From assembly GCF_000003815.2 (NCBI RefSeq), contig NC_049993.1:10974623-11038622 (forward strand): a stretch of DNA of 64,000 bases. Reading direction: 5' to 3'. Shown piece after piece: positions 1 through 64,000 of this stretch. Below the pieces are notes generated by a model. That model had not been told where the DNA came from. It saw only the letters and a list, made by a program, of their open reading frames with translations, and made no database searches. The position numbers were made by a program, and so were the translations under genes. Within the stretch, counting starts at the first letter, position 1. Each line of letters starts with the position of its first letter. The DNA comes from Branchiostoma floridae. Taxonomy: Eukaryota > Chordata > Leptocardii > Amphioxiformes > Branchiostomatidae.

Positions 1-323
1 ATATAGATGAAGGGTTGTATGAGACAATTGGACCTGCTGTAAGAGAATCAACACCAGAAGGTAGCTGTCTGCCATCAGTAGTGGAGGTGGCCCACCCTTG
101 CTCAGGAGTATCTTTGGGATTTTTCACTGCCCTCCCTCCCCCAGGTAGGGACACAACTTCAAAGGGCTGCGAGTCTGGGTGGGATTTCTGTAGGATTGCC
201 AGAGTTCAGGAGTTGACTGGGGGAGATTTTCTGGACTTACTTGATGACTGGGGAATTGGCCAACATTCCAAGGATGAACTCAGTGTCTGGTCAGTGCTCC
301 AAGACTGGCATTGGAAAGAATAA
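1..323 (+). CDS. Probable last exon of an unidentified + strand gene (partial)
   Basis: An open frame ends at the TAA at 321-323. A strong acceptor, a pyrimidine-rich stretch ending in CCCCCAG, stands at about 121-144, so the coding exon probably starts at 145 with two bases completing a split codon. The roughly 59 codons downstream read like real protein: acidic and Trp-rich, with FLDLLDDWGIG and a C-terminus of LQDWHWKE. The stop codon lies inside an AATAAA hexamer (318-323), which could serve as a polyadenylation signal. The rest of the gene would lie left of the window. I do not recognise the family. The frame upstream of 145 is probably intron. It converges with the minus-strand exons that end at 806. 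Confidence 0.4.
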   Translation, partial: IDEGLYETIGPAVRESTPEGSCLPSVVEVAHPCSGVSLGFFTALPPPGRDTTSKGCESGWDFCRIARVQELTGGDFLDLLDDWGIGQHSKDELSVWSVLQDWHWKE

Positions 324-805
324 ACTTTTTCTCCTGTGTCCTTTACACTATTACAGTCAATTAACAAGGCACATGGCATCAATAGCAGTATAATTGGTTA
401 TGATAGATGCAATAATAGACAGGAACTAGCTATCATAATCACATTAAGCCAAATAGTCAACTCTTCTGACCGGCTTATAGGTAAAACACAAATAAGAATA
501 CTGTAGACATAGTTGTCACATGAGCAACCTTTTATTGATAAAGGCAGGGGATAAAATGAGTAAAACTATTTGAAGGTCATTAACCTTAACTTGGACTTGA
601 TTAATTTTGGAGACAAAATTGCTTTAGACTTCGTACCTAAATATCTTCTTTGATCACCAGAACAAATTATTTGGTGATAGAAATTCTGTACGCTAATTCC
701 TCTGAAAACTTCAAGATTATGTTGTAAACATTAATTATTATGATAACTAAGCATGATTTTCTTACGATCAGCTATTAACTCCTTTGTTCTTTGATGTTTT
801 TCTCA
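324..805. other. Intergenic stretch between convergent genes
   Basis: AT-rich, no convincing reading frame on either strand. It would hold the 3' ends of the left-edge + gene and of the minus-strand gene ending at 806. Confidence 0.4.
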
Positions 806-3800
806 TCATATGGAACATATTTCCACTCCAGCCACAAAGTACAGACTTCCTCCTGAGAGCTGGCTTGTGATTGGTGGAACAGGAATGGGGTGACAGACTT
901 TGTTGAACTGCAAGAAGGGCACCAGTGAATCACACATGATCTTCAACTTGATACTGCTCTCCATATCAAAACCTGCTGGAGATATCTCCCTGTATTTACA
1001 GTTTGTTTATCCACGGACACAGAAGCATCTCTGTGCTGGGTTTATGGGAGCCTGAATTGATTGGCAGCATTTATTTGTTCAAGGTAATGATACGGCTGAG
1101 CCTGTGGTCCTTATCTTTTCACAGGGTCTTTTCCAAAGCCATTAGCATACTCTTATGAGACTTGAGGATGCCAATAAAGTATATCCTATAGACTGAGTAG
1201 TAATACGGTAGTAAGATTAGACCAACCAACTGCAATTAGTGCTCTTTGCAACTAGCAACTCACTTTTTTTATCTACCTTAAAATACATCAAAGTTTTCAA
1301 GTAACAAAATGGCAAAACAGTTTCTTAAAATGTAAGTAGCTTACTAGTATCTTTCTCTTAGTCCGTTGCAATGCTTGGGTAGTCAATGTATTAATTGTCA
1401 TGTTCCAGCTTTAATAAATGACTATGGGAGTTTCTCTTCCAACCCTCCTAATAAAAGTTCTATGTCCGTAGCTATTGGCTCGAGACAAGATGCTCAAACT
1501 ACATGCTGCGTTGGAGAGCAAAATCCAATAACACTACAACTTGTCTACAACAAGTACCACCTGAGAAAATAACAGAAGGAGTAGAGCAAAGTTTTCTTTA
1601 AGACACCTTTGCCAGTAGGGCATCTCTCAAGTCATGCTGTTTTTGTAACTTTAAGATTACAGCTGAACTGAAACACATGTTCACACCAGGTCATGTCCAT
1701 CAGTAGTGTAAAAATGTCTGTATATTCTCACCTGCTACTACATTACAAAGGACAAAGTGGCATCCAGAGACAAACCATTCTGTAGTGTATAACAGGATAA
1801 AACTTTGTATTTCTGCAGCCTAGAAGGATCAACTGAATCCGATAAACCTATGTGTGTCTGTGTGAATCTATGTGTGTTTGTGTGTGTCTGTGTGTGTTTG
1901 TGTGTGTCTGTATGTGTCTGTGTGTGTGTCTCTGTGTGTCTCTGTGTGTTTGTGCATGTGTGTGAGTGCATGCATGTTGAAGAGCAAGTAAGACTTCTAG
2001 TTAATTTTCTAAATTCAAGAAAACCTTGCCTTTAATAGGATAGAAACATCAGTAAGATACCATCATCTTGGAAGTACAAAATATATAGATTTTCCATATC
2101 GGAGGCTACAATTTGACCCTTGACATTTAAACTGAACTGTCCCATCTGAGTGCAGTAGGAGTGATGCTTCCTACAGTAATTAGGAACAGATCCAATATAG
2201 ACTCCAGATGTCAGCCAATAACCATGCAAGGTTTGGGCTGCTCTGATGAGGAAGTCTGCCTGTCCTTCTGACTCAACTGGACTTGGATCACTCCTTCCAG
2301 TTTCCTCCTCTGTAATTTGTTTGTTTTGTCTTCCTGGGCTGGAGGGCATTCATCTGAACTCATTACAACCCAATACTTAACTTGAAGCTCTTTTTCCTTT
2401 GTTCTTTTTTCCAAGGCTTTTATCATTCTTACAATTAATTACAGAAGATAAAAAGGATAAAAATGGAGACATTGTGACAACTTATAAACATTGTGTGTTG
2501 ATATGAAACAGAAGCAAGGACTGTGGACAAAAAAGTAAGAGGGTTGACCATAGGCTAGCTGTACCTTATTAATTACCTGAAAGAAAGTTTGGAAAAGTCT
2601 GGAAGCCCAAGGGATCACAAGAAGCACTTCAGTCTGACAGGAAATAAGTTGTACAGAACTTGCCAGAAGCCTTTTTTGCCTGGGTAGCACTGATCCATGT
2701 AAATAAACAGGGGTTCACTGATGTGTAACCTTGTTCTGGGACTTGTTCGTCTGGCTAATTTTCACACAGGATCAGATAAACATGTGCAGTTTTTGTGTGT
2801 GTCCAAAATAACTTCACATTGGAAATACAACTACACAATCTAAATCATCCAGGCAATGTTGCCAGTCATAACACTTTTTCAGTTTTCCCAGTGTGGCCAT
2901 AAAGTTTTCAACAGCCTTGTCCCAAGTGGTACCACCTACACCTAAAACTGATTTATACCATATGCAAGCAACTAGAACTTAGAAGAAGTAAATTAATTTT
3001 TTTCCTGAACTACAAAATAAGTCAGAACAAGCATACCAAGGATGCTAGATGTACTATTCATTCATGTTCTCAGAAAATTTACCAAAAATGAAGAAAGGAC
3101 TGTATGCCATTAACAAGATCTAGATAAATGAATTGGAAAATTGAATTTGAATCACCCACTCTCTCCAAGAGCTCTAAGTTTCACATTGCACATGAATATC
3201 AAGTTCAACAGAAAGCACCCTCAAACTTTTAATGGTATCATACGCTACTAAAATGGTCGTAAATTCTCCGTCCTGTTCACCACTCAAAGAGCAAGTCCAG
3301 CCCAATGATTGGATCTTCAACTAAAGCTCCAGAAAGAACCCATTTTCCCTGACAGCCTTTGGGAGAAATAGAGGCAAATCCCCCATTTGTCATCCAATCA
3401 CTGTTCAGCAGTGCTGGACTATCTCAGCTGCTGAAAAAAGAAATCTGGCTAGTGGAACCATTACTTGGGATATGTCATAGATAGCGATGATAAATAATAA
3501 ATGATGACTTTTTCCTCAAACATATACTAGAGAATTACCATCTCACAAGAATCTGGGGATGACAGTCTGCAATAAAGATTGCTGAAGGCCAGTACCCGTT
3601 CTTTTTATACGTTGCCATTGCTATAATCAATCAGAATTTTTATCATAACATTCCGTATTTGAATTTTGTCAGGAAAATCCTATAATGTATACCCTTTTCT
3701 TTGGCAAAAAGTTCAAGGGCACATCAGCTGACCATTCCCACCATTTTCCATCCCACTATTGACAGTCCTATTCCTTCATAAGGAAAACCAATTAACCCCC

Positions 3801-5096
3801 ACTTAGTCTGGTCAGTGAGCTGCTTGTCAAACTCAAACACCACCTCTCTCAACTCACAGCTCCTGAAAAACTCAAACCACCAAAATATTTTACGTGAATT
3901 CTGGTATTTTCAACACACATTTATGGAAATAGTACATGCCTTTTTAAGAATGTCTATCCAAATATATCCATAAAAGTCAGGTAAGAGCTATATATTCTTT
4001 ACTATCAGTACATTTTATTACTACATCAAAACTATCCCCACCTGAAGAGAAAGATAAGGAAGATAAGTATATGTAGTACTGTAATTAAATGGCAGAGGCT
4101 ATTCTACCCTATAGACGTACGATGTACTTGTCTATTGGGTTTACTTCTCTAAAGGTAATTATTTCCAACTTTTAAATGACAAAGATAGGTAACATTTGAG
4201 AATTCTCCATACAAAAGAAACTGTAATAGAAGTGCTATTTATGTTTTCATAACAAATACGCAACTTTTGCTTTTCTTTCAAATTGCTATAATGGCTTTGG
4301 CACCAAGAAAACAAGTGAAAATAGAACAGCTTACACCTGCCAAACCAAAGCCATGAAACTTTCCACATGTATATTTCTATAGACTACAGTTTTAAAAGCC
4401 TCTCCACACCATCTGGAAGTTCTAACAATATAAATAAAAAATGCTACTATTTATGACTGTTGGACTGGAGTGCAGCAGACACATGTAGTAAATGAAGGTT
4501 GGAACATGGAAATAAATTGACAACTTCAAAATTGCTGCAACAGACCCTAGATGAACCTAAAAGGACCGATCCATGTGTATTCTGAAGGGAGGTGAAGTAA
4601 AGAATGGACAGAAGTCATCACCAAAAAAAAAGAAAAAATTTAGTCAGGGGACGTTATCTGTCTTTCCTTTATCTTAGATAACATTTCATATAGGTGACCT
4701 GGTGTGCTTGGCCAAAAAAATGTGAGCCATCTCTAGGTGCCTTGCACTAGATCTATCTAATGATGAGTATTACACTTCACCTACTAGTATGAGGATGAAC
4801 ACTTCACCTCACCTTTTTTATTTTTTTCAAGGAATCTGTTCTACATTATGTGAAACGTTTATAGAACAACTGAAATACACATGCATGTACAGTGTATTAA
4901 AAGTATACCTCTTAAATTTAACGCTGTAAAGTGGCACATTGCCTCATTGATCTGTTTTAAAATGGCAGGAAAAAGCAATTTGATACACATCATTCATAGT
5001 ACTATATATTAGTTATTTTGTATTACATGGAAAATGTCTTCAACCCCCTCCCTGATGAATAACGAAAATCCCTCTGAGTCAGAGCTCTCTCCTGAC
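806..5096 (-). CDS. Unidentified multi-exon gene (exon chain, model incomplete)
   Basis: Several short minus-strand frames read like protein and are bounded by splice-like sites. Candidates in transcript order: 5096-5027 (acceptor TTTTAG, donor GTAATA), joining in phase 0 to 4581 to about 4480 (acceptor CTCCCTTCAG; contains [19 protein letters not shown]); 3862 to about 3740 (acceptor [27 protein letters not shown]); 3422-3281 ([15 protein letters not shown]; donor GTGAAC); 2679-2577 (acceptor CTACCCAG; donor GTAATT); about 2420-2270 ([15 protein letters not shown]); and a last exon 989-806 ([19 protein letters not shown]), stop TGA at 808-806. The join 3281 to 2679 keeps frame and makes a split Trp codon, the best evidence that this is one gene. 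Other joins are not resolved. No motif lets me name the family. It may continue upstream into the signal-peptide exons at 6264-7134, or be a separate gene. Confidence 0.45.
1849..1974. repeat. (TG)n-rich microsatellite
   Basis: About 125 bp of TGTG with regular TCTG, TTTG and TATG interruptions. It lies in an apparent intron or intergenic position. Long frames on both strands here are low-complexity artefacts. Confidence 0.9.
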
Positions 5097-6263
5097 CTAA
5101 AAGTTCCTACCAACAATATGACAATAGGACAGGAATACAAACTTCCCTACATCCGTTACACATAAAGACAACTTGCAACATATTCTCAACTAAAGAACCA
5201 ACTGATGTAATATCAACACCCTTTATTTACTGAACTAATATATTCTTTTCAACAATGAAGTAATTCGAACAGCATCACATGTCAGACTTTGTGTCCAAAT
5301 TAACTCAAAAGGATACAGCCCAATTCATCAGGAATGCACTGGGTGGAAATGTACATATTTTGATACCAATGATATCAGCGCGTAATGGAACAGGGATCGA
5401 CTCGGCGCTGTTTGTGTAAGGGCTACTAATGGTTCACTAGATAACACCAGGCTGTGAGGAAGTCCATGTGTTGTATAGCCTTCCTTTGTGAGTCAACTTG
5501 AACTTTGTGGGCTGACTCAAAACATTATCATGGTCTCCAGACACATGTGATGTTTTTCATGTCTAAAGGCAAGCTCCAGTATTTAAAACACTGTTTACCA
5601 GTATTCTAAAAAAGATTTAGTAATACAATACATATATAACAATATGATAGTATTTCACCTTAAATATTAGGTAAAGCTTTGGGTAAAGTTGTTGATGATG
5701 ATCAATAGATGAATAAATGAAATATTTCAAATACACATATAGCTTTGAATGAGAGATTTTTGATATAATTACAATTGTTCTTCTAAATGTTTCGATAATT
5801 TCAAAGCTTATCATTTCAAGCATAGCAGACTTGATTTCAAAAGATACTAGTACTTGAAACTATATTGAAGTGGCCTGACTGACTGTGGCCCTCCTGTTAG
5901 CATGGCCACTCCTCTAAGATTATTACTAGTGTACAAGACCTCCTCGGAGAAACAAAGTACACAAGTCCAATGTTATTGTTAGACTTCTAAGACTCCTATT
6001 TCAAAAGGTTACTTCAGTGTGGGTGATGAGGTACACTTGCCCTTGTTCAAGGCTGTTTAAACAACCTTAAGACATGGGTTTAATCTACAAAAATATAATG
6101 TAGTGAATTAACAAAAGGCTTGTATCTCAACTGAATATCAACAACCTTATCTTGCTCATGCATCATGCTTATTTTCAGAAAAAGCAACAGAAATGGTTGA
6201 CAAACTCTGAAACCACAATTATAAAGTATCCCACACAGTAGTAAGGACAAGTATTTGTTATAC

Positions 6264-7134
6264 ATCACGTTTCATGATGCCAGACGATATCGTAACCGTA
6301 TTAGTTATTAGAGCACTCCATTCATTTGGGGACTCCTCCGGGAATGGTGTTAGTATGGGGTCAGCTTGGCTCTCAGAAGACAGAAGTGTTCTTTTTTCTT
6401 GAATAGCCTTAAAAAGGGTTAGTTATTTTCAAGACTACCACAGATAGCATTAAATGGATCACAAATCTCTACGACTGAAGTCTAGTTGATGCCTTTATGT
6501 GCAGTGGTCGTGAATAAAATGTCGTAAAGTCGTCGCTGCGCCGGTCGCGATGAGCCGCGCGCTCCCATAGCGGTGCCCTGTTAACCCCGGCGGCACCCTG
6601 ACCCGGGCCGCCACTGCACATGGTAAATGTGCGCCCCGGGAACAACAGCTGGCCGCTGAACCAGCTCCTACAGCACAACTCGGCGTGAATAATCCTCTCA
6701 CTCATGCCGACAAGGTCCTTCAAGTTCAGACAGACAAGCGCCAGGGCTGTGTGCCACGATTACGGGAATCACACCGACATAACGGTCTACATAAAAGTTC
6801 GCACAAACACACGGCGTGAGGCGTGCTTGTTATAATTGCATGACCGTGGAAGAAAATATAAAATATGGATTTTACAATAAAGTTGACGACTCCACTAAGG
6901 CACTCAATATGGAGCATGGGCGTTTCAATACATCAAGCAGCTAATGTGGGGAACAACTGTGTAAAAGTGAACTACTCCCCTCCCCAAGCGACAGACGTTG
7001 TGTTGACGGTTACCACCACTATATTCCTGGAACTTACTGTAACTTGTTGTTGTTGTCAGCTCACCTTCCTCCTGGGACACAACAGCCTGTAACAGAACAG
7101 CGGACAGCAACCACACTCCTCCAAACCTCCCCAT
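6264..7134 (-). CDS. First two exons of a probable secreted or membrane protein
   Basis: ATG at 7134 starts MGRFGGVWLLSAVLLQAVVS, a textbook signal peptide: short basic start, hydrophobic core, small residues before QEE. The exon ends at 7065 with a GTGAGC donor after one base of a split codon. An acceptor ending at 6398 (pyrimidine-rich, TTCAAG) opens a 44-codon exon in the matching phase, 6397-6264, containing LLSSESQADPILTPFPEE and ending at GTATAA. Joined, the split codon becomes Glu. Later exons are not assigned; the minus-strand exon chain below 5.1 kb may belong to the same gene. The first exon lies next to a CpG-rich segment at 7.2-7.6 kb that could be its promoter. Family not recognised. 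Confidence 0.42.
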
Positions 7135-7600
7135 CACTGAAAATGAAGCCTCCAAACAGGGGGAAAACGCTTCAGGGACAGGACAAGTTAGAGTTTCCTC
7201 GGCCGGAATGACTCAGCGCGTACTTCCTGTAGCTCCTCGCTCCCTCTGAAGATGGGGCCCGCCGACCGGTTCACTCTTGTCCCTCCATATGTCCCGGCGC
7301 CGGGAAAATACCGCCGAAATCCTCCTTGACAACGCAGTGGAAAAGACTTTTCCTGAATGAAGTTCACCCGACTCGACTGTACTGTGCACTGCTGACCGGG
7401 TAACGTCACTGTCTGGTCGCTTGGATGGAGGCAAATATCTGCCGAATGTATGGGAGACTATTTTGGGCAATGACTTGTAACGTGAGCGCCTCGCGCGGTT
7501 GTAACCCAGATGGTCTGGAGATGATGTTTCAAACGGAGCGGCCACGCCCCTCCCCCGCTCTCTCTGCTGCCATTGGTCCAACAATTATCGACCAGGACAG
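7135..7600 (-). promoter_or_regulatory. CpG-rich probable promoter segment
   Basis: GC and CpG content rise sharply compared with the AT-rich flanks, directly upstream of the signal-peptide exon. No TATA box is obvious. Overlapping frames on both strands (for example minus 7584-7213) look like by-products of the GC content. A second CpG-rich patch at about 6530-6720 lies inside the first intron. Confidence 0.35.
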
Positions 7601-9238
7601 AAAGTGGAAAAGAAAAATAAACAATAGAGACGACAGAAAATTGTTTGTTGCGTTATGCAGAGGCCTGGGGCGTTCAACCTCTATCTCAGTGCCGTCATTG
7701 CCAAATCAAAATAAATTTCATAATTGTCTTGAAGTTTTGTGAGTTTGTTGTTTCCGCAAATAAATGTTCGACCAGCAACATGGTTTACAAGAAACAGTTC
7801 TTCCACTAGAGAACTCTATCCTATTCTTTCTTTTTTCAATGAAGAAATGCACTGATGATATAACGAAATGTGCGATATTATTACCAAAAGTCGTATCATA
7901 AAACTGAGTGTCAAATATATGTGAATTGTGTTTGTTTTTTTTCTTTTCTAAATGTCGTTTTTAATGGAGATAAGCGCGTTCAACATTTCACTTCGAAATT
8001 TCACCCTTGCCCTTCGTTGGCGGGCAGTCTAATTTCCACTCTGGTAATCAGAGGAAAAAAGCTCTTAATCAAAGAGGCTCGTCCTGCAATTATTTCCGGA
8101 ACCAATGAGCCAATTAAAAAGGCTCATGCATGCGCGTGGCCACCGAGTCGTGATGTAGGACCAAAGTCAAGTCTGGTTTAGATAAAGATCTTTTGTCATT
8201 GCCAGACGTGCATCTGCTGTTCATCTGTGTAATCACGACGATGATATCATTGTATACCGGGGCTGCACTAGCCGTCATCCTGTGTGCCGTACAGATGGAT
8301 ATTAATGGTGTGTCGGCATGGCTCACAACTTTTGGATGCATCATGTAGAGGACTCATTTATCGGTACCTTTACTACCGTTACCGGGCACGAGAGGAAAAA
8401 AACAAAAGCAATACGTCTAAATGCCTCGGTTGTTGTGATGAATCTATGCTGGTAATTACGATATCTTTGGGATGTCGTTTTCAATTAGAACTTTCTTTTC
8501 ATTATCTTTTATTGTGTTTTGATTGCTAATTTTTTCCTTGACATAGACGGTAATCAAGGACTCTACAGATGTCATATATCCAGAGGACACCCAGGACACG
8601 CAATCAGCGATCCGTGGGCGCAGGATCTTAGGTCATTGGCGAAGACGTAACAAATGAAGTATTTTCTTACCCTTTGACCCGTCCCATCAATTTCTCATTG
8701 CCGCAGAGGAGGGATGTCGCGGTAGCAGCGGAAGTCTGGCCATGTAAGGTACCGAACCCAACTCTCATCTTATTGCCAAGTTTGGCTGTTTGTCACTACC
8801 AGACTCGAACTTCCTCCAGTTTTGTACACATTCCACTTTCCATCCACTACTAGAATAAAGATTCAGATTTGCTATTTACAACTGGCATGAGCCATATCAA
8901 ACCATAAGACGTTAAACACATTGCGTTACAGTATAGCGCGGCATCAAAACCACATAAAAGCACGCTTTCCATTACTCCATTCCAAAACCTACGACTTAAC
9001 AGTAAGATATATAGATACAATCCCATTGAAAAGTCGGGCGAATACATTAAAAAGCATTAAGTTATACCATCTATCCAAAGAATAGCATTGTAACAGACCC
9101 AAGTAGTCACGCTCTATAAAATGGGCTATATAAAACGCCATCTCCAAGTTAACACTATCGTAGGTATTGACATAAAACACGAAAGGAAACGGTCATTGCT
9201 AAAAGGTTATGCATGGAAAGTTTTCGATGCGGAAACGT

Positions 9239-10016
9239 CATCTCCAAGCAGTTGTGGCGATGGTTGTACCGTTTTCTAACCAGGCTTGTTTTCTAACAAC
9301 CCTTTAGAGTGATGGTAGCGATTCTCCACTCTATACTTGACATCTGCTTGAAGACTAGAGATAAGTGATTTTAGATTGCCAGTCATGAGTCAGTTTCCAG
9401 GCGGTGGTGAGACAATGAGAAGCCGTCCCTGAGGAAGGCTGTGCCGACATGCAGGAGAAGTGATGTAAATAAACAGCCGGGCCCGGGAGAGGAAGCCTTG
9501 CCGTGCGCTCATCACGCGACTTCAGGAAAAATCGCGGGATTACAGACCACTACAGCTTCCTGGAATTATGGGATGAAGCCGACATTACTGAAACCGCTTA
9601 TAATATAGACACTCATGAAGCAGTCTTTTCCCTAGCTTTAGGGAATGCTAAGCTCTTATATATAATTGGGTACGGGGCCACAGGCAGTTAGGAGCAGGAA
9701 GTATATGAGATCTGAAAAAAAATCATGGATTTTGGATGAAAAATCTCAAATGATCCCTCCTTCCGATCCCATTACTGCAAACTGTCACAAAATCAGCTGT
9801 AAAAACAATGGTGCGTGTATTCTAACTACATTTGGATTAGTATATAATCATCCATGTACAAATAACGTTACTTTCCTGGCTAACAAAGTTCCTTGACATC
9901 AAGAGATAACATTCAACATAGCCGGTACTCGAGTGTAAGGAGCCGAGATAGAAATATGGTGGTACATTCAAAATGATCTTCCGTACCCGATCCCAACATC
10001 TGCTTGGAGATGGCAC
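9239..10016. mobile_element. Possible MITE-like interval bounded by inverted CATCTCCAAGCAG motifs
   Basis: CATCTCCAAGCAG at 9239 and its reverse complement at about 10,003-10,016 bound a 778-bp interval. The same terminal motif ends two clear fold-back elements in this window. The inverted repeat is only 13 bp here and no target duplication is clear, so this may be two fragments rather than one element. Confidence 0.3.
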
Positions 10017-11054
10017 TATCCCATTCAGCTGCATCACTAGATGGTCATTAACATCGAAATGAGATAACGACAGGTTATGTCTGCAATGTTATGGTTGAAA
10101 TCATAGTCACTGGACAAAATTTTTAAGAGTGTTTATCCTTGTCGTGCCACAACGTCTACCTGGTTGCGGTAACTTTAACTGTTCACGTATTCTCTAACCT
10201 CGTCACCATAATAGCGGGATAACCCGGTTACGGAAAAATAAACACTACTTGAAGCTTGCAGGAAATGTGGCCGATCATCCTGGTATCAGGCTGAGAATAC
10301 GGAGTACTTAGTACATCCATTAAGGTACAACACAACCCGGAAGCCACCATCGGTGTCTGAATCCGTCAGCATCCGTCAGGAATGTCAGGAACCCACAGTG
10401 GATATCACATTACAGACCGACATGGAAATCCTGTGCAAACGTAGACCAAGGTTTACGCAAGGTGGCAGTTACTCAAGCAAGTAGTTAGATTTGGGAAATG
10501 GCCTCAGGTAGCATCTACATTATCTGTGCTTTACACCGTTTCATCTTTATCAATTCATAGTTTTTGTTGAAAACCTGGTGAAGCACAGATCATGTTCAGT
10601 CACAGGCGAAGAGAATCACTGTGGGTGTTACCTGAAACGTCTGGCCGTTGCCCAAATCTTTCGATTTACTTGAGCAACTTTTACCTTCCGCATCTATTAC
10701 CTGGACGATCGATGTCTAACCGGCACTGACGTGAAGTACCAAACTGTTTGACGTACAGTCTGACGGAGTTCTCTCTGGTATCTATTAATAAGACAGTATA
10801 GATCAGTATACTTGCATTGGCGGTTCCTCAATGTAGCTTTGATAGGCATACTTCGTGACTGTAGACTTTTTGTACATTATACTACATATCATGTGATGGT
10901 TTCTGATCGTATATCAGGTTTCTGATTACTAGTGAGTTTCTAGGCTGGACGGCTGTCACAAACCTGTTAGCAATCATAAGTCTGATGACCTTGAATCAGA
11001 AATAGCGCGTGGTAATTGCAGTATTTTCTGATACCTCAAATCGCATTGTTTCTA

Positions 11055-11226
11055 ATCTTCAAGTAGATCCTACGGTAGCATAAGATAGTTATATATCAAA
11101 AGCTGGCAAAGGAGTGAAACCGGCCTAGGAGTGTGTATGACTCCCTTACGCACTCCTAGACCGGTTTCACTCCTTTGCCAGGTTTTTGATACTATCTTAG
11201 GCTACCGTAGGATCTGCTTGGAGATA
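11055..11226. mobile_element. Fold-back MITE with about 80-bp inverted arms
   Basis: The left arm (about 11,055-11,135) and right arm (about 11,146-11,226) are near-perfect reverse complements, sharing GATCCTACGGTAGC, GCAAAGGAGTGAAACCGG and CCTAGGAGTG. A spacer of roughly 10-15 bp, TATGACTCCCTTACG, separates them. There is no coding capacity. The outer end reads ATCTCCAAGCAGATCC, the same terminus as the element at 30,914-31,054. The family is a non-autonomous DNA transposon by structure; the superfamily is not determinable here. Confidence 0.85.
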
Positions 11227-14200
11227 ACAATGTTTCATCGGGAACTCAAAAGCTAACCACGGATCAAAATGCACATACAAATTCACCATAAGGATCTTCA
11301 GTTATAACTTATAGGCGCGAACTCACAAACACAACAAAAACAGTACCCCGTCGAAGTTGAACTATTCCCGGAGGAAACAAGCAAAAAAGTCAATTTGCGT
11401 TTCACTAAGCACGCTTTAGCGAGATAGGTCAATATAAATTGATAAGGATACATGGCAAATCAGGGGATCGCTAGGTAGTTAGGCTGTAATTAACTTTTCA
11501 TTGGGTTTCACCGTGTCGTTAATCGGTAATTAACTCTGTATTGGTCACGGCAGCAAATTAGCGGAAAATCCATTGATTTATGCATAGGGCCGGAAACCGG
11601 GTCAATTCTTTGCGGTTGAACTGTCATTTCTTCGTCTGTAGCACTTCTGTATAACCAGTTTAATCTCACACTTCTTTCACACCTTCTGATATTTTGAAAT
11701 GTGAAGGAAAAAGCTACGGGACAAAAGCTTCTATATATCCAAAATCCAAATGATATATGGGTACACAGGCCGGTACGATGCTTGTTTATTTAGTCGCACT
11801 TTAAAAACATAATAAATACATAGCAAAGAAATTTGAATGAAATATAACAGTGCAAGGGAGCCCTGAAGCTTGTGCTTATATAAATGTCCAAAATTATAAC
11901 AGTTAAATTAACTAATTAATTATTCAGAAGAAATCATGAATAAATAAAAAAAATAAAGAAGAATAACTAAATAACCAATACAATCAAATGACGTAACTTT
12001 TTTTAACTTAAATGGAAGACAATTAAAGTTCTTAAATTCAAATTTACTATGCACAAGTACACAGTATGATGCTATAATATTGTAATACATGTATAAGGAG
12101 ATCAACAATGAAAGTATGAGGCACACAGGTTCAACCAGGACCACCTTTGCTTGTTTGAAAGATCTTACCAACATCGTTCTGTAACAGGAAGGCGAAACTC
12201 ACTCATCTGTAGCCTGAGCAAAGTGTTCCCCGCTGAAGGAACCCGGCGAGTTCCTTTTCCCGGCATAAACAAAGTCACTGCCGAGGTTAAGTGCTGCAGT
12301 CATTAGGGCGAACCAAATTAACAACTTGGTCAACGTCAGAGGATTGGTTAATGTTTGTTCTCACCAAGGAGGTTGAAAAAGGAGGTTCTCACCAACTAGT
12401 AGTAGTCCAGACAGGACGCAAGAAATATATTTGTACGTAGCCAAATACAAAATGTGCCAGTAACGTCCTCTTGCGAATATGTGACTTTGTAGAACTTCAA
12501 TATGTGACAGTTGCTGATCAAGTTATAATCGTTATTAGTCGATAAACTCGACTCGTTTTCATCGATCGATAAAGAACGAATAAGATTATGTAGCAATGGC
12601 TATATCACTTTATACTAAGCTATTTCTAATATGTAAGATCCACTTACACTCCTTTCGCGGCGAAATTTGTACATGTAACGAAATATCTGCACAAAGTAAT
12701 AAAGTTTGAGCAGAGTAACATAACATCCATCCTAGCTTGTGATTTATAGCATGTTGCATTTGGAGACTTCCCCGCAACGTATCCCTCTTATGAAGTATGA
12801 GCACAAATCTTTGTAATGTAAAGGAAATCAGGAACGTTTATGAGGAACATTTGATTTCTCTACTTTTTGTCGCCGCCACCTTAGGAAAATGAAAGAAGAG
12901 CCAGGCCCGCCAAACCCAAAGTCAACTTGGCTTTCTGTGAGGAGTTATCGGAAAGAGGGGAGGAGCAGTTGTCAGACAGGGCCATAGTGGGTGGCCATCA
13001 GGACAGAACGGGAAATCTACTTTACGTGTATCGTCCGAGAATCAATTTTTCTCGGTCAATCCATCTTAGTACGGTCCCGGTCCAGCGCAAATGAGAGAAA
13101 CAGACAAATCGACAGGACTCGTGACGTCCTGTGGGTTAGGGAGTACCTGGCCGTCTTAGCGCATTACGTCCTGCTTCTTCGCCCCTAACCAGGGCATCCA
13201 ACAATGGTCTATTCTTTAGTTTAGGTACGAAATATTTATAATGTATCTAACAATGTCTCAAGAGCTTGTCATACCGGTCATCTCATACTCTTATAGTTAG
13301 AATGTTTGCTTTACACCTACACGTTGGATTAGGTTAGATAATTAGCGTTTAATCCTACATTTAATGCCAGAATCACATAATTCAAAGCGATACAAATCAT
13401 TTCATTTCAAAACATACAGTTATTGTTGATAAGTGATGTTTACGTACTGATGATAATGATACTGATAGTGTATTTTCATTCCCTTGCGTTTGTTTGGAAT
13501 CATTGTAAGTGATGAACTTCAGCATATTGTACAATCCGATGTTCTTGGCTATCTTGTTACTGTAGGCGCTGTGAAGCCTGTTTGACCATGAAATTGGCCT
13601 TGTTTTTGTTGCAATCAGTCCGCATGTGGGAAATACATCAGCTGTTCCAAAATGTGTGGGAGAGGAGAAGTGTACGAGTGATCCTGTCCTACTGGTCACT
13701 TCGCCTGACCTTCTCAACTGTGTATTTAGCCTTAAACTCTCTGTGGTCCCTGAGGAAAGAGAGTGCCCAGCTCCATCGCACGTTTTCTTGAACATGTATT
13801 TAGAAACGCACGAAATGGGTCAACAGATTTATTTTCCTTCATTATAACTACAAACTTCAAGTTATCACTTCCGATCGTCGAAGAGTAACTGAGGATGAAT
13901 GACAATTCGTTGATACAATGTTATTACAAATCACATGTCAACTAATCAAAGTATACTGCACGTCCTTTTAGGTAGATAACTTCCTAGACTATTTCCAGAC
14001 GGACTATCAAATGGCCTCAAACAGGGCCGTGGGGGAGAGACGGACCACAGTAGTCCTACAGCACCCCTCCCTTTACCCATGTAACCCCCACACCAATCGG
14101 TCTGCTCAGGACAAGCGGCGGGCCCTTTGTTCAGGCTATCAGCTGCTCATAACCCGGTCCCCTGCCAACAGTTGAGTGCGGTGCGGCAATGGGGACGTTT

Positions 14201-15481
14201 TTGGTCAAGCTCACTGAAACTTGCAATCTTGACCACCTGACCTACGATGTCCGCAGTGAACAGAAGATAAATGTGTCTCCACTGCTCCGTTATCTGACAT
14301 GATCAGAGATGTGGCGGCTGGATATCAGCTGGACACAGATACCTGTCCGCCTAGGGACCATTCACCTGTCTGACACATCACAAAGATGGCACTAATAAAA
14401 TAGCAGTTTGCCAAATAGGGTGAATCTATGTTCGCGACGAATGATGTTCACCATAGCAGGGAAAAGGAAATCTTCACAATGAAATAGAAAAGAAGGAAAC
14501 AAAATTGTCTTAGACTCATTAGCAGTGATTTACAGACCAGCACGAGTAATCTATTAAAGCAGTTGGTCGACCAGAGGAGACGAATGAAGGACCACTTTTG
14601 CAGCTCGGCGCAAACGCGACAGCAAACTTACTACTTTTTCTCCATGAGAAGGGTCAACAACAAATAATTCTGGTGGGGGATCCTCCCCAAACCCCTTTCC
14701 CCCAACATCTAGCTGTCACTGAGGACGTCTACCGTGATTGATTGAGAGTTGATAAGACGCGGAGACTAGGCGCGTGGTCGGGACAGTTTGACCTGCCTGT
14801 AGGAGATGTCTTATCTCCTGACATCAGCGGTCTGTCTGCAGTAACCGCCCCACCACGCCTGAACTTCGTGTGTGGTTGGACTTCAAAGGTTTCTATCTTG
14901 TTATCTGCCCAAATTCGGGTAACAGTGAAGGGTGTACGACGTATATCGTCTACACATATGTAATTCTCATGCATTCGATCCTGATGATCATGATGTATGC
15001 AGCATTGACAAGTAAAGTTTTGTGTCGCACTTACCCATGCAGCTACATACGTATTGTAAATGTGGAATACAAGTCCTTGCAAATTGATGTCAAACTTGCT
15101 GTTTCAGCTGCATGAAATAAAGACATGTGCGTACAATTATGACATGAAAGTTTATGGAGAGCTAAAAGCTACAATTAAGTTGTCATGTTACAGGTGGATG
15201 CCTTTACAATTCTCTGTAACCATTCTTAGAAATCAGCCGGACACATCGCTATAGACCGTTGAGTGCAAAATGTACCAGGTCCCCGATCACATGTCCTGTT
15301 ATCAGCAAGGTGGCGTCAACAGTCAGAGAGACTGGAGCATGGGTATCACTCCTTTTCATCAAGCAATTAGACCGCCTCCCCCTACAGTAACACTCACCAC
15401 AAGCATTTAAATTGTTGTCAAGCGCTACACGTACGTTGAGTTTGTCCTAGGACAGAGCCCGATTGCAATCTGTACAATTAG

Positions 15482-15551
15482 AATCGCCGAATTGTCTTAG
15501 GACAGATTGTCTTAGGACCGATTGCGATCAGTCCTGGGACAATCGGCGATT
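15482..15551. repeat. Inverted repeat / fold-back sequence
   Basis: AATCGCCGAATTGTCTTAGG (15,482 onward) pairs with the stretch ending GACAATCGGCGATT (to 15,551), arms of about 21 bp with one bulge. Several short GTCCTAGGAC-like palindromes sit in and just upstream of it. Probably a MITE relic. Confidence 0.6.
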
Positions 15552-17633
15552 TTCTCGAATCGCAATCTCTAATGTGACATATACGCGGAAACATAGTTTC
15601 ATTCAAATGCCAAAGTGCTGTATTTTCTCTTAGAACAAAAAATTACAAAAGTGGCAATAAAACTTGATGACGTCATCCACATGGTGCACATGGTCCAAAC
15701 AAAACCATACTTATCTTTCTTTTGTGCCCAGCTATCATTATTTGTTATAACTCCATTCTTTCTGGATTCATTAATGAGAAAACAATGGAAGGTCAGAATG
15801 CCAACTTAGCCGGGGAGGAAACCTTGAGCAAGTCTTGCAGCTCTCTTCATTACCCAAGTCACCTTTAGCAATTGGCGCTAGCCCTCTATTCCACAAAATC
15901 TACAGGAGTCAAAGGGTCCATTCTTATCATCATCACTGTTCCTTCTTCTTATTGCTTGCTTTGATTACACCTGTACATAGATTTAATCAGCTAGAAATAT
16001 GACAAACTTATCAAAAGACGTTGATGATCATCTTGACGCTTCCTTCTGCACTGTACCTCTCACTCTGAACTACACAGCATGGCTGATAACAAATAATATG
16101 GACGCCCACAAGTCATACATTACAGTTTTACGACCCATTTTACAGCAGGCAATGAAGTTCTAAAATAGAATACCACAGATGAAATAAACCCAATTACCTG
16201 AGGAGCAGCACTTGTCTTTACGATGAAGCCTATAAAGTCAGAAGTACAAGGCCATGATGCGTCACGTGGTCATGCAGCTGGTGTGTTGTTCTGTTGAGAA
16301 ATATGGACCATGTCCCACGCAGAGGGGTCATCTTAGATCACTTTTAATAGTATTTTCATCATGGAACACAATTACAACCAGCTAAGTTTTTTTAAGTACA
16401 GAACCTTCATAGGAACAAACAGTTTTAGAAAGCTTATCCCCTGTGTAATGACCATATGGACTCAAGCTATGAACAACATGTAAAAGGTTCTAGCCAAAAA
16501 ATAAATGAACTTTGCGAAATCAATGAGAAATCAGTTACATGTACTAGCTTCATGTTTTGTGTGTCATTAATGGATACATCAAATGTGGATCTTTTGAATG
16601 GTGTATAGAGCACATCATGAATATGAAAAGTACCTTTGACAAAATCCCCGGTGATGTTCATTCTTTATGTCTTTATTGCATTTTTATCTAATAAATGACT
16701 TAGATGCCATCACCTTGCAGTACTAGCCTGATATGATAGATGGGGCTGCAATGCAGTCCACTGTCAAATACTTGTATTTGGTGCAGAAAATGTAATGATA
16801 ATGGATGCATGAAAAAACATTGAAGAAACAATGACACCTACATGTATGGTTGCTGCTATTGAAGAAGGTGTGATGCTACAAGTTATAGTTGAAGCGATAC
16901 ATCATGTATAGTGGCAAACAAGATTACAAAATTATACTTTAATTTGACATTTCTGTTGCATCATTGCAAAATATATTAACTGTGTAAGCTATTGCGTTAA
17001 CTTTACAAACACATTTCTGGCTGATTATAGGTGAATTAGTTTTGCTAGCAGAACATAACTATGTAACCACTGCACATTACAAGGAATGTCATAACAAATA
17101 GTCAAAATCATACTGTAGCAATGACATCCCTGAACAACAAACCAGAACTGGGATGTGCCATGTACATTGCACAGAGCTACATAGCAGCTCAATGCTGTAC
17201 TATAAGAACCCACTATTAAAACACCATACTGCAAGAGGTCCTTCTACAACAAACTCTTCAGAACTGGACTGTGTTCATGTAAAAGCAAATATAATTGCAA
17301 ACAGCAAACAACACTTGTACCTTGGTATAAAAAACAGGTATATAAAGGTATATAACCATTTTTTGTGGCCATAAGGAAAGTGGGTTCTTACTCCACTGTG
17401 TAAACGTCTCGGGCACAGTATTGGAAGGCCGAGCCAATCCCTCTCCTTTGATACCTTTTGCCTCCCCAACCAATTCAGGTACCCATATGTACATTTACAC
17501 CTGGCTGGAGTGAAGAAAGTTGTGGAAAGTGCCATTACATCTAGCCAGGAATGCCAGCAGTCAAACCCATGTCCTCTCACTCTTGTGTCTGCTAGCCTGG
17601 CAACACTCTACCATTCAACACCCTGAGTAAGAC

Positions 17634-20600
17634 TCACCAGAACTTTAGTGAGATGTTTCTAGCATGAAGCACAACCACTACGTTACAAAGCTGTAACATG
17701 TAGGCAAACACGATACAGAAGGCCATGAAGGGTTCGGTGTGCAGCGTGTCCACACACAGGTTCACAGCTCCGGTCAGCAGGTTGGCCAGCAGGAAGAAGA
17801 ACAGCTGGTTTCTGTTGACAGCTGACAGCAGGCACCAATCAGGCAGCTGCTGTTCAGTGGGGACAGCATCCTTACTGTCACCTGGGGGAAAGTGAAGGTA
17901 CAGGTGAAGCAGCTGACCTCAGACTGAGGATGAAGTATGATACTTTTTGGGAATTGGGGAGTTTAGTGGATTGTTTCATTGCATTAAAGGGGTGTTTAGT
18001 AAATCTATGCTCAACATCAAGATAAACCAGGTACTCTATTGTCACTTTTGGTCAATCTGGTTCAACCCCAGTGGCTCAGAACACTCCTTGGCCAGCTAAA
18101 CTCCTTATGCCAACAGTAGATCTGCCTGGAGATTAGGGGTCGGTACCATGAGATGAGCACTTTGAGGATTTTTAGCACTTTCCTAAAATGTCTCATTTAA
18201 CATTGAAGTGTACCATTTCAAATCATGGTTCAGTAGACTGTTTGATACACATCACTGCACACCTACCTGTGGTTGGCTCTACACCCCAAATCCGTGGACT
18301 GTACTCTCTCTTCAACAGTCTCAGCTCCGCTGCTATGACAACCACCAGATCCACCAATAGCATACTGCCAATAATCTGGATGTTGTAAACCATCTAATGC
18401 AGAACAAAGACAACAAATCTTCTTTGTGTTAAAAATTCATGAAATAAAAAAAGCTGAAAATGGACAGTTGCCAAGTTACAATTCTTAAAAGTCTGCATGC
18501 CTTTTTCCGTAAAGGCATTGTGAGCTGATTTTAAATCACTGTTGATTGTAGCTGGACCACTCTGTCTGTAAATTTGTCCTGCAGCAGAATCAGTTACTTT
18601 TAATAAGTTCCACAGATTTCATGTTCTATGAACTATGTTCTTTGTTATCATGAATATATTATTTAAGTATTAGTGTTATTCAAAAATCCTTCCTATAGCA
18701 GAGTCGAATGCCAGATTACCCAGAAGTTATTAGTTTTGCCAGATACCCCGTAAGCACTTTTCCCAAAACCTTACGCAATAACAAGTCAATCTACTCTTAA
18801 TCATTGACCGTCATCATGAATCCCCCCATGCAGACCCTTTTCTAAGGTTGGTACGTACCATCCAGAGCTGGTAGGGGAGGTTAGCTGTACGTCTGGATAC
18901 AGGTTCCACATACTCCTCACACAGGACCAACAGGACCCAGAACACTCCACAGGACACGAGCAGCTGAACACAGCCCACAAGCCACTGCTGTACTGTTGAT
19001 CTGTTAACATGAAGGAAGTCACTTTACTGTGCAGTTCTGTCTGACTTATCTAAATTCTGGTCACATCAAAGACATATTTACAAACATGAAAATCTTGGTG
19101 ACAAACATTGCAAAAACTCCCTCTCATTCATACCCAGGAGGTAGACAATCATACCACAGTAATTAAGGGCATACAGACCTGAATAACAGTTACTGTAGCA
19201 TCTACACTTCACTCATGACAAGGGCTGTCTCCAGCATTCAATTTTTTTTCCATTCCACTTACGTTGGGAGCTTATGTTTAAATTTTCTTTGGTAAATTAG
19301 TCCTTTACAGCTACCAAAAATAAATTGTCATCAATTTCATTTCATAGTAATCAGATGGGTTGAAACTTTTGTCTGTCCCAGCAAACAAATTTCCATCCCT
19401 GGATGGAGGGACGGCTCCCAAAGACAGCCGAGCTCATGACCTTCATCCTGACCTTTTCCTAAAGATGAACCTCCCCAGCTCCACCCCAGTGAAGTAGACA
19501 GCCAGAAACCCCCAGCAGGAGCAGATCCCTTCCCTGTTGGCATCCAGGAAACCCCTACGTGAGTCCCTTCCATCAGAACCGTGCAGGACAAACTCTTGCA
19601 AGCCCTGATTGGACAGGGCAAACTGGTACTGCACTGCAAGGACCAATGACAACAGGCCACTCATACCAGCTCCGGTAAACTGGAGCACTGCAGTTGACAG
19701 GACCTGAAGGACGCAAACATGTAGATGCAATGTCAATCTGATGTACATGACCAATCAGGATAAGGATAGAACATACATGTAAGGATGTGAATACTAGTAG
19801 GTAGGGTATTAGCATTCACTGTGTTCTAGATCTACAGGGTACCTGTGAAGCAATACCTGTAACCACACTGATAATCAAGATAAAGGATAAAAATCTTATG
19901 GTAGTCTTTCTAACTAAGGTTAAGAAATAAAAACAGCACTAAAGACTTGGACTTGAAAGCTTGGTCAGTTGTGTGTGTCAAAAGTATCAGGACATTTTAG
20001 AGGCTCTTAAATGGAAAGGAGAAGGAGGGGGAATTCTTACCCTGACCACTGCTAGAGTGAAGAAGAAATTCCAGTGTACGCCGTACTCCGTCACGTGTTC
20101 CTGGTAGTCTAACGCTTTCACCACTACCATGCGGGACAAACCAATCATCCACAGGGGGGCTGTGGACCTGACAGACTGGGCGATGTTGGACAGTTTTCCT
20201 GACAAACTCCTTGGTTTAGGAGCAGTAGGACAACAGGTTATGATGTTGAACACATTATTCCATATTCAAGACAGCTATCAGTGTTATACTATCTATACAG
20301 CATATACTACTAGATGGTTGTATTGTTTGCAAGAAGGTATGCGTATATTAACATGTACCTGCTAACATACATATACAGACACATACACATACACATACGT
20401 ACAGAGGTACACACACATACAAACACAGATACATACCCCCCCCCCCCCCACACACACACACACATGCACGCACACACACAAACACTTCCGATAATGTAAT
20501 TGTACCTTGCCATTCTGTATTTTCCTCTTGCCTCAGGAGAGACGATGGCATTGGACACGACAAACGAGCCAACTCCGGCATCCATCAGACCCGTTCCGTA

Positions 20601-21759
20601 CATTTCTGCCTTGGCAAATCTCCGCGGGAAAATATGGAAATCTACCGCCAAAATACAAATCGCAGTGGCAATATTTGCATAGGCCCTGTAGTTTGTAACA
20701 AAGGGCACGGTTTCTGAAAGTTTTCTATCAAGAATTGTCTGGAGGGATACACTCTGGGTTTGAGTGGGTTTTGACATGTTGCTGTGGGTTTGAGCGGGTT
20801 TTGACGGGTTGCTGTGGGTGTGAGCCGGTTTTGACGGCTTTCTGTGGGTTGAGCCGTTTTTGTTGGCTTGCTATGGTTTCAGAAGTTTTGCGGTGCTGTC
20901 CTGTCATTGAAGACAAGTAANNNNNNNNNNNNNNNNNNNNNNNNNNNNNNNNNNNNNNNNNNNNNNNNNNNNNNNNNNNNNNNNNNNNNNNNNNNNNNNN
21001 NNNNNNNNNNNNNNNNNNNNNNNNNNNNNNNNNNNNNNAGGGAAAAAATGATGTGCTATGAAATAGAAAATATCAGGAATGACCATGAGAGACTCACTTG
21101 GTATGAACAATACTGAGGTAGACAGCCCAATGTCATACATATATGTTGTACTTACTAAATATTTTATGCTCTAAAGTGTCTAAAACAAAAAGCATAATTA
21201 TACTCCTGACTTTGTGCAAGTAGGAGCAGCCACAAGCCATAATACACCCAGGCTATCATATTGCTACAGTTTTTCTTTGGAAGTAATATTTGCTTTGCTG
21301 GGGAAATACCTCCCACATGCTCCCTCCCAGGCCTAACACTCTGGCTTCACAGGCACATGGCATGGCGGCAGCTGGTGATATGCTACATTGAACAACCTGT
21401 CAAACCTGATTTCATACTGTGATCTGTTTTCAGGTAACATTACCCCGGGATAAAAACCATACGATAATAAAAATAAAAATACAAGTTATACAACACTATT
21501 GCTTTTGATAACCATCAAACATTTAACATTCACTCATTTGACATTGTTCCACTCCAGCAAAGATGACAACCTATCAAACTTACAACTGATAGTCTTACCC
21601 AATGTTAAACTTGCTGTACATTTGCCCAAACAGCCAGGGGATGACCACAGCTCTCAGGAGCACAGCCAGCGGTGCAGAGGCGTTAACGAGGGCGATCTCC
21701 GCGACTGTGGTGCCGTTCAGGTTACTGACGAAGGCTTCCTTCTCTGTCTTGTAAGACAT
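17634..21759 (-). CDS. PIGW: GPI-anchored wall transfer protein 1 homologue (PIGW, inositol acyltransferase)
   Basis: PIGW acylates the inositol of GlcN-PI in the ER membrane, an early step of GPI-anchor synthesis. Coding exons: 21,759-21,599 ([23 protein letters not shown]), a missing exon, 20,738-20,506 ([31 protein letters not shown]), 20,209-20,041 ([20 protein letters not shown]), 19,703-19,453 ([20 protein letters not shown]), 19,000-18,859, 18,393-18,267 and 17,881-17,634 ([16 protein letters not shown], ending KFW and TGA). From the third listed exon on, all junctions are GT-AG and the phases agree. The motifs match the family from N- to C-terminus, and hydrophobic segments recur as expected for a multipass protein. 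The first lumenal/TM exon should lie between 20,738 and 21,599 and is probably hidden in the N gap. About 70 codons are absent. No frame break was seen elsewhere. Confidence 0.93.
20385..20487. repeat. (CA)n / C14 microsatellite in a PIGW intron
   Basis: ACAC-rich tract with an uninterrupted run of 14 C at 20,436-20,449, between the exon ending at 20,506 and the one starting at 20,209. Confidence 0.9.
20752..20870. repeat. 30-bp minisatellite, four units, at a PIGW exon edge
   Basis: Units start at 20,752, 20,782, 20,812 and 20,842 and share CTGTGGGTTTGAG and GGTTTTGACGG. The array ends just upstream (on the minus strand) of the likely acceptor of the exon 20,738-20,506. The PIGW frame stays open through the array, so an alternative is that the repeat is coding, giving a Ser/Pro/Thr/Lys-rich loop. 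Confidence 0.75.
20921..21038. other. Assembly gap (118 N)
   Basis: Run of N inside PIGW, between coding exon 1 and the exon starting at 20,738. It is the likely location of the missing exon; about 70 codons would need more than 118 bp, so the gap size is probably an underestimate or the exon is split. Confidence 0.95.
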
Positions 21760-21840
21760 GGTGTTTGATTGGTTCAGAAGCTCAACTGGTGGTAGAACAA
21801 ATTAACTGTTACAGAGGTACCAGGAAACACTAGTGCTCAA

Positions 21841-21864
21841 CCAAGGACGTTATAACGTCCTTGG
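21841..21864. repeat. 24-bp perfect palindrome upstream of PIGW start
   Basis: CCAAGGACGTTA is followed immediately by its exact reverse complement. It lies 82 bp upstream of the PIGW ATG, probably inside a 5' UTR intron. It could be a dimeric factor site or the core of a MITE. Confidence 0.85.
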
Positions 21865-21970
21865 CTCAACATAACACTAAAGAAATGGCAAATAAAATAC
21901 CCAACATGTCATCATCACCCCCTCCCCTCACGATCTTGGCCGGTGGTATCCTTGCGTTAACATTACTTAC

Positions 21971-22140
21971 GGTTTTCATTGATAAAATCTTGTCAACGCC
22001 CTGTTGAGCAATGTATCCTCAGCCAATAAGAACACGGTTTTATCCCCGTAAACAGGTACATTCGAGACGTAGCATCGCAAAACGCGGTTATTTCACAGAA
22101 CACCGGCACAGTTCTGATCCATTTCCGCCATCATGGAATG
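21971..22140 (-). promoter_or_regulatory. Probable PIGW promoter and 5' UTR exon
   Basis: On the minus strand, ATGATGGCGG at 22,134-22,125 resembles a YY1-type initiator motif common in housekeeping promoters, and a CCAAT-type motif (GCCAATAAG) lies near 22,023 on the other strand. A strong donor, GTAAGTAATG, follows position 21,971. A pyrimidine-rich acceptor ends at 21,786. Together they suggest a short non-coding first exon spliced to the exon with the ATG. Confidence 0.45.
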
Positions 22141-22334
22141 TTCGACTTGTCAAAGGGGAGGTCAAAGGTACATTTCTGTAATTGAAAAAAATTTAAAGCC
22201 TTTTGAAATCCCATTTACACAAAAAATATTATTTTATATGATGTTTTTATGATTAAATACCTTACTGATTAAAGTAAAACGTTGTGTCATGTATAAGTTG
22301 TGACGAGACTATAAACTACGCATCCCTATGACTA

Positions 22335-22512
22335 GTGGTTCCTACCCGAACTGTACAAAGGTCAAGCGCGGGAGTTTTGAAGCTGACCTTGCCTCATGTC
22401 GTCTGCAATGCCCCGACAACGCCTTCTGTCACTCCAATATTGTTGTTTTTCTGTAAAGTTACCAGAGCATGCCGAGATGCACGGCTTTCGCGAATTTCCA
22501 AGAAACACACTG
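22335..22512. repeat. Dispersed repeat, copy 1
   Basis: Shares an ordered series of blocks with 36,625-36,801: GCGGGAGTTTTGAA, TGTCGTCTG, CCAATATTGTTGTTTTTCTG, ACCAGA, GAATTTCC and a final AAACACACT. The downstream sequence ACAGTCAAACCTGTATTAGC (about 22,574) resembles a repeat motif widespread in invertebrate genomes. Confidence 0.6.
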
Positions 22513-23672
22513 ACTAATCTTCTGTTCGGTCACTATGGTGATGCCTGATGACTCAAAAAGGCCAATCCCATACAGTCAAACCTGTATTAGCGACCACCTT
22601 TGCAAAGCTCGCATGTGTTTAGTAGCGTTTAGCTAATATCTGTAGTGGATCCAGTATGCGGAACGCTGTAACTACCTACGACGTTTTTATATTCTCGACA
22701 AAGGCAAGTTGATATCGAACTTTCTTATACTAAGGCGTATACAAGGAATCAAAGAAATCACAATGAAAGAGTGCTTATATTTTGTGGGTGTATCCTTGGC
22801 CACAACCACGACCTCGTCAGCTTTTATTGGATCTACTGTTAAGTCCTTCAAACATACATGTACAAAATAGTAAAAGATTTGTTTTTCAATACGTTCACAC
22901 TAAGATATGTGATCTGAAGTATCTACTGAAACACAAATATTCTATTGTGACTTTTAGCCCTTAGATGAAAATGTAAGAACCCAAGGTGAGTCGATACTGT
23001 GTATCATGAAAATACTGGTTTAACTTTTGATATAGAGTGCAATATTGTAGATAATTGGTAGATAGCGCTATTATTGCATTAGGCAGCTGTCTGACATGTT
23101 GAGTATTGCAAACACAACAATAAACTATCTAATAATCAATAAGCAGTGTAAGTCTCCATACTTCTTTTGCTTATCTTAAACTCGTTTCTTTTGCTTTTTT
23201 TCTTCATTTTGCTGATAATAACGTTAGATAACATGTAGCGCAATGCCAACCATACTTATCAAAGTTGCATATGTTCTATTTAATTGCAAATACGTGCCCG
23301 AAGACTAATTGCAAGCACAAACAACACATTATACATTGCATCTGATAATTGATGCGTCTTCGTATTTGGTCCCAAGATTAGAAAACCAGGATACACAGAG
23401 ATTTTCATCTGTTCCAATTCCTGGGTAGTATAGCGAAATGCTTACCAATATACCATCCATAGAACGGTGATGTTCCAAATGCCATAATTGTGAAGATAAC
23501 CATTACCATGATAAATATTAACACATGATATCATGATAAATAGATAAGACACTTTGCATTTTCTCCCTAAACATCTTTCCTGGAGGCACTTGTGACCGTT
23601 CTAAAACTGGAATTAAGGCTAGTTTCCACCCTCTCAAGCCTCTCAGGTTTGAAATAGAATGCACAAGCTTTG
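22513..23672. other. Spacer between METTL21-type gene 3' end and PIGW promoter
   Basis: AT-rich, no supported gene. It should contain the 3' UTR of the minus-strand methyltransferase gene near its right end; no clear AATAAA was located on that strand close to the stop. Confidence 0.45.
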
Positions 23673-25168
23673 CTACACCTCCTCTGCTTTCTTTTTGCAA
23701 CGGAACACCTTCACTCTATTTTCCTCGTCCCAGAGAACTTGTTCCACGTCAAACTTTTTGCTGAGGATGTTCTCGTAAAACTCTCCGTCCGTGTCAAACC
23801 TGAACTTGTTGGCGAGTATGAGGGTAGTCTGCGGGCCGCACACGTGCATGAGGGTCCGCATCAGCTCGGGGAACGTGCGCTTGATGTAGACGATGTCCGC
23901 CCCGAGGACGTAGTCGTACTGCGGGATGAAGCCGTCCAGGTCGTCGCTGCCCCACTCCAGGCGGCGGNNNNNNNNNNNNNNNNNNNNNNNNNNNNNNNNN
24001 NNNNNNNNNNNNNNNNNNNNNNNNNNNNNNNNNNNNNNNNNNNNNNNNNNNNNNNNNNNNNNNNNNNACTTTTCCAACCGGGGCGCGACTGGGCAGCTTT
24101 CGGGAACGAAAAGTATGCCATAAAAGACACTAAGCTACACAAGATATAAAGACAATAGTCGAGGGCATTATTTGTGTATATTTCTCGTTTAAATTTCCAC
24201 AAACAGCCCGGCCGGTCCCCGGTTTGGGAATGTGACGTTAGCTTGAGGAGGATACCAGCATTACCTAGGTGAGTGCCAATTAAAAAATGGTTAACATCAT
24301 GCTAAATGTATACCTGTAATGAAAATGCACTGTCTGAAATTATGTTGATTTTTTTTCAGCTGAAGAAAGTCGCTGAAGGAAAATGTCAAGCACCAACGGA
24401 GCATCTACGAAACGAAGCAGAGATAAAGCTAGTAAGGTTGCTGACCCATCAGGCTTGCCACGATGCTGACCAGTCCCGTTCCCGAGCCCAGCTCGAGCAC
24501 CACCTTATCCTCCAGGTCCAGCCCGGACTGCTCCAGATACCTGCTCATCGTCTCACCCTGCAGAGGCAAAACAATGTGTTCACCCTACTAGCCCCACTCA
24601 CAGTTGACATCTAGCGAGGATAAGGAAAACTGCATGCAAAAACACGACGAGCATGCCAGGCATACCGCAGATGACCTACACGTCGTGTGCGATACAAAAT
24701 TTAACGTTGCAAGGCAGATGTTGTTGTTTCGCGAGATTTGATTCGGCCGTAAAATATCATATCCTCCCTCAAACAGTACGGGAGTGTGGGTGGTGTAAAG
24801 AGAGTTACTAAGTGTTATTACATACGTTAAAGACTTTCCCCTTTGGGAGATATCGAAAGTGAACACGATTTCCCTTATTCTAAGATGTTGCTGTTTCGCG
24901 AGATTTGATTCATTCGTAAAATATTACATCCTCCCTCAATCATATGTGATACAGTCAGTGGCCAGAAAAAAAAGGAACTGTCAACTAATAGGTGTAGTAC
25001 ATGATCCATTGAATATGAAGAGCCTGATGAATCGTGAACAAATCTCACCGACTCCCAGACAGTTGCGCCCTCCCCGCAAGCCGCCAGCTCCTCCCAGATT
25101 TCCACCTGGTTACCACAGAACGTGTACGTCTCCTTGGGAACTTTATACAGGCGTTTTCTGTCCGACAT
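23673..25168 (-). CDS. METTL21-family protein-lysine methyltransferase
   Basis: Three visible exons. Exon 1, 25,168-25,049: 40 codons with YTFCGNQVEIWEE and a TVW motif. Exon 2, 24,557-24,446: LELGSGTGLVSIVAS, the SAM-binding motif I of seven-beta-strand methyltransferases. Exon 3, from inside the N gap to 23,673: LEWGSDDL, YVLGADIVY and LILANKFRFDTDGEF, ending with TAG. The TVW, GADIVY and ANKFRF signatures place it in the METTL21 group (METTL21A, METTL21B/EEF1AKMT3, METTL21C/E), whose characterised members methylate lysines of Hsp70, eEF1A or VCP. ANKFRF resembles the C/E branch most, but subfamily and substrate are inference. About 35 codons, including the acidic SAM-ribose-binding region, lie in the gap. 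An in-frame upstream start at 25,210 exists, but an acceptor-like TTATCATAG at about 25,190 suggests it is intronic, and the ATG at 25,168 has the better context. Confidence 0.88.
23968..24067. other. Assembly gap (100 N)
   Basis: Exactly 100 N, a typical placeholder for unknown size. It removes the start of the last exon of the METTL21-type gene. Confidence 0.95.
24716..24939. repeat. Pair of 57-bp direct repeats in a METTL21 intron
   Basis: 24,716-24,772 and 24,883-24,939 share GTTTCGCGAGATTTGATTC and CATCCTCCCTCAA-type blocks at high identity. They lie 167 bp apart in the intron between exons 1 and 2. Confidence 0.8.
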
Positions 25169-25210
25169 TTTGTCCTTGGAGATGACCCCTATGATAACAA
25201 ATAAAGACAT

Positions 25211-26147
25211 TGGGATTGAAGTTCATTGTTGGTATTATGTTGAGGAGAACTAGGGAAAAGGTCTTTGCAAAGAAGTCCAATACAAGTACGCATGCGAATG
25301 TCATAATCTATCGCAGGATCTATCATAGACGTATGTAGTGAAGGATGAATGTAAGATACTGTCACATTTTTGACAAAGCTAGGAGTCAAAGCACTTCAGA
25401 GTAGGGAAGGTAGGGGGCATAGGTCATATCGTTAGTGTAGGATAGACGGTATGATAACAATGCAAAATAAATACAATAGCCTCTATACTGCATGCATAAG
25501 TACGAGCATATATGTTTCAATTGCAACGCTAACAACGTCATCCATTAAAGTTTACCGTCCCTAGCTGCATTAACTGCTCGGGTTTCACTACCCCCCTCCC
25601 CAACAACCCAAGTTTTCCTCACCACAATGCTTTCATCTTACCACCACATGGACACATTAAAAAGGCATAAGTATCAAACGGAGGAAGATGTGTCTATGTG
25701 TCCACTTGAATCATTCTTACCTCAGCAACACGTTATGTCTGTACAGTTGATATCAGCTGAGACTAGATGTCTCTCTCTTCGCTCAGCCCAGAGAGTGCTA
25801 AAAATAAAACTGGAATTCCCCTCCACAAATAAGGTGCAACGGGTTGGCAGAGCTTCGCTAGGCAGCTGTCGCCTTCTATTCTCAGGACCTTGAAGCCTTA
25901 GCATGGTGCGCTCTAGCCAGGTTTCTTACTGTCTTAGGGATTGGTCACAGTCAAAGTACGATTGGGCGCATTCTCATTCTTGCAATAATCATGCATGCAC
26001 ATTAGGTTCCGTGTAGGCTTTTATTACAGGCTGTCTCAGCCTGCTTGACAATCCTCCGTATAGAAATCGTACGACGGCCCACGACGAGAGTGACCGAGTC
26101 GTACGAAATATGAGTGCACTGCTAAAATGGGATACGTAGTAAAGGCA
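25211..26147. other. Upstream region of the METTL21-type gene, no gene seen
   Basis: No convincing frame. The promoter of the methyltransferase gene may lie here, or further upstream at the minus-strand ATGGCG motif near 28,335 if there is a non-coding first exon. Confidence 0.35.
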
Positions 26148-26490
26148 AAATAGTATCCTATTTGTCCTGAATTAGTCCTCGGCCCCTCCGTTATGAAGTG
26201 ATGCGGAAATCGTCTGGAGCCTAAAGTCACCTATGCGCTGAGACGACCGCATTAAGCGGGCGTCCAAAAACCGCGCAAAGCAGAAAACTTGTCGAGGGCT
26301 GGGCGGGTGGGTCGCTTCAGGCTCCAGACGTAGCCGGAGGGCCACAGGAGGACTGACAGTTTGACATCTCTTAGTATTGTGGGGTCAAAGGGCAACTTTC
26401 GGGACCAATGACTAATCAGGTTAAATAGTATCCTATTTGTCCTGAATTAGTCCTCGGCCCCTCCGTTATGAAGTGATGCGGAAATCGTCT
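26148..26490. repeat. Exact 68-bp direct repeat (26,148-26,215 and 26,423-26,490)
   Basis: Both copies run from AAATAGTATCC to GGAAATCGTCT with no difference. The second copy overlaps by six bases (AAATAG) the end of the 87-bp repeat described separately. Confidence 0.92.
26342..26428. repeat. Exact 87-bp direct repeat, left copy
   Basis: CCACAGGAGGACTGACAG through CAGGTTAAATAG is identical to 29,150-29,236. The two copies are 2.8 kb apart in the same orientation. Confidence 0.92.
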
Positions 26491-26760
26491 TCCGCCTTTG
26501 CCCTCTCTGACTTTGGAGCCTTTCCTCTCCTGTCCCCTAATACCTCCCTACAAAGATACTTCCTTAAGGTACCTTCTCGCTCCTTTCCTCTCCCTGTCTA
26601 CTCTTTCAAATCACTCCCTGTCTTTATCCCTCTCTCATCTTCCCATCCTTATCTTCGCTCTATCACCTTTCCTCTCCCCTTACTCATATGATTCCTTTCT
26701 TACTCCTCTCGACTTGTCCCCCTCACTCATCTTGCTCTTCTTTGAACTTTTATCACTAAC
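26490..26760. repeat. Polypyrimidine-rich tract
   Basis: About 270 bp with strong C+T bias on the + strand (many TTTCCTCTCC, CTCACTC, CCCTGTC). Frames across it are Ser/Leu/Pro low-complexity and not supported as genes. Confidence 0.8.
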
Positions 26761-27040
26761 GTTACATAAACCACACATTCCTAAGTATTCACACTCGTTT
26801 TCCCAACACTGATCATACCCACTCCAAATTTACACAGCGATTCAAACATGAAGGAAAAACAGACATAACTGAACCATGCTCTGTACTGCATCTGGTAAGT
26901 CATCACTGTGCGACACAAAAATCATTTATACACAGACGCACATCAGGCTGCTCACTTCTGTCCTCAATGCCCGTTTCCCGCGCACACCCTTTAGCCAGGC
27001 CTCAGTCCGGCGACGATACTTACGCACTTCCGCCTAGCAA

Positions 27041-27445
27041 ATCATCCAGCCTCCCGCGGAAACCCATCGCACTGGATTTAGTTACAAAATGTCATGGAAG
27101 AACGTACATGACTTCCCGAATCATTCAGCCTTCCGCGGAACCCCTTCGCGCTGAATGATGTCACAGCAAATCACGAAAGAAAATAAACGAGCACAATTTC
27201 TCGGATCGTCCAGCCTTCCGCGGAAACCCTTCGCGCTGGATAACGTCACACCATGCTGAAAATACGCCTGCACACTTCTCGGGTCATTCAGCTTACTGCG
27301 GAACCCCGTCGCACTGAATGATATCTTGCTGTGCTATAAAAAAGGCGTCAAACCAAAGACGTTCTTGGTCAGACCAATCTCAAAACAGGGTTACTCGATT
27401 AGTTCCTAACCATCCAGCATCCCGCGGCACCCCATCGCACTGGAA
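27041..27445. repeat. Array of five hairpin-forming repeats with covarying stems
   Basis: Five copies of a unit with core CCGCGGAA, CCC and TCGC, each framed by inverted arms: ATCCAG/CTGGAT (27,044-27,077), ATCATTCAGC/GCTGAATGAT (27,120-27,159), TCCAGC/GCTGGA (27,209-27,240), TCATTCAG/CTGAATGA (27,284-27,321) and TCCAG/CTGGA (27,413-27,444). Start-to-start spacing is about 76-89 bp, then 129. Stem bases change in pairs (C-G to T-A) while pairing is kept. Units 2 and 3 are followed by GTCACA and several are preceded by ACG and ACTTC-type sequence. Confidence 0.85.
27331..27345 (+). promoter_or_regulatory. TATA-like box inside the hairpin array
   Basis: GCTATAAAAAAGGC lies between hairpins 4 and 5. 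If used, it would start a + strand transcript near 27,365 for which I see no coding frame. Confidence 0.25.
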
Positions 27446-29149
27446 AACGACATGTCAAAATCCATCAAGAAAAAAAAAAAAAGGGGAAAAAATGACTTAC
27501 AGTCCGTTCCTTGAGCTGTCGGCGGGGTTAGCTGAACTGACCGGCAGGGGCTGGGCGGTGTCGGGGACCGGAGCGCCAGTCGACCCTGATCCTCTGGCCG
27601 CTGTCCCTTGTAGCACTGTGCCCTGAAGCCGCCTCCTCAGGTTCCCTGGTATTTATTATCTCACAACTTTATTCAGTACAAAGAAAACATGGTTCACAAC
27701 ATAAAACATCACAGCCTAACAGGTTCCCTGGCGCGTCTTGACCCCTCTCTGCTGCTAAAACTTGTGCAGGCCACCAACGGGTCCTATCGGGCCGCACATC
27801 TGGCGAGGTTGATGATGGCGTGTCCCGGAGCTGGGTGGTGGTGTGTCCCTCGCATCCCTGTTGTTGGAGGGGGAGAGCGTCAGACCTGTATGAACAACAC
27901 GTGAACCATGAGATAGTGGGGAGGGACGGGCGCCCGGCAACAGGTCCGGTCCCAGACAGACAAGTCTAAAACAAACGCATCTTCCACACCGCCCAGCCCC
28001 CCCACATGCGAGCGAGCCGCGTTACGTGGCGTAAGGCTGGGTCACGCGCGCCCACAACATCCAAACGCGCCTTACAGATACACACTCATACACATGCAAA
28101 TCAAACTCCAAACTAATGCAAAATATTAGCGGAAACCCCATACACAGCCTCGACGTTCAATCTAGGAAAGCAAAAGAAAATTCTACCTTGCCAAAACAGA
28201 AATGACACCCAAATCGTACCGACTGCAGCCTTCGAAGCTCAGAGGGGTTGGCTGAACGCTACGACAAGCTCTCTCAGCGGGGTGACGTCTGATCCTGAAA
28301 ACAAAGAACCAGGAGGGGGGGGGGTCGCCATCTTGCCTCCTGGAACATGCCATCGTCGTTCTCTGTTCCTGCCTGAAATATTCACGAAAATCAAAAAATG
28401 ACATCAAAATCTGGAAACTCTCGTTCTGCTCCACACCTCAGCAATAAAAGCCAACACCCACAGCTTTCCTTCGCGGAGGATCACTATGGATACAAAAACA
28501 TAACCAGGACAAAAGAAATTCGAGAGAACCACCATCTGCCATGTGGGCACCAACTATCTGCTTGGAGTAGCTGTCGGACCCTGCTAAAACATTCACAAAG
28601 GCACGAAAACACACAAGAATCAATCAGCTTCACACAGAACAAAACGCCAGCCTGAACGAAAAAGGCGTCCTAAACTCGTCCCGGCCTAAGAAGGAAGAAA
28701 GGCTTGAAACTGTAACGAAAATGGCGTAAAGCAGTCACCCCTGCACTCCGGAACATTCCTCCCTCAAAAAATCAAGTATTCATATGCAAAAAACAACAGA
28801 CAACGCAAGGATTAAAATGATATAGCTGGCAGCCGGAATTCCAAGCCGTGCTAGAAAGGAAACACAAAAGCGAGAACCATAATCAGTAAAGGCCGCTCCG
28901 AACCTCTAACGAAGCACACACAGGAGTAAAGAGACGAGAGAAACACAAGAAAAAGTACCAACCGACCGCGGAACCAAATCAAACCTTCCGTGGAAAGAAC
29001 GTGTCCTCCCGAGGGTAATCAAAACGTGACCGCCAAGGCCTCGAGCCGTAGCGTGCTTCCCTGCGGCGTCGAAAAACCAACATCACCGCTGGGCAGGTTT
29101 TCTGCTTTGCGTGGTGAGCAGAAGTGGAGGGGTCCGCCGTAGACGAGGA
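27446..29149. other. CpG-rich segment without a supported gene
   Basis: GC-rich and repeat-like. A minus-strand ATGGCGACC with GGCAAG in front (about 28,335) looks like a YY1-type start region, followed by an acceptor-like TTTGTTTTCAG near 28,297, but the frames close quickly. It could be a non-coding first exon or promoter. Confidence 0.3.
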
Positions 29150-29236
29150 CCACAGGAGGACTGACAGTTTGACATCTCTTAGTATTGTGGGGTCAAAGGG
29201 CAACTTTCGGGACCAATGACTAATCAGGTTAAATAG
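29150..29236. repeat. Exact 87-bp direct repeat, right copy
   Basis: Identical to 26,342-26,428; after the shared AAATAG the flanks diverge (AAGAACAG here, TATCCTAT in the left copy). Confidence 0.92.
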
Positions 29237-30913
29237 AAGAACAGCTAGAATCATCGCGACTAACACGTACGAATATGCATATGTCTAAAGTTGTAATGTC
29301 AAAATTGAAAGTCCATTGACTCAATAAGATAACACTCTCCAAACTTTGATTACTACATCGATATCATAGAAAGTGTCTGCAATCTTTTTCGTCGGTCGTT
29401 TTGATCGTGTATCTGCTTGCTATTCAAAAGTTGCTTGACACAGAGGTAGGGAGATAGAGATAGAGACCTGAGCGTCCCTGACATTTCCCAATCACTGATA
29501 CAATGCATTAAAACGTTGTTGTGTGTCGGTTCCAATAAAGTTCCTAAAAGGGGAACATGCGGCTCCATTGTCTTTTCTGAAGATCTGGCGTAATTGTGAG
29601 CGGTTGGCTTGAGGTTGTCCTTCTCCACATACTCTACAATGCACTAAACGATTATATGTTATGGGTTACTCATTAGCTCTATTCTTACAGCCTGGTGGGG
29701 GGACACTCTTCGTAGCTGTATGTTCCTCTGTTCCTAAAATGTAGTCTAAACTCAAAATATGTAGTTGTGATTGTCAATACGTGAGATGAACTGCAGAGAG
29801 TTGACGATCTCTATGTACTTTTTACCTTTATGAAGGTAACGGTGACTGACATTGTTGTGCTGTAAAGGAGGAAGGTTGCTAACAGTAACGTGTTCTCATA
29901 AAAACAGGCGATCCTATGTCAACAATCGTAGTAGGCCGTCGACGTGTGATTCTGATATCGTGCGATTTTCAACCACGCTGTATAACAGAACCAACCGCTG
30001 ACAAAGATCTGAGACTGCCGTTTTCTGCAAGATTTTCAGCCGGGTTTGTACGACACTTGCACGACAATTGCAAGATCACCTTCAATCTGCGGTCTTACTT
30101 TTAATGTGGCCAGACTCTTAGTCACGTATGGTACACTTCCCTATCGACTCGACGCTAGCAGGCAAAGGTCATACATTTGGACGTTCCTGCTTTCTAGTCA
30201 GACTTTTTCTGCATAGGAAATTTCCAGAGACTATTTTTGTCTAATAATAATCTACACCTGAAGTCGGTTGGCGGTTTTCTTGTTGCCTTGGTTCGGGGGG
30301 ACAAAAAAAAACGCGCGTCTTCTGTTTCTGAGCCGAGCGGAAATATTGCGGAAACAAACAGGTATGTGAAGGGATCAACACGGAAACAAATAGGATCACG
30401 TTATGTCTTTTGATTCTTACTAAATGGTCCAAATTATGTTTAGCGTAGCAATACACTAATCTAGTTTCCAACATAGTACAGACTAACTACGCAGGCTAAA
30501 AAGTAGTCAAATTTAGACAACTAGGAGTCTAGCCACCATATGGTATCACTAGTTCAGTTCCCAGACGGGTAAAATGTTGATCTATTCGCAGGCTCACTCT
30601 CCTGGCCGAATTCTACTATTGATAACCCCTCAGGAAGGTCTGGTAGAGGCTAACAGTAATCATCGGCTTACAAAAGTCGAGAACAGCTTGTTCAGTTAGA
30701 CAAAGTTAGTAAGACTGGTGTAGCCAAGCATTACGGCTTCCCTAGTTAATTCTGTCCACCCGTAGAATGACAATATGTACAAAACACTTCACGGGTAACT
30801 CTTTTTGATAATCACTACCACCCGCCATGCTAGGGTAAAACCCTAACTCCCTGAGCGTTATACCCCGCGAGGCTTCGCTCAGTTTTCTATAGATGCAGAT
30901 GCAGATATTAATA

Positions 30914-31054
30914 TTAATCTCCAAGCAGATCCTACGATGCCATAAGATAGTATCAAAGCTGGCCAGGGAGTATAGCCGGCTAAGGGAGTCAAATGGGCAC
31001 CTACGGTAAGTTTGATACTATACATTACGCACCGGGGATCTGGTTGGAGATTAA
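30914..31054. mobile_element. MITE inserted in a GATGYA microsatellite
   Basis: Terminal inverted repeats TTAATCTCCAAGCAGATCC (30,914-30,932) and GGATCTGGTTGGAGATTAA (31,036-31,054), with inner arms CATAAGATAGTATCAAA and TTTGATACTAT. The terminus matches the fold-back element at 11,055. TTAA at both tips may be part of the element or a TTAA target duplication. Confidence 0.8.
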
Positions 31055-31145
31055 CGTTAGATGTAGAAGTAGATGCAGAAGTATATGCAGATGTAGATGT
31101 AGGATGCAGATGTAGAGTGATGTAGATATATTGGATGTAGATGTT
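31055..31145. repeat. GATGTA/GATGCA hexanucleotide-like microsatellite
   Basis: Degenerate repeats of GATGCA and GATGTA, with further units left of the MITE (AGATGCAGATGCAGAT, about 30,891-30,907), so the MITE split one tract. Confidence 0.8.
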
Positions 31146-33797
31146 TATAGACGATCTTGTTTACACTGTCCTAATGAGTTGAGTATGGCATTTCGTTGGC
31201 GTTGATGAATGTTGTGGGGAATAAATCATCTTTTTTACTTATTTCGGTCTCAAACTTTACCTAAGCCCAAGACTTGAATGTACGCACGCGTTTGAACGGT
31301 CCTAGCTCACATTAAAGGCCCAAATTATAAATAAGACTGGTAAGAGTTGTCAAGTTTTAGTTTTTACAGAATGAGTACATACCCTCTTCTACAGAAAAAA
31401 TATTACAGTATATCAAATCAAGACAGTTAAAAATGATAAAACAAAAGACCGCCTTGGTCAACCTTTACTTACCAATAAATGTCCACAGTGAGCCGTTCAC
31501 GAGTACTGATACACTAGGCTGATATGGGGGGAACTTCACTCGTTTTCTTGATTCTTGTCAATCAACATCAACACGTCATTTCCACATACCCATCTTTTGC
31601 TCGTCTTACTCCGTAAGACTCGGCTCTACGCACCACGTGCAAGAGGATGAGTGAGTGAACTCCGTAAGAATGGGGGTATTCTTTTGGCCGTGTCTGTATG
31701 CGTGCTTGTGTGTGATTGTCTACCTGTCTGTTCATAACCTCAGAACCGCCGAATACAACTAGTAATTTAGCTCGTCAGTCTGCTAAACAAAGGTATGCGC
31801 TCCATCATGTTACATGTTATATAGCATGGAAACTTATCTTGTAGTAGAGAAAACCAGTTAAATTTTCAATAGGACAGGCCCATCATAGCATTGACGATTT
31901 ATAAGGTCACAAAAAAGCGGAGCACTCTTCAAAACAACCCATGTTAAAGTTTAGCGACGATATGTACATGTGTTCGTGGAACTCTTGTTTGCTTTTGATA
32001 TCAAGACACAGGAATCCGAAAAACATACTTTGGGGGGCTTTAAAAAGGACAACAAAGCAACAGAGGGATTCGGAAGGCCCATGTTAAAAACAGAGACAAA
32101 AACTGGAGAGAATTTGTTTGCCTCAATCCCATCTCTGTTTGACGAGAAAACAAACACTGCTACAGGTACAACTTACCCCGCTGCCCGTTACTAGGGGCAA
32201 GGTATGCATGAATCAACAACGTGTTGGATTTCCATAAAGGACTTTCAATCTCTTTCGTGTAACAAGTAATTTTTTAGACATTTGCTTCCGCGTTTGCAAT
32301 GTTACATGTTTCTGTTGGCTCGCAACGGCTAGAAAACTAAAATATGTTTTTATACCAAACATCAATAACAATGTGCCTAACGTAAATAAATGTGCTTCTG
32401 TACGGCCGCGGCCAGCAAAATGTTCACTCTAGTTGAACATTCTCAATAGCCATTACCTCCACGACTTTTGTGTCATTTTTTGTGGTTTAGAAGCAGTAGT
32501 CAAGAAAACTTTATGTGTGTAAACAACAAAGACATCAAATAAAGGGTACAGCGTATGGCGACAACAGCTGTTAAAGATTAATCTACAAATAACACTTATA
32601 ACTGAGTAACTCTACTGCCCAAGCGTTTTAGTCGATTCCAGTTCAACTCATCGGAGTGGACTCTGTTAACACACGGGGCCGCGAAGTGACTTTACCTTTG
32701 ACTTTGACGCCCAGCTGTATAACGACTCTACTATGCTACGTGTAAAGCAACATTTGGTTCGCAACACGCGACGTACACTTTGGCAAAAGTACATTGTGTC
32801 AACAACATATGTATACCTTCATGTGCATTTGGTATGCGGTATCTTTTGAAACCTGCCCATCCTCACGCTGGACAACTTGACCAAGCCTGACTAAAATCGC
32901 GCCCCTAGCGGCCGGCCTTACAGTTGCCACCACCTAGGTGATCAGCCAGCCAGCGAGAGATTGTGTAAACACAGGTTGGACTTGACCCATCTTTCAAGTT
33001 AAGACCACAGCATATAAATTTTATGTGTGACATCCTCTACAGACAGCAAAAATAGTGAGATAGGGAACAAAAAAACATGGGAACAAACAAGATGGCTTAA
33101 TTTTCAAAATAGACACCATAAAATTTGCAACAAGAATGTGACAAATGCTATCACAGCCAACAAAGCATCCATTCTTGTATTCAAGAAGTGAACTAGTGTA
33201 GCAAAATTGGCACTAGTGTGGTATACTGGCATCACCTTCGAAGTTGGTAATTACACTCATAGTGGTGCCACTTTTGCAACTATCGAAATAGTTCAGTTCA
33301 GTCAATCTACAACTGCAGTCATGGCTCCTTCACTTGTGTGACTGCTACCAATACAATTAGGCTACAACACAACATATTTTCCAATTTTGCTACTTTCTCG
33401 TTATTATGACCATCCCAGAAGAATTTTTTCTGAAATCGGACGAAAATTGATGAGCGAGCTGAAGTTACCCATAAAATTTACTTGCCATGGCTCAACTCAA
33501 GTCAAGTCGGGTAAAAGGTACTTGAAAAGCTTACACAGTCCTGAGTCAACTCCGAAAAGTATAACTATGTGGTTATAACACAAAAATGTTTCTTCATTCC
33601 CACGTGTACGTTTGAAGTAGATATTGTATAGACCTGGCACTGGCAAAAATATATATACAAGTTGGTCGTGATATCAACATGGGTGTAGGCTTGTACATGA
33701 GTACAAATTAAAGTACTTGTAATCCGAAATCTGCCTTACCCATTACCTATGTTATAATGTCCTCCTCCAATTTCCGTTTCTTTGACTTTGTAGGATC

Positions 33798-36566
33798 ATG
33801 ACTGAACCATTAGTCGGCAGCATCCGCCGCTACACAAAGTACACGGCGCTCTGTATACTTCTCTTCAGCAACGTGGGGATGTACTATTTTCTGGTAGGTT
33901 ATTCGGACTCGTTTCTCCGAACAATCCATCCGTTTGATTCCATGGCATTCTGATAAATGTATTTGCATCCATCGACAAGTTGATGATTCGCTTATAATTC
34001 ATGAATTTTACCTGCCTCTTTTTCAGTCAATCATAACTGATTTAAGTGTTCTTTGTTCTAGTGTTCTTCATGTCATAAAGGGGTTCATGAAGATCACGAA
34101 ATTCAACAATGATGGACCTTGATGATAATACCAGAAGTTAAAATGTGGATGATGTGAACTGAAGCACGTTCCCTATTAAATTCATTCATTGGCAAAATCA
34201 TGTCCGAAGGATAATTACACGTGCAGTCTCAAAGTAAGAATGAAGTAATGATGTACTTACCGCACTAGTTTCTTGAACTATAAGGTACCACTTTTACTAT
34301 AATGTTGATGCGTTTAACTTCTTATTGGAAGGCAGTGGATAATGAACTACCCCACGTTCTGCAATGAGAGGTATCTGACTGAACAAAATACAGCCGATCC
34401 CCAAATGTATCTCCCTTCTCTTGTTTTTGTTGTCCCATCACAGAAAGGTTACTGGAACATCGAGTACATCTACGCCAATCAACTGGGCTATTTGGTGACG
34501 TCACCGAAATCAACATTTCGAGTTGGGGAAGAATTAAGTGTGGTCATCTCAGCTCGACACAAGCATAATATGACCGCAAACGTCGGTGACTTTTTACGGG
34601 CCTCTATTTCAACATCTAATTCACGTTCAAGTGCTGTCGGCATCATCAAAGACAACGCCGATGGCACGTACACTGTGACGTTTCGACTCTTATGGACAGG
34701 AAATGTTAAAATTAATATCCAACTTATCAGTTCTCGACAAACTGTAGATATCATAGAACGAACTGCTCTTGATTTTCCCGCCGACAAGGTCATGTTTCGC
34801 AGACGCTACCAGAACGGAAGCAAAGAGGAAGTTCAGGTGCTGTGTAACGTGTATCCCGAAGTCTTGCACGGAGACGGCGGCGTGTGTAATTATTCGGACC
34901 CGCACGCGGGGGCACGGTGGTTCTGTGAGAAGGCGGTGACAGTTCCCTGTGACGCCTGGGGCTTCCACGGCGTCCACATGTACAGGGCGATGAGAGACAT
35001 GCTAGAGAAGGGAGAAGAGAGTCGTTTCAGGAAGTACGTGTATCGAACACAAATATAGTAGTAGGGATAGTAGGGAATAGGTTACATGTTATGGGGTTTA
35101 TGTTGTTTGCTCAAGACAAACTAATCGTTACATTTGCAAAAGTTATCAAATTTGATATCAGGACTATTTCTGTACAAGTACCACAAATGATACAACCTGA
35201 TGACAGTGATGATAGTAACACTCAGCAGGAGTACAGTAGAATAAACGGTAGAATAATTCATCATCTTGAATGGTTTCTTCCATAGCACATTTTCCAACGG
35301 TGAAGCAAACGCAGCAAGAATTCCTCTCTCTGGAGACCCAGATAGAGTCTACGTCATGGAAGGTAGGATTATTATATATGATTTTTCTCTTCATTTCTCG
35401 GCGTTAGTCTCCTACGTAGACTAGCAGTACTCGCCTGTAGCCTATACAAAATACCTCGGGCTGATCCGGGTTGTGGTTTCCACTTTTGTGGGTGTGGCAT
35501 CAAACCACCTGTCAGCCAATCAGAGATTCCGCTTTACCGTTAAGGTGAAATATCTAGGCGATTCTCTGATTCGTTGACAACTACTTTTGTGGCTAAGCCC
35601 ACAAAATTAGAATCCTCAGTCTCGTTCAGCAGAGTCTCCCATTCTGGCTCCCAGTGTATATTGTATAGACTGCGAGCAAGGATCTGCGAGGGGAGGGGAG
35701 TGTGCTCGATGTTAGATAGTATAATTCATTGACTCTGTTGATCATGATATTTCAGTTTCACACTTCAGTTCTGCAGACTTCACTGAAAATCGTACTGTTG
35801 TAACTTAGGCATGGATCTCTTGGCCAACCGCACCCACTGCATGCCGGGACATCCCAACCCTCCCATCTCCGGTTATTTCCATCATGGCGTCTGGCAGTCG
35901 CTAGTCTGTGAAAACAGGCATTTCTCCACAGTACCAGAGTGGCAGCAATGTCTCACAGACAAGACCATGCACTTCTTTGGGGATTCCACCATACGACAAT
36001 GGTACGAAGAACTCGTGAAGATCTTGCACATGACTGAGATACCTATTCCAGACGCCGTTCACAACACGGGTCCACTGCTTGCTCACGACTCAATAAATAA
36101 CATAACGGTGAAGTTTCGAATCCACGGACCACCTGTTAGGTCAACTTGGACTCCGACGTTTCACCTTAAGTACGTCGCTAACGCCATTGATGAGATCGAA
36201 GGTGGACCAAACGATGTAGTCGGCATTTCTGTCTGGGCTCACTTCACCTCGTTCCCTGTGGACATCTATAAAGAAAGACTGTTCGCGATCCGGGTTGCTG
36301 TAGAACGGCTACTCAACCGGAGTCCGGGGACTGTGGTCGTCATCAAGTCTGCAAACACGCGCATGGGCAACGAACTGATCGGAGGCAACTGGCTGGGTCA
36401 CAAGTTGGACCTGATCATGAGAGAAGTGTTCGCCGGGATGCAGGTTGTTTTTGTTGACGCGTGGGAGATGACTAATGCCCACTGGAACAAGGACAACATT
36501 CACCCTGCCTCTGAAATAGTCAAGCAAGAACTTGAGTTCCTATGTTCTTTTATTTGCCCACTTTGA
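33798..36566 (+). CDS. NXPE-family protein with PC-esterase domain
   Basis: Four exons: 33,798-33,893, 34,444-35,033, 35,286-35,362 and 35,809-36,566, all GT-AG with agreeing phases, giving 506 residues and stop TGA. Exon 1 encodes a short basic N-terminus and a hydrophobic signal anchor (about residues 15-32), fitting a type II membrane or secreted protein. Residues about 33-230 form the neurexophilin-like region, with DNADGTYTVTF and WTGNVKINIQL. Residues about 256-506 form the PC-esterase domain: FFGDSTIRQW carries the nucleophile Ser (about residue 314) and DNIHP (about 483-487) the Asp and His. NXPE proteins are related to SGNH/GDSL acyl esterases and transferases; the substrate cannot be inferred here. 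The acceptor before exon 2 is strong (TTTTTGTTGTCCCATCACAG). The open frame upstream of it, from 34,342, is read as intron. A MITE lies in intron 3 and a LINE starts 457 bp after the stop. Confidence 0.9.
35484..35606. mobile_element. Small fold-back element in NXPE intron 3
   Basis: TTTTGTGGG at the left end and CCCACAAAA at the right, with inner arms CCAATCAGAGATTCC and GATTCTCTGATTCG. Imperfect inverted arms of about 48 bp, no coding capacity. Confidence 0.65.
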
Positions 36567-36624
36567 TATATATACATATATGAATTGTGTCCTTTGAATT
36601 ACCCATCTCTATCACCAGTGTCGA

Positions 36625-36801
36625 AATGGTTACTACCCACAGTGTCCTCATAAAAGTCAGCAGGCGCGGAAGTTTTGAATCCGTCCAGTTTCTCTTGTCG
36701 TCTGGAATGGCCCGATAACATTCCAATGTTGTTGTTTTCTGTAACGTTTAACTTACCAGAACAGAATGCGTGTTTTTTGGAATTTCCGAGAAGCACACTT
36801 A
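36625..36801. repeat. Dispersed repeat, copy 2
   Basis: Homologous to 22,335-22,512; shares GGAAGTTTTGAA, TGTCGTCTGGAATG, CCAATGTTGTTGTTTTCTG and GGAATTTCCGAGAAGCACAC. It lies directly downstream of the NXPE stop codon and could form part of its 3' UTR. Confidence 0.6.
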
Positions 36802-37023
36802 CTTTTTTTGTTCAGTCATGAATTGCTAGTATTCGACTCTGTTAGCCTTTATCTAAAATGTGGTGAAATGATGAGCATCCGAGAGTCGTTGTTTTTTCTA
36901 TGACCAACATAATCGAGGACAAGTAGATATTACACATTCTTATAAGAAGGCTTACAAGTTATCAGACCAATCATAATGAGAAAAAAAAACGTATTTATAT
37001 TTATATTTTGTTATTGTATGGAT

Positions 37024-38618
37024 ATTAAGAGTTCCTCCCTCAGTGTATGGTCTCTGTGTGGTGTTTTTGCCAATTACCATGACCTGAGTCTTCTTGGCAT
37101 TTGCCTTGAGTCCGGCTAGAGAGCTGTTCTTACATAACAGGTCAGTAGTTTCCTGCAGGCCGGGTTTTGTGTTGTCCAGTAAGGCCATATCATCAGCATA
37201 GTCAGTATCCATGACCGATACCAATGGCTGTTGAGGAGTTTCCTGAATCAACACTGCACCTGCGCTGAGTCGTTTGTTTTGTTCCGTGAGGTAGGCTGCC
37301 AAGTTGATGCACACATTAAAAACTGGTGGACCCTGTATGTCGCCCTGGCCCGTTCCGGATTCAACATCGAACCAATTGGACTGTTCCCCATTGACTCTTA
37401 CTGCGCTCACTGTCTTGTTGAAGAAAGCCTGTAAGACTCGAATGTACTTAGCAGGAAGGCCATAGAAAGAAAAGGCTTTCCAGATGAATTCTCGTTTGAT
37501 ACTGTCAAAAGCAGCCTTGAAGTCAATAAAGTTTATGTACAGTGGGATGTTATATTCAATACTTCTGTGGATGATTGTTTGAAGAGAATAAATCTGGTCA
37601 ATGCATGATCTGTTCTTCCGAAAGCCACACTGATTTTCCCTCAGCAGATTTTCCAGTCCCTTGTTGATGCGCCTCAGGATAACAATTTGGAAGAGCTTCG
37701 ATGCTGTTGACCTGAGTGTTATCCCCCTGTTGTTCCCGCAGATTGTAGTGTCACCCTTCTTTGGCAGCACAACGATTATACCCTTAGCCCAGTCCTCAGG
37801 GATAACCTCACCATACCAAACCTTGGCAAAAAGAGCTTCCAACGCCTTCGTTAATCCCATCGCACCGTACTTAAGTTGCTCGTTGGCTATTTCATCCACT
37901 CCCGGAGATTTGTGGTTTTTCAGTTTTTTAAGGGCATCCTGGATTTCTTCACCTGTTGGCGGACCATCATCATCTCCAAGGTAGGTAAAACTGGGGACCC
38001 CTGGTATGCTATCTAGCTCAGTTAAATCAGTATCTTCCTGTTGCGGGTTCAATAACTCTGAGAAGTGTTCGGCCCACCGTTTCCGTTGAGCGTCGGGATC
38101 AGAAATCAACTTTCCAGACTTGTCTCTGACTGCCGAGGACTTCTTACTGCGTTTGTTTGACAAGATTTTGATCTTCTGCCAAACTTCTCGCTGATTTCCT
38201 TGTTTCGCTGCATCCTCTAGATCCGTGGCCACTCTAAGAGCCCAGTTATTATCATCAACTTTGCAACTTTTCTTCACCATTTTGTTTAACCGTGAGTATT
38301 CTGACTTGTTCACATCAGATGTTGGATCACGTCTTTTAACCTGAGCTCGCTTCATAATGAGTTCTTTTGTCTTCTGTGATAGGTGTTGCTGTCGTCTTTT
38401 CTTTGGACGGTCACCAAGCACTTCAGATGAGGCAGAGTGAACAACCACTTTAAACTTCTCCCATGTGTCCTCAATGTGTTCATCTTCTACATACAAACAT
38501 TCAAAACGATTCTTTAACTCGATGTTATACTCTGTGACCTTTGTTCCATCACGTAGATGTTCCAAAGCTGGAAAAGACCGTTGTGTAGCTTTCAGTTTGT
38601 CTACTGCTTTTAGTTTGA
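37024..38618 (-). pseudogene. LINE reverse transcriptase, inverted 5' segment
   Basis: Continuous frame of about 530 codons. Visible RT features: SPGVDEIANEQLKYG, PKKGDTTICGNNRGI, NQCGFRKNRSCIDQIY, FIDFKAAFDSI, GTGQGDIQGPPVFN and the catalytic YADD. The frame has no internal stop, so the insertion is young. The first dozen residues of the track-length frame (upstream of VKLKAV) are antisense of the sense segment and not part of the protein; the last residues beyond LNI are target DNA. It cannot be functional because its C-terminal part is inverted relative to it. Confidence 0.9.
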
Positions 38619-38619
38619 C

Positions 38620-39276
38620 TTGGAGGTGGAAGGATATCCTGTTGAACAAGTCAGCACTTTTACTTACCTGGGGACCACATTCACTAGTGATGGAACATTA
38701 GACACTGAAATCTCAAAGCGTATCCAAAAAGCTGCTGGCGCCTTTGCTCAACTTGGCAAGATTTGGAATAACAGTAACATTCTTCCGTCAACTAAGATCC
38801 GTATCTACGAAGCAGCAGTCATCACAATCCTTACATATGGGAGTGAAGTCTGGGTAACCACCAAGACACAGAGCAGAAGGCTGGAAGTATTCCACCAGAG
38901 GTGCCTTAGGAGAATTCTTCGCATCAGATGGTACCACCGTGTTGCCAACTTACACATACTGCAACAAGCAGAGACTACAAGTGTTGAAGCGATTGTGGCT
39001 GCCAGCAAGCTTAGATGGTTGGGGCACATCCTTAGAATGACCAGGGAGAGGCTCCCAAGACTGCTGTTGGAGTGGACACCGAATCACGGCAAAAGGTCAA
39101 GGGGAAGGCCCAGACAGACGTGGTTGAACAGCGTGATGGAAGACTTGAAGTTGATCACAGGGAATAACAGACTGAGGGTGCGCGAGGTTGAAGCAATGGC
39201 CCAGGACCGCCCGGAGTGGCGCAGAATGGTGCGAAAGAGACGTCAACGCCTTGGTGCAGGCCACTCACCAAGCTGA
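38620..39276 (+). pseudogene. LINE reverse transcriptase, sense 3' segment
   Basis: Open frame for the C-terminal part of the RT polyprotein: TYLGTTFTSDG, LTYGSEVW, RCLRRILRIRWYHRV, RWLGHILRM and RGRPRQTWLNSV, typical of the region after the RT fingers and palm in many animal LINEs. It ends with TGA at 39,276. No frameshift or internal stop. Confidence 0.9.
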
Positions 39277-39872
39277 GGAGACCTAACCAAGTATCAAAGT
39301 AAGTATTGTATGGATGACCACATGCACTACTAAGATGACCACAAGCTTTTATTTCAGAGCTGTGATATTTGCAGCAATGATGAACTCATGATGAAATAAT
39401 CAGACGCACTTGTGTTCCTATGTTATTTCATTTGTCTCCTTTGATAATATGGGTATCATTTTGGTTTCGTCCCGAAGAAGATCCGGTAACATTATTTCAT
39501 AACACTAGAATGCAATCTACTGAATGTCCTTTGGGTCACACCAACGAATTATTACGTAACCATTTTACTCTACACCTGACCCACCTTGCGAAGTGCAGCA
39601 GCGCTATCTATTGGTCCTGATGAAAACTGCACATTTTCAATTTGATAACTGACAAACAATACACGCGCCAGGCCATTTCGTGTCACATCTTATGTAATTA
39701 AGGTTTGAAGAGGGCGTTTTCTCTGAAAATGTGCCACTAAATTTTAGATTGACAATGTTCGGTGTAGACTTTCAGAGTTGGTCCAAAAAATTTTTGGTTC
39801 ATTTCTTTAGGCCTGTAAATACCCCTAATATAAAGTGCCCAGTCCCGTCGACGTACGTCATCATAAAACAAG

Positions 39873-39966
39873 ATGGCGGCATTGTTTGAAATGCTTCTCC
39901 GAGGCCGAATAAGAGTGCTTGAAACTGGACATTTTGGACACTTGACAAAGAGGACCACTGTTGAGG
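39873..39966 (+). CDS. Candidate first coding exon, gene unidentified
   Basis: AAGATGGCGGC places the ATG in a YY1-type motif typical of housekeeping gene starts. The exon encodes MAALFEMLLRGRIRVLETGH and 11 more residues, Arg-rich without acidic clusters early on, resembling a mitochondrial presequence, then a strong GTGAGT donor after one base of a split codon. Strong downstream acceptors at 40,176 (TTTTCAAACTTATAG) and about 40,588 (TTTCTTACAG) both lead to early stops in the matching phase, giving proteins of about 37 or 43 residues. Either the true second exon is further away, or this is a very small protein, or a decayed gene. Confidence 0.4.
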
Positions 39967-40599
39967 GTGAGTTGCAATGACCTGGAACGTTAACGGATGG
40001 GTTTATGATGCCCTAGAACTTCGCTCATTTTCACGAAGCTTGTTTTCACATTTTCTTCAATACCGTGAAATTCTGATTAGTGGACTACACTGGACAAGAT
40101 TCATTTTGTAGACAGAAATTAACCTTAATTGGCAATTCTGTGCAACACCTTCTTTCTTTTATTTTCAAACTTATAGATGTTCGGTTATATCAGTAGAACT
40201 CTCTACCATAAGGAACATTTCTTGATTGCACTTTGCTTAAAATCCGACGGGTGACGCTTGTGCTTTGAAAATGCCCGATGGTTCCCGTGAGAAGATTGCT
40301 TTTTATTGACCGAATGAAGCATTTTCTTCCAGCTTCCTTACGCCCACGCTCCCCGTTATGATCCTGCCCATACGGCCTTTCATATTTAAAAAAAGGATTT
40401 CAAAAGAGGAAGTGTATTTTTAGCCTTTCCCGATGACTTTGACCAATACTGAATCTCAACAGTCAACAGCATCTTTAAAATGCACTATGTACTATGTACT
40501 ATGTACAAAGAGTGTCTCTTCTCTCTATGCAACACTACATGTGAAACTACATTAATGCAATGGGCCAAAGCTATATCTTTCTTACAGGATCGCATGCAT

Positions 40600-43500
40600 A
40601 TTCTGTGACGGGAGGATACTAGTAATACAACATTAAAGTGAAACTTTGTTTCTTTGTATCCGTTTTGAATTGCAACATAACGTTAACATAATGATTCCTC
40701 AACGGAAATTGTGATGTAATATCTGCAACAAGGATGAAATGCGCACACCAGGCGATGGGCGAGACAATAGTAAAAACACCTTAGCTAGATGGCGCAAAGA
40801 AAGAGTGACGTAAAGACAGTAATTTACCTGATATGATGTAACGTGTTTATTTAAATAAAACATAAGGACCGTATTATGTATTCATAGAACTTTTGGAAAA
40901 AGACCCAAAACTAAGTTGGCCCAAGACCGACACTTGAAGAAATATCACGCTTCTAAAGATAGAACAACGCGTGGCAGTGTTGCCAATCACAATACAAGTG
41001 TGGTGTAAAAGTCGACCTTGCCCGTCACTTGGAGCATTTCACAATATCTCCTCACGTTTCTCTAGCCGTGGCGGACCGTCATCGGGGACATGCGGATTGT
41101 AGTCGGCCCGAGACGACGGTCCCTCCCGGCTGTCATATCTCACCGGGACGCTACAAGATGAATGTGGCTCAACGGACTGGAAAATGAAAGTGTTGCTGGG
41201 GTGTCGATAAGTTAATCAGGCTAATGTATGGGCGCGCGGACACACCGCCCTGGGGACGAGTGATGGATAAGGTGGAACGGCCGACGAAATTCGTCTTCGC
41301 ACAAAAGTGGGTTCGGGCGCGCTCACGAATCAATCATCGCGGCTTGTCGAGCCTGACGGGGCGTGCGGCGGCTGGCGAGGCGGGCATCCTGCTTTTGTTC
41401 TTCTTCTTTCTATCCCCTCCTGATGACGACAAACTCTCTGTCCCAGGAAAGTTTTTTTTACTGTATTTGCGACTACAACTGTTGAACCTGCTGTATACAG
41501 TTTTTTGTTGTTGTTGTTTTTGTCGTAGCTCAAATGGTGTAGTTTTGTACGAGATGTCCTTTGAAAGTTTGATCATGAATCCATCTTACTATGCTAAGGA
41601 ACGCTCGAGCTCGGAAGAAAAACTGAAAATAAAAGAAACTGGAGGCAACACGACATACTGCAACAATTTGTGAACAAGCAACTGTCATTTTCCATTGATG
41701 AAAATGTTGGCACGGGCGCTGTGAGAACACGACAACAAGCCTCGCGATATCACCGAAAGAGCAGCTCCAGCCACGGAACATTAGAACACTGATGTACCGG
41801 CTGATATATCGCGTTGTCTGGTTCAGATGAGAGGTCCCACATTGGCGGACTGACCATCAGACCATGACACCCCGCTACACATCCCGGCATCGGGAATGAA
41901 TCCGTACATGTGTTGGAATCACAGAGATCGATTCGGAGCGTGCGACTTGCCTGCCACTAAGAAATTAAGCGATTCGTCACTGACAGGTCCAGTAAGAGGA
42001 TCTGTGACCAGTAATAGCTGCTGACACACGTGTAAGTAACGAGCACGACCTCCAGGCACACAGTGGATCTGTCACTTGGTAGCGGAGGGTGACCGTGTCC
42101 TCTCCCCACACCATCCGCACACAGTCGGTAGTCTCTACCTGACTCCAGACTGACTACGCTGGCTATTTTATGGAGAACGAGATATCAAACCCGGAAAGTT
42201 CCGCTGCAGTACCATAGCAAGTCACTAGGGAGCCCAAAATCTCATCCTTTCAAGTTATCATTAAGACCTACCCACGTACCAAATATCAATACATCCATCA
42301 AGGCATTCTGGAGTTATGCTGGTCTCCGAGAGACACACATTTTTTAAGTCTTACTCCGGGGCTTCCATCCCTGATCAACTTTTTTGATATAAATGATGAC
42401 CTTTTTTCTGAGAAACGTACGTTTGCCAAAAAGGTTAATACATTTTCGGGGACGCGCCTCTATCTCTCTCTCTCTCTTCCTGTAACTTTTCAATGGTTGA
42501 AAAGCATTTTTTAAACTTTCGTCACAGAAATAGATGTGATCATAAAGAGGCATATGCACTTTTAAACACCTGCAGTTCGGAAGGACGTCACCAGGGGGAT
42601 GGAATACACAAACCAACAACCTAAACTAACGATACCCGGAAACATGGCACTGAAAACGCATCCTGATTGGACGTTTACTTCAACGTTTAGGTCCTTGAAA
42701 CTCGGTCACCTTGTACGGTATTCCGTCAAGCTCCAGAAATGAGTCTCCGAATCGTGTTTTTCCCGCGGATTTGGGCAAGTCTGTGACGTTGATGAATCAA
42801 CTAATTTATTTTGGGCGGACCTTGAACCCACCACGCGTCATCCCTGTCGCCATGGTGATGGATGGGGCTACACATCCAGGCAGTGTGTCGTCTGCAAAGT
42901 CGCCTCTTGTAATTAATGCCCGCTCTCTTGACTCTGCTGCATAATCAGCGCTCCATTCAGCCGCAAAGCAAATAGGTAACGCCACGGGAGAACCGTGGTT
43001 TCTGAACTAGTGTGCAGAGAACGGTGACTAGTGGGGGATGTTTTACCTCACCCGTTATCTGGCATGCGCATCCGATCGTTAAACAAGATTTCTTCTCAGT
43101 ATCCAGAAAAAAAAGTTTATTTTACTTAAGTCCTTTAGGCCAACAATAGGTGAAGACATGGCTGATACACATTACACTCTAGTTTATGATATGATATCAA
43201 GTTCAGACATGGCGCACACAACGTACTTGAGTATAGTGCTGCACATTTGTAACACGCGTTTCCGAGGGCTCAATTTGTTCAATTTTTTAAAGATATCCCA
43301 TTCTTCTGTCCACTGTACAAAACTTGGCTAAAACAAAAAAGAATGAAGACGCTGTTCAAAAGGATTAAGGCAAAATGACAGGAATGTATTTTTCCGCCAC
43401 ACAATGAGATGTTGTAATACGTCTTTTCACTTTGTACTATCGTGAAGTAACGTCATTTTGTGAATATCACACCGAGCAAAAGTCCTCTCTGATAACAGTA

Positions 43501-46126
43501 AGCCATTTCCCCGTGAAAAAAGTCACTTATTCTTACATGTCCTCACCCACTGATTTATCTAGACACCATTGTTTGCAAATGGCCTTAGATCACAACAACA
43601 ATCATTTGTGTTGAATTGACACCCCAACATAACGGGCAAAACTCACTCAGTCACTGACAAAGGTTAAATAGCGCCACTGAATTGAGACTAACAGGTTTTA
43701 TAGTGAGGCCCCCTGTCGGAAACACAGCGTAGCCATCAATTTTCCACGGTTGAAGATAAACATGAGTTTTAAACAAAAGTTGACGGTTGGTGAAGCAGCA
43801 TGTTCCCTCAGTAGTCCCCGTGAAGCTAGAGTTGGCGCCGTACTGCGCAGGCGTCCCGCGGGTGTGGCGCTGACAGTGACGAAGTGAGTGATTACCGCCA
43901 AGATTGACCGTGATCTCGGACCCAGGCGACCGTGCAGGAGCATGATCCCGTACCCAGGCGCCCGTGCGACAGCCCGGCTCCTCTGTGATTGATCGTTAGT
44001 CTTTCACCATGCTAATTCCGAGTTTCCCCTTTTCCTCCGTGGATACCAATGAAGCAGTTCTAAAAAGAAATTGTTTGTATCTCTGCATAATAAAGTAAAG
44101 TAACGTAAAGCACGTTAGCGTATCGACCCCGAAAGAGCCTGCTGAAGAAAACGAGTCAACATGGTGAGGTCGAAGAAAGTGAAACGTTTTCAGCTTCACT
44201 TAATTTGACGCTTTGCTCAGCAGACATTAAGAATTTGATGACGAATCCACTTGCATTTGACATTATTTTGACGTCGAAAACATTCTAAGCACATTGATAT
44301 CAATTTTGATATGTCCTCTTGACTTCGGGTACTAGGTATTATCAGTTCCTATGACCTGAAGCATATGGCATAGAGAACAACTAAACAACCCACTTTCATT
44401 TGTAACGTATGTCAAATACCACCATATCATTTAGATACCTTCAGCCTCTTTAAAATGTTAGGTCTGTACATATTTCTCTTCGCGTACAATACATTCAGGA
44501 CGTAGATATGTCTTACGTAATCACGATTGAAGACTGGCATGTCTATAAACCACGTACAATGATGGAAAGGCTTTTAAGAATCCAGTCTCTGATTAAAGTC
44601 CCATTGGAACGACATTGAGACGTCTAACGTCTTTTTACTTTCTGGCGTGTCTTTCTGGCATCTGTGCCTGCTCCAGATGGAAGCCTCTCACCTGTGCGTC
44701 AGGTAGAACGGAGACGACGTCGGCAGAGCCGCCACGATCCATCAACTTGAAGTTCGCTTCTCCGGGCCACTCCCGCGGGTAAGTCACCGTAACCCGCCCA
44801 GCAACTCATGAATATTCATGAACCCCATTTGGGAAGCTGCTTTGAAAACTTTGGAAGGACGCCCAATCTGGATTTGTTCTTCAAGGTCATATATGATGAA
44901 AAAGTTTGTACGACTTGCTTGAAATTGACAAAATGGTAAGGAAACATTTAGCTTTGAAGAACCAGCAACTCATGAATATTCACGGACCTATTTGGAAAGC
45001 TGTTTAAAAGAAAACTTCGCAGGGACGCCCAACATGGACTTGTGTTCTTCAAGTGCAGACATGAAGAGAAATGTTTATGGAAATTGATTAAGAGTGACAA
45101 CATGGTACGAGAACATCTGACTTTGGACGGTGTTACTATTTGGGGGTGGGGCTATCTTGACTTACGAATACGATGATCAATTTTCCATTTGAACTTGGCA
45201 GTCTTTTGCTGCATTATTATCGATATTCAATTAGATAGTCAATTAGAAACTAGAGGGGCGGGACAATAACTTACTTTGAAAATATCTGAGTCTACCATAG
45301 ATATATCATCTTAATATGATTGTTTATAAGGTATCTTCAGCTTAAAAATAAGGTTGACCTAATATATGTATACAGATACATGCCAACGCGTGTATGATAT
45401 GTATGCTAGTTTCAAACCTAGTTTGCGAAAAGGTTACTTATAATGTTAATGACTGGGGACTGTGAAGAAAACAATACAAGACAACTTCATAATCCTTTAA
45501 AATCAAATTTATTTGAATAAATATTTTGATAAATCGTAGGTGTTATTATATAATCTGGAAGAACAATATTCTGTGATAGATAAAGATCGATAATTAATAA
45601 GTATCGATAAATATTCTGTTAGACATTATTAGCTTTGACATAACAAATATCGGTGTCGAGATTTCCTCAGAATTTACAAAAACGATTTTGTTCATCCTTA
45701 CGTCATTGTTTTTCCAATTACATATATTTACATTTTTGTCCTATGATGCAATGTATACCCGTCGTCATATGTATAGCGTGAAGTCATAATTTACCGACGA
45801 CACCACAATATACATTTTTAAATTCTTAGTCTCATTACAATGTAGAGATGCATGTGCATAAAGTATATTTCCACATGAGTTACTTTTAATATAAATAAGC
45901 GTTCTGGTGATACATCATAGTCTGTACAAATAGCCTCCGTACATCGTAGCTTAATTCAATTCTGTAAATATATACAGCCATAACCTATTTTTGACACAAA
46001 GTAAAACAGACAACATAATGTATTGTAATACAAAAAGATAGTATTTCCTTTCGATAGGCAGGAGTGTTTTTAGTATTTTCCTTTTAAAAAAGTCCGGGAG
46101 AGTCATGATGTGTCATACCGTGTGAT
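40600..46126. other. Intergenic stretch downstream of Cerberus
   Basis: No supported gene. It includes a 164-bp tandem duplication (44,799-45,126), a CT microsatellite (about 42,461-42,479), and at 45,508-45,513 a TTTATT that reads AATAAA on the minus strand and may end the Cerberus transcript. Confidence 0.45.
44799..45126. repeat. 164-bp tandem duplication containing a CATGAATATTCATG palindrome
   Basis: Copy 1 from 44,799, copy 2 from 44,963. Both start CAGCAACTCATGAATATTCA and share GGGACGCCCAA-type, TTGTTCTTCAAG-type and CATGGTA-type blocks. The palindrome is perfect in copy 1 (44,807-44,820) and has one change in copy 2. Confidence 0.8.
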
Positions 46127-47122
46127 TCAGAAGTACTTATCCCCACATGGTCGACAGGCGCACTCCTCTACTATTGACACTTTTCGTACTTTAGTCTCGT
46201 TCCCTTGACAGTTCAGGACGACTTTTTCGTTGCGCATGCGCGTTGGCGTACAGGAGGCGCACGAGTCGAAAGGCCCCGGATGTTGCCGTGGGATGTGAAA
46301 GGAGCTGCACTGTCCATAACAAAACTTATTTCTCACCAGTTTTGTTTCGCATCCTGGGGACGTGACCTCCTGATCGAAGGCCACTGCCTTACACCAGTCT
46401 TTGCGCAAGTCCCTCTTCCTGAGTGGTAGTCGCACGACGCTGCCAAACGCGTACAGTGTGCTCTGTCCGATTCTCACTTTAACAGATTTCTTCTCCGATC
46501 TTCTTTGTGCTCGGTCTTTCTTATGTTTTCTCCGACGTCGGTTGCGACGAGGCTTTCTCCCTCTATACCGCTTTCTCTCATACCGGTCATCGACCGGGCT
46601 TGTCTGATCCTGTTCACTCGACGCATGCGCGGATCCCTCGACTTCTTGGGGCAGCTCCGCCTCAGTGAAGAGACCTAGGGCCGTTTTTATGACGTCATCG
46701 TCACCTGGAAGACGGTTGTCTGACTCATCATTAGGCATGCGCGTTGTCTCCTCTGTCTTTGACGCTGACTCGTCAGCAAGAGCTTGTTCTTCCCCCTCCT
46801 CTATCCTGTGAACAGCAGAGGCCCGGACGACGATTTTTTCCTCAACCACGGTGTCGTCTGACACTCCCTCTCCGTCCCGACCCCTCCCAACCGGCGGCCG
46901 AATCAACCCGAGAGTCTGAAACCGATGGAGCAGTTCTTCGGCGCCGAAGGACGAGTCGGTGTCGCCGAGAGACGAGGAGATCGTGTACCTGAGTCTGTCT
47001 AGCACTGACCTGTACTCCGGGTGGCGGGTGGGACTGGGCAAGGTGGAGGCGGCGGCAGCCCGCAGGAACAACACCAACGTCACGGTCACCAGACACGGCA
47101 TGCTCCTCACGCTCTTCTTCAT
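46127..47122 (-). CDS. Cer: Cerberus/DAN-family secreted cystine-knot antagonist
   Basis: One uninterrupted frame of 331 codons. Residues 1-26 form a signal peptide (hydrophobic VTVTLVLFLRAAAAS). Residues 27-180 are acidic, low-complexity prodomain. A very basic stretch follows (about 181-213, RGRKPRRNRRRRKHKK), with proprotein convertase sites and possible heparin binding. The C-terminal CTCK domain spans 244-326, with cysteines at 244, 258, 268, 272, 288, 291, 305, 321, 323 and 326; NKFCYGQCSSFHIPR and VEECACRPC are diagnostic of the DAN family. One N-glycosylation motif lies at about 308. DAN proteins bind and block BMPs or Nodal outside the cell; Cerberus/Dand5 members act in axis and left-right patterning. 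LPLRKRDLRKDWCK before the first cysteine favours Cerberus/Dand5 over Gremlin, whose core is also similar. Vertebrate CER1 has an intron before the knot; none is seen in this frame. Confidence 0.87.
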   Translation of the reverse strand: MKKSVRSMPCLVTVTLVLFLRAAAASTLPSPTRHPEYRSVLDRLRYTISSSLGDTDSSFGAEELLHRFQTLGLIRPPVGRGRDGEGVSDDTVVEEKIVVRASAVHRIEEGEEQALADESASKTEETTRMPNDESDNRLPGDDDVIKTALGLFTEAELPQEVEGSAHASSEQDQTSPVDDRYERKRYRGRKPRRNRRRRKHKKDRAQRRSEKKSVKVRIGQSTLYAFGSVVRLPLRKRDLRKDWCKAVAFDQEVTSPGCETKLVRNKFCYGQCSSFHIPRQHPGPFDSCASCTPTRMRNEKVVLNCQGNETKVRKVSIVEECACRPCGDKYF

Positions 47123-47130
47123 GCTTCACC

Positions 47131-47215
47131 ACACACTTCTTAAGACTCCAACTTCTTAAGAGTCTAACTCTTGTCCCCAGTCGCTGAAGAACCTGAACTC
47201 TTGTCCCCAGTCGTT
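47131..47215 (-). repeat. Short tandem duplications in the Cerberus 5' UTR
   Basis: A 30-bp unit beginning AACTCTTGTCCCCAGTCG is repeated at 47,166 and 47,196. Next to it ACTTCTTAAGA occurs twice (about 47,135 and 47,151). Both lie within 100 bp upstream of the start codon. Confidence 0.85.
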
Positions 47216-47778
47216 GACGAACCTTACTGCTGAAGTCGCGCGACTTCCTCGTTGTGGCGTGCCGGAGGGCCTGGCGGACACAGTGATCGGGCCCTGGCTT
47301 CGCGCACCGTCCCCTGTCGGAACAATACAACCCAACATCAGTCGTTTGTCAAATAATGAAGGCCAGTTCATCATCGCTGCCCATAGACAGCCGCTTACAA
47401 AAAGCAGGGACCAAAACAATGGGTCAACCAATGTCATTTTCCCACGAGAATCGCCCAGTGGACGGAAACACAAACTTTTCCTCTACAATGAACACAAACT
47501 CAACTAGGAGAAAAAGCTGGCGGCGCCATTTAAGCGGCTTGAATGTATGCCCCCAGTTTGCCAATACACACACAACACGACTTGAATACACACTGCAAGA
47601 CCCTTTTCAAAAGACGCAACAAAGTCAACCGACTCACGCGGAACTTGTTGTCCGGTGGTTCCTTCTTGAGTCGAAACGACAAAAGCGTTTCTTTCTATGA
47701 GCTTTTCTTTGTCAGAATATCTGTCTTTACGTGCTTGTTCCTGTTATGACATTAAAGAAATAACGGAAAGACCCTCAC

Positions 47779-47904
47779 CTGTGGGATGTTACGAAGTAAG
47801 CTAGGCTATTAGCCGGTGTCTGTACGTGTAGCTCTAGCTTGCGGTGCTGTCGCGGTCTGTCACACTGACGACTCAATTTCGTGTCCCACCCCTTTTATAG
47901 CGAT
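47779..47904 (-). promoter_or_regulatory. TATA promoter and non-coding first exon of Cerberus
   Basis: CTATAAAAGG on the minus strand (47,900-47,891) is a near-ideal TATA box, placing the start near 47,870. A CACAG/GTGAGG donor at 47,779 would end a first exon of about 90 bp. A possible acceptor (TTGTTCCGACAG) ends at 47,314, leaving about 190 bp of 5' UTR before the ATG at 47,122. No other plausible gene is in range. Confidence 0.6.
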
Positions 47905-50900
47905 GAGTCCACATTCCATTTGGGTGGTCTGGACCTCATGCCATCCTCTCACCGGTCGATAGGGCCAGGCATAATCCTATTTCATCACCGACAAACCAGA
48001 TAATCCCCCAACCAATTATTGCTAAGTACGTCGGTACGAGATTCGACCGATGACCCTCGCTACACGACAGGATGTGTATTTGACCAAAAACTCTTCACAT
48101 TTCCCCCTTTCTTTCTCGGCTTCCTCTTGTTAAACAAATACAGAGCTATTATATCAATAGAACAAAAGAAAACGATTCTAGCTGTGTATTTATCTCTGAA
48201 AAGGGCACGTACTGTGAGGGCGTGGATGTCAGCATGGCAAAGGTTTTGTCGGTGGAAAAAGAAAACAGTTACAAAGAAAGGTAAAGGGATGAGTAAGTTA
48301 TATTTGTAAAGGAGTCTATCCAGCTTTGATGCTTTGATTCTCGTAAACAAACGAAGGCCTCCTGGCGCCGAGGGAGAAAAAACGTGAGGTATCGCACGAG
48401 CGCCTTGGCGGCGATTGCTTCGTTCTTAAAACCACAGACCGCGTCATGACAGTATAACCATCATTCCATAAATGCCGACCTGAAGCAAGAGCATTCATTC
48501 TACTATCCTTCCAAAGAAATAGAAAGGATCCAAGCATTCTGGTGAAAGGCGTTAGAACAACAGTAGAAATCCCTCCTGTCTGCACAGTTTATCCATTAAG
48601 CCCCATTACAAGGCAAGGCAGATAAGTACGTCAGATACGGATCAAAAAAGAAATCGATAGTTTGAGATTGTAATCATCTTGCAAAACGACAGAAGAATGT
48701 GGTAGAAAGAATAGTGTACATTTTTGTGGTTAGTTTCAGAATGTCGTTGGGATTGTTTGTGTGACTGTCATGAGGACACCAATGACACATTGCAGGCCAG
48801 ACTCCAGTAGAATTGGCCTGTCTTGTTGCTCGGCAATCTGGTTAATGGGAAGTGACCGCGGCCAGGCGCGAGTCACCGACAACACTGACAAATGTCCGCC
48901 GCTGTTGCACCATGTTCAGTGTAATCAACGCTTTACATCCGAGGATTTTTCATCAAAATGACATACTCGCTCGTGTGCCTCACACACAATGCTTCAAACA
49001 ACCTGCTACAAAAACGTTTCTTTCAAACTAAAGACCTGGTTTGAACCTGTCTGATGACGTTGACGGAAGGATTTTGACGATTTAGTCACGACACTTTGTA
49101 ACCGGCGAACCCTAACAATGACACTTATCCTCGCATGGACAGTTTGATGCTTGAGGGACGCCACGACACAACTTTTTGAATCCCGTCTATATTCGACCAC
49201 GCTTCCGGCGGGTTTCTTGAGGTATCTCGCCACGTTCAAAGAAACCTTTTTGAAATGACTTTTTCTTGAGTCTGAACTGCTCTGTCAAGTAGGCTTTTGA
49301 AGGTGACAGTTATTTAGAGCTGTTGTCATGCCTTCGGTGTGACTTTGACTGCACGGCTGCCCTCTCCTAGCCTTCCCGTTTGTCTGAGTTGGCCAACTTC
49401 CCGCCATGACAGACTGTAGCACATAGTTTGTTACAAAATGAATCAGAAACGCACGGTCGGTGCCTCGGCTGGCCTCGGGAGGGATGAATGGTGGCTTAAC
49501 GGGGGATTTTCCACCGATTTACCATTGCTTTGGAGAGTCCACCCGCGAGCTTGTCGTGCTATTGAGCCCTGGTCGGCTGCTGGCGCCACACTAGCTCCGC
49601 CACAGAAAACTGCTTTTTGTGCCGCTGACAAACATGATGAACTACAAGGGACGGTCTGAATAGGAAGCCGGGAATGTTTTCGGACCTCGGAACAACAGAG
49701 CCTTTCTTACCAACCCTTTTACCTCTAACGCTACCTGACGCCAGCTACCCCCGACGCATTTTTCTTCTCAGGGCTGCTACAGAAATAGATGACGGAAGGG
49801 AGCGCGTTTAAAAATACTCGCGGCTCGTTAAATCTCCGTTTAACTGTTAGTAGTAGATCGTCAACCGTTCTTGTCAACCGTGCATGTCTACTCTGTACTC
49901 ATATCAATAGACCTATATTTACTACCACCTTTTCTATGTACGTATGTATGTATGTATTTAACGGGTACCATTCATATCTGAGGATACATCCTGAGAAAGA
50001 ATGAAAAAAGTACACGCAATTTCTGTATTTTCTTAATACTAGTGCTTGGAAGGAAAAATGATACTTTGTGAACTCTTATTTCATTTCTAGAATTCTTGCT
50101 ATCCATTGAAATCAGAGGTCGCCGATATATTCTAACCCCGGCCCTTCTAAATTTTTCATGAGAAACTAATACACATCCGTTCGGTTTCTTGTTCAATAAG
50201 CTGCTTTCTGGACCATTGAATCTCTATTGTACAAGGTAATGATCTTTGTTTTAAATCTGAATCTCAATACAATTGAATCTTTTGTCTTTTGCGTACAGGT
50301 TTCCCTATTATTTGAAGGAAAACCGACCAATACACATCCCCACCAGTCCAACCATAAGTTGTTTTATCTAACGCTATAGTTATGTTGAATTTTTGTTGTA
50401 TCAGTTGATGGGATTTGTCTGACGGTAAGTTGTGCTGGTGGTCCGAAGGGGCACACGTGGTATTGTGACAAAGTCAAAGCGACGAGCCCTACTATTGTGC
50501 AAATTGGAAGTTGTTGTAACGTTGCGGGAGTACGTGTGAAAGTGATCGGGCCAGGACCACACATGATACTGAGAAAACCAGTATTTGTTTACTGGTTTTA
50601 ATCTCCAAACGGAACTATCATCTACTTGGAGAGAGTACGGAGGTTTTACGTTCTAAGTATTTTGACAGCTTTTCTGTAGTATGGACAGACTTTGCCATGG
50701 ACATCTCTGTCTGTGACTCCAAAACTTAAGTCAGTTATATCAATGCGCAATTTTTAGTCATAAAGAGATGGTATGTGACTTATTCTAGATTTTCTAACGT
50801 TTTTTTTTCTAAGGTCCAAGGGACCTCTTCTAGGCTACGTACTCAAAGGTCATCACGCAACAGACCGATTCAAGGTTACGGGTTAGTCGGGTAAGACTGG

Positions 50901-53879
50901 GCTTGGACAGCATATCTTCTCTCAAAGTCAGATTATATTGAGACAAGCACGGCTAAAAGTGAGGACTGACTGACCCAATAGGAGAAGCAGGGGTTACGAA
51001 GGCTGCTAGGGAAACCATGTCACACCATTTACTAGTAGGTTGAAACGAAATTCCCTGGCATCTTATACTTTGAAGAAGGTTATCGTTTCATTGCTTTGAA
51101 CTTATCTAGAGATCTATAGTTATATGGTAAGTGAGGATGACAATGGAATATTAGCAGAAAAAAATACACGAGCAATGAAACTGCATCTAAGAGAACTAAT
51201 ACCGAATAAAAGACTACATGTATATTCAAATGTAATTATGGCTTCAGTGCATTTACGGACTGCGTTGTTGATATTTGAGAAAATATCGGGTGAAAACTGT
51301 CTCCAAACGCGTTGCAAAACTTTATTTTATCCTATAAATGTAGATAGAAAGACGCATGGGGTTTGCTTATGTCTTATACTGTCCTTTAATTCCATATAAC
51401 AGCGGGACTATCAGCTTAGCAAGTCATAGATAAAACATATACTAATCGTCGATTAGGCCTATGTAAACAACTCTGTGTGACTTGTAAAACTACTCAACGC
51501 GTTCTTTGTAAGAGCGCAAAGACCCTAAACTTCATCTCAAAATAGGGCCCCAAACACAACTCGGGAGACATTTTTAAAGTTATTTTGTGTCACTTGTTTA
51601 TACGTTTTCTTTTATCTTTCCTGTAAAGTGTGGTCCTGCCTTGTCAAATATATCGTAACGTGTCATTCTCAAGAAATCTGTTTGAATGTGCGTGATTGTT
51701 AAGATAGTGATAACCTATGCTGATTATACACCTATTGACACATCTATGAGTATAACATGATTTTGCACTATCCATACGATATCACCCTTCACAAAAACTT
51801 AAAATATTGTTGATGTTCGCACGGCACAGTTCCTTCCGTCTCTGTCTCTTAACACCTTTCAATCCACGGCTAAAATCACATAAATATGCATAAATTAAAC
51901 CCGCTCCACAGCTACAGGGGAAGGTGTAAATGTTCAAAACCAACAACGGTTTTTCCACGACCAGAGACCACACAAGGAGTGGTAGTCAGCCCACCATAGC
52001 ACAACTTTTACTTCAGATGCCAAGGTCGTTCTGATTCGAATAAAACCTCTTGATTTAACAGTCATACATTTGAAAATTATCGTATTAACCAACTTCTCGT
52101 AATGAAGGCATCAATACAATTTATGTCGGTGGTTAGCATTTTCAAATGATACAGCAGAAAAAGACTTATTACATGTTTGCTTACTATTAACCATAAAGAC
52201 CGAACACTAGCATAGAATGGTAGGAATACTTTAGTCGGCCTTTCCTAGAATTCAGTGTCAGAATACGTCTGCAGGTGTAATCCGAGTCCGCTAGGTGGCG
52301 ATGTTTCTATCCACCAATATCGACTCCATGGCTTCACTTTTTGTATTCGCCAGAAGAGAATGGACTCAAACACGGTCAAGTCAATTGTTTCAACGATTAA
52401 AGTATTCCTCTTTGTTTTATGACATGTATTATGGTCTCGTCACCTTTGCCAAGACTAAACAAAATATACATTTGCCAACCTGGACGCGTGAAAGTTTAGA
52501 AAAACGTTGAAGCAAACTGTTATCCATTATGATATCTAACACATTTGTACCAAGGGAATTCAGGAGCACACTTTGGAATGCAGTGACCCGGTGATCACTT
52601 ATAATTAGTAAGTTTTGGTCAAGAGTTGCCAGCACTACCAAAAACGTGACAAACTAACAAATGTAATATGAAAGCACGGTGCTTCCCATATGAGATATAT
52701 ATGCTCGGCTTTTACAAAGTGTAAACAAAACAATAGGGTAAACATCTTTTTCCAGATATTTTGTCTTAATAAAGGTAATATTCAACGCTATAATCAGTTG
52801 TATGTCCTCAGATTACTAGTACGTGAGATATCCCGAACATGCAAATAAGATGCAAATGAAGCACTGTAAGTTTGCTCACTGAAAATAGGCGCCAAAACTC
52901 TAACAATCTGGTAGCATCAGTGAACTGTGGTTTTCTCAGACAACTTTTACCAATAACCAAAGATTAACATCGTTATATCCATTCTCACCTTCTTTCCGTA
53001 TCAGCAACCCTGGTAGCCACGTCACTACACGGACAAATTGATCGCCAGACTCTCTGATCCACGACCTGTTGAACAACAGGAGTTGGTTTGAAAAATTATC
53101 GCGCGCATATCCCACTGTACAGACAAGAGAGAAGACCGTATCTTGGCGGCAGCTTGGCGACAAACTCGACACAACGTATTTGTCTTGGCTTCATCCAGGT
53201 CAGATCTACTGAGCGGTACTTCTTACCGGCTACTGTGTTCGACAAGGATCGGGAAATGTTGTTGCGAGAAGTGTTGCGAGAAGCGGCCGTGAGTTTGGTG
53301 TATAAAGGGGGAGGGGCGGCGAACTACAAGTCGGAAATTGTGGACTCAGCAAATGTTCAACAATTATCTATAGCAGAAATCCCCTCCTCAGCATTATTTC
53401 ATACGTTTCGTATACGTATAATAAAAAATGTTGTAAAGGTTACGGTCTACACGCGAACTGTCAGGTCTAGGTGAGATCATTACCTACCCCGTAGCGGTAC
53501 AGAACCGAACACTAAAAGGCCTGACATTACATATATACGTACAGTCAGACAAGTACTTAATAACTTGACCAAGTGGCCGGCACAGGTCACGCTTCTAAGG
53601 GCACACGGGCAGGTCACAACCGGGGGGTGAGCTATGGAGGTTACGGGAAAAGTTTACCTTGTCTGGGCCGGTCACGGCGCTGTCTGGACGGAGGGTATGT
53701 CTGGGGATATGATGGATATGATTCTTTCCCGCTTCCCACAATTAACGAGGCAACAGGTTTATATATATCACTGAGTGATAGAGATGGTGGTATCGGGCAT
53801 GTCAAATCTTCCTTTGGAGATACAGCATTCATTCTTTTTCTTCTTTTCCCCTTTCATTTGTGGTCGGGATGAATTTTCG

Positions 53880-54000
53880 TCAGACGGTCGCGTAAAGCGT
53901 AGCTCGGAGCTCGCGACAACATGGCGGCCGATAAAGCACCGTCGTTTGTCTCTGTCCGTCAACCTGTCAGGCGCAAATAGCGCGGGAAATATTGGCGGGG
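53880..54000 (+). promoter_or_regulatory. CpG-rich promoter-like segment with ATGGCGGC and E2F-like motif
   Basis: ACAACATGGCGGCCGATAAA (ATG at 53,921) fits the YY1 consensus, and GCGCGGGAAAT about 55 bp downstream resembles an E2F site. The frame from this ATG closes after 19 codons with no good donor, so it may be a non-coding start or chance. Confidence 0.3.
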
Positions 54001-54610
54001 GACGAGGGTTTGATCACACCCATCATTCATTTCTAAGGTATCCTGTCACAGAAGCGGTGGGGGGTAGGGGACGAGGAAATGTTGATGATAAAAAAATAGC
54101 TATGAGTTATCATAATGATATCATTGGATTCAACTACAGTTGGGCGTACTAACGTGAATCATAAGAATGTGTAAATTCGATGATATTTCTGTAAAACTGT
54201 TCTCTGGGCTGTATCCCTTTGATATGAGCACTCAAGTATAGCGGATTAGAAATTCGTTGGGGTCACTCTGAACTAGACCTGGTTACAGATGGTATTCATA
54301 TGTAGATGGTAGATTGATTGTTGAGATGGGTTTTTTTTTAATCAAGAACTGAACGTGACTCTCTAGTCCCTATACTTCCATAAGGACCATACTTTCTGTT
54401 GTATGAATCAATCTTCTCCAATCCAATTCTGACCTTTCTAAACGTTTTCTATCTCTCCTTGCTCAAACGTTTCCAGTAGAACCACCCACGGCCACAGACA
54501 CGTGTCAGTTGCGCCGTTCCGCCACACCGTTTCCCATCGACACGAAGATCATTCCTGTATCTGATTTGTTGATTGCTGCAGGTTGTGATGGAGCGGTGTG
54601 GAAGACGTGC

Positions 54611-55044
54611 GGTCACCGGTCACAGCCATGGGATTCACCCGGCGGTGGGAGGTACGCCGCACAGTAATGCGGAATACATCACATATCCGTCACGTTTAGA
54701 CTGATAGTCGGATAGTGTAGCCTCCACCAGGCCTTCTTACGGGGGTCGTAGAGTTCGGCAAAAAAATCGGGAAATTGGACAGGGGAGTCAATCAACTCAT
54801 GTTTCGGCCGGCCAACTTCAGGCTGTTATACGGTATTGTATGGAAGCTTATGTCCATATTACACAATAAACAAAGCTCATATAGTACGAATATCTTGAAA
54901 ACCAGAACGATACATATTCCAGATAAGAAAAAAAACTCTAGACGTTTGGTCACTGGTCATAGACATTAGATTCAGCCGACAAGGAGAGATACGCCGCAGA
55001 CTTATGCGGAACGCATCACACATTTGTCACGTTTAGACTTATAA
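54611..55044. repeat. Two diverged direct repeats of about 97 bp
   Basis: 54,611-54,707 and 54,948-55,044 share GGTCAC-GGTCA, GATTCA-CC, ATACGCCGCA-type, ATGCGGAA, CATCACA and GTCACGTTTAGACT in the same order. Confidence 0.75.
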
Positions 55045-57540
55045 TGGAAAAGGCTAATGTGTGTATGATACGGTGCTGTGGGTTTGGTGAAGACACTTAT
55101 CATTTACTGTCTGTACACGTGTTCTCGATACAGAGGTATCTATGATACACTGTTTTGTACACAACTTCTTGGGTTGATTATGCCCCGTGGCAAAAGGTTT
55201 GATGAACAAAAATATCTCCCCCAAGTCTACGAGAATAAATCAGAAGGAGGGCTATTGATGTTGAACAAACCTTGTTGCCCTTTAATCCATTCGGGGACAA
55301 ATTTTCACTCGGACGTAGCAGGTACTTGTTTACGTAGGTGCAACATAAAATAATATGCGGACATTTTAGAGGGAATGTTGTGCTATGATTACATACGATT
55401 CGATGAATTTCTGATGTGCTTCTAAATAGCTTTGGTTAACGCTATCATAAACATGCTACACGGCCTTGACTACTTTGATCAAACAGAGATCCACATAGCT
55501 TCACACCTTGCAAATGAGCCAAGCTATTTTCACAGCAATCATTATCATAGCAGCCGCCCATTATCAATGTTGTACACTTCCTGTGAGTGAGTACTTGTAA
55601 TTTCTGACGATATTCTTTTAATCATTTTACATAGACTTCAATGAAATACAAAATAAATTCCCAATAATTTCCCATGAGGGATATCCACAAGTTTAAACCA
55701 GACTTAGTGCTTTTAGGATAAAAGCCCTTCGCAATGTCTCAAAACCCTTTGTCGCCATCCTGCCCTTAATATGTCACTGTTCTAATTCCTGGATTTCACC
55801 GCGGTGCATTTCATAGCAACTCAGATATATGAGTGATGAATTAAGACAAGCGAACGGCCACCCTTAATCCTTCAAATCCACCGTATTGCGACAAAAGATC
55901 CGCATCAGACGACTTAAGTGCAAACAGTCGGCACACATTGCACTCATGGTTGGTGATTCCTGTGACTTCGACAATCTAATCTTATTCATATATTCTACAG
56001 TCTGTAATGATGTTAGTCGCTACAGTTCAGTTTGCTTTGTGGTTGGGTAACCTTGGAAAGTTTGTGTGTGAATGTACCCAGGCTCCCCGGCCTCATCACT
56101 TATCGCTGGTGCTGATCTATCATGGCGTCTGTAGACTTGGGCTGGGAAGGCACCAGGCACTGACGGGCCATTCTTCAGACATCTATCGCACCAGGGGAAG
56201 GGAAGGAGGCGGCGGTATCATGATAAAGGCAACCCGTGACAATCACACATTTTTAAGTCTCTAATTATGAACAGCATTCATTAATGACATTGTTATCCGC
56301 GGGTTAGAAAATGGAGTGCTTCTAATTGGACCCGAATGCATATTCCTGAAAAAGTTGATAACAAGAGTTGTTATTAATCAAAACCTCGCGTAATAGAGCA
56401 TTATTCGACAGGCGAGAAACATAGGGAGTTGATAAGTTTTCATTAAGGTTTATAGATATAAATCGGAGATATAACTGATAGTAGTGAATGTGTTCATTCG
56501 CTTTCAACTTAAAGATTTGTTTGTTTATTTCCATTTAACTTTTAACCATAGTAGGAACGCCAGTACTCAAGAGACAAATGACTTTCAGAAGTAATCTTTT
56601 TCAGATGTATCTTCATTTCTGTTGCCTGTTCATCTGTATTTTTTGCTTGTCGGTTTAAATCAAAGCTTGTTTTCACCAAACGAATTTGCAACACCAAAAA
56701 AAGACCAAAGACAAAAAAACAAGACTAAAATGTATTATTTTGAAACTCAAAGAAATAACGGATTGGGCAACCCAACATGGTGAGTAACAACCAGAGGAAG
56801 CTATCTGTTGTAGCTTGAGACAAACTAGATGTCCAGAACAATCCTTAGTTCCACGGAGTCCACCTGTCAAGACGTTTAGCTAGTGTCAGGCGGTGATGTG
56901 CCGACGGGATTTGAAGTCTCGGTTCCAATAAAGAAGTGAGGATCCTACCCCTAGACCTGACAGGCTAAATTCCGTCAGTGTCATTTCTGATGGCCATCTT
57001 ACCTCGGAATCGTAATGGTCGCCTTGTAAGGAAATGTCTATCGTCAACTGACAGCATTGACATTGTTCTTGGATGGAATGCACAGTTTCCACTCTGAAAA
57101 ATGGGAAAAGCATTTCTTCTGAGTACTAGGCAGATCGCTGTTAGTCTACTACAATAGAATTGATTGTTTACCTAGTGAGTACCCATACAGTTAAATTGTG
57201 AGTAAAGTTTAAACAAAAAGTGGGGTTGATCCCCTGTAGGATAGCTTTAAGCCGGTCCGTGTTAAGAGATAACGTTGTCGGTATCGCACAGAATTTGTCC
57301 CCTACCCGCCAGCACCTGAACCAGCAAAATGACGAGATCCTTTTTCATCGCATTTTCGGACCAAATCAACCCGTCGTTCTCTCCCCCTAGGCCTTTGGTA
57401 AGACTTAATCCTTTTGGGAAGGGCTGTCGTCAGAATTTACATCTTCAAGCGGGCGATGAGCGCACAAAGGGAAAGTTCAGGCCGGATGCGACACTGTCAG
57501 TTCAAAGATGAATTCGATCACTCCCCGGGCGCCCTTCCGG

Positions 57541-57577
57541 GCCTGGCTGAAAATTAATCTGTCAGAATCAGCCAGGC
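57541..57577. repeat. Perfect 10-bp stem hairpin
   Basis: GCCTGGCTGA and TCAGCCAGGC flank a 17-nt loop containing ATTAAT. Confidence 0.7.
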
Positions 57578-59167
57578 TGGAGAGACCGATCAGCGAGGTG
57601 GGGCCGCTTGAAGATACGCACGTCTGACAGCTCATTTCGGAGGACGGCATCCCCTGAATAGGAAGAGTCGCCGCGGCTCTGTCGTGATGCTTGTCCAACC
57701 AACCGCACCGGTACGCCGGCAAACACACCTGCTTATCCCGCTGACCCTTAGATTATGGGTGAGATACATAGAAGAACGCGCCCACGCAACGCATCTCTTG
57801 TAGTCAACACGAGTTTATTGCACCAAACGATCTACTGTGCTAGTCCGACATATCTCAAATTCCTGCGAATTTTCTGTAACTTACACCTTCTGAAAGGATA
57901 TCGTGGGATAAAACTTCCTTTCTTACTGTCTAAACTAAAGCCTGGATAGATTACAAAGTGCAAACGAAATGTAGAAAGGATAGAAATGCATGAAGTTTAA
58001 ATAGACCAAAGTAAAACTCCTTTGCGTAATGCTCTGGCTTACAATGTTTCTGTTTCATACAATCTCATCCAGTTAGACTACCTCTTGTACTTATTGCAAA
58101 AAAACTAGCCCAAGTTGGGAACGTTGTATTCTTTCTTAATCATGGCAAGTTACATATATTTTGTCACATTCCTTCTGGACATGTGTATCCTTTCAATCTT
58201 TCCTTCCTATACTTGTTAGCGTGGAAAGCTACAGCAATGATGAACGTAACAGAAGGACGGTTCATTGAGAAGGCGCGGTATGTAATGCGGGCATTCGTGC
58301 CTATCATTGCTGTCCATGGTGCTGAAACATATGTAGCTAGGCCCACTCACGGCTTTATGTGACTACCTTTAGCTATCAAAAGATGCCCGGTCATAGGAAG
58401 AGAATAAGGTATTTTTATTGAGTAAATCTCCCACTAGGAATATATGCCACAATTTTTACAAAATGAAGTCGCAGAGTTCTAGAATATACGTTGCAACTGC
58501 ACTTCACAGAACGGGAAAAGTAGTTTGCCAATATCTGTCTATATAGTAGTGTTTCAAGTATAACGTTATAGCTATAGATATGTAATTCATCGATTGATTT
58601 TATACATTTTGAGATACAGAATATCTTTGTACATTCAGGGTTGACTAATACAATTTCAAGTAGTGGTCATGCAGAGACATTTATGAACATTTATATAGTA
58701 TACTAGCAAAAGTCATTTACAATCTTGTAAAACGATAGCACGAACTCCTGACAACGTGACAACAATTGTTCTTAAAGCGCACACTTGCACATCATACAAT
58801 CTACAATTTTCAAGATAAAGTCTTATGATCAATATTTTACAGTGATTATGTTTGAATATAACGCCGTATTCCGGGTAGTCTACTTACATCCGGGATATTG
58901 ATAGTGCCTTTTAGATAAAGAAAAAAGATTGCGGTCATTTGAAAGGTCATTCTAAATTTTCCTGAATAAACAGGTGAGCAGTAGTTATTTACATAGTCCT
59001 AACCCAACGAAATAATTTTAGCCGCGCTACTATTTCATTTCAGTTCATTTAATCTACTACAGGAAATATGCTGTTGATAGTATTGGAGAAAACTTACGTT
59101 AAGTATGAATTTTACAAGTTCCGCTTGCGAATTCCCCTTAGGGTATGGGAAGGAAATAAGGTCTCTG

Positions 59168-61055
59168 TCATCTGGGATGTTTTCGGGCGATGTTTTCAAG
59201 CGCTCTTATCGGATTAATAGGTGTTGGAGGTGTGGTCTGCGCATGTGTCGCCATTGGGATGTCAAAGTTTGCTACGGGTATGCCGTGCAGATATTGGCCC
59301 GGAAGGTGCTTCATGGCGTCTGCAGTGTCCGCCATGACACTGGTGCTGAGGAGACTGCTATGGGGTGCAAGGGTCACCAATGCAGGACACTGCATCATCG
59401 TGTTCATTCCCGTCTGATTGGACGTGGAAATCATGTGACCCAGTGGCCCATGGTTGGCGGATGGGATCACCTGACTCAAAGGGTTTTGATTGGATGAAGA
59501 AGCCACGTGGCTAGGGTTCACGATGACATGATTGGCTGCCGTTGGATTGACCTGAACGTGCGTGGGAACTTGAATGTACTGCGGCACGAAGAACTGTTGC
59601 CCTGTCATCGGGTCAACTACCAACCTCGGTGTTGCGGGAAGCAGCTTGCCTTGCATGCCGGGGACGGGCAGCTGAGGCAGGAACGTCACCAAAGGTCCGG
59701 CCGGCGGCCCGGGACACGCGAGTGTCGTGCTTGGAGTCGTCGTTCTGAACCCACTCGTGCTGCCGGATACTAGTGACGTGTGCATGTTCGCCAGGCTGGT
59801 TAAAGGGTTGGGCATCAACACCGGTCCGGTGGTGGCTGTTGAGACGCATGATGGACTCGAGAGCATGGTGACTAGTCTCGACTTGGTCGCAGTCGGATGT
59901 GACGTCACCGTTGTACTTGAGGCGACCGAGGCCTCCACGGAGATGGGCGGTGACGAGCTCGGTGATGACATCACCTCGGACATTGGAGAACTGTCTCCTG
60001 CAGACGCCACCGCAACAGACAGAGTGGGTGGTGACGTTTGCGTGACGTCAGAGGGGCAGGATGACGTAGTGACGGAAGTCGTCGGGGATAGGACCGGGGC
60101 GGTTGCCTCACCGTTCACGACATCTATCTCACTACTGGCGCTTCTGCGGTCTGCGTTCTCTGTGTCGTCTGCAGATTTTTCCTCCATTTTTTCCTCCTCC
60201 GGGATAGCCTTTACCGGACTTGAGCACTTCCGGGTCCCGTTGGAGAGCAGAGCACGGTTAAACCTGGACGTGACCGTGACGTTAGACGGAAGTGGCACGC
60301 TCTGTGCGCTGGTGTTCGCCCCTTGGTTCAAGTGGTTGTCCCTCACACCAGGTTCCCTGATGCCAAAGTTGATGACAGAGCCAAACTTTCCATTTGAGAG
60401 ACCCCTGGCGGCAGGGCCTCGTGTCTGCAGGTGACACAGTAGCCGAAGGAAGCGCACATCCTACGGAAACAGCATGGAAATCGTCGGTTACTTTTTATGC
60501 ACAAAAACAAAATGAATTATTTTCTGACGGCATTCTGTCTATAGATAAGGGGATCCAGATCACAAAGAAACAAGCAAACAAACACAAACATGAGCTCATT
60601 GCCAGAGGTGCCATTACAAGTAGTTGTTCTCACCTGCGGATTCATCCCTTCCACCTCCGCCAGGTAGCGTGCCACCTCCTTCACACACTCCCGGTACCCT
60701 TCTTCAAAATGACGCATGTCAACTTCGTCTCGCTTCGGGTCACCTGAAAATACGTTTAAGTAGATTAGTTGTAAACCAACCATGAACGCTATCGCACTTT
60801 TAGCCCCAAAGCATGGAAAGGTTACTTTTCAGATCACTTAGATAAAATAGATTAAAATGATGATAAAGATCACGCTTGGGGTACCAATATATCACGCGAG
60901 TATCATGTGATCATCACGTGACCGCCCTAACCTGGGTCTCCAGTGTTGCTGTCCCTGTTCTCCTGTCCCTTCATGTTGGACTGGATGTGTTTGACGTATG
61001 ACACCGCCATCTCCAGAACCTCGGCCTTCTCCAGCTTCCCAGAAAGACCTCGTCT
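59168..61055 (-). CDS. bHLH-Orange transcriptional repressor (Hes/Hey/clockwork-orange superfamily), 3' part
   Basis: Three exons visible, 61,055-60,932, 60,743-60,634 and 60,460-59,168, all GT-AG with matching phases. The first gives the end of the loop and helix 2 (GKLEKAEVLEMAVSYVKHIQ). The second and the start of the third give the Orange domain (HFEEGYRECVKEVARYLAEV, then DVRFLRLLCHLQ). The intron inside the bHLH loop is at the position usual for Hes-type genes. The remaining 410 or so residues are Ser/Thr/Pro/Gln-rich and end IARKHPR, with no WRPW or YRPW Groucho tetrapeptide. That, and the KHIQ helix 2, favour a clockwork-orange/Dec-like group over classical Hes or Hey, but this is tentative. 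Basic region and helix 1 must lie upstream of 61,055 or outside the window. It would bind E/N-box DNA as a dimer and repress. Confidence 0.85.
60915..60920. promoter_or_regulatory. CACGTG E-box in an intron of the bHLH-O gene
   Basis: A canonical E-box 12 bp into the intron after the helix 2 exon. A CATGTG-type motif lies 10 bp away. Could allow auto- or clock-type regulation if the gene is cwo/Dec-like; weak on its own. Confidence 0.25.
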
Positions 61056-64000
61056 CTAGAATTTAGAACGAAAATGTTATTGAAAACAAGACACGAGATC
61101 CAACCTTCTTTTTTGGCTAACAACTTTCGTTCAACTCTCCATTGCTTAGCCCTTGATTGAAGAGAAAAGCTATGGCGAAGTCAAATCGTAATATGATATC
61201 CACTTGAGAACCAACTACGATCAAAGCCGGCCTCCGAACTGATAGTCTCAGGAGAACCGAGACATTCAGCAGTTCGCTTGTCAACTCTGGCTTCAGCTGG
61301 GATATTGAATGACATATTCATAAGGACCGTTCAGCGAGATCCAGGATAATCATCACCACCTTTCTTCAATTTTGATCCAATCACCGCCGCCAGCGCGACC
61401 TTAAGGAACAGATGCCCGAAGAACAGTCTTATATCGATCTGATGATATCATTTCTGACAAGTGGAGCGTTGCGTGCTGCCCGTCCTCCCCTTCCCTGTTG
61501 GGGCAGACAGGCGAGGCAGGCGCGCTGACAGATGGAGTCGTTGGCGTGCATACAGCTGAGCTGTGATATCCGCCATGCGTGGCAAACTGCGCAGCCGGGG
61601 AGATCTGTTGTACTTAGCGTGAAAACTCATCTGTGTTGTTAAAAATAACATCATGAAAGAGTTATATATTCTTTCAACTCAACTCAAGGAAATTTAAAGT
61701 TGCCTAATTTTCGGACCTTCTTCATGGTGAGTGGTACCAGTTGCTCGCTGCGATCACGTGCTCAGAGCAACCTGGTCAGTTATCCTGAAGAATGTTCGGT
61801 TTGAATTTCTTTTCGTCTCTAAAAAGATTTACTCTGTCATGAAATGCATCATAAGAACTCACAGCAATCTCACTACAGCCCAATTCAATCTTACGGCTGG
61901 ATATGCGAACATGCAGACTTAGAATCCAGCCAACAACCATCCATATTGTGAATGGATAGGCCTTGTAGTTACTTTTGCCAGTTTTGGTACTATTAGTTCA
62001 ACTTTGCTTTCAATGTTCCAAAGGAGATGAGAATGCAGCCCTAATGTCCTCTCTTAAGAGGAGACAATCAGACGGCACAGTTTAGCATCAGGAGATAAAT
62101 CCTTGGCACTGTTTCAACCATCTATTTCTAAATGCCTTGTATGCATGGTGTTCCACATGTCTGGCTCATCAGTCTGATTTCCTCGTTTAAAGACTTTCCC
62201 AGAAAAGCCTTCTCTGATCTCATCACTGTAAAAGCAATGTGTAACTCCTACGCTAGCCTGGTGCCGTTATCTTCTGGTGATCTCCTCGGTACTGGGAATG
62301 TCGCTCATCCGCCGAGGTCTATCAGTATACTCCGGTGAAGTTTTACGAGGTGGGATTCAGCTATGCTACCTTGTGTAATTCCTTGTTACGGGGTGTATGG
62401 AATCAGAAAGATTGGTTGTCAGAGTAACCGACTGTATAAAGATCTAGTCAATGGTGACACGACCCGTGGTATGGTACCAGACTACTCTTTCTCCCTCCTC
62501 TAGTCTTAAAATTTCCCCGAGTTTTCCTGCCTCTGACCCTTCTGACAGACTGCCCGCTCCTCCCGGTCTTATTAATGATCCAATTGTGCCGGTTGTCACG
62601 TTCCTTTCCCCCCCAAGACACTCCGTCTTTAGAACCCATTAGGGGCTGCGTGCGAGGCGTGCTCCTGTCCAGACACGCCAGATTAGCGATGGAAGAGGGA
62701 GACAAGCCCCGCGAAGTCCCGCGCCTATCGCAGCCCCGCACGGCCTGACCAACCCGCTTCATGGCCGCGACCTTGACAATGAAAAAGTTATTTCTAATTT
62801 CACCTTTGTTTCTTTCTAATCAAGCTATTACAGACAATATTATTTTTGTGGTTATTAGGTCTAAAATAAAACCCAAGGCTACCCTTTATGACATTTGATG
62901 AATATAATTTTTTTCGGATTTTATAAAAAAAAGTCGCACTTATTCTGAATAATTCAAATAAATCTAGAAAAAAAGTTTTACCGGGTGAATGAAAGCTCTG
63001 ATATGCTCATTACTATTTATAAAGACAAAGTTAATGTTGAACATCTGTTTGCTCCGAAACAAATAAAACTTATTGACGTCATAGGCGAAAACTTGTAAAT
63101 GTTTTACCTTGTTTGCTTTTATGTGATTTTAATGTTGTTTTCTCGTAAATCCGTGGAACACATCTCTGCAGGACGCGCCTGTCATAAAAACGTTCAGAAA
63201 AGTTTTCTAATTAAAGTAACCTTGAGGAAGAAACTTTTTCCTAAGTACACCTTTCCCTAGAGATCTTCTCATGAAATGTTGAGGTTGTAAAATGGCTACA
63301 TCGGCCTTGAACAATCACTCTTCGTCTTCTAATATCTAGTTAGCTCAGATAAAGCAGCAGGAAGAAAAGTTCGTAAATGCTCCTGGGACTGTGATGCGCT
63401 TCAATACTAGAGATAAAGAAATGATTTTGATTGAAAGCACCGAATTCAACATATTGAGGCGGTCTAGTTCATTGCCATATGACATGCAGTTTGTTGTCAC
63501 ACCCAATTGTAATTGTTCACAGCAGCAGAATGTTCCTGGTAAAACGATCACTGTGGTTGGCAGTAAAAGCTGTGTGCTTTCCCTGTTGAGAGTTAAATTC
63601 ACATTAATGAATATATGACCTCCAGGGGTGGCAATGATACAACGTCTGAACAGTTTCAGGCGTTGCTATTATGTTTCTGTCTCAATGGTGTTAATGACAT
63701 TTAAAACGACCAGACCATGCTTGTTTTTAAAATCCATGGAGAGTTTCCCGGTAACAGAGCGGTATCCACACGCCCGTGCCGTTTGAAGCAGAGCGAACAT
63801 GTCACCTGTCCTGTCGGCACACATCACGGTCCCGCCGTCCCCGCTACCACATCGATCCGGCCGCTAATTCAACACAGAAAAAACGTCCGATTTCCGACGG
63901 CTGAATCCCTTTAATTACCGGCTCGTCCGTCCAGGTCACTTCCACCCAAAAGCAAAGCAAACCAGGTGTGTAAGCACTCCCTACTCGCGCCGTCTGTCCC
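61056..64000. other. Probable intron or upstream sequence of the bHLH-O gene
   Basis: I searched for the basic region and helix 1 (RRRDRIN-like) on the minus strand and did not find it. GC-rich patches at about 61.4-61.6, 62.5-62.75 and 63.75-63.9 kb might be regulatory or first exons. No other gene is supported. Confidence 0.4.

Follow-up and report, generated by a model that had tools for sequence, protein, structure and literature searches.

An array of five hairpin-like units inside a dispersed, apparently non-autonomous split-direct-repeat element of Branchiostoma floridae

The window of Branchiostoma floridae DNA analysed here (64,000 nucleotides of contig NC_049993.1) carries a mobile element, and within it an array of five short dyad units (Table 1). 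Repeat comparison of the window placed the array at 27040–27444 as five 37-nt copies with 76–89% identity to unit 1, and a separate tandem-repeat search reported a 79-bp period across 27040–27250. The five-unit hairpin array of the original prediction, with its conserved loops and alternating TCCAG/CTGGA and TTCAG/CTGAA arms, was recovered by these searches. It had been put forward as the best candidate for an undescribed system, and proves not to stand alone but to be an internal part of a dispersed split-direct-repeat element, so that the reservation that the units might be transposon pieces was partly borne out. Elsewhere in the window, 36952–38697 holds a frame for a reverse transcriptase (RVT_1, 5.8e-24) that belongs to another retroelement, and likely host gene pieces are found at 34318–36566, 46127–47125, 60517–60828 and 23673–24134, with neurexophilin/NXPE4_C, DAN-domain, Hairy-orange and Methyltransf_16 frames.

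Table 1. Positions, in window coordinates, of the element, its repeats, the junction and the hairpin units.
Feature	Position	Strand	Remarks
Whole mobile element, ~3.09 kb	26148..29236	- (taken as sense)	limits from flank comparison of copies
A1 repeat, sense 5' end	29138..29236	-	97% identical to 26329-26428; + strand ends in core AAATA
B1 repeat	26423..26490	-	100% identity with 26148-26215
A2 repeat	26329..26428	-	6-bp overlap with B1 at junction core
B2 repeat, element 3' end	26148..26215	-	outermost 5 bp (26148-26152) target-like in other copies
B1/A2 junction	26401..26461	.	imperfect inverted repeat carrying TCAG-N22-CTGA
Junction parts	left arm 26401-26419 (19 nt); core AAATA 26423-26427; right arm 26442-26461		spacer 22 nt, containing the core; one unpaired base in right arm
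37-nt copies	27040-27076, 27119-27155, 27204-27240, 27282-27318, 27408-27444		spacing 79/85/78/126
Hairpin unit 1	27045..27076	-	TCCAG-N22-CTGGA
Hairpin unit 2	27124..27155	-	TTCAG-N22-CTGAA; other subfamilies TCCAG/CTGGA
Hairpin unit 3	27209..27240	-	TCCAG-N22-CTGGA
Hairpin unit 4	27287..27318	-	TTCAG-N22-CTGAA; T-A pair unchanged across the 44 arrays examined
Hairpin unit 5	27413..27444	-	TCCAG-N22-CTGGA; L027/L028 have TCAAG/CTTGA

Near-identical sequence spans 26148 to 29236 in the closest genome copies, as seen by flank comparison, and on the minus strand the repeats follow the order A1-internal-B1A2B2, i.e., they are split direct repeats. The core AAATA is constant at the right (A1) end, where it was present in all 25 copies in which that end was found, and at the internal junction 19 of 21 copies have it unaltered. 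The left (B2) terminal 5-mer differs from AAATA in 22 of 23 copies, the exception being the window's own. Ends of this kind, with one core constant and the other target-like, are what a circle recombining with a genomic core would leave behind; the end sequences thus bear the marks of core recombination without target-site duplication. Ngaro-like elements are defined by split direct repeats in which A1 stands at the 5' end and B1A2B2 closes the 3' end (PMC9210276, PMC4157794), and the model described for DIRS1 involves recombination at a short junction with no target duplication (PMC3266345). At the sequence level, the repeat order and the constant and target-like cores match those of tyrosine-recombinase retrotransposons of the Ngaro/PAT type.

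The genome (513 Mb, 431 contigs) was searched for further copies. The 406-bp array matches at least 40 places, the window included, and 11 of these are 95–100% identical; the matches comprise 43 pieces, and the count is a lower bound, since 40 of 62 candidates were scored. The element copies fall into several subfamilies and are dispersed through the genome. Among 11 A2–A1 pairs of the window type, 10 are separated by 2.80–2.81 kb, and the remaining one, at 9.8 kb, contains an insertion; for a second type, 19 pairs out of 21 give distances of 2.82–3.27 kb. Two places appear to be lone repeat blocks without an interior, in the manner of solo LTRs (L054:275-562 and C5:2984752-2985034). Within the element, an exact 12-bp repeat, CAGGTTCCCTGG, occurs twice in 27638–27731, 82 bp apart, around two minus-strand AATAAA motifs; the AATAAA part is absent from copies L022, L024 and L028, and the whole stretch may be a small insertion. 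Directly before the array, a GTAAGT/GTGAGT site on the minus strand (27495–27500) is kept in all eight aligned copies, so that a sense transcript may carry the array within an intron.

No coding capacity is recognisable in the element. In the window copy, 24 stop-to-stop frames of at least 60 amino acids overlap it, the largest being of 132 aa, and a Pfam scan of 10 of the 24 gave no match over the cut-off. Neither a reverse transcriptase/RNase H nor a tyrosine recombinase was found among these frames (at most 132 aa, 10 of 24 scanned against Pfam). A coding explanation was rejected on the lack of Pfam matches in the frames scanned and on the many indels between subfamilies that are not multiples of three. 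Having no recognisable coding capacity, the element would be at most a non-autonomous derivative. The search for an autonomous partner was negative at the places covered: none of 51 recombinase-like places lay near the 100 listed of 103 element ends, the nearest being 23.7 kb away, in a search that a diverged recombinase could escape, and genome patterns for the recombination core plus two A1 ends revealed no partner. One copy (L016) has about 7 kb extra, which was rejected as the partner because it holds foreign long frames inserted at the window equivalent of ~28929, and is taken for a putative LINE. Two further copies, C5:10890969-10898479 and C19:2972996-2976932, have the same A ends with 7.5 and 3.9 kb, respectively, between A2 and A1, and are candidates for an autonomous relative or else a nested insertion. 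A free-standing structured RNA family was likewise rejected as an explanation, as no Rfam score exceeded the gathering threshold: the search of the whole window gave no matches, and that of the element, with E up to 10, gave four weak matches, none within the array. A tRNA identity was also tested and rejected.

All five units of the window carry CCC and TCGC in their loops. The loop motif CCGCGGAA is exact in three of them, while unit 4 has CTGCGGAA and unit 5 has CCGCGGCA. With as many as three mismatches allowed, a 28-letter pattern of the unit matched 313 places in the genome and a reversed control pattern none, so the units exceed chance expectation. The distance between the arms is 22 nt in 216 of the 231 unit-like dyads in the retrieved loci, and an array copy holds from five to nine recognisable units. 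The copies L049, L050 and L052 represent a diverged subfamily with six to nine recognisable units, and in L050 and L052 a common long tandem-repeat stretch lies near the array.

Rates of change were compared on a tree of 44 arrays (40 plus L048, L049, L051 and L052; L050, a near copy of L049 with long runs of N, was omitted), by Fitch counts restricted to columns with an occupancy of at least 80%. The spacers have undergone 1.50 changes per site over 214 sites, and the five pairs outside the core come near this rate with 1.20 (50 sites). Values are lower for the innermost pair (0.80; 10 sites), for the loops (0.55; 100 sites), whose rate is about a third of that of the spacers, and for the five-base arms (0.24; 50 sites), whose rate is about a sixth. 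Rank tests against the spacers, which treat sites as independent, gave P = 9e-14 for the arms and P = 9e-13 for the loops. Unpaired stem substitutions at the neutral rate, the pattern that was to speak against the original prediction, are therefore not what the five core pairs display. Pairwise comparison of the window with L024, L028, L022, L048 and L051 gives 90–93% identity for the units and 64–86% for their spacers. These comparisons support strong constraint on both loops and arms. The units are, by the same measure, not the sole constrained part of the element, for 27868–27990 and 28348–28450 are also well conserved (mean pairwise identity of 0.87–0.96 in 40-base steps across eight copies). 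On the minus strand, each of these two stretches has a CAG that resembles a splice acceptor.

The units might be a passive satellite-like repeat that rides on the element, with a conservation that stems from recent copying or from conversion between units. The number of units does differ between copies, as such a repeat would allow, but spacers of the same age have diverged, unit 4 begins with TTCAG in 44 of 44 arrays, and the loop of unit 5 starts with CATC or CATT in all but the diverged L049 and L052. Units that keep their own identity across subfamilies are not being homogenised, and this explanation is very improbable.

Pairing was assessed in an alignment of 74 of 78 distinct unit variants (unit 1 of L035, unit 3 of L029, unit 4 of L045 and unit 5 of L019, all of odd length, were omitted). 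A nine-pair stem has standard pairs in 90.4% of cases, compared with 18–43% for slid partners. Read as minus-strand RNA, 442 of the 444 cells for the six core pairs hold a standard pair; read as plus-strand RNA, 382 do, and 381 are Watson-Crick. Most of the difference between the strands comes from the innermost pair, where 56 variants have U-G, and part of this excess could be due to CpG decay. Parsimony on the 44 arrays, with event polarity set by midpoint rooting and after exclusion of units that contained N or were of very odd length, gave 18 events in the six core pairs. Two are double changes from one Watson-Crick pair to another: C-G to T-A in unit 2, in the window's clade of 11 arrays, and C-G to A-T in unit 5 of L027/L028. 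Of the others, seven lead from minus-strand G-U to Watson-Crick and four the reverse way, two from Watson-Crick to plus-strand G-U, and three from Watson-Crick to a mismatch. When the 12 arm changes are placed at random, a simple model yields at least two such doubles with a frequency of 3.4e-4. Eight single-sided changes fall at pairs 1–5, three giving minus-strand G-U, two plus-strand G-U and three leaving the pair unpaired on either strand; by our reckoning, they are paired about as often as transitions alone predict. Mixed arms at the second pair occur in one of the 74 variants, and the pairs outside the core are often broken rather than kept paired.

Fold stability was less distinctive. 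Among single units, only units 2 and 4 were clearly more stable than shuffled sequences on both strands; the whole array was no more stable than shuffles as minus-strand RNA (z -0.17) and modestly more stable as plus-strand RNA (z -1.86). The case for pairing would thus rest on the doubles and the near absence of mixed arms, and not on stability. The earlier view that paired changes across copies reveal a preserved pairing stands in part: the orthologous units of the genome copies do show two matched doubles, which beat the simple chance model, but three of the eight single changes are unpaired and the outer pairs break and are not kept paired.

A purely mutational origin of the doubles has also to be weighed, in which one arm is rewritten from the other by template switching, whether in reverse transcription or in replication, with no selection. 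Imperfect palindromes are known substrates for correction of this kind, and each of the two core doubles maps to a single branch, so that it may contribute to them. As the explanation of the units it is nevertheless quite improbable: the slowness of arms and loops relative to the spacers and the fixed 22-nt spacing would both be left unexplained, and one stepwise intermediate was seen, at the outer pair of unit 5 in L020/L021.

More serious is the alternative that the units act as ordinary duplex DNA, i.e., as dyad sites for a host transcription factor or chromatin protein in an enhancer or promoter of the element, the arms being half-sites with no need to fold. Arms and loops under strong constraint between free spacers would suit such an array, as would the lack of a clear RNA fold stability, a GTCA-containing flank that follows units 1–3 in many copies, and the long dyad at the B1/A2 junction, which is what a dimeric recombinase would need. 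The TATA-like box noticed in the original prediction is indeed present, near 27334, in the window's subfamily and some others, and fits this alternative as well, but it is missing from several subfamilies; a TATA-driven promoter as a trait of every subfamily is ruled out by its absence. Furthermore, half-sites that are read separately should permit mixed TCCAG/CTGAA combinations, and these are confined to the single mixed variant. We regard duplex recognition as a possible, if on the whole doubtful, explanation that has to be taken seriously.

The B1/A2 junction resembles the units in its geometry. Its arms form 16 of 19 Watson-Crick pairs, one unpaired base being allowed, and none of nearly 20,000 random pairs of arms separated by 22 nt, scored in the better of two registers, exceeded 13 of 19. 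Eleven distinct internal junctions were found, of which 10 were aligned and seven compared for pairing. When the window and L022 types are compared, seven junction pairs differ on both sides; five of these replace one Watson-Crick pair with another, among them T-A with C-G at the Y/R position, which is variable in the units too. The pattern YCAG-N22-CTGR occurs 12 times in the 64-kb window, and its six occurrences in the element are the five units and the junction, at 26416; the other 16 spacings from 14 to 30 yield five element matches in total. From the six matches in the remaining ~61 kb, the chance of the pattern lying over the core is about 0.002, a post hoc estimate. Beyond YCAG, unit and junction arms seem only partly alike: among 5430 element positions, the right junction arm ranks third and the left 207th by the profile of the unit 3' arm, and 26th and 117th, respectively, by that of the 5' arm. 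In the CCAG subfamilies the junction arms have diverged while the units have not. The common YCAG-N22-CTGR weakly suggests that the same protein or fold may read units and junction. A bolder version holds that the nucleic acid of the element is recognised by shape: the junction would fold into an inverted repeat whose loop is 22 nt long, the array would consist of five copies of this dyad without the core, and the folded RNA or single-stranded cDNA, and not duplex DNA, would be read by the recombinase or a partner of it. This we consider unlikely; if true, it would represent the eukaryotic parallel to integron attC hairpins, with built-in decoy or loading sites.

On balance, and with modest confidence, we favour the reading of the units as cis-acting recognition sites, probably recognised in folded form and maintained by selection, in a non-autonomous split-direct-repeat element that would be mobilised in trans. 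A related autonomous element would supply Gag/RT and a recombinase in trans, and one such protein would recognise the five units, repeated for avidity. This recognition would select the RNA or cDNA of the element for packaging, copying or recombination of the circle. The units would probably be read as folded hairpins, in RNA or single-stranded cDNA, and not as ordinary duplex, because both arms change together. To our knowledge, the choice of RNA, the closure of the circle and the integration of DIRS-order retrotransposons are poorly understood. A protein-less family with dozens of copies in several subfamilies reveals which non-coding parts are kept, and the array and the covarying junction, with common arm letters and spacing, offer a direct test of the target of the trans-acting protein.

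In a search of openly available papers, no description of a hairpin array within an element with split direct repeats was found; the element family itself may already be catalogued. The order of repeats A1 ... B1A2B2 and the marks of short-core recombination are shared with Ngaro elements (order DIRS), from which the element differs in having no detected reverse transcriptase, RNase H or recombinase and in carrying the hairpin array. Ngaro-like copies have been reported in amphioxus, and the split direct repeats of one of them are described as different from those of others in that genome (PMC2632668). The element resembles PAT-like elements in its split direct repeats, but has no MT or other domain by which PAT could be separated from Ngaro. 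DIRS1-like elements are marked by inverted terminal repeats and internal complementary regions; here, the A-A and B-B repeats are direct and not inverted, and only an inverted repeat of ~19 pairs spans the junction. Terminal-repeat retrotransposons in miniature (TRIMs) are thought to be mobilised in trans. The element is short and protein-less like these and other non-autonomous LTR elements, but its repeats are split and partial, with B at the left end and A at the right instead of one full repeat at both, and one of its two terminal cores is target-like. Integron attC sites are described as imperfect inverted repeats at a tyrosine-recombinase site that are recognised in folded form (PMC8946536). 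They are bacterial, whereas the folding of the sites studied here is putative and the interior units carry no AAATA core; the likeness lies in the junction, which is also an imperfect, covarying inverted repeat at a presumed tyrosine-recombinase site.
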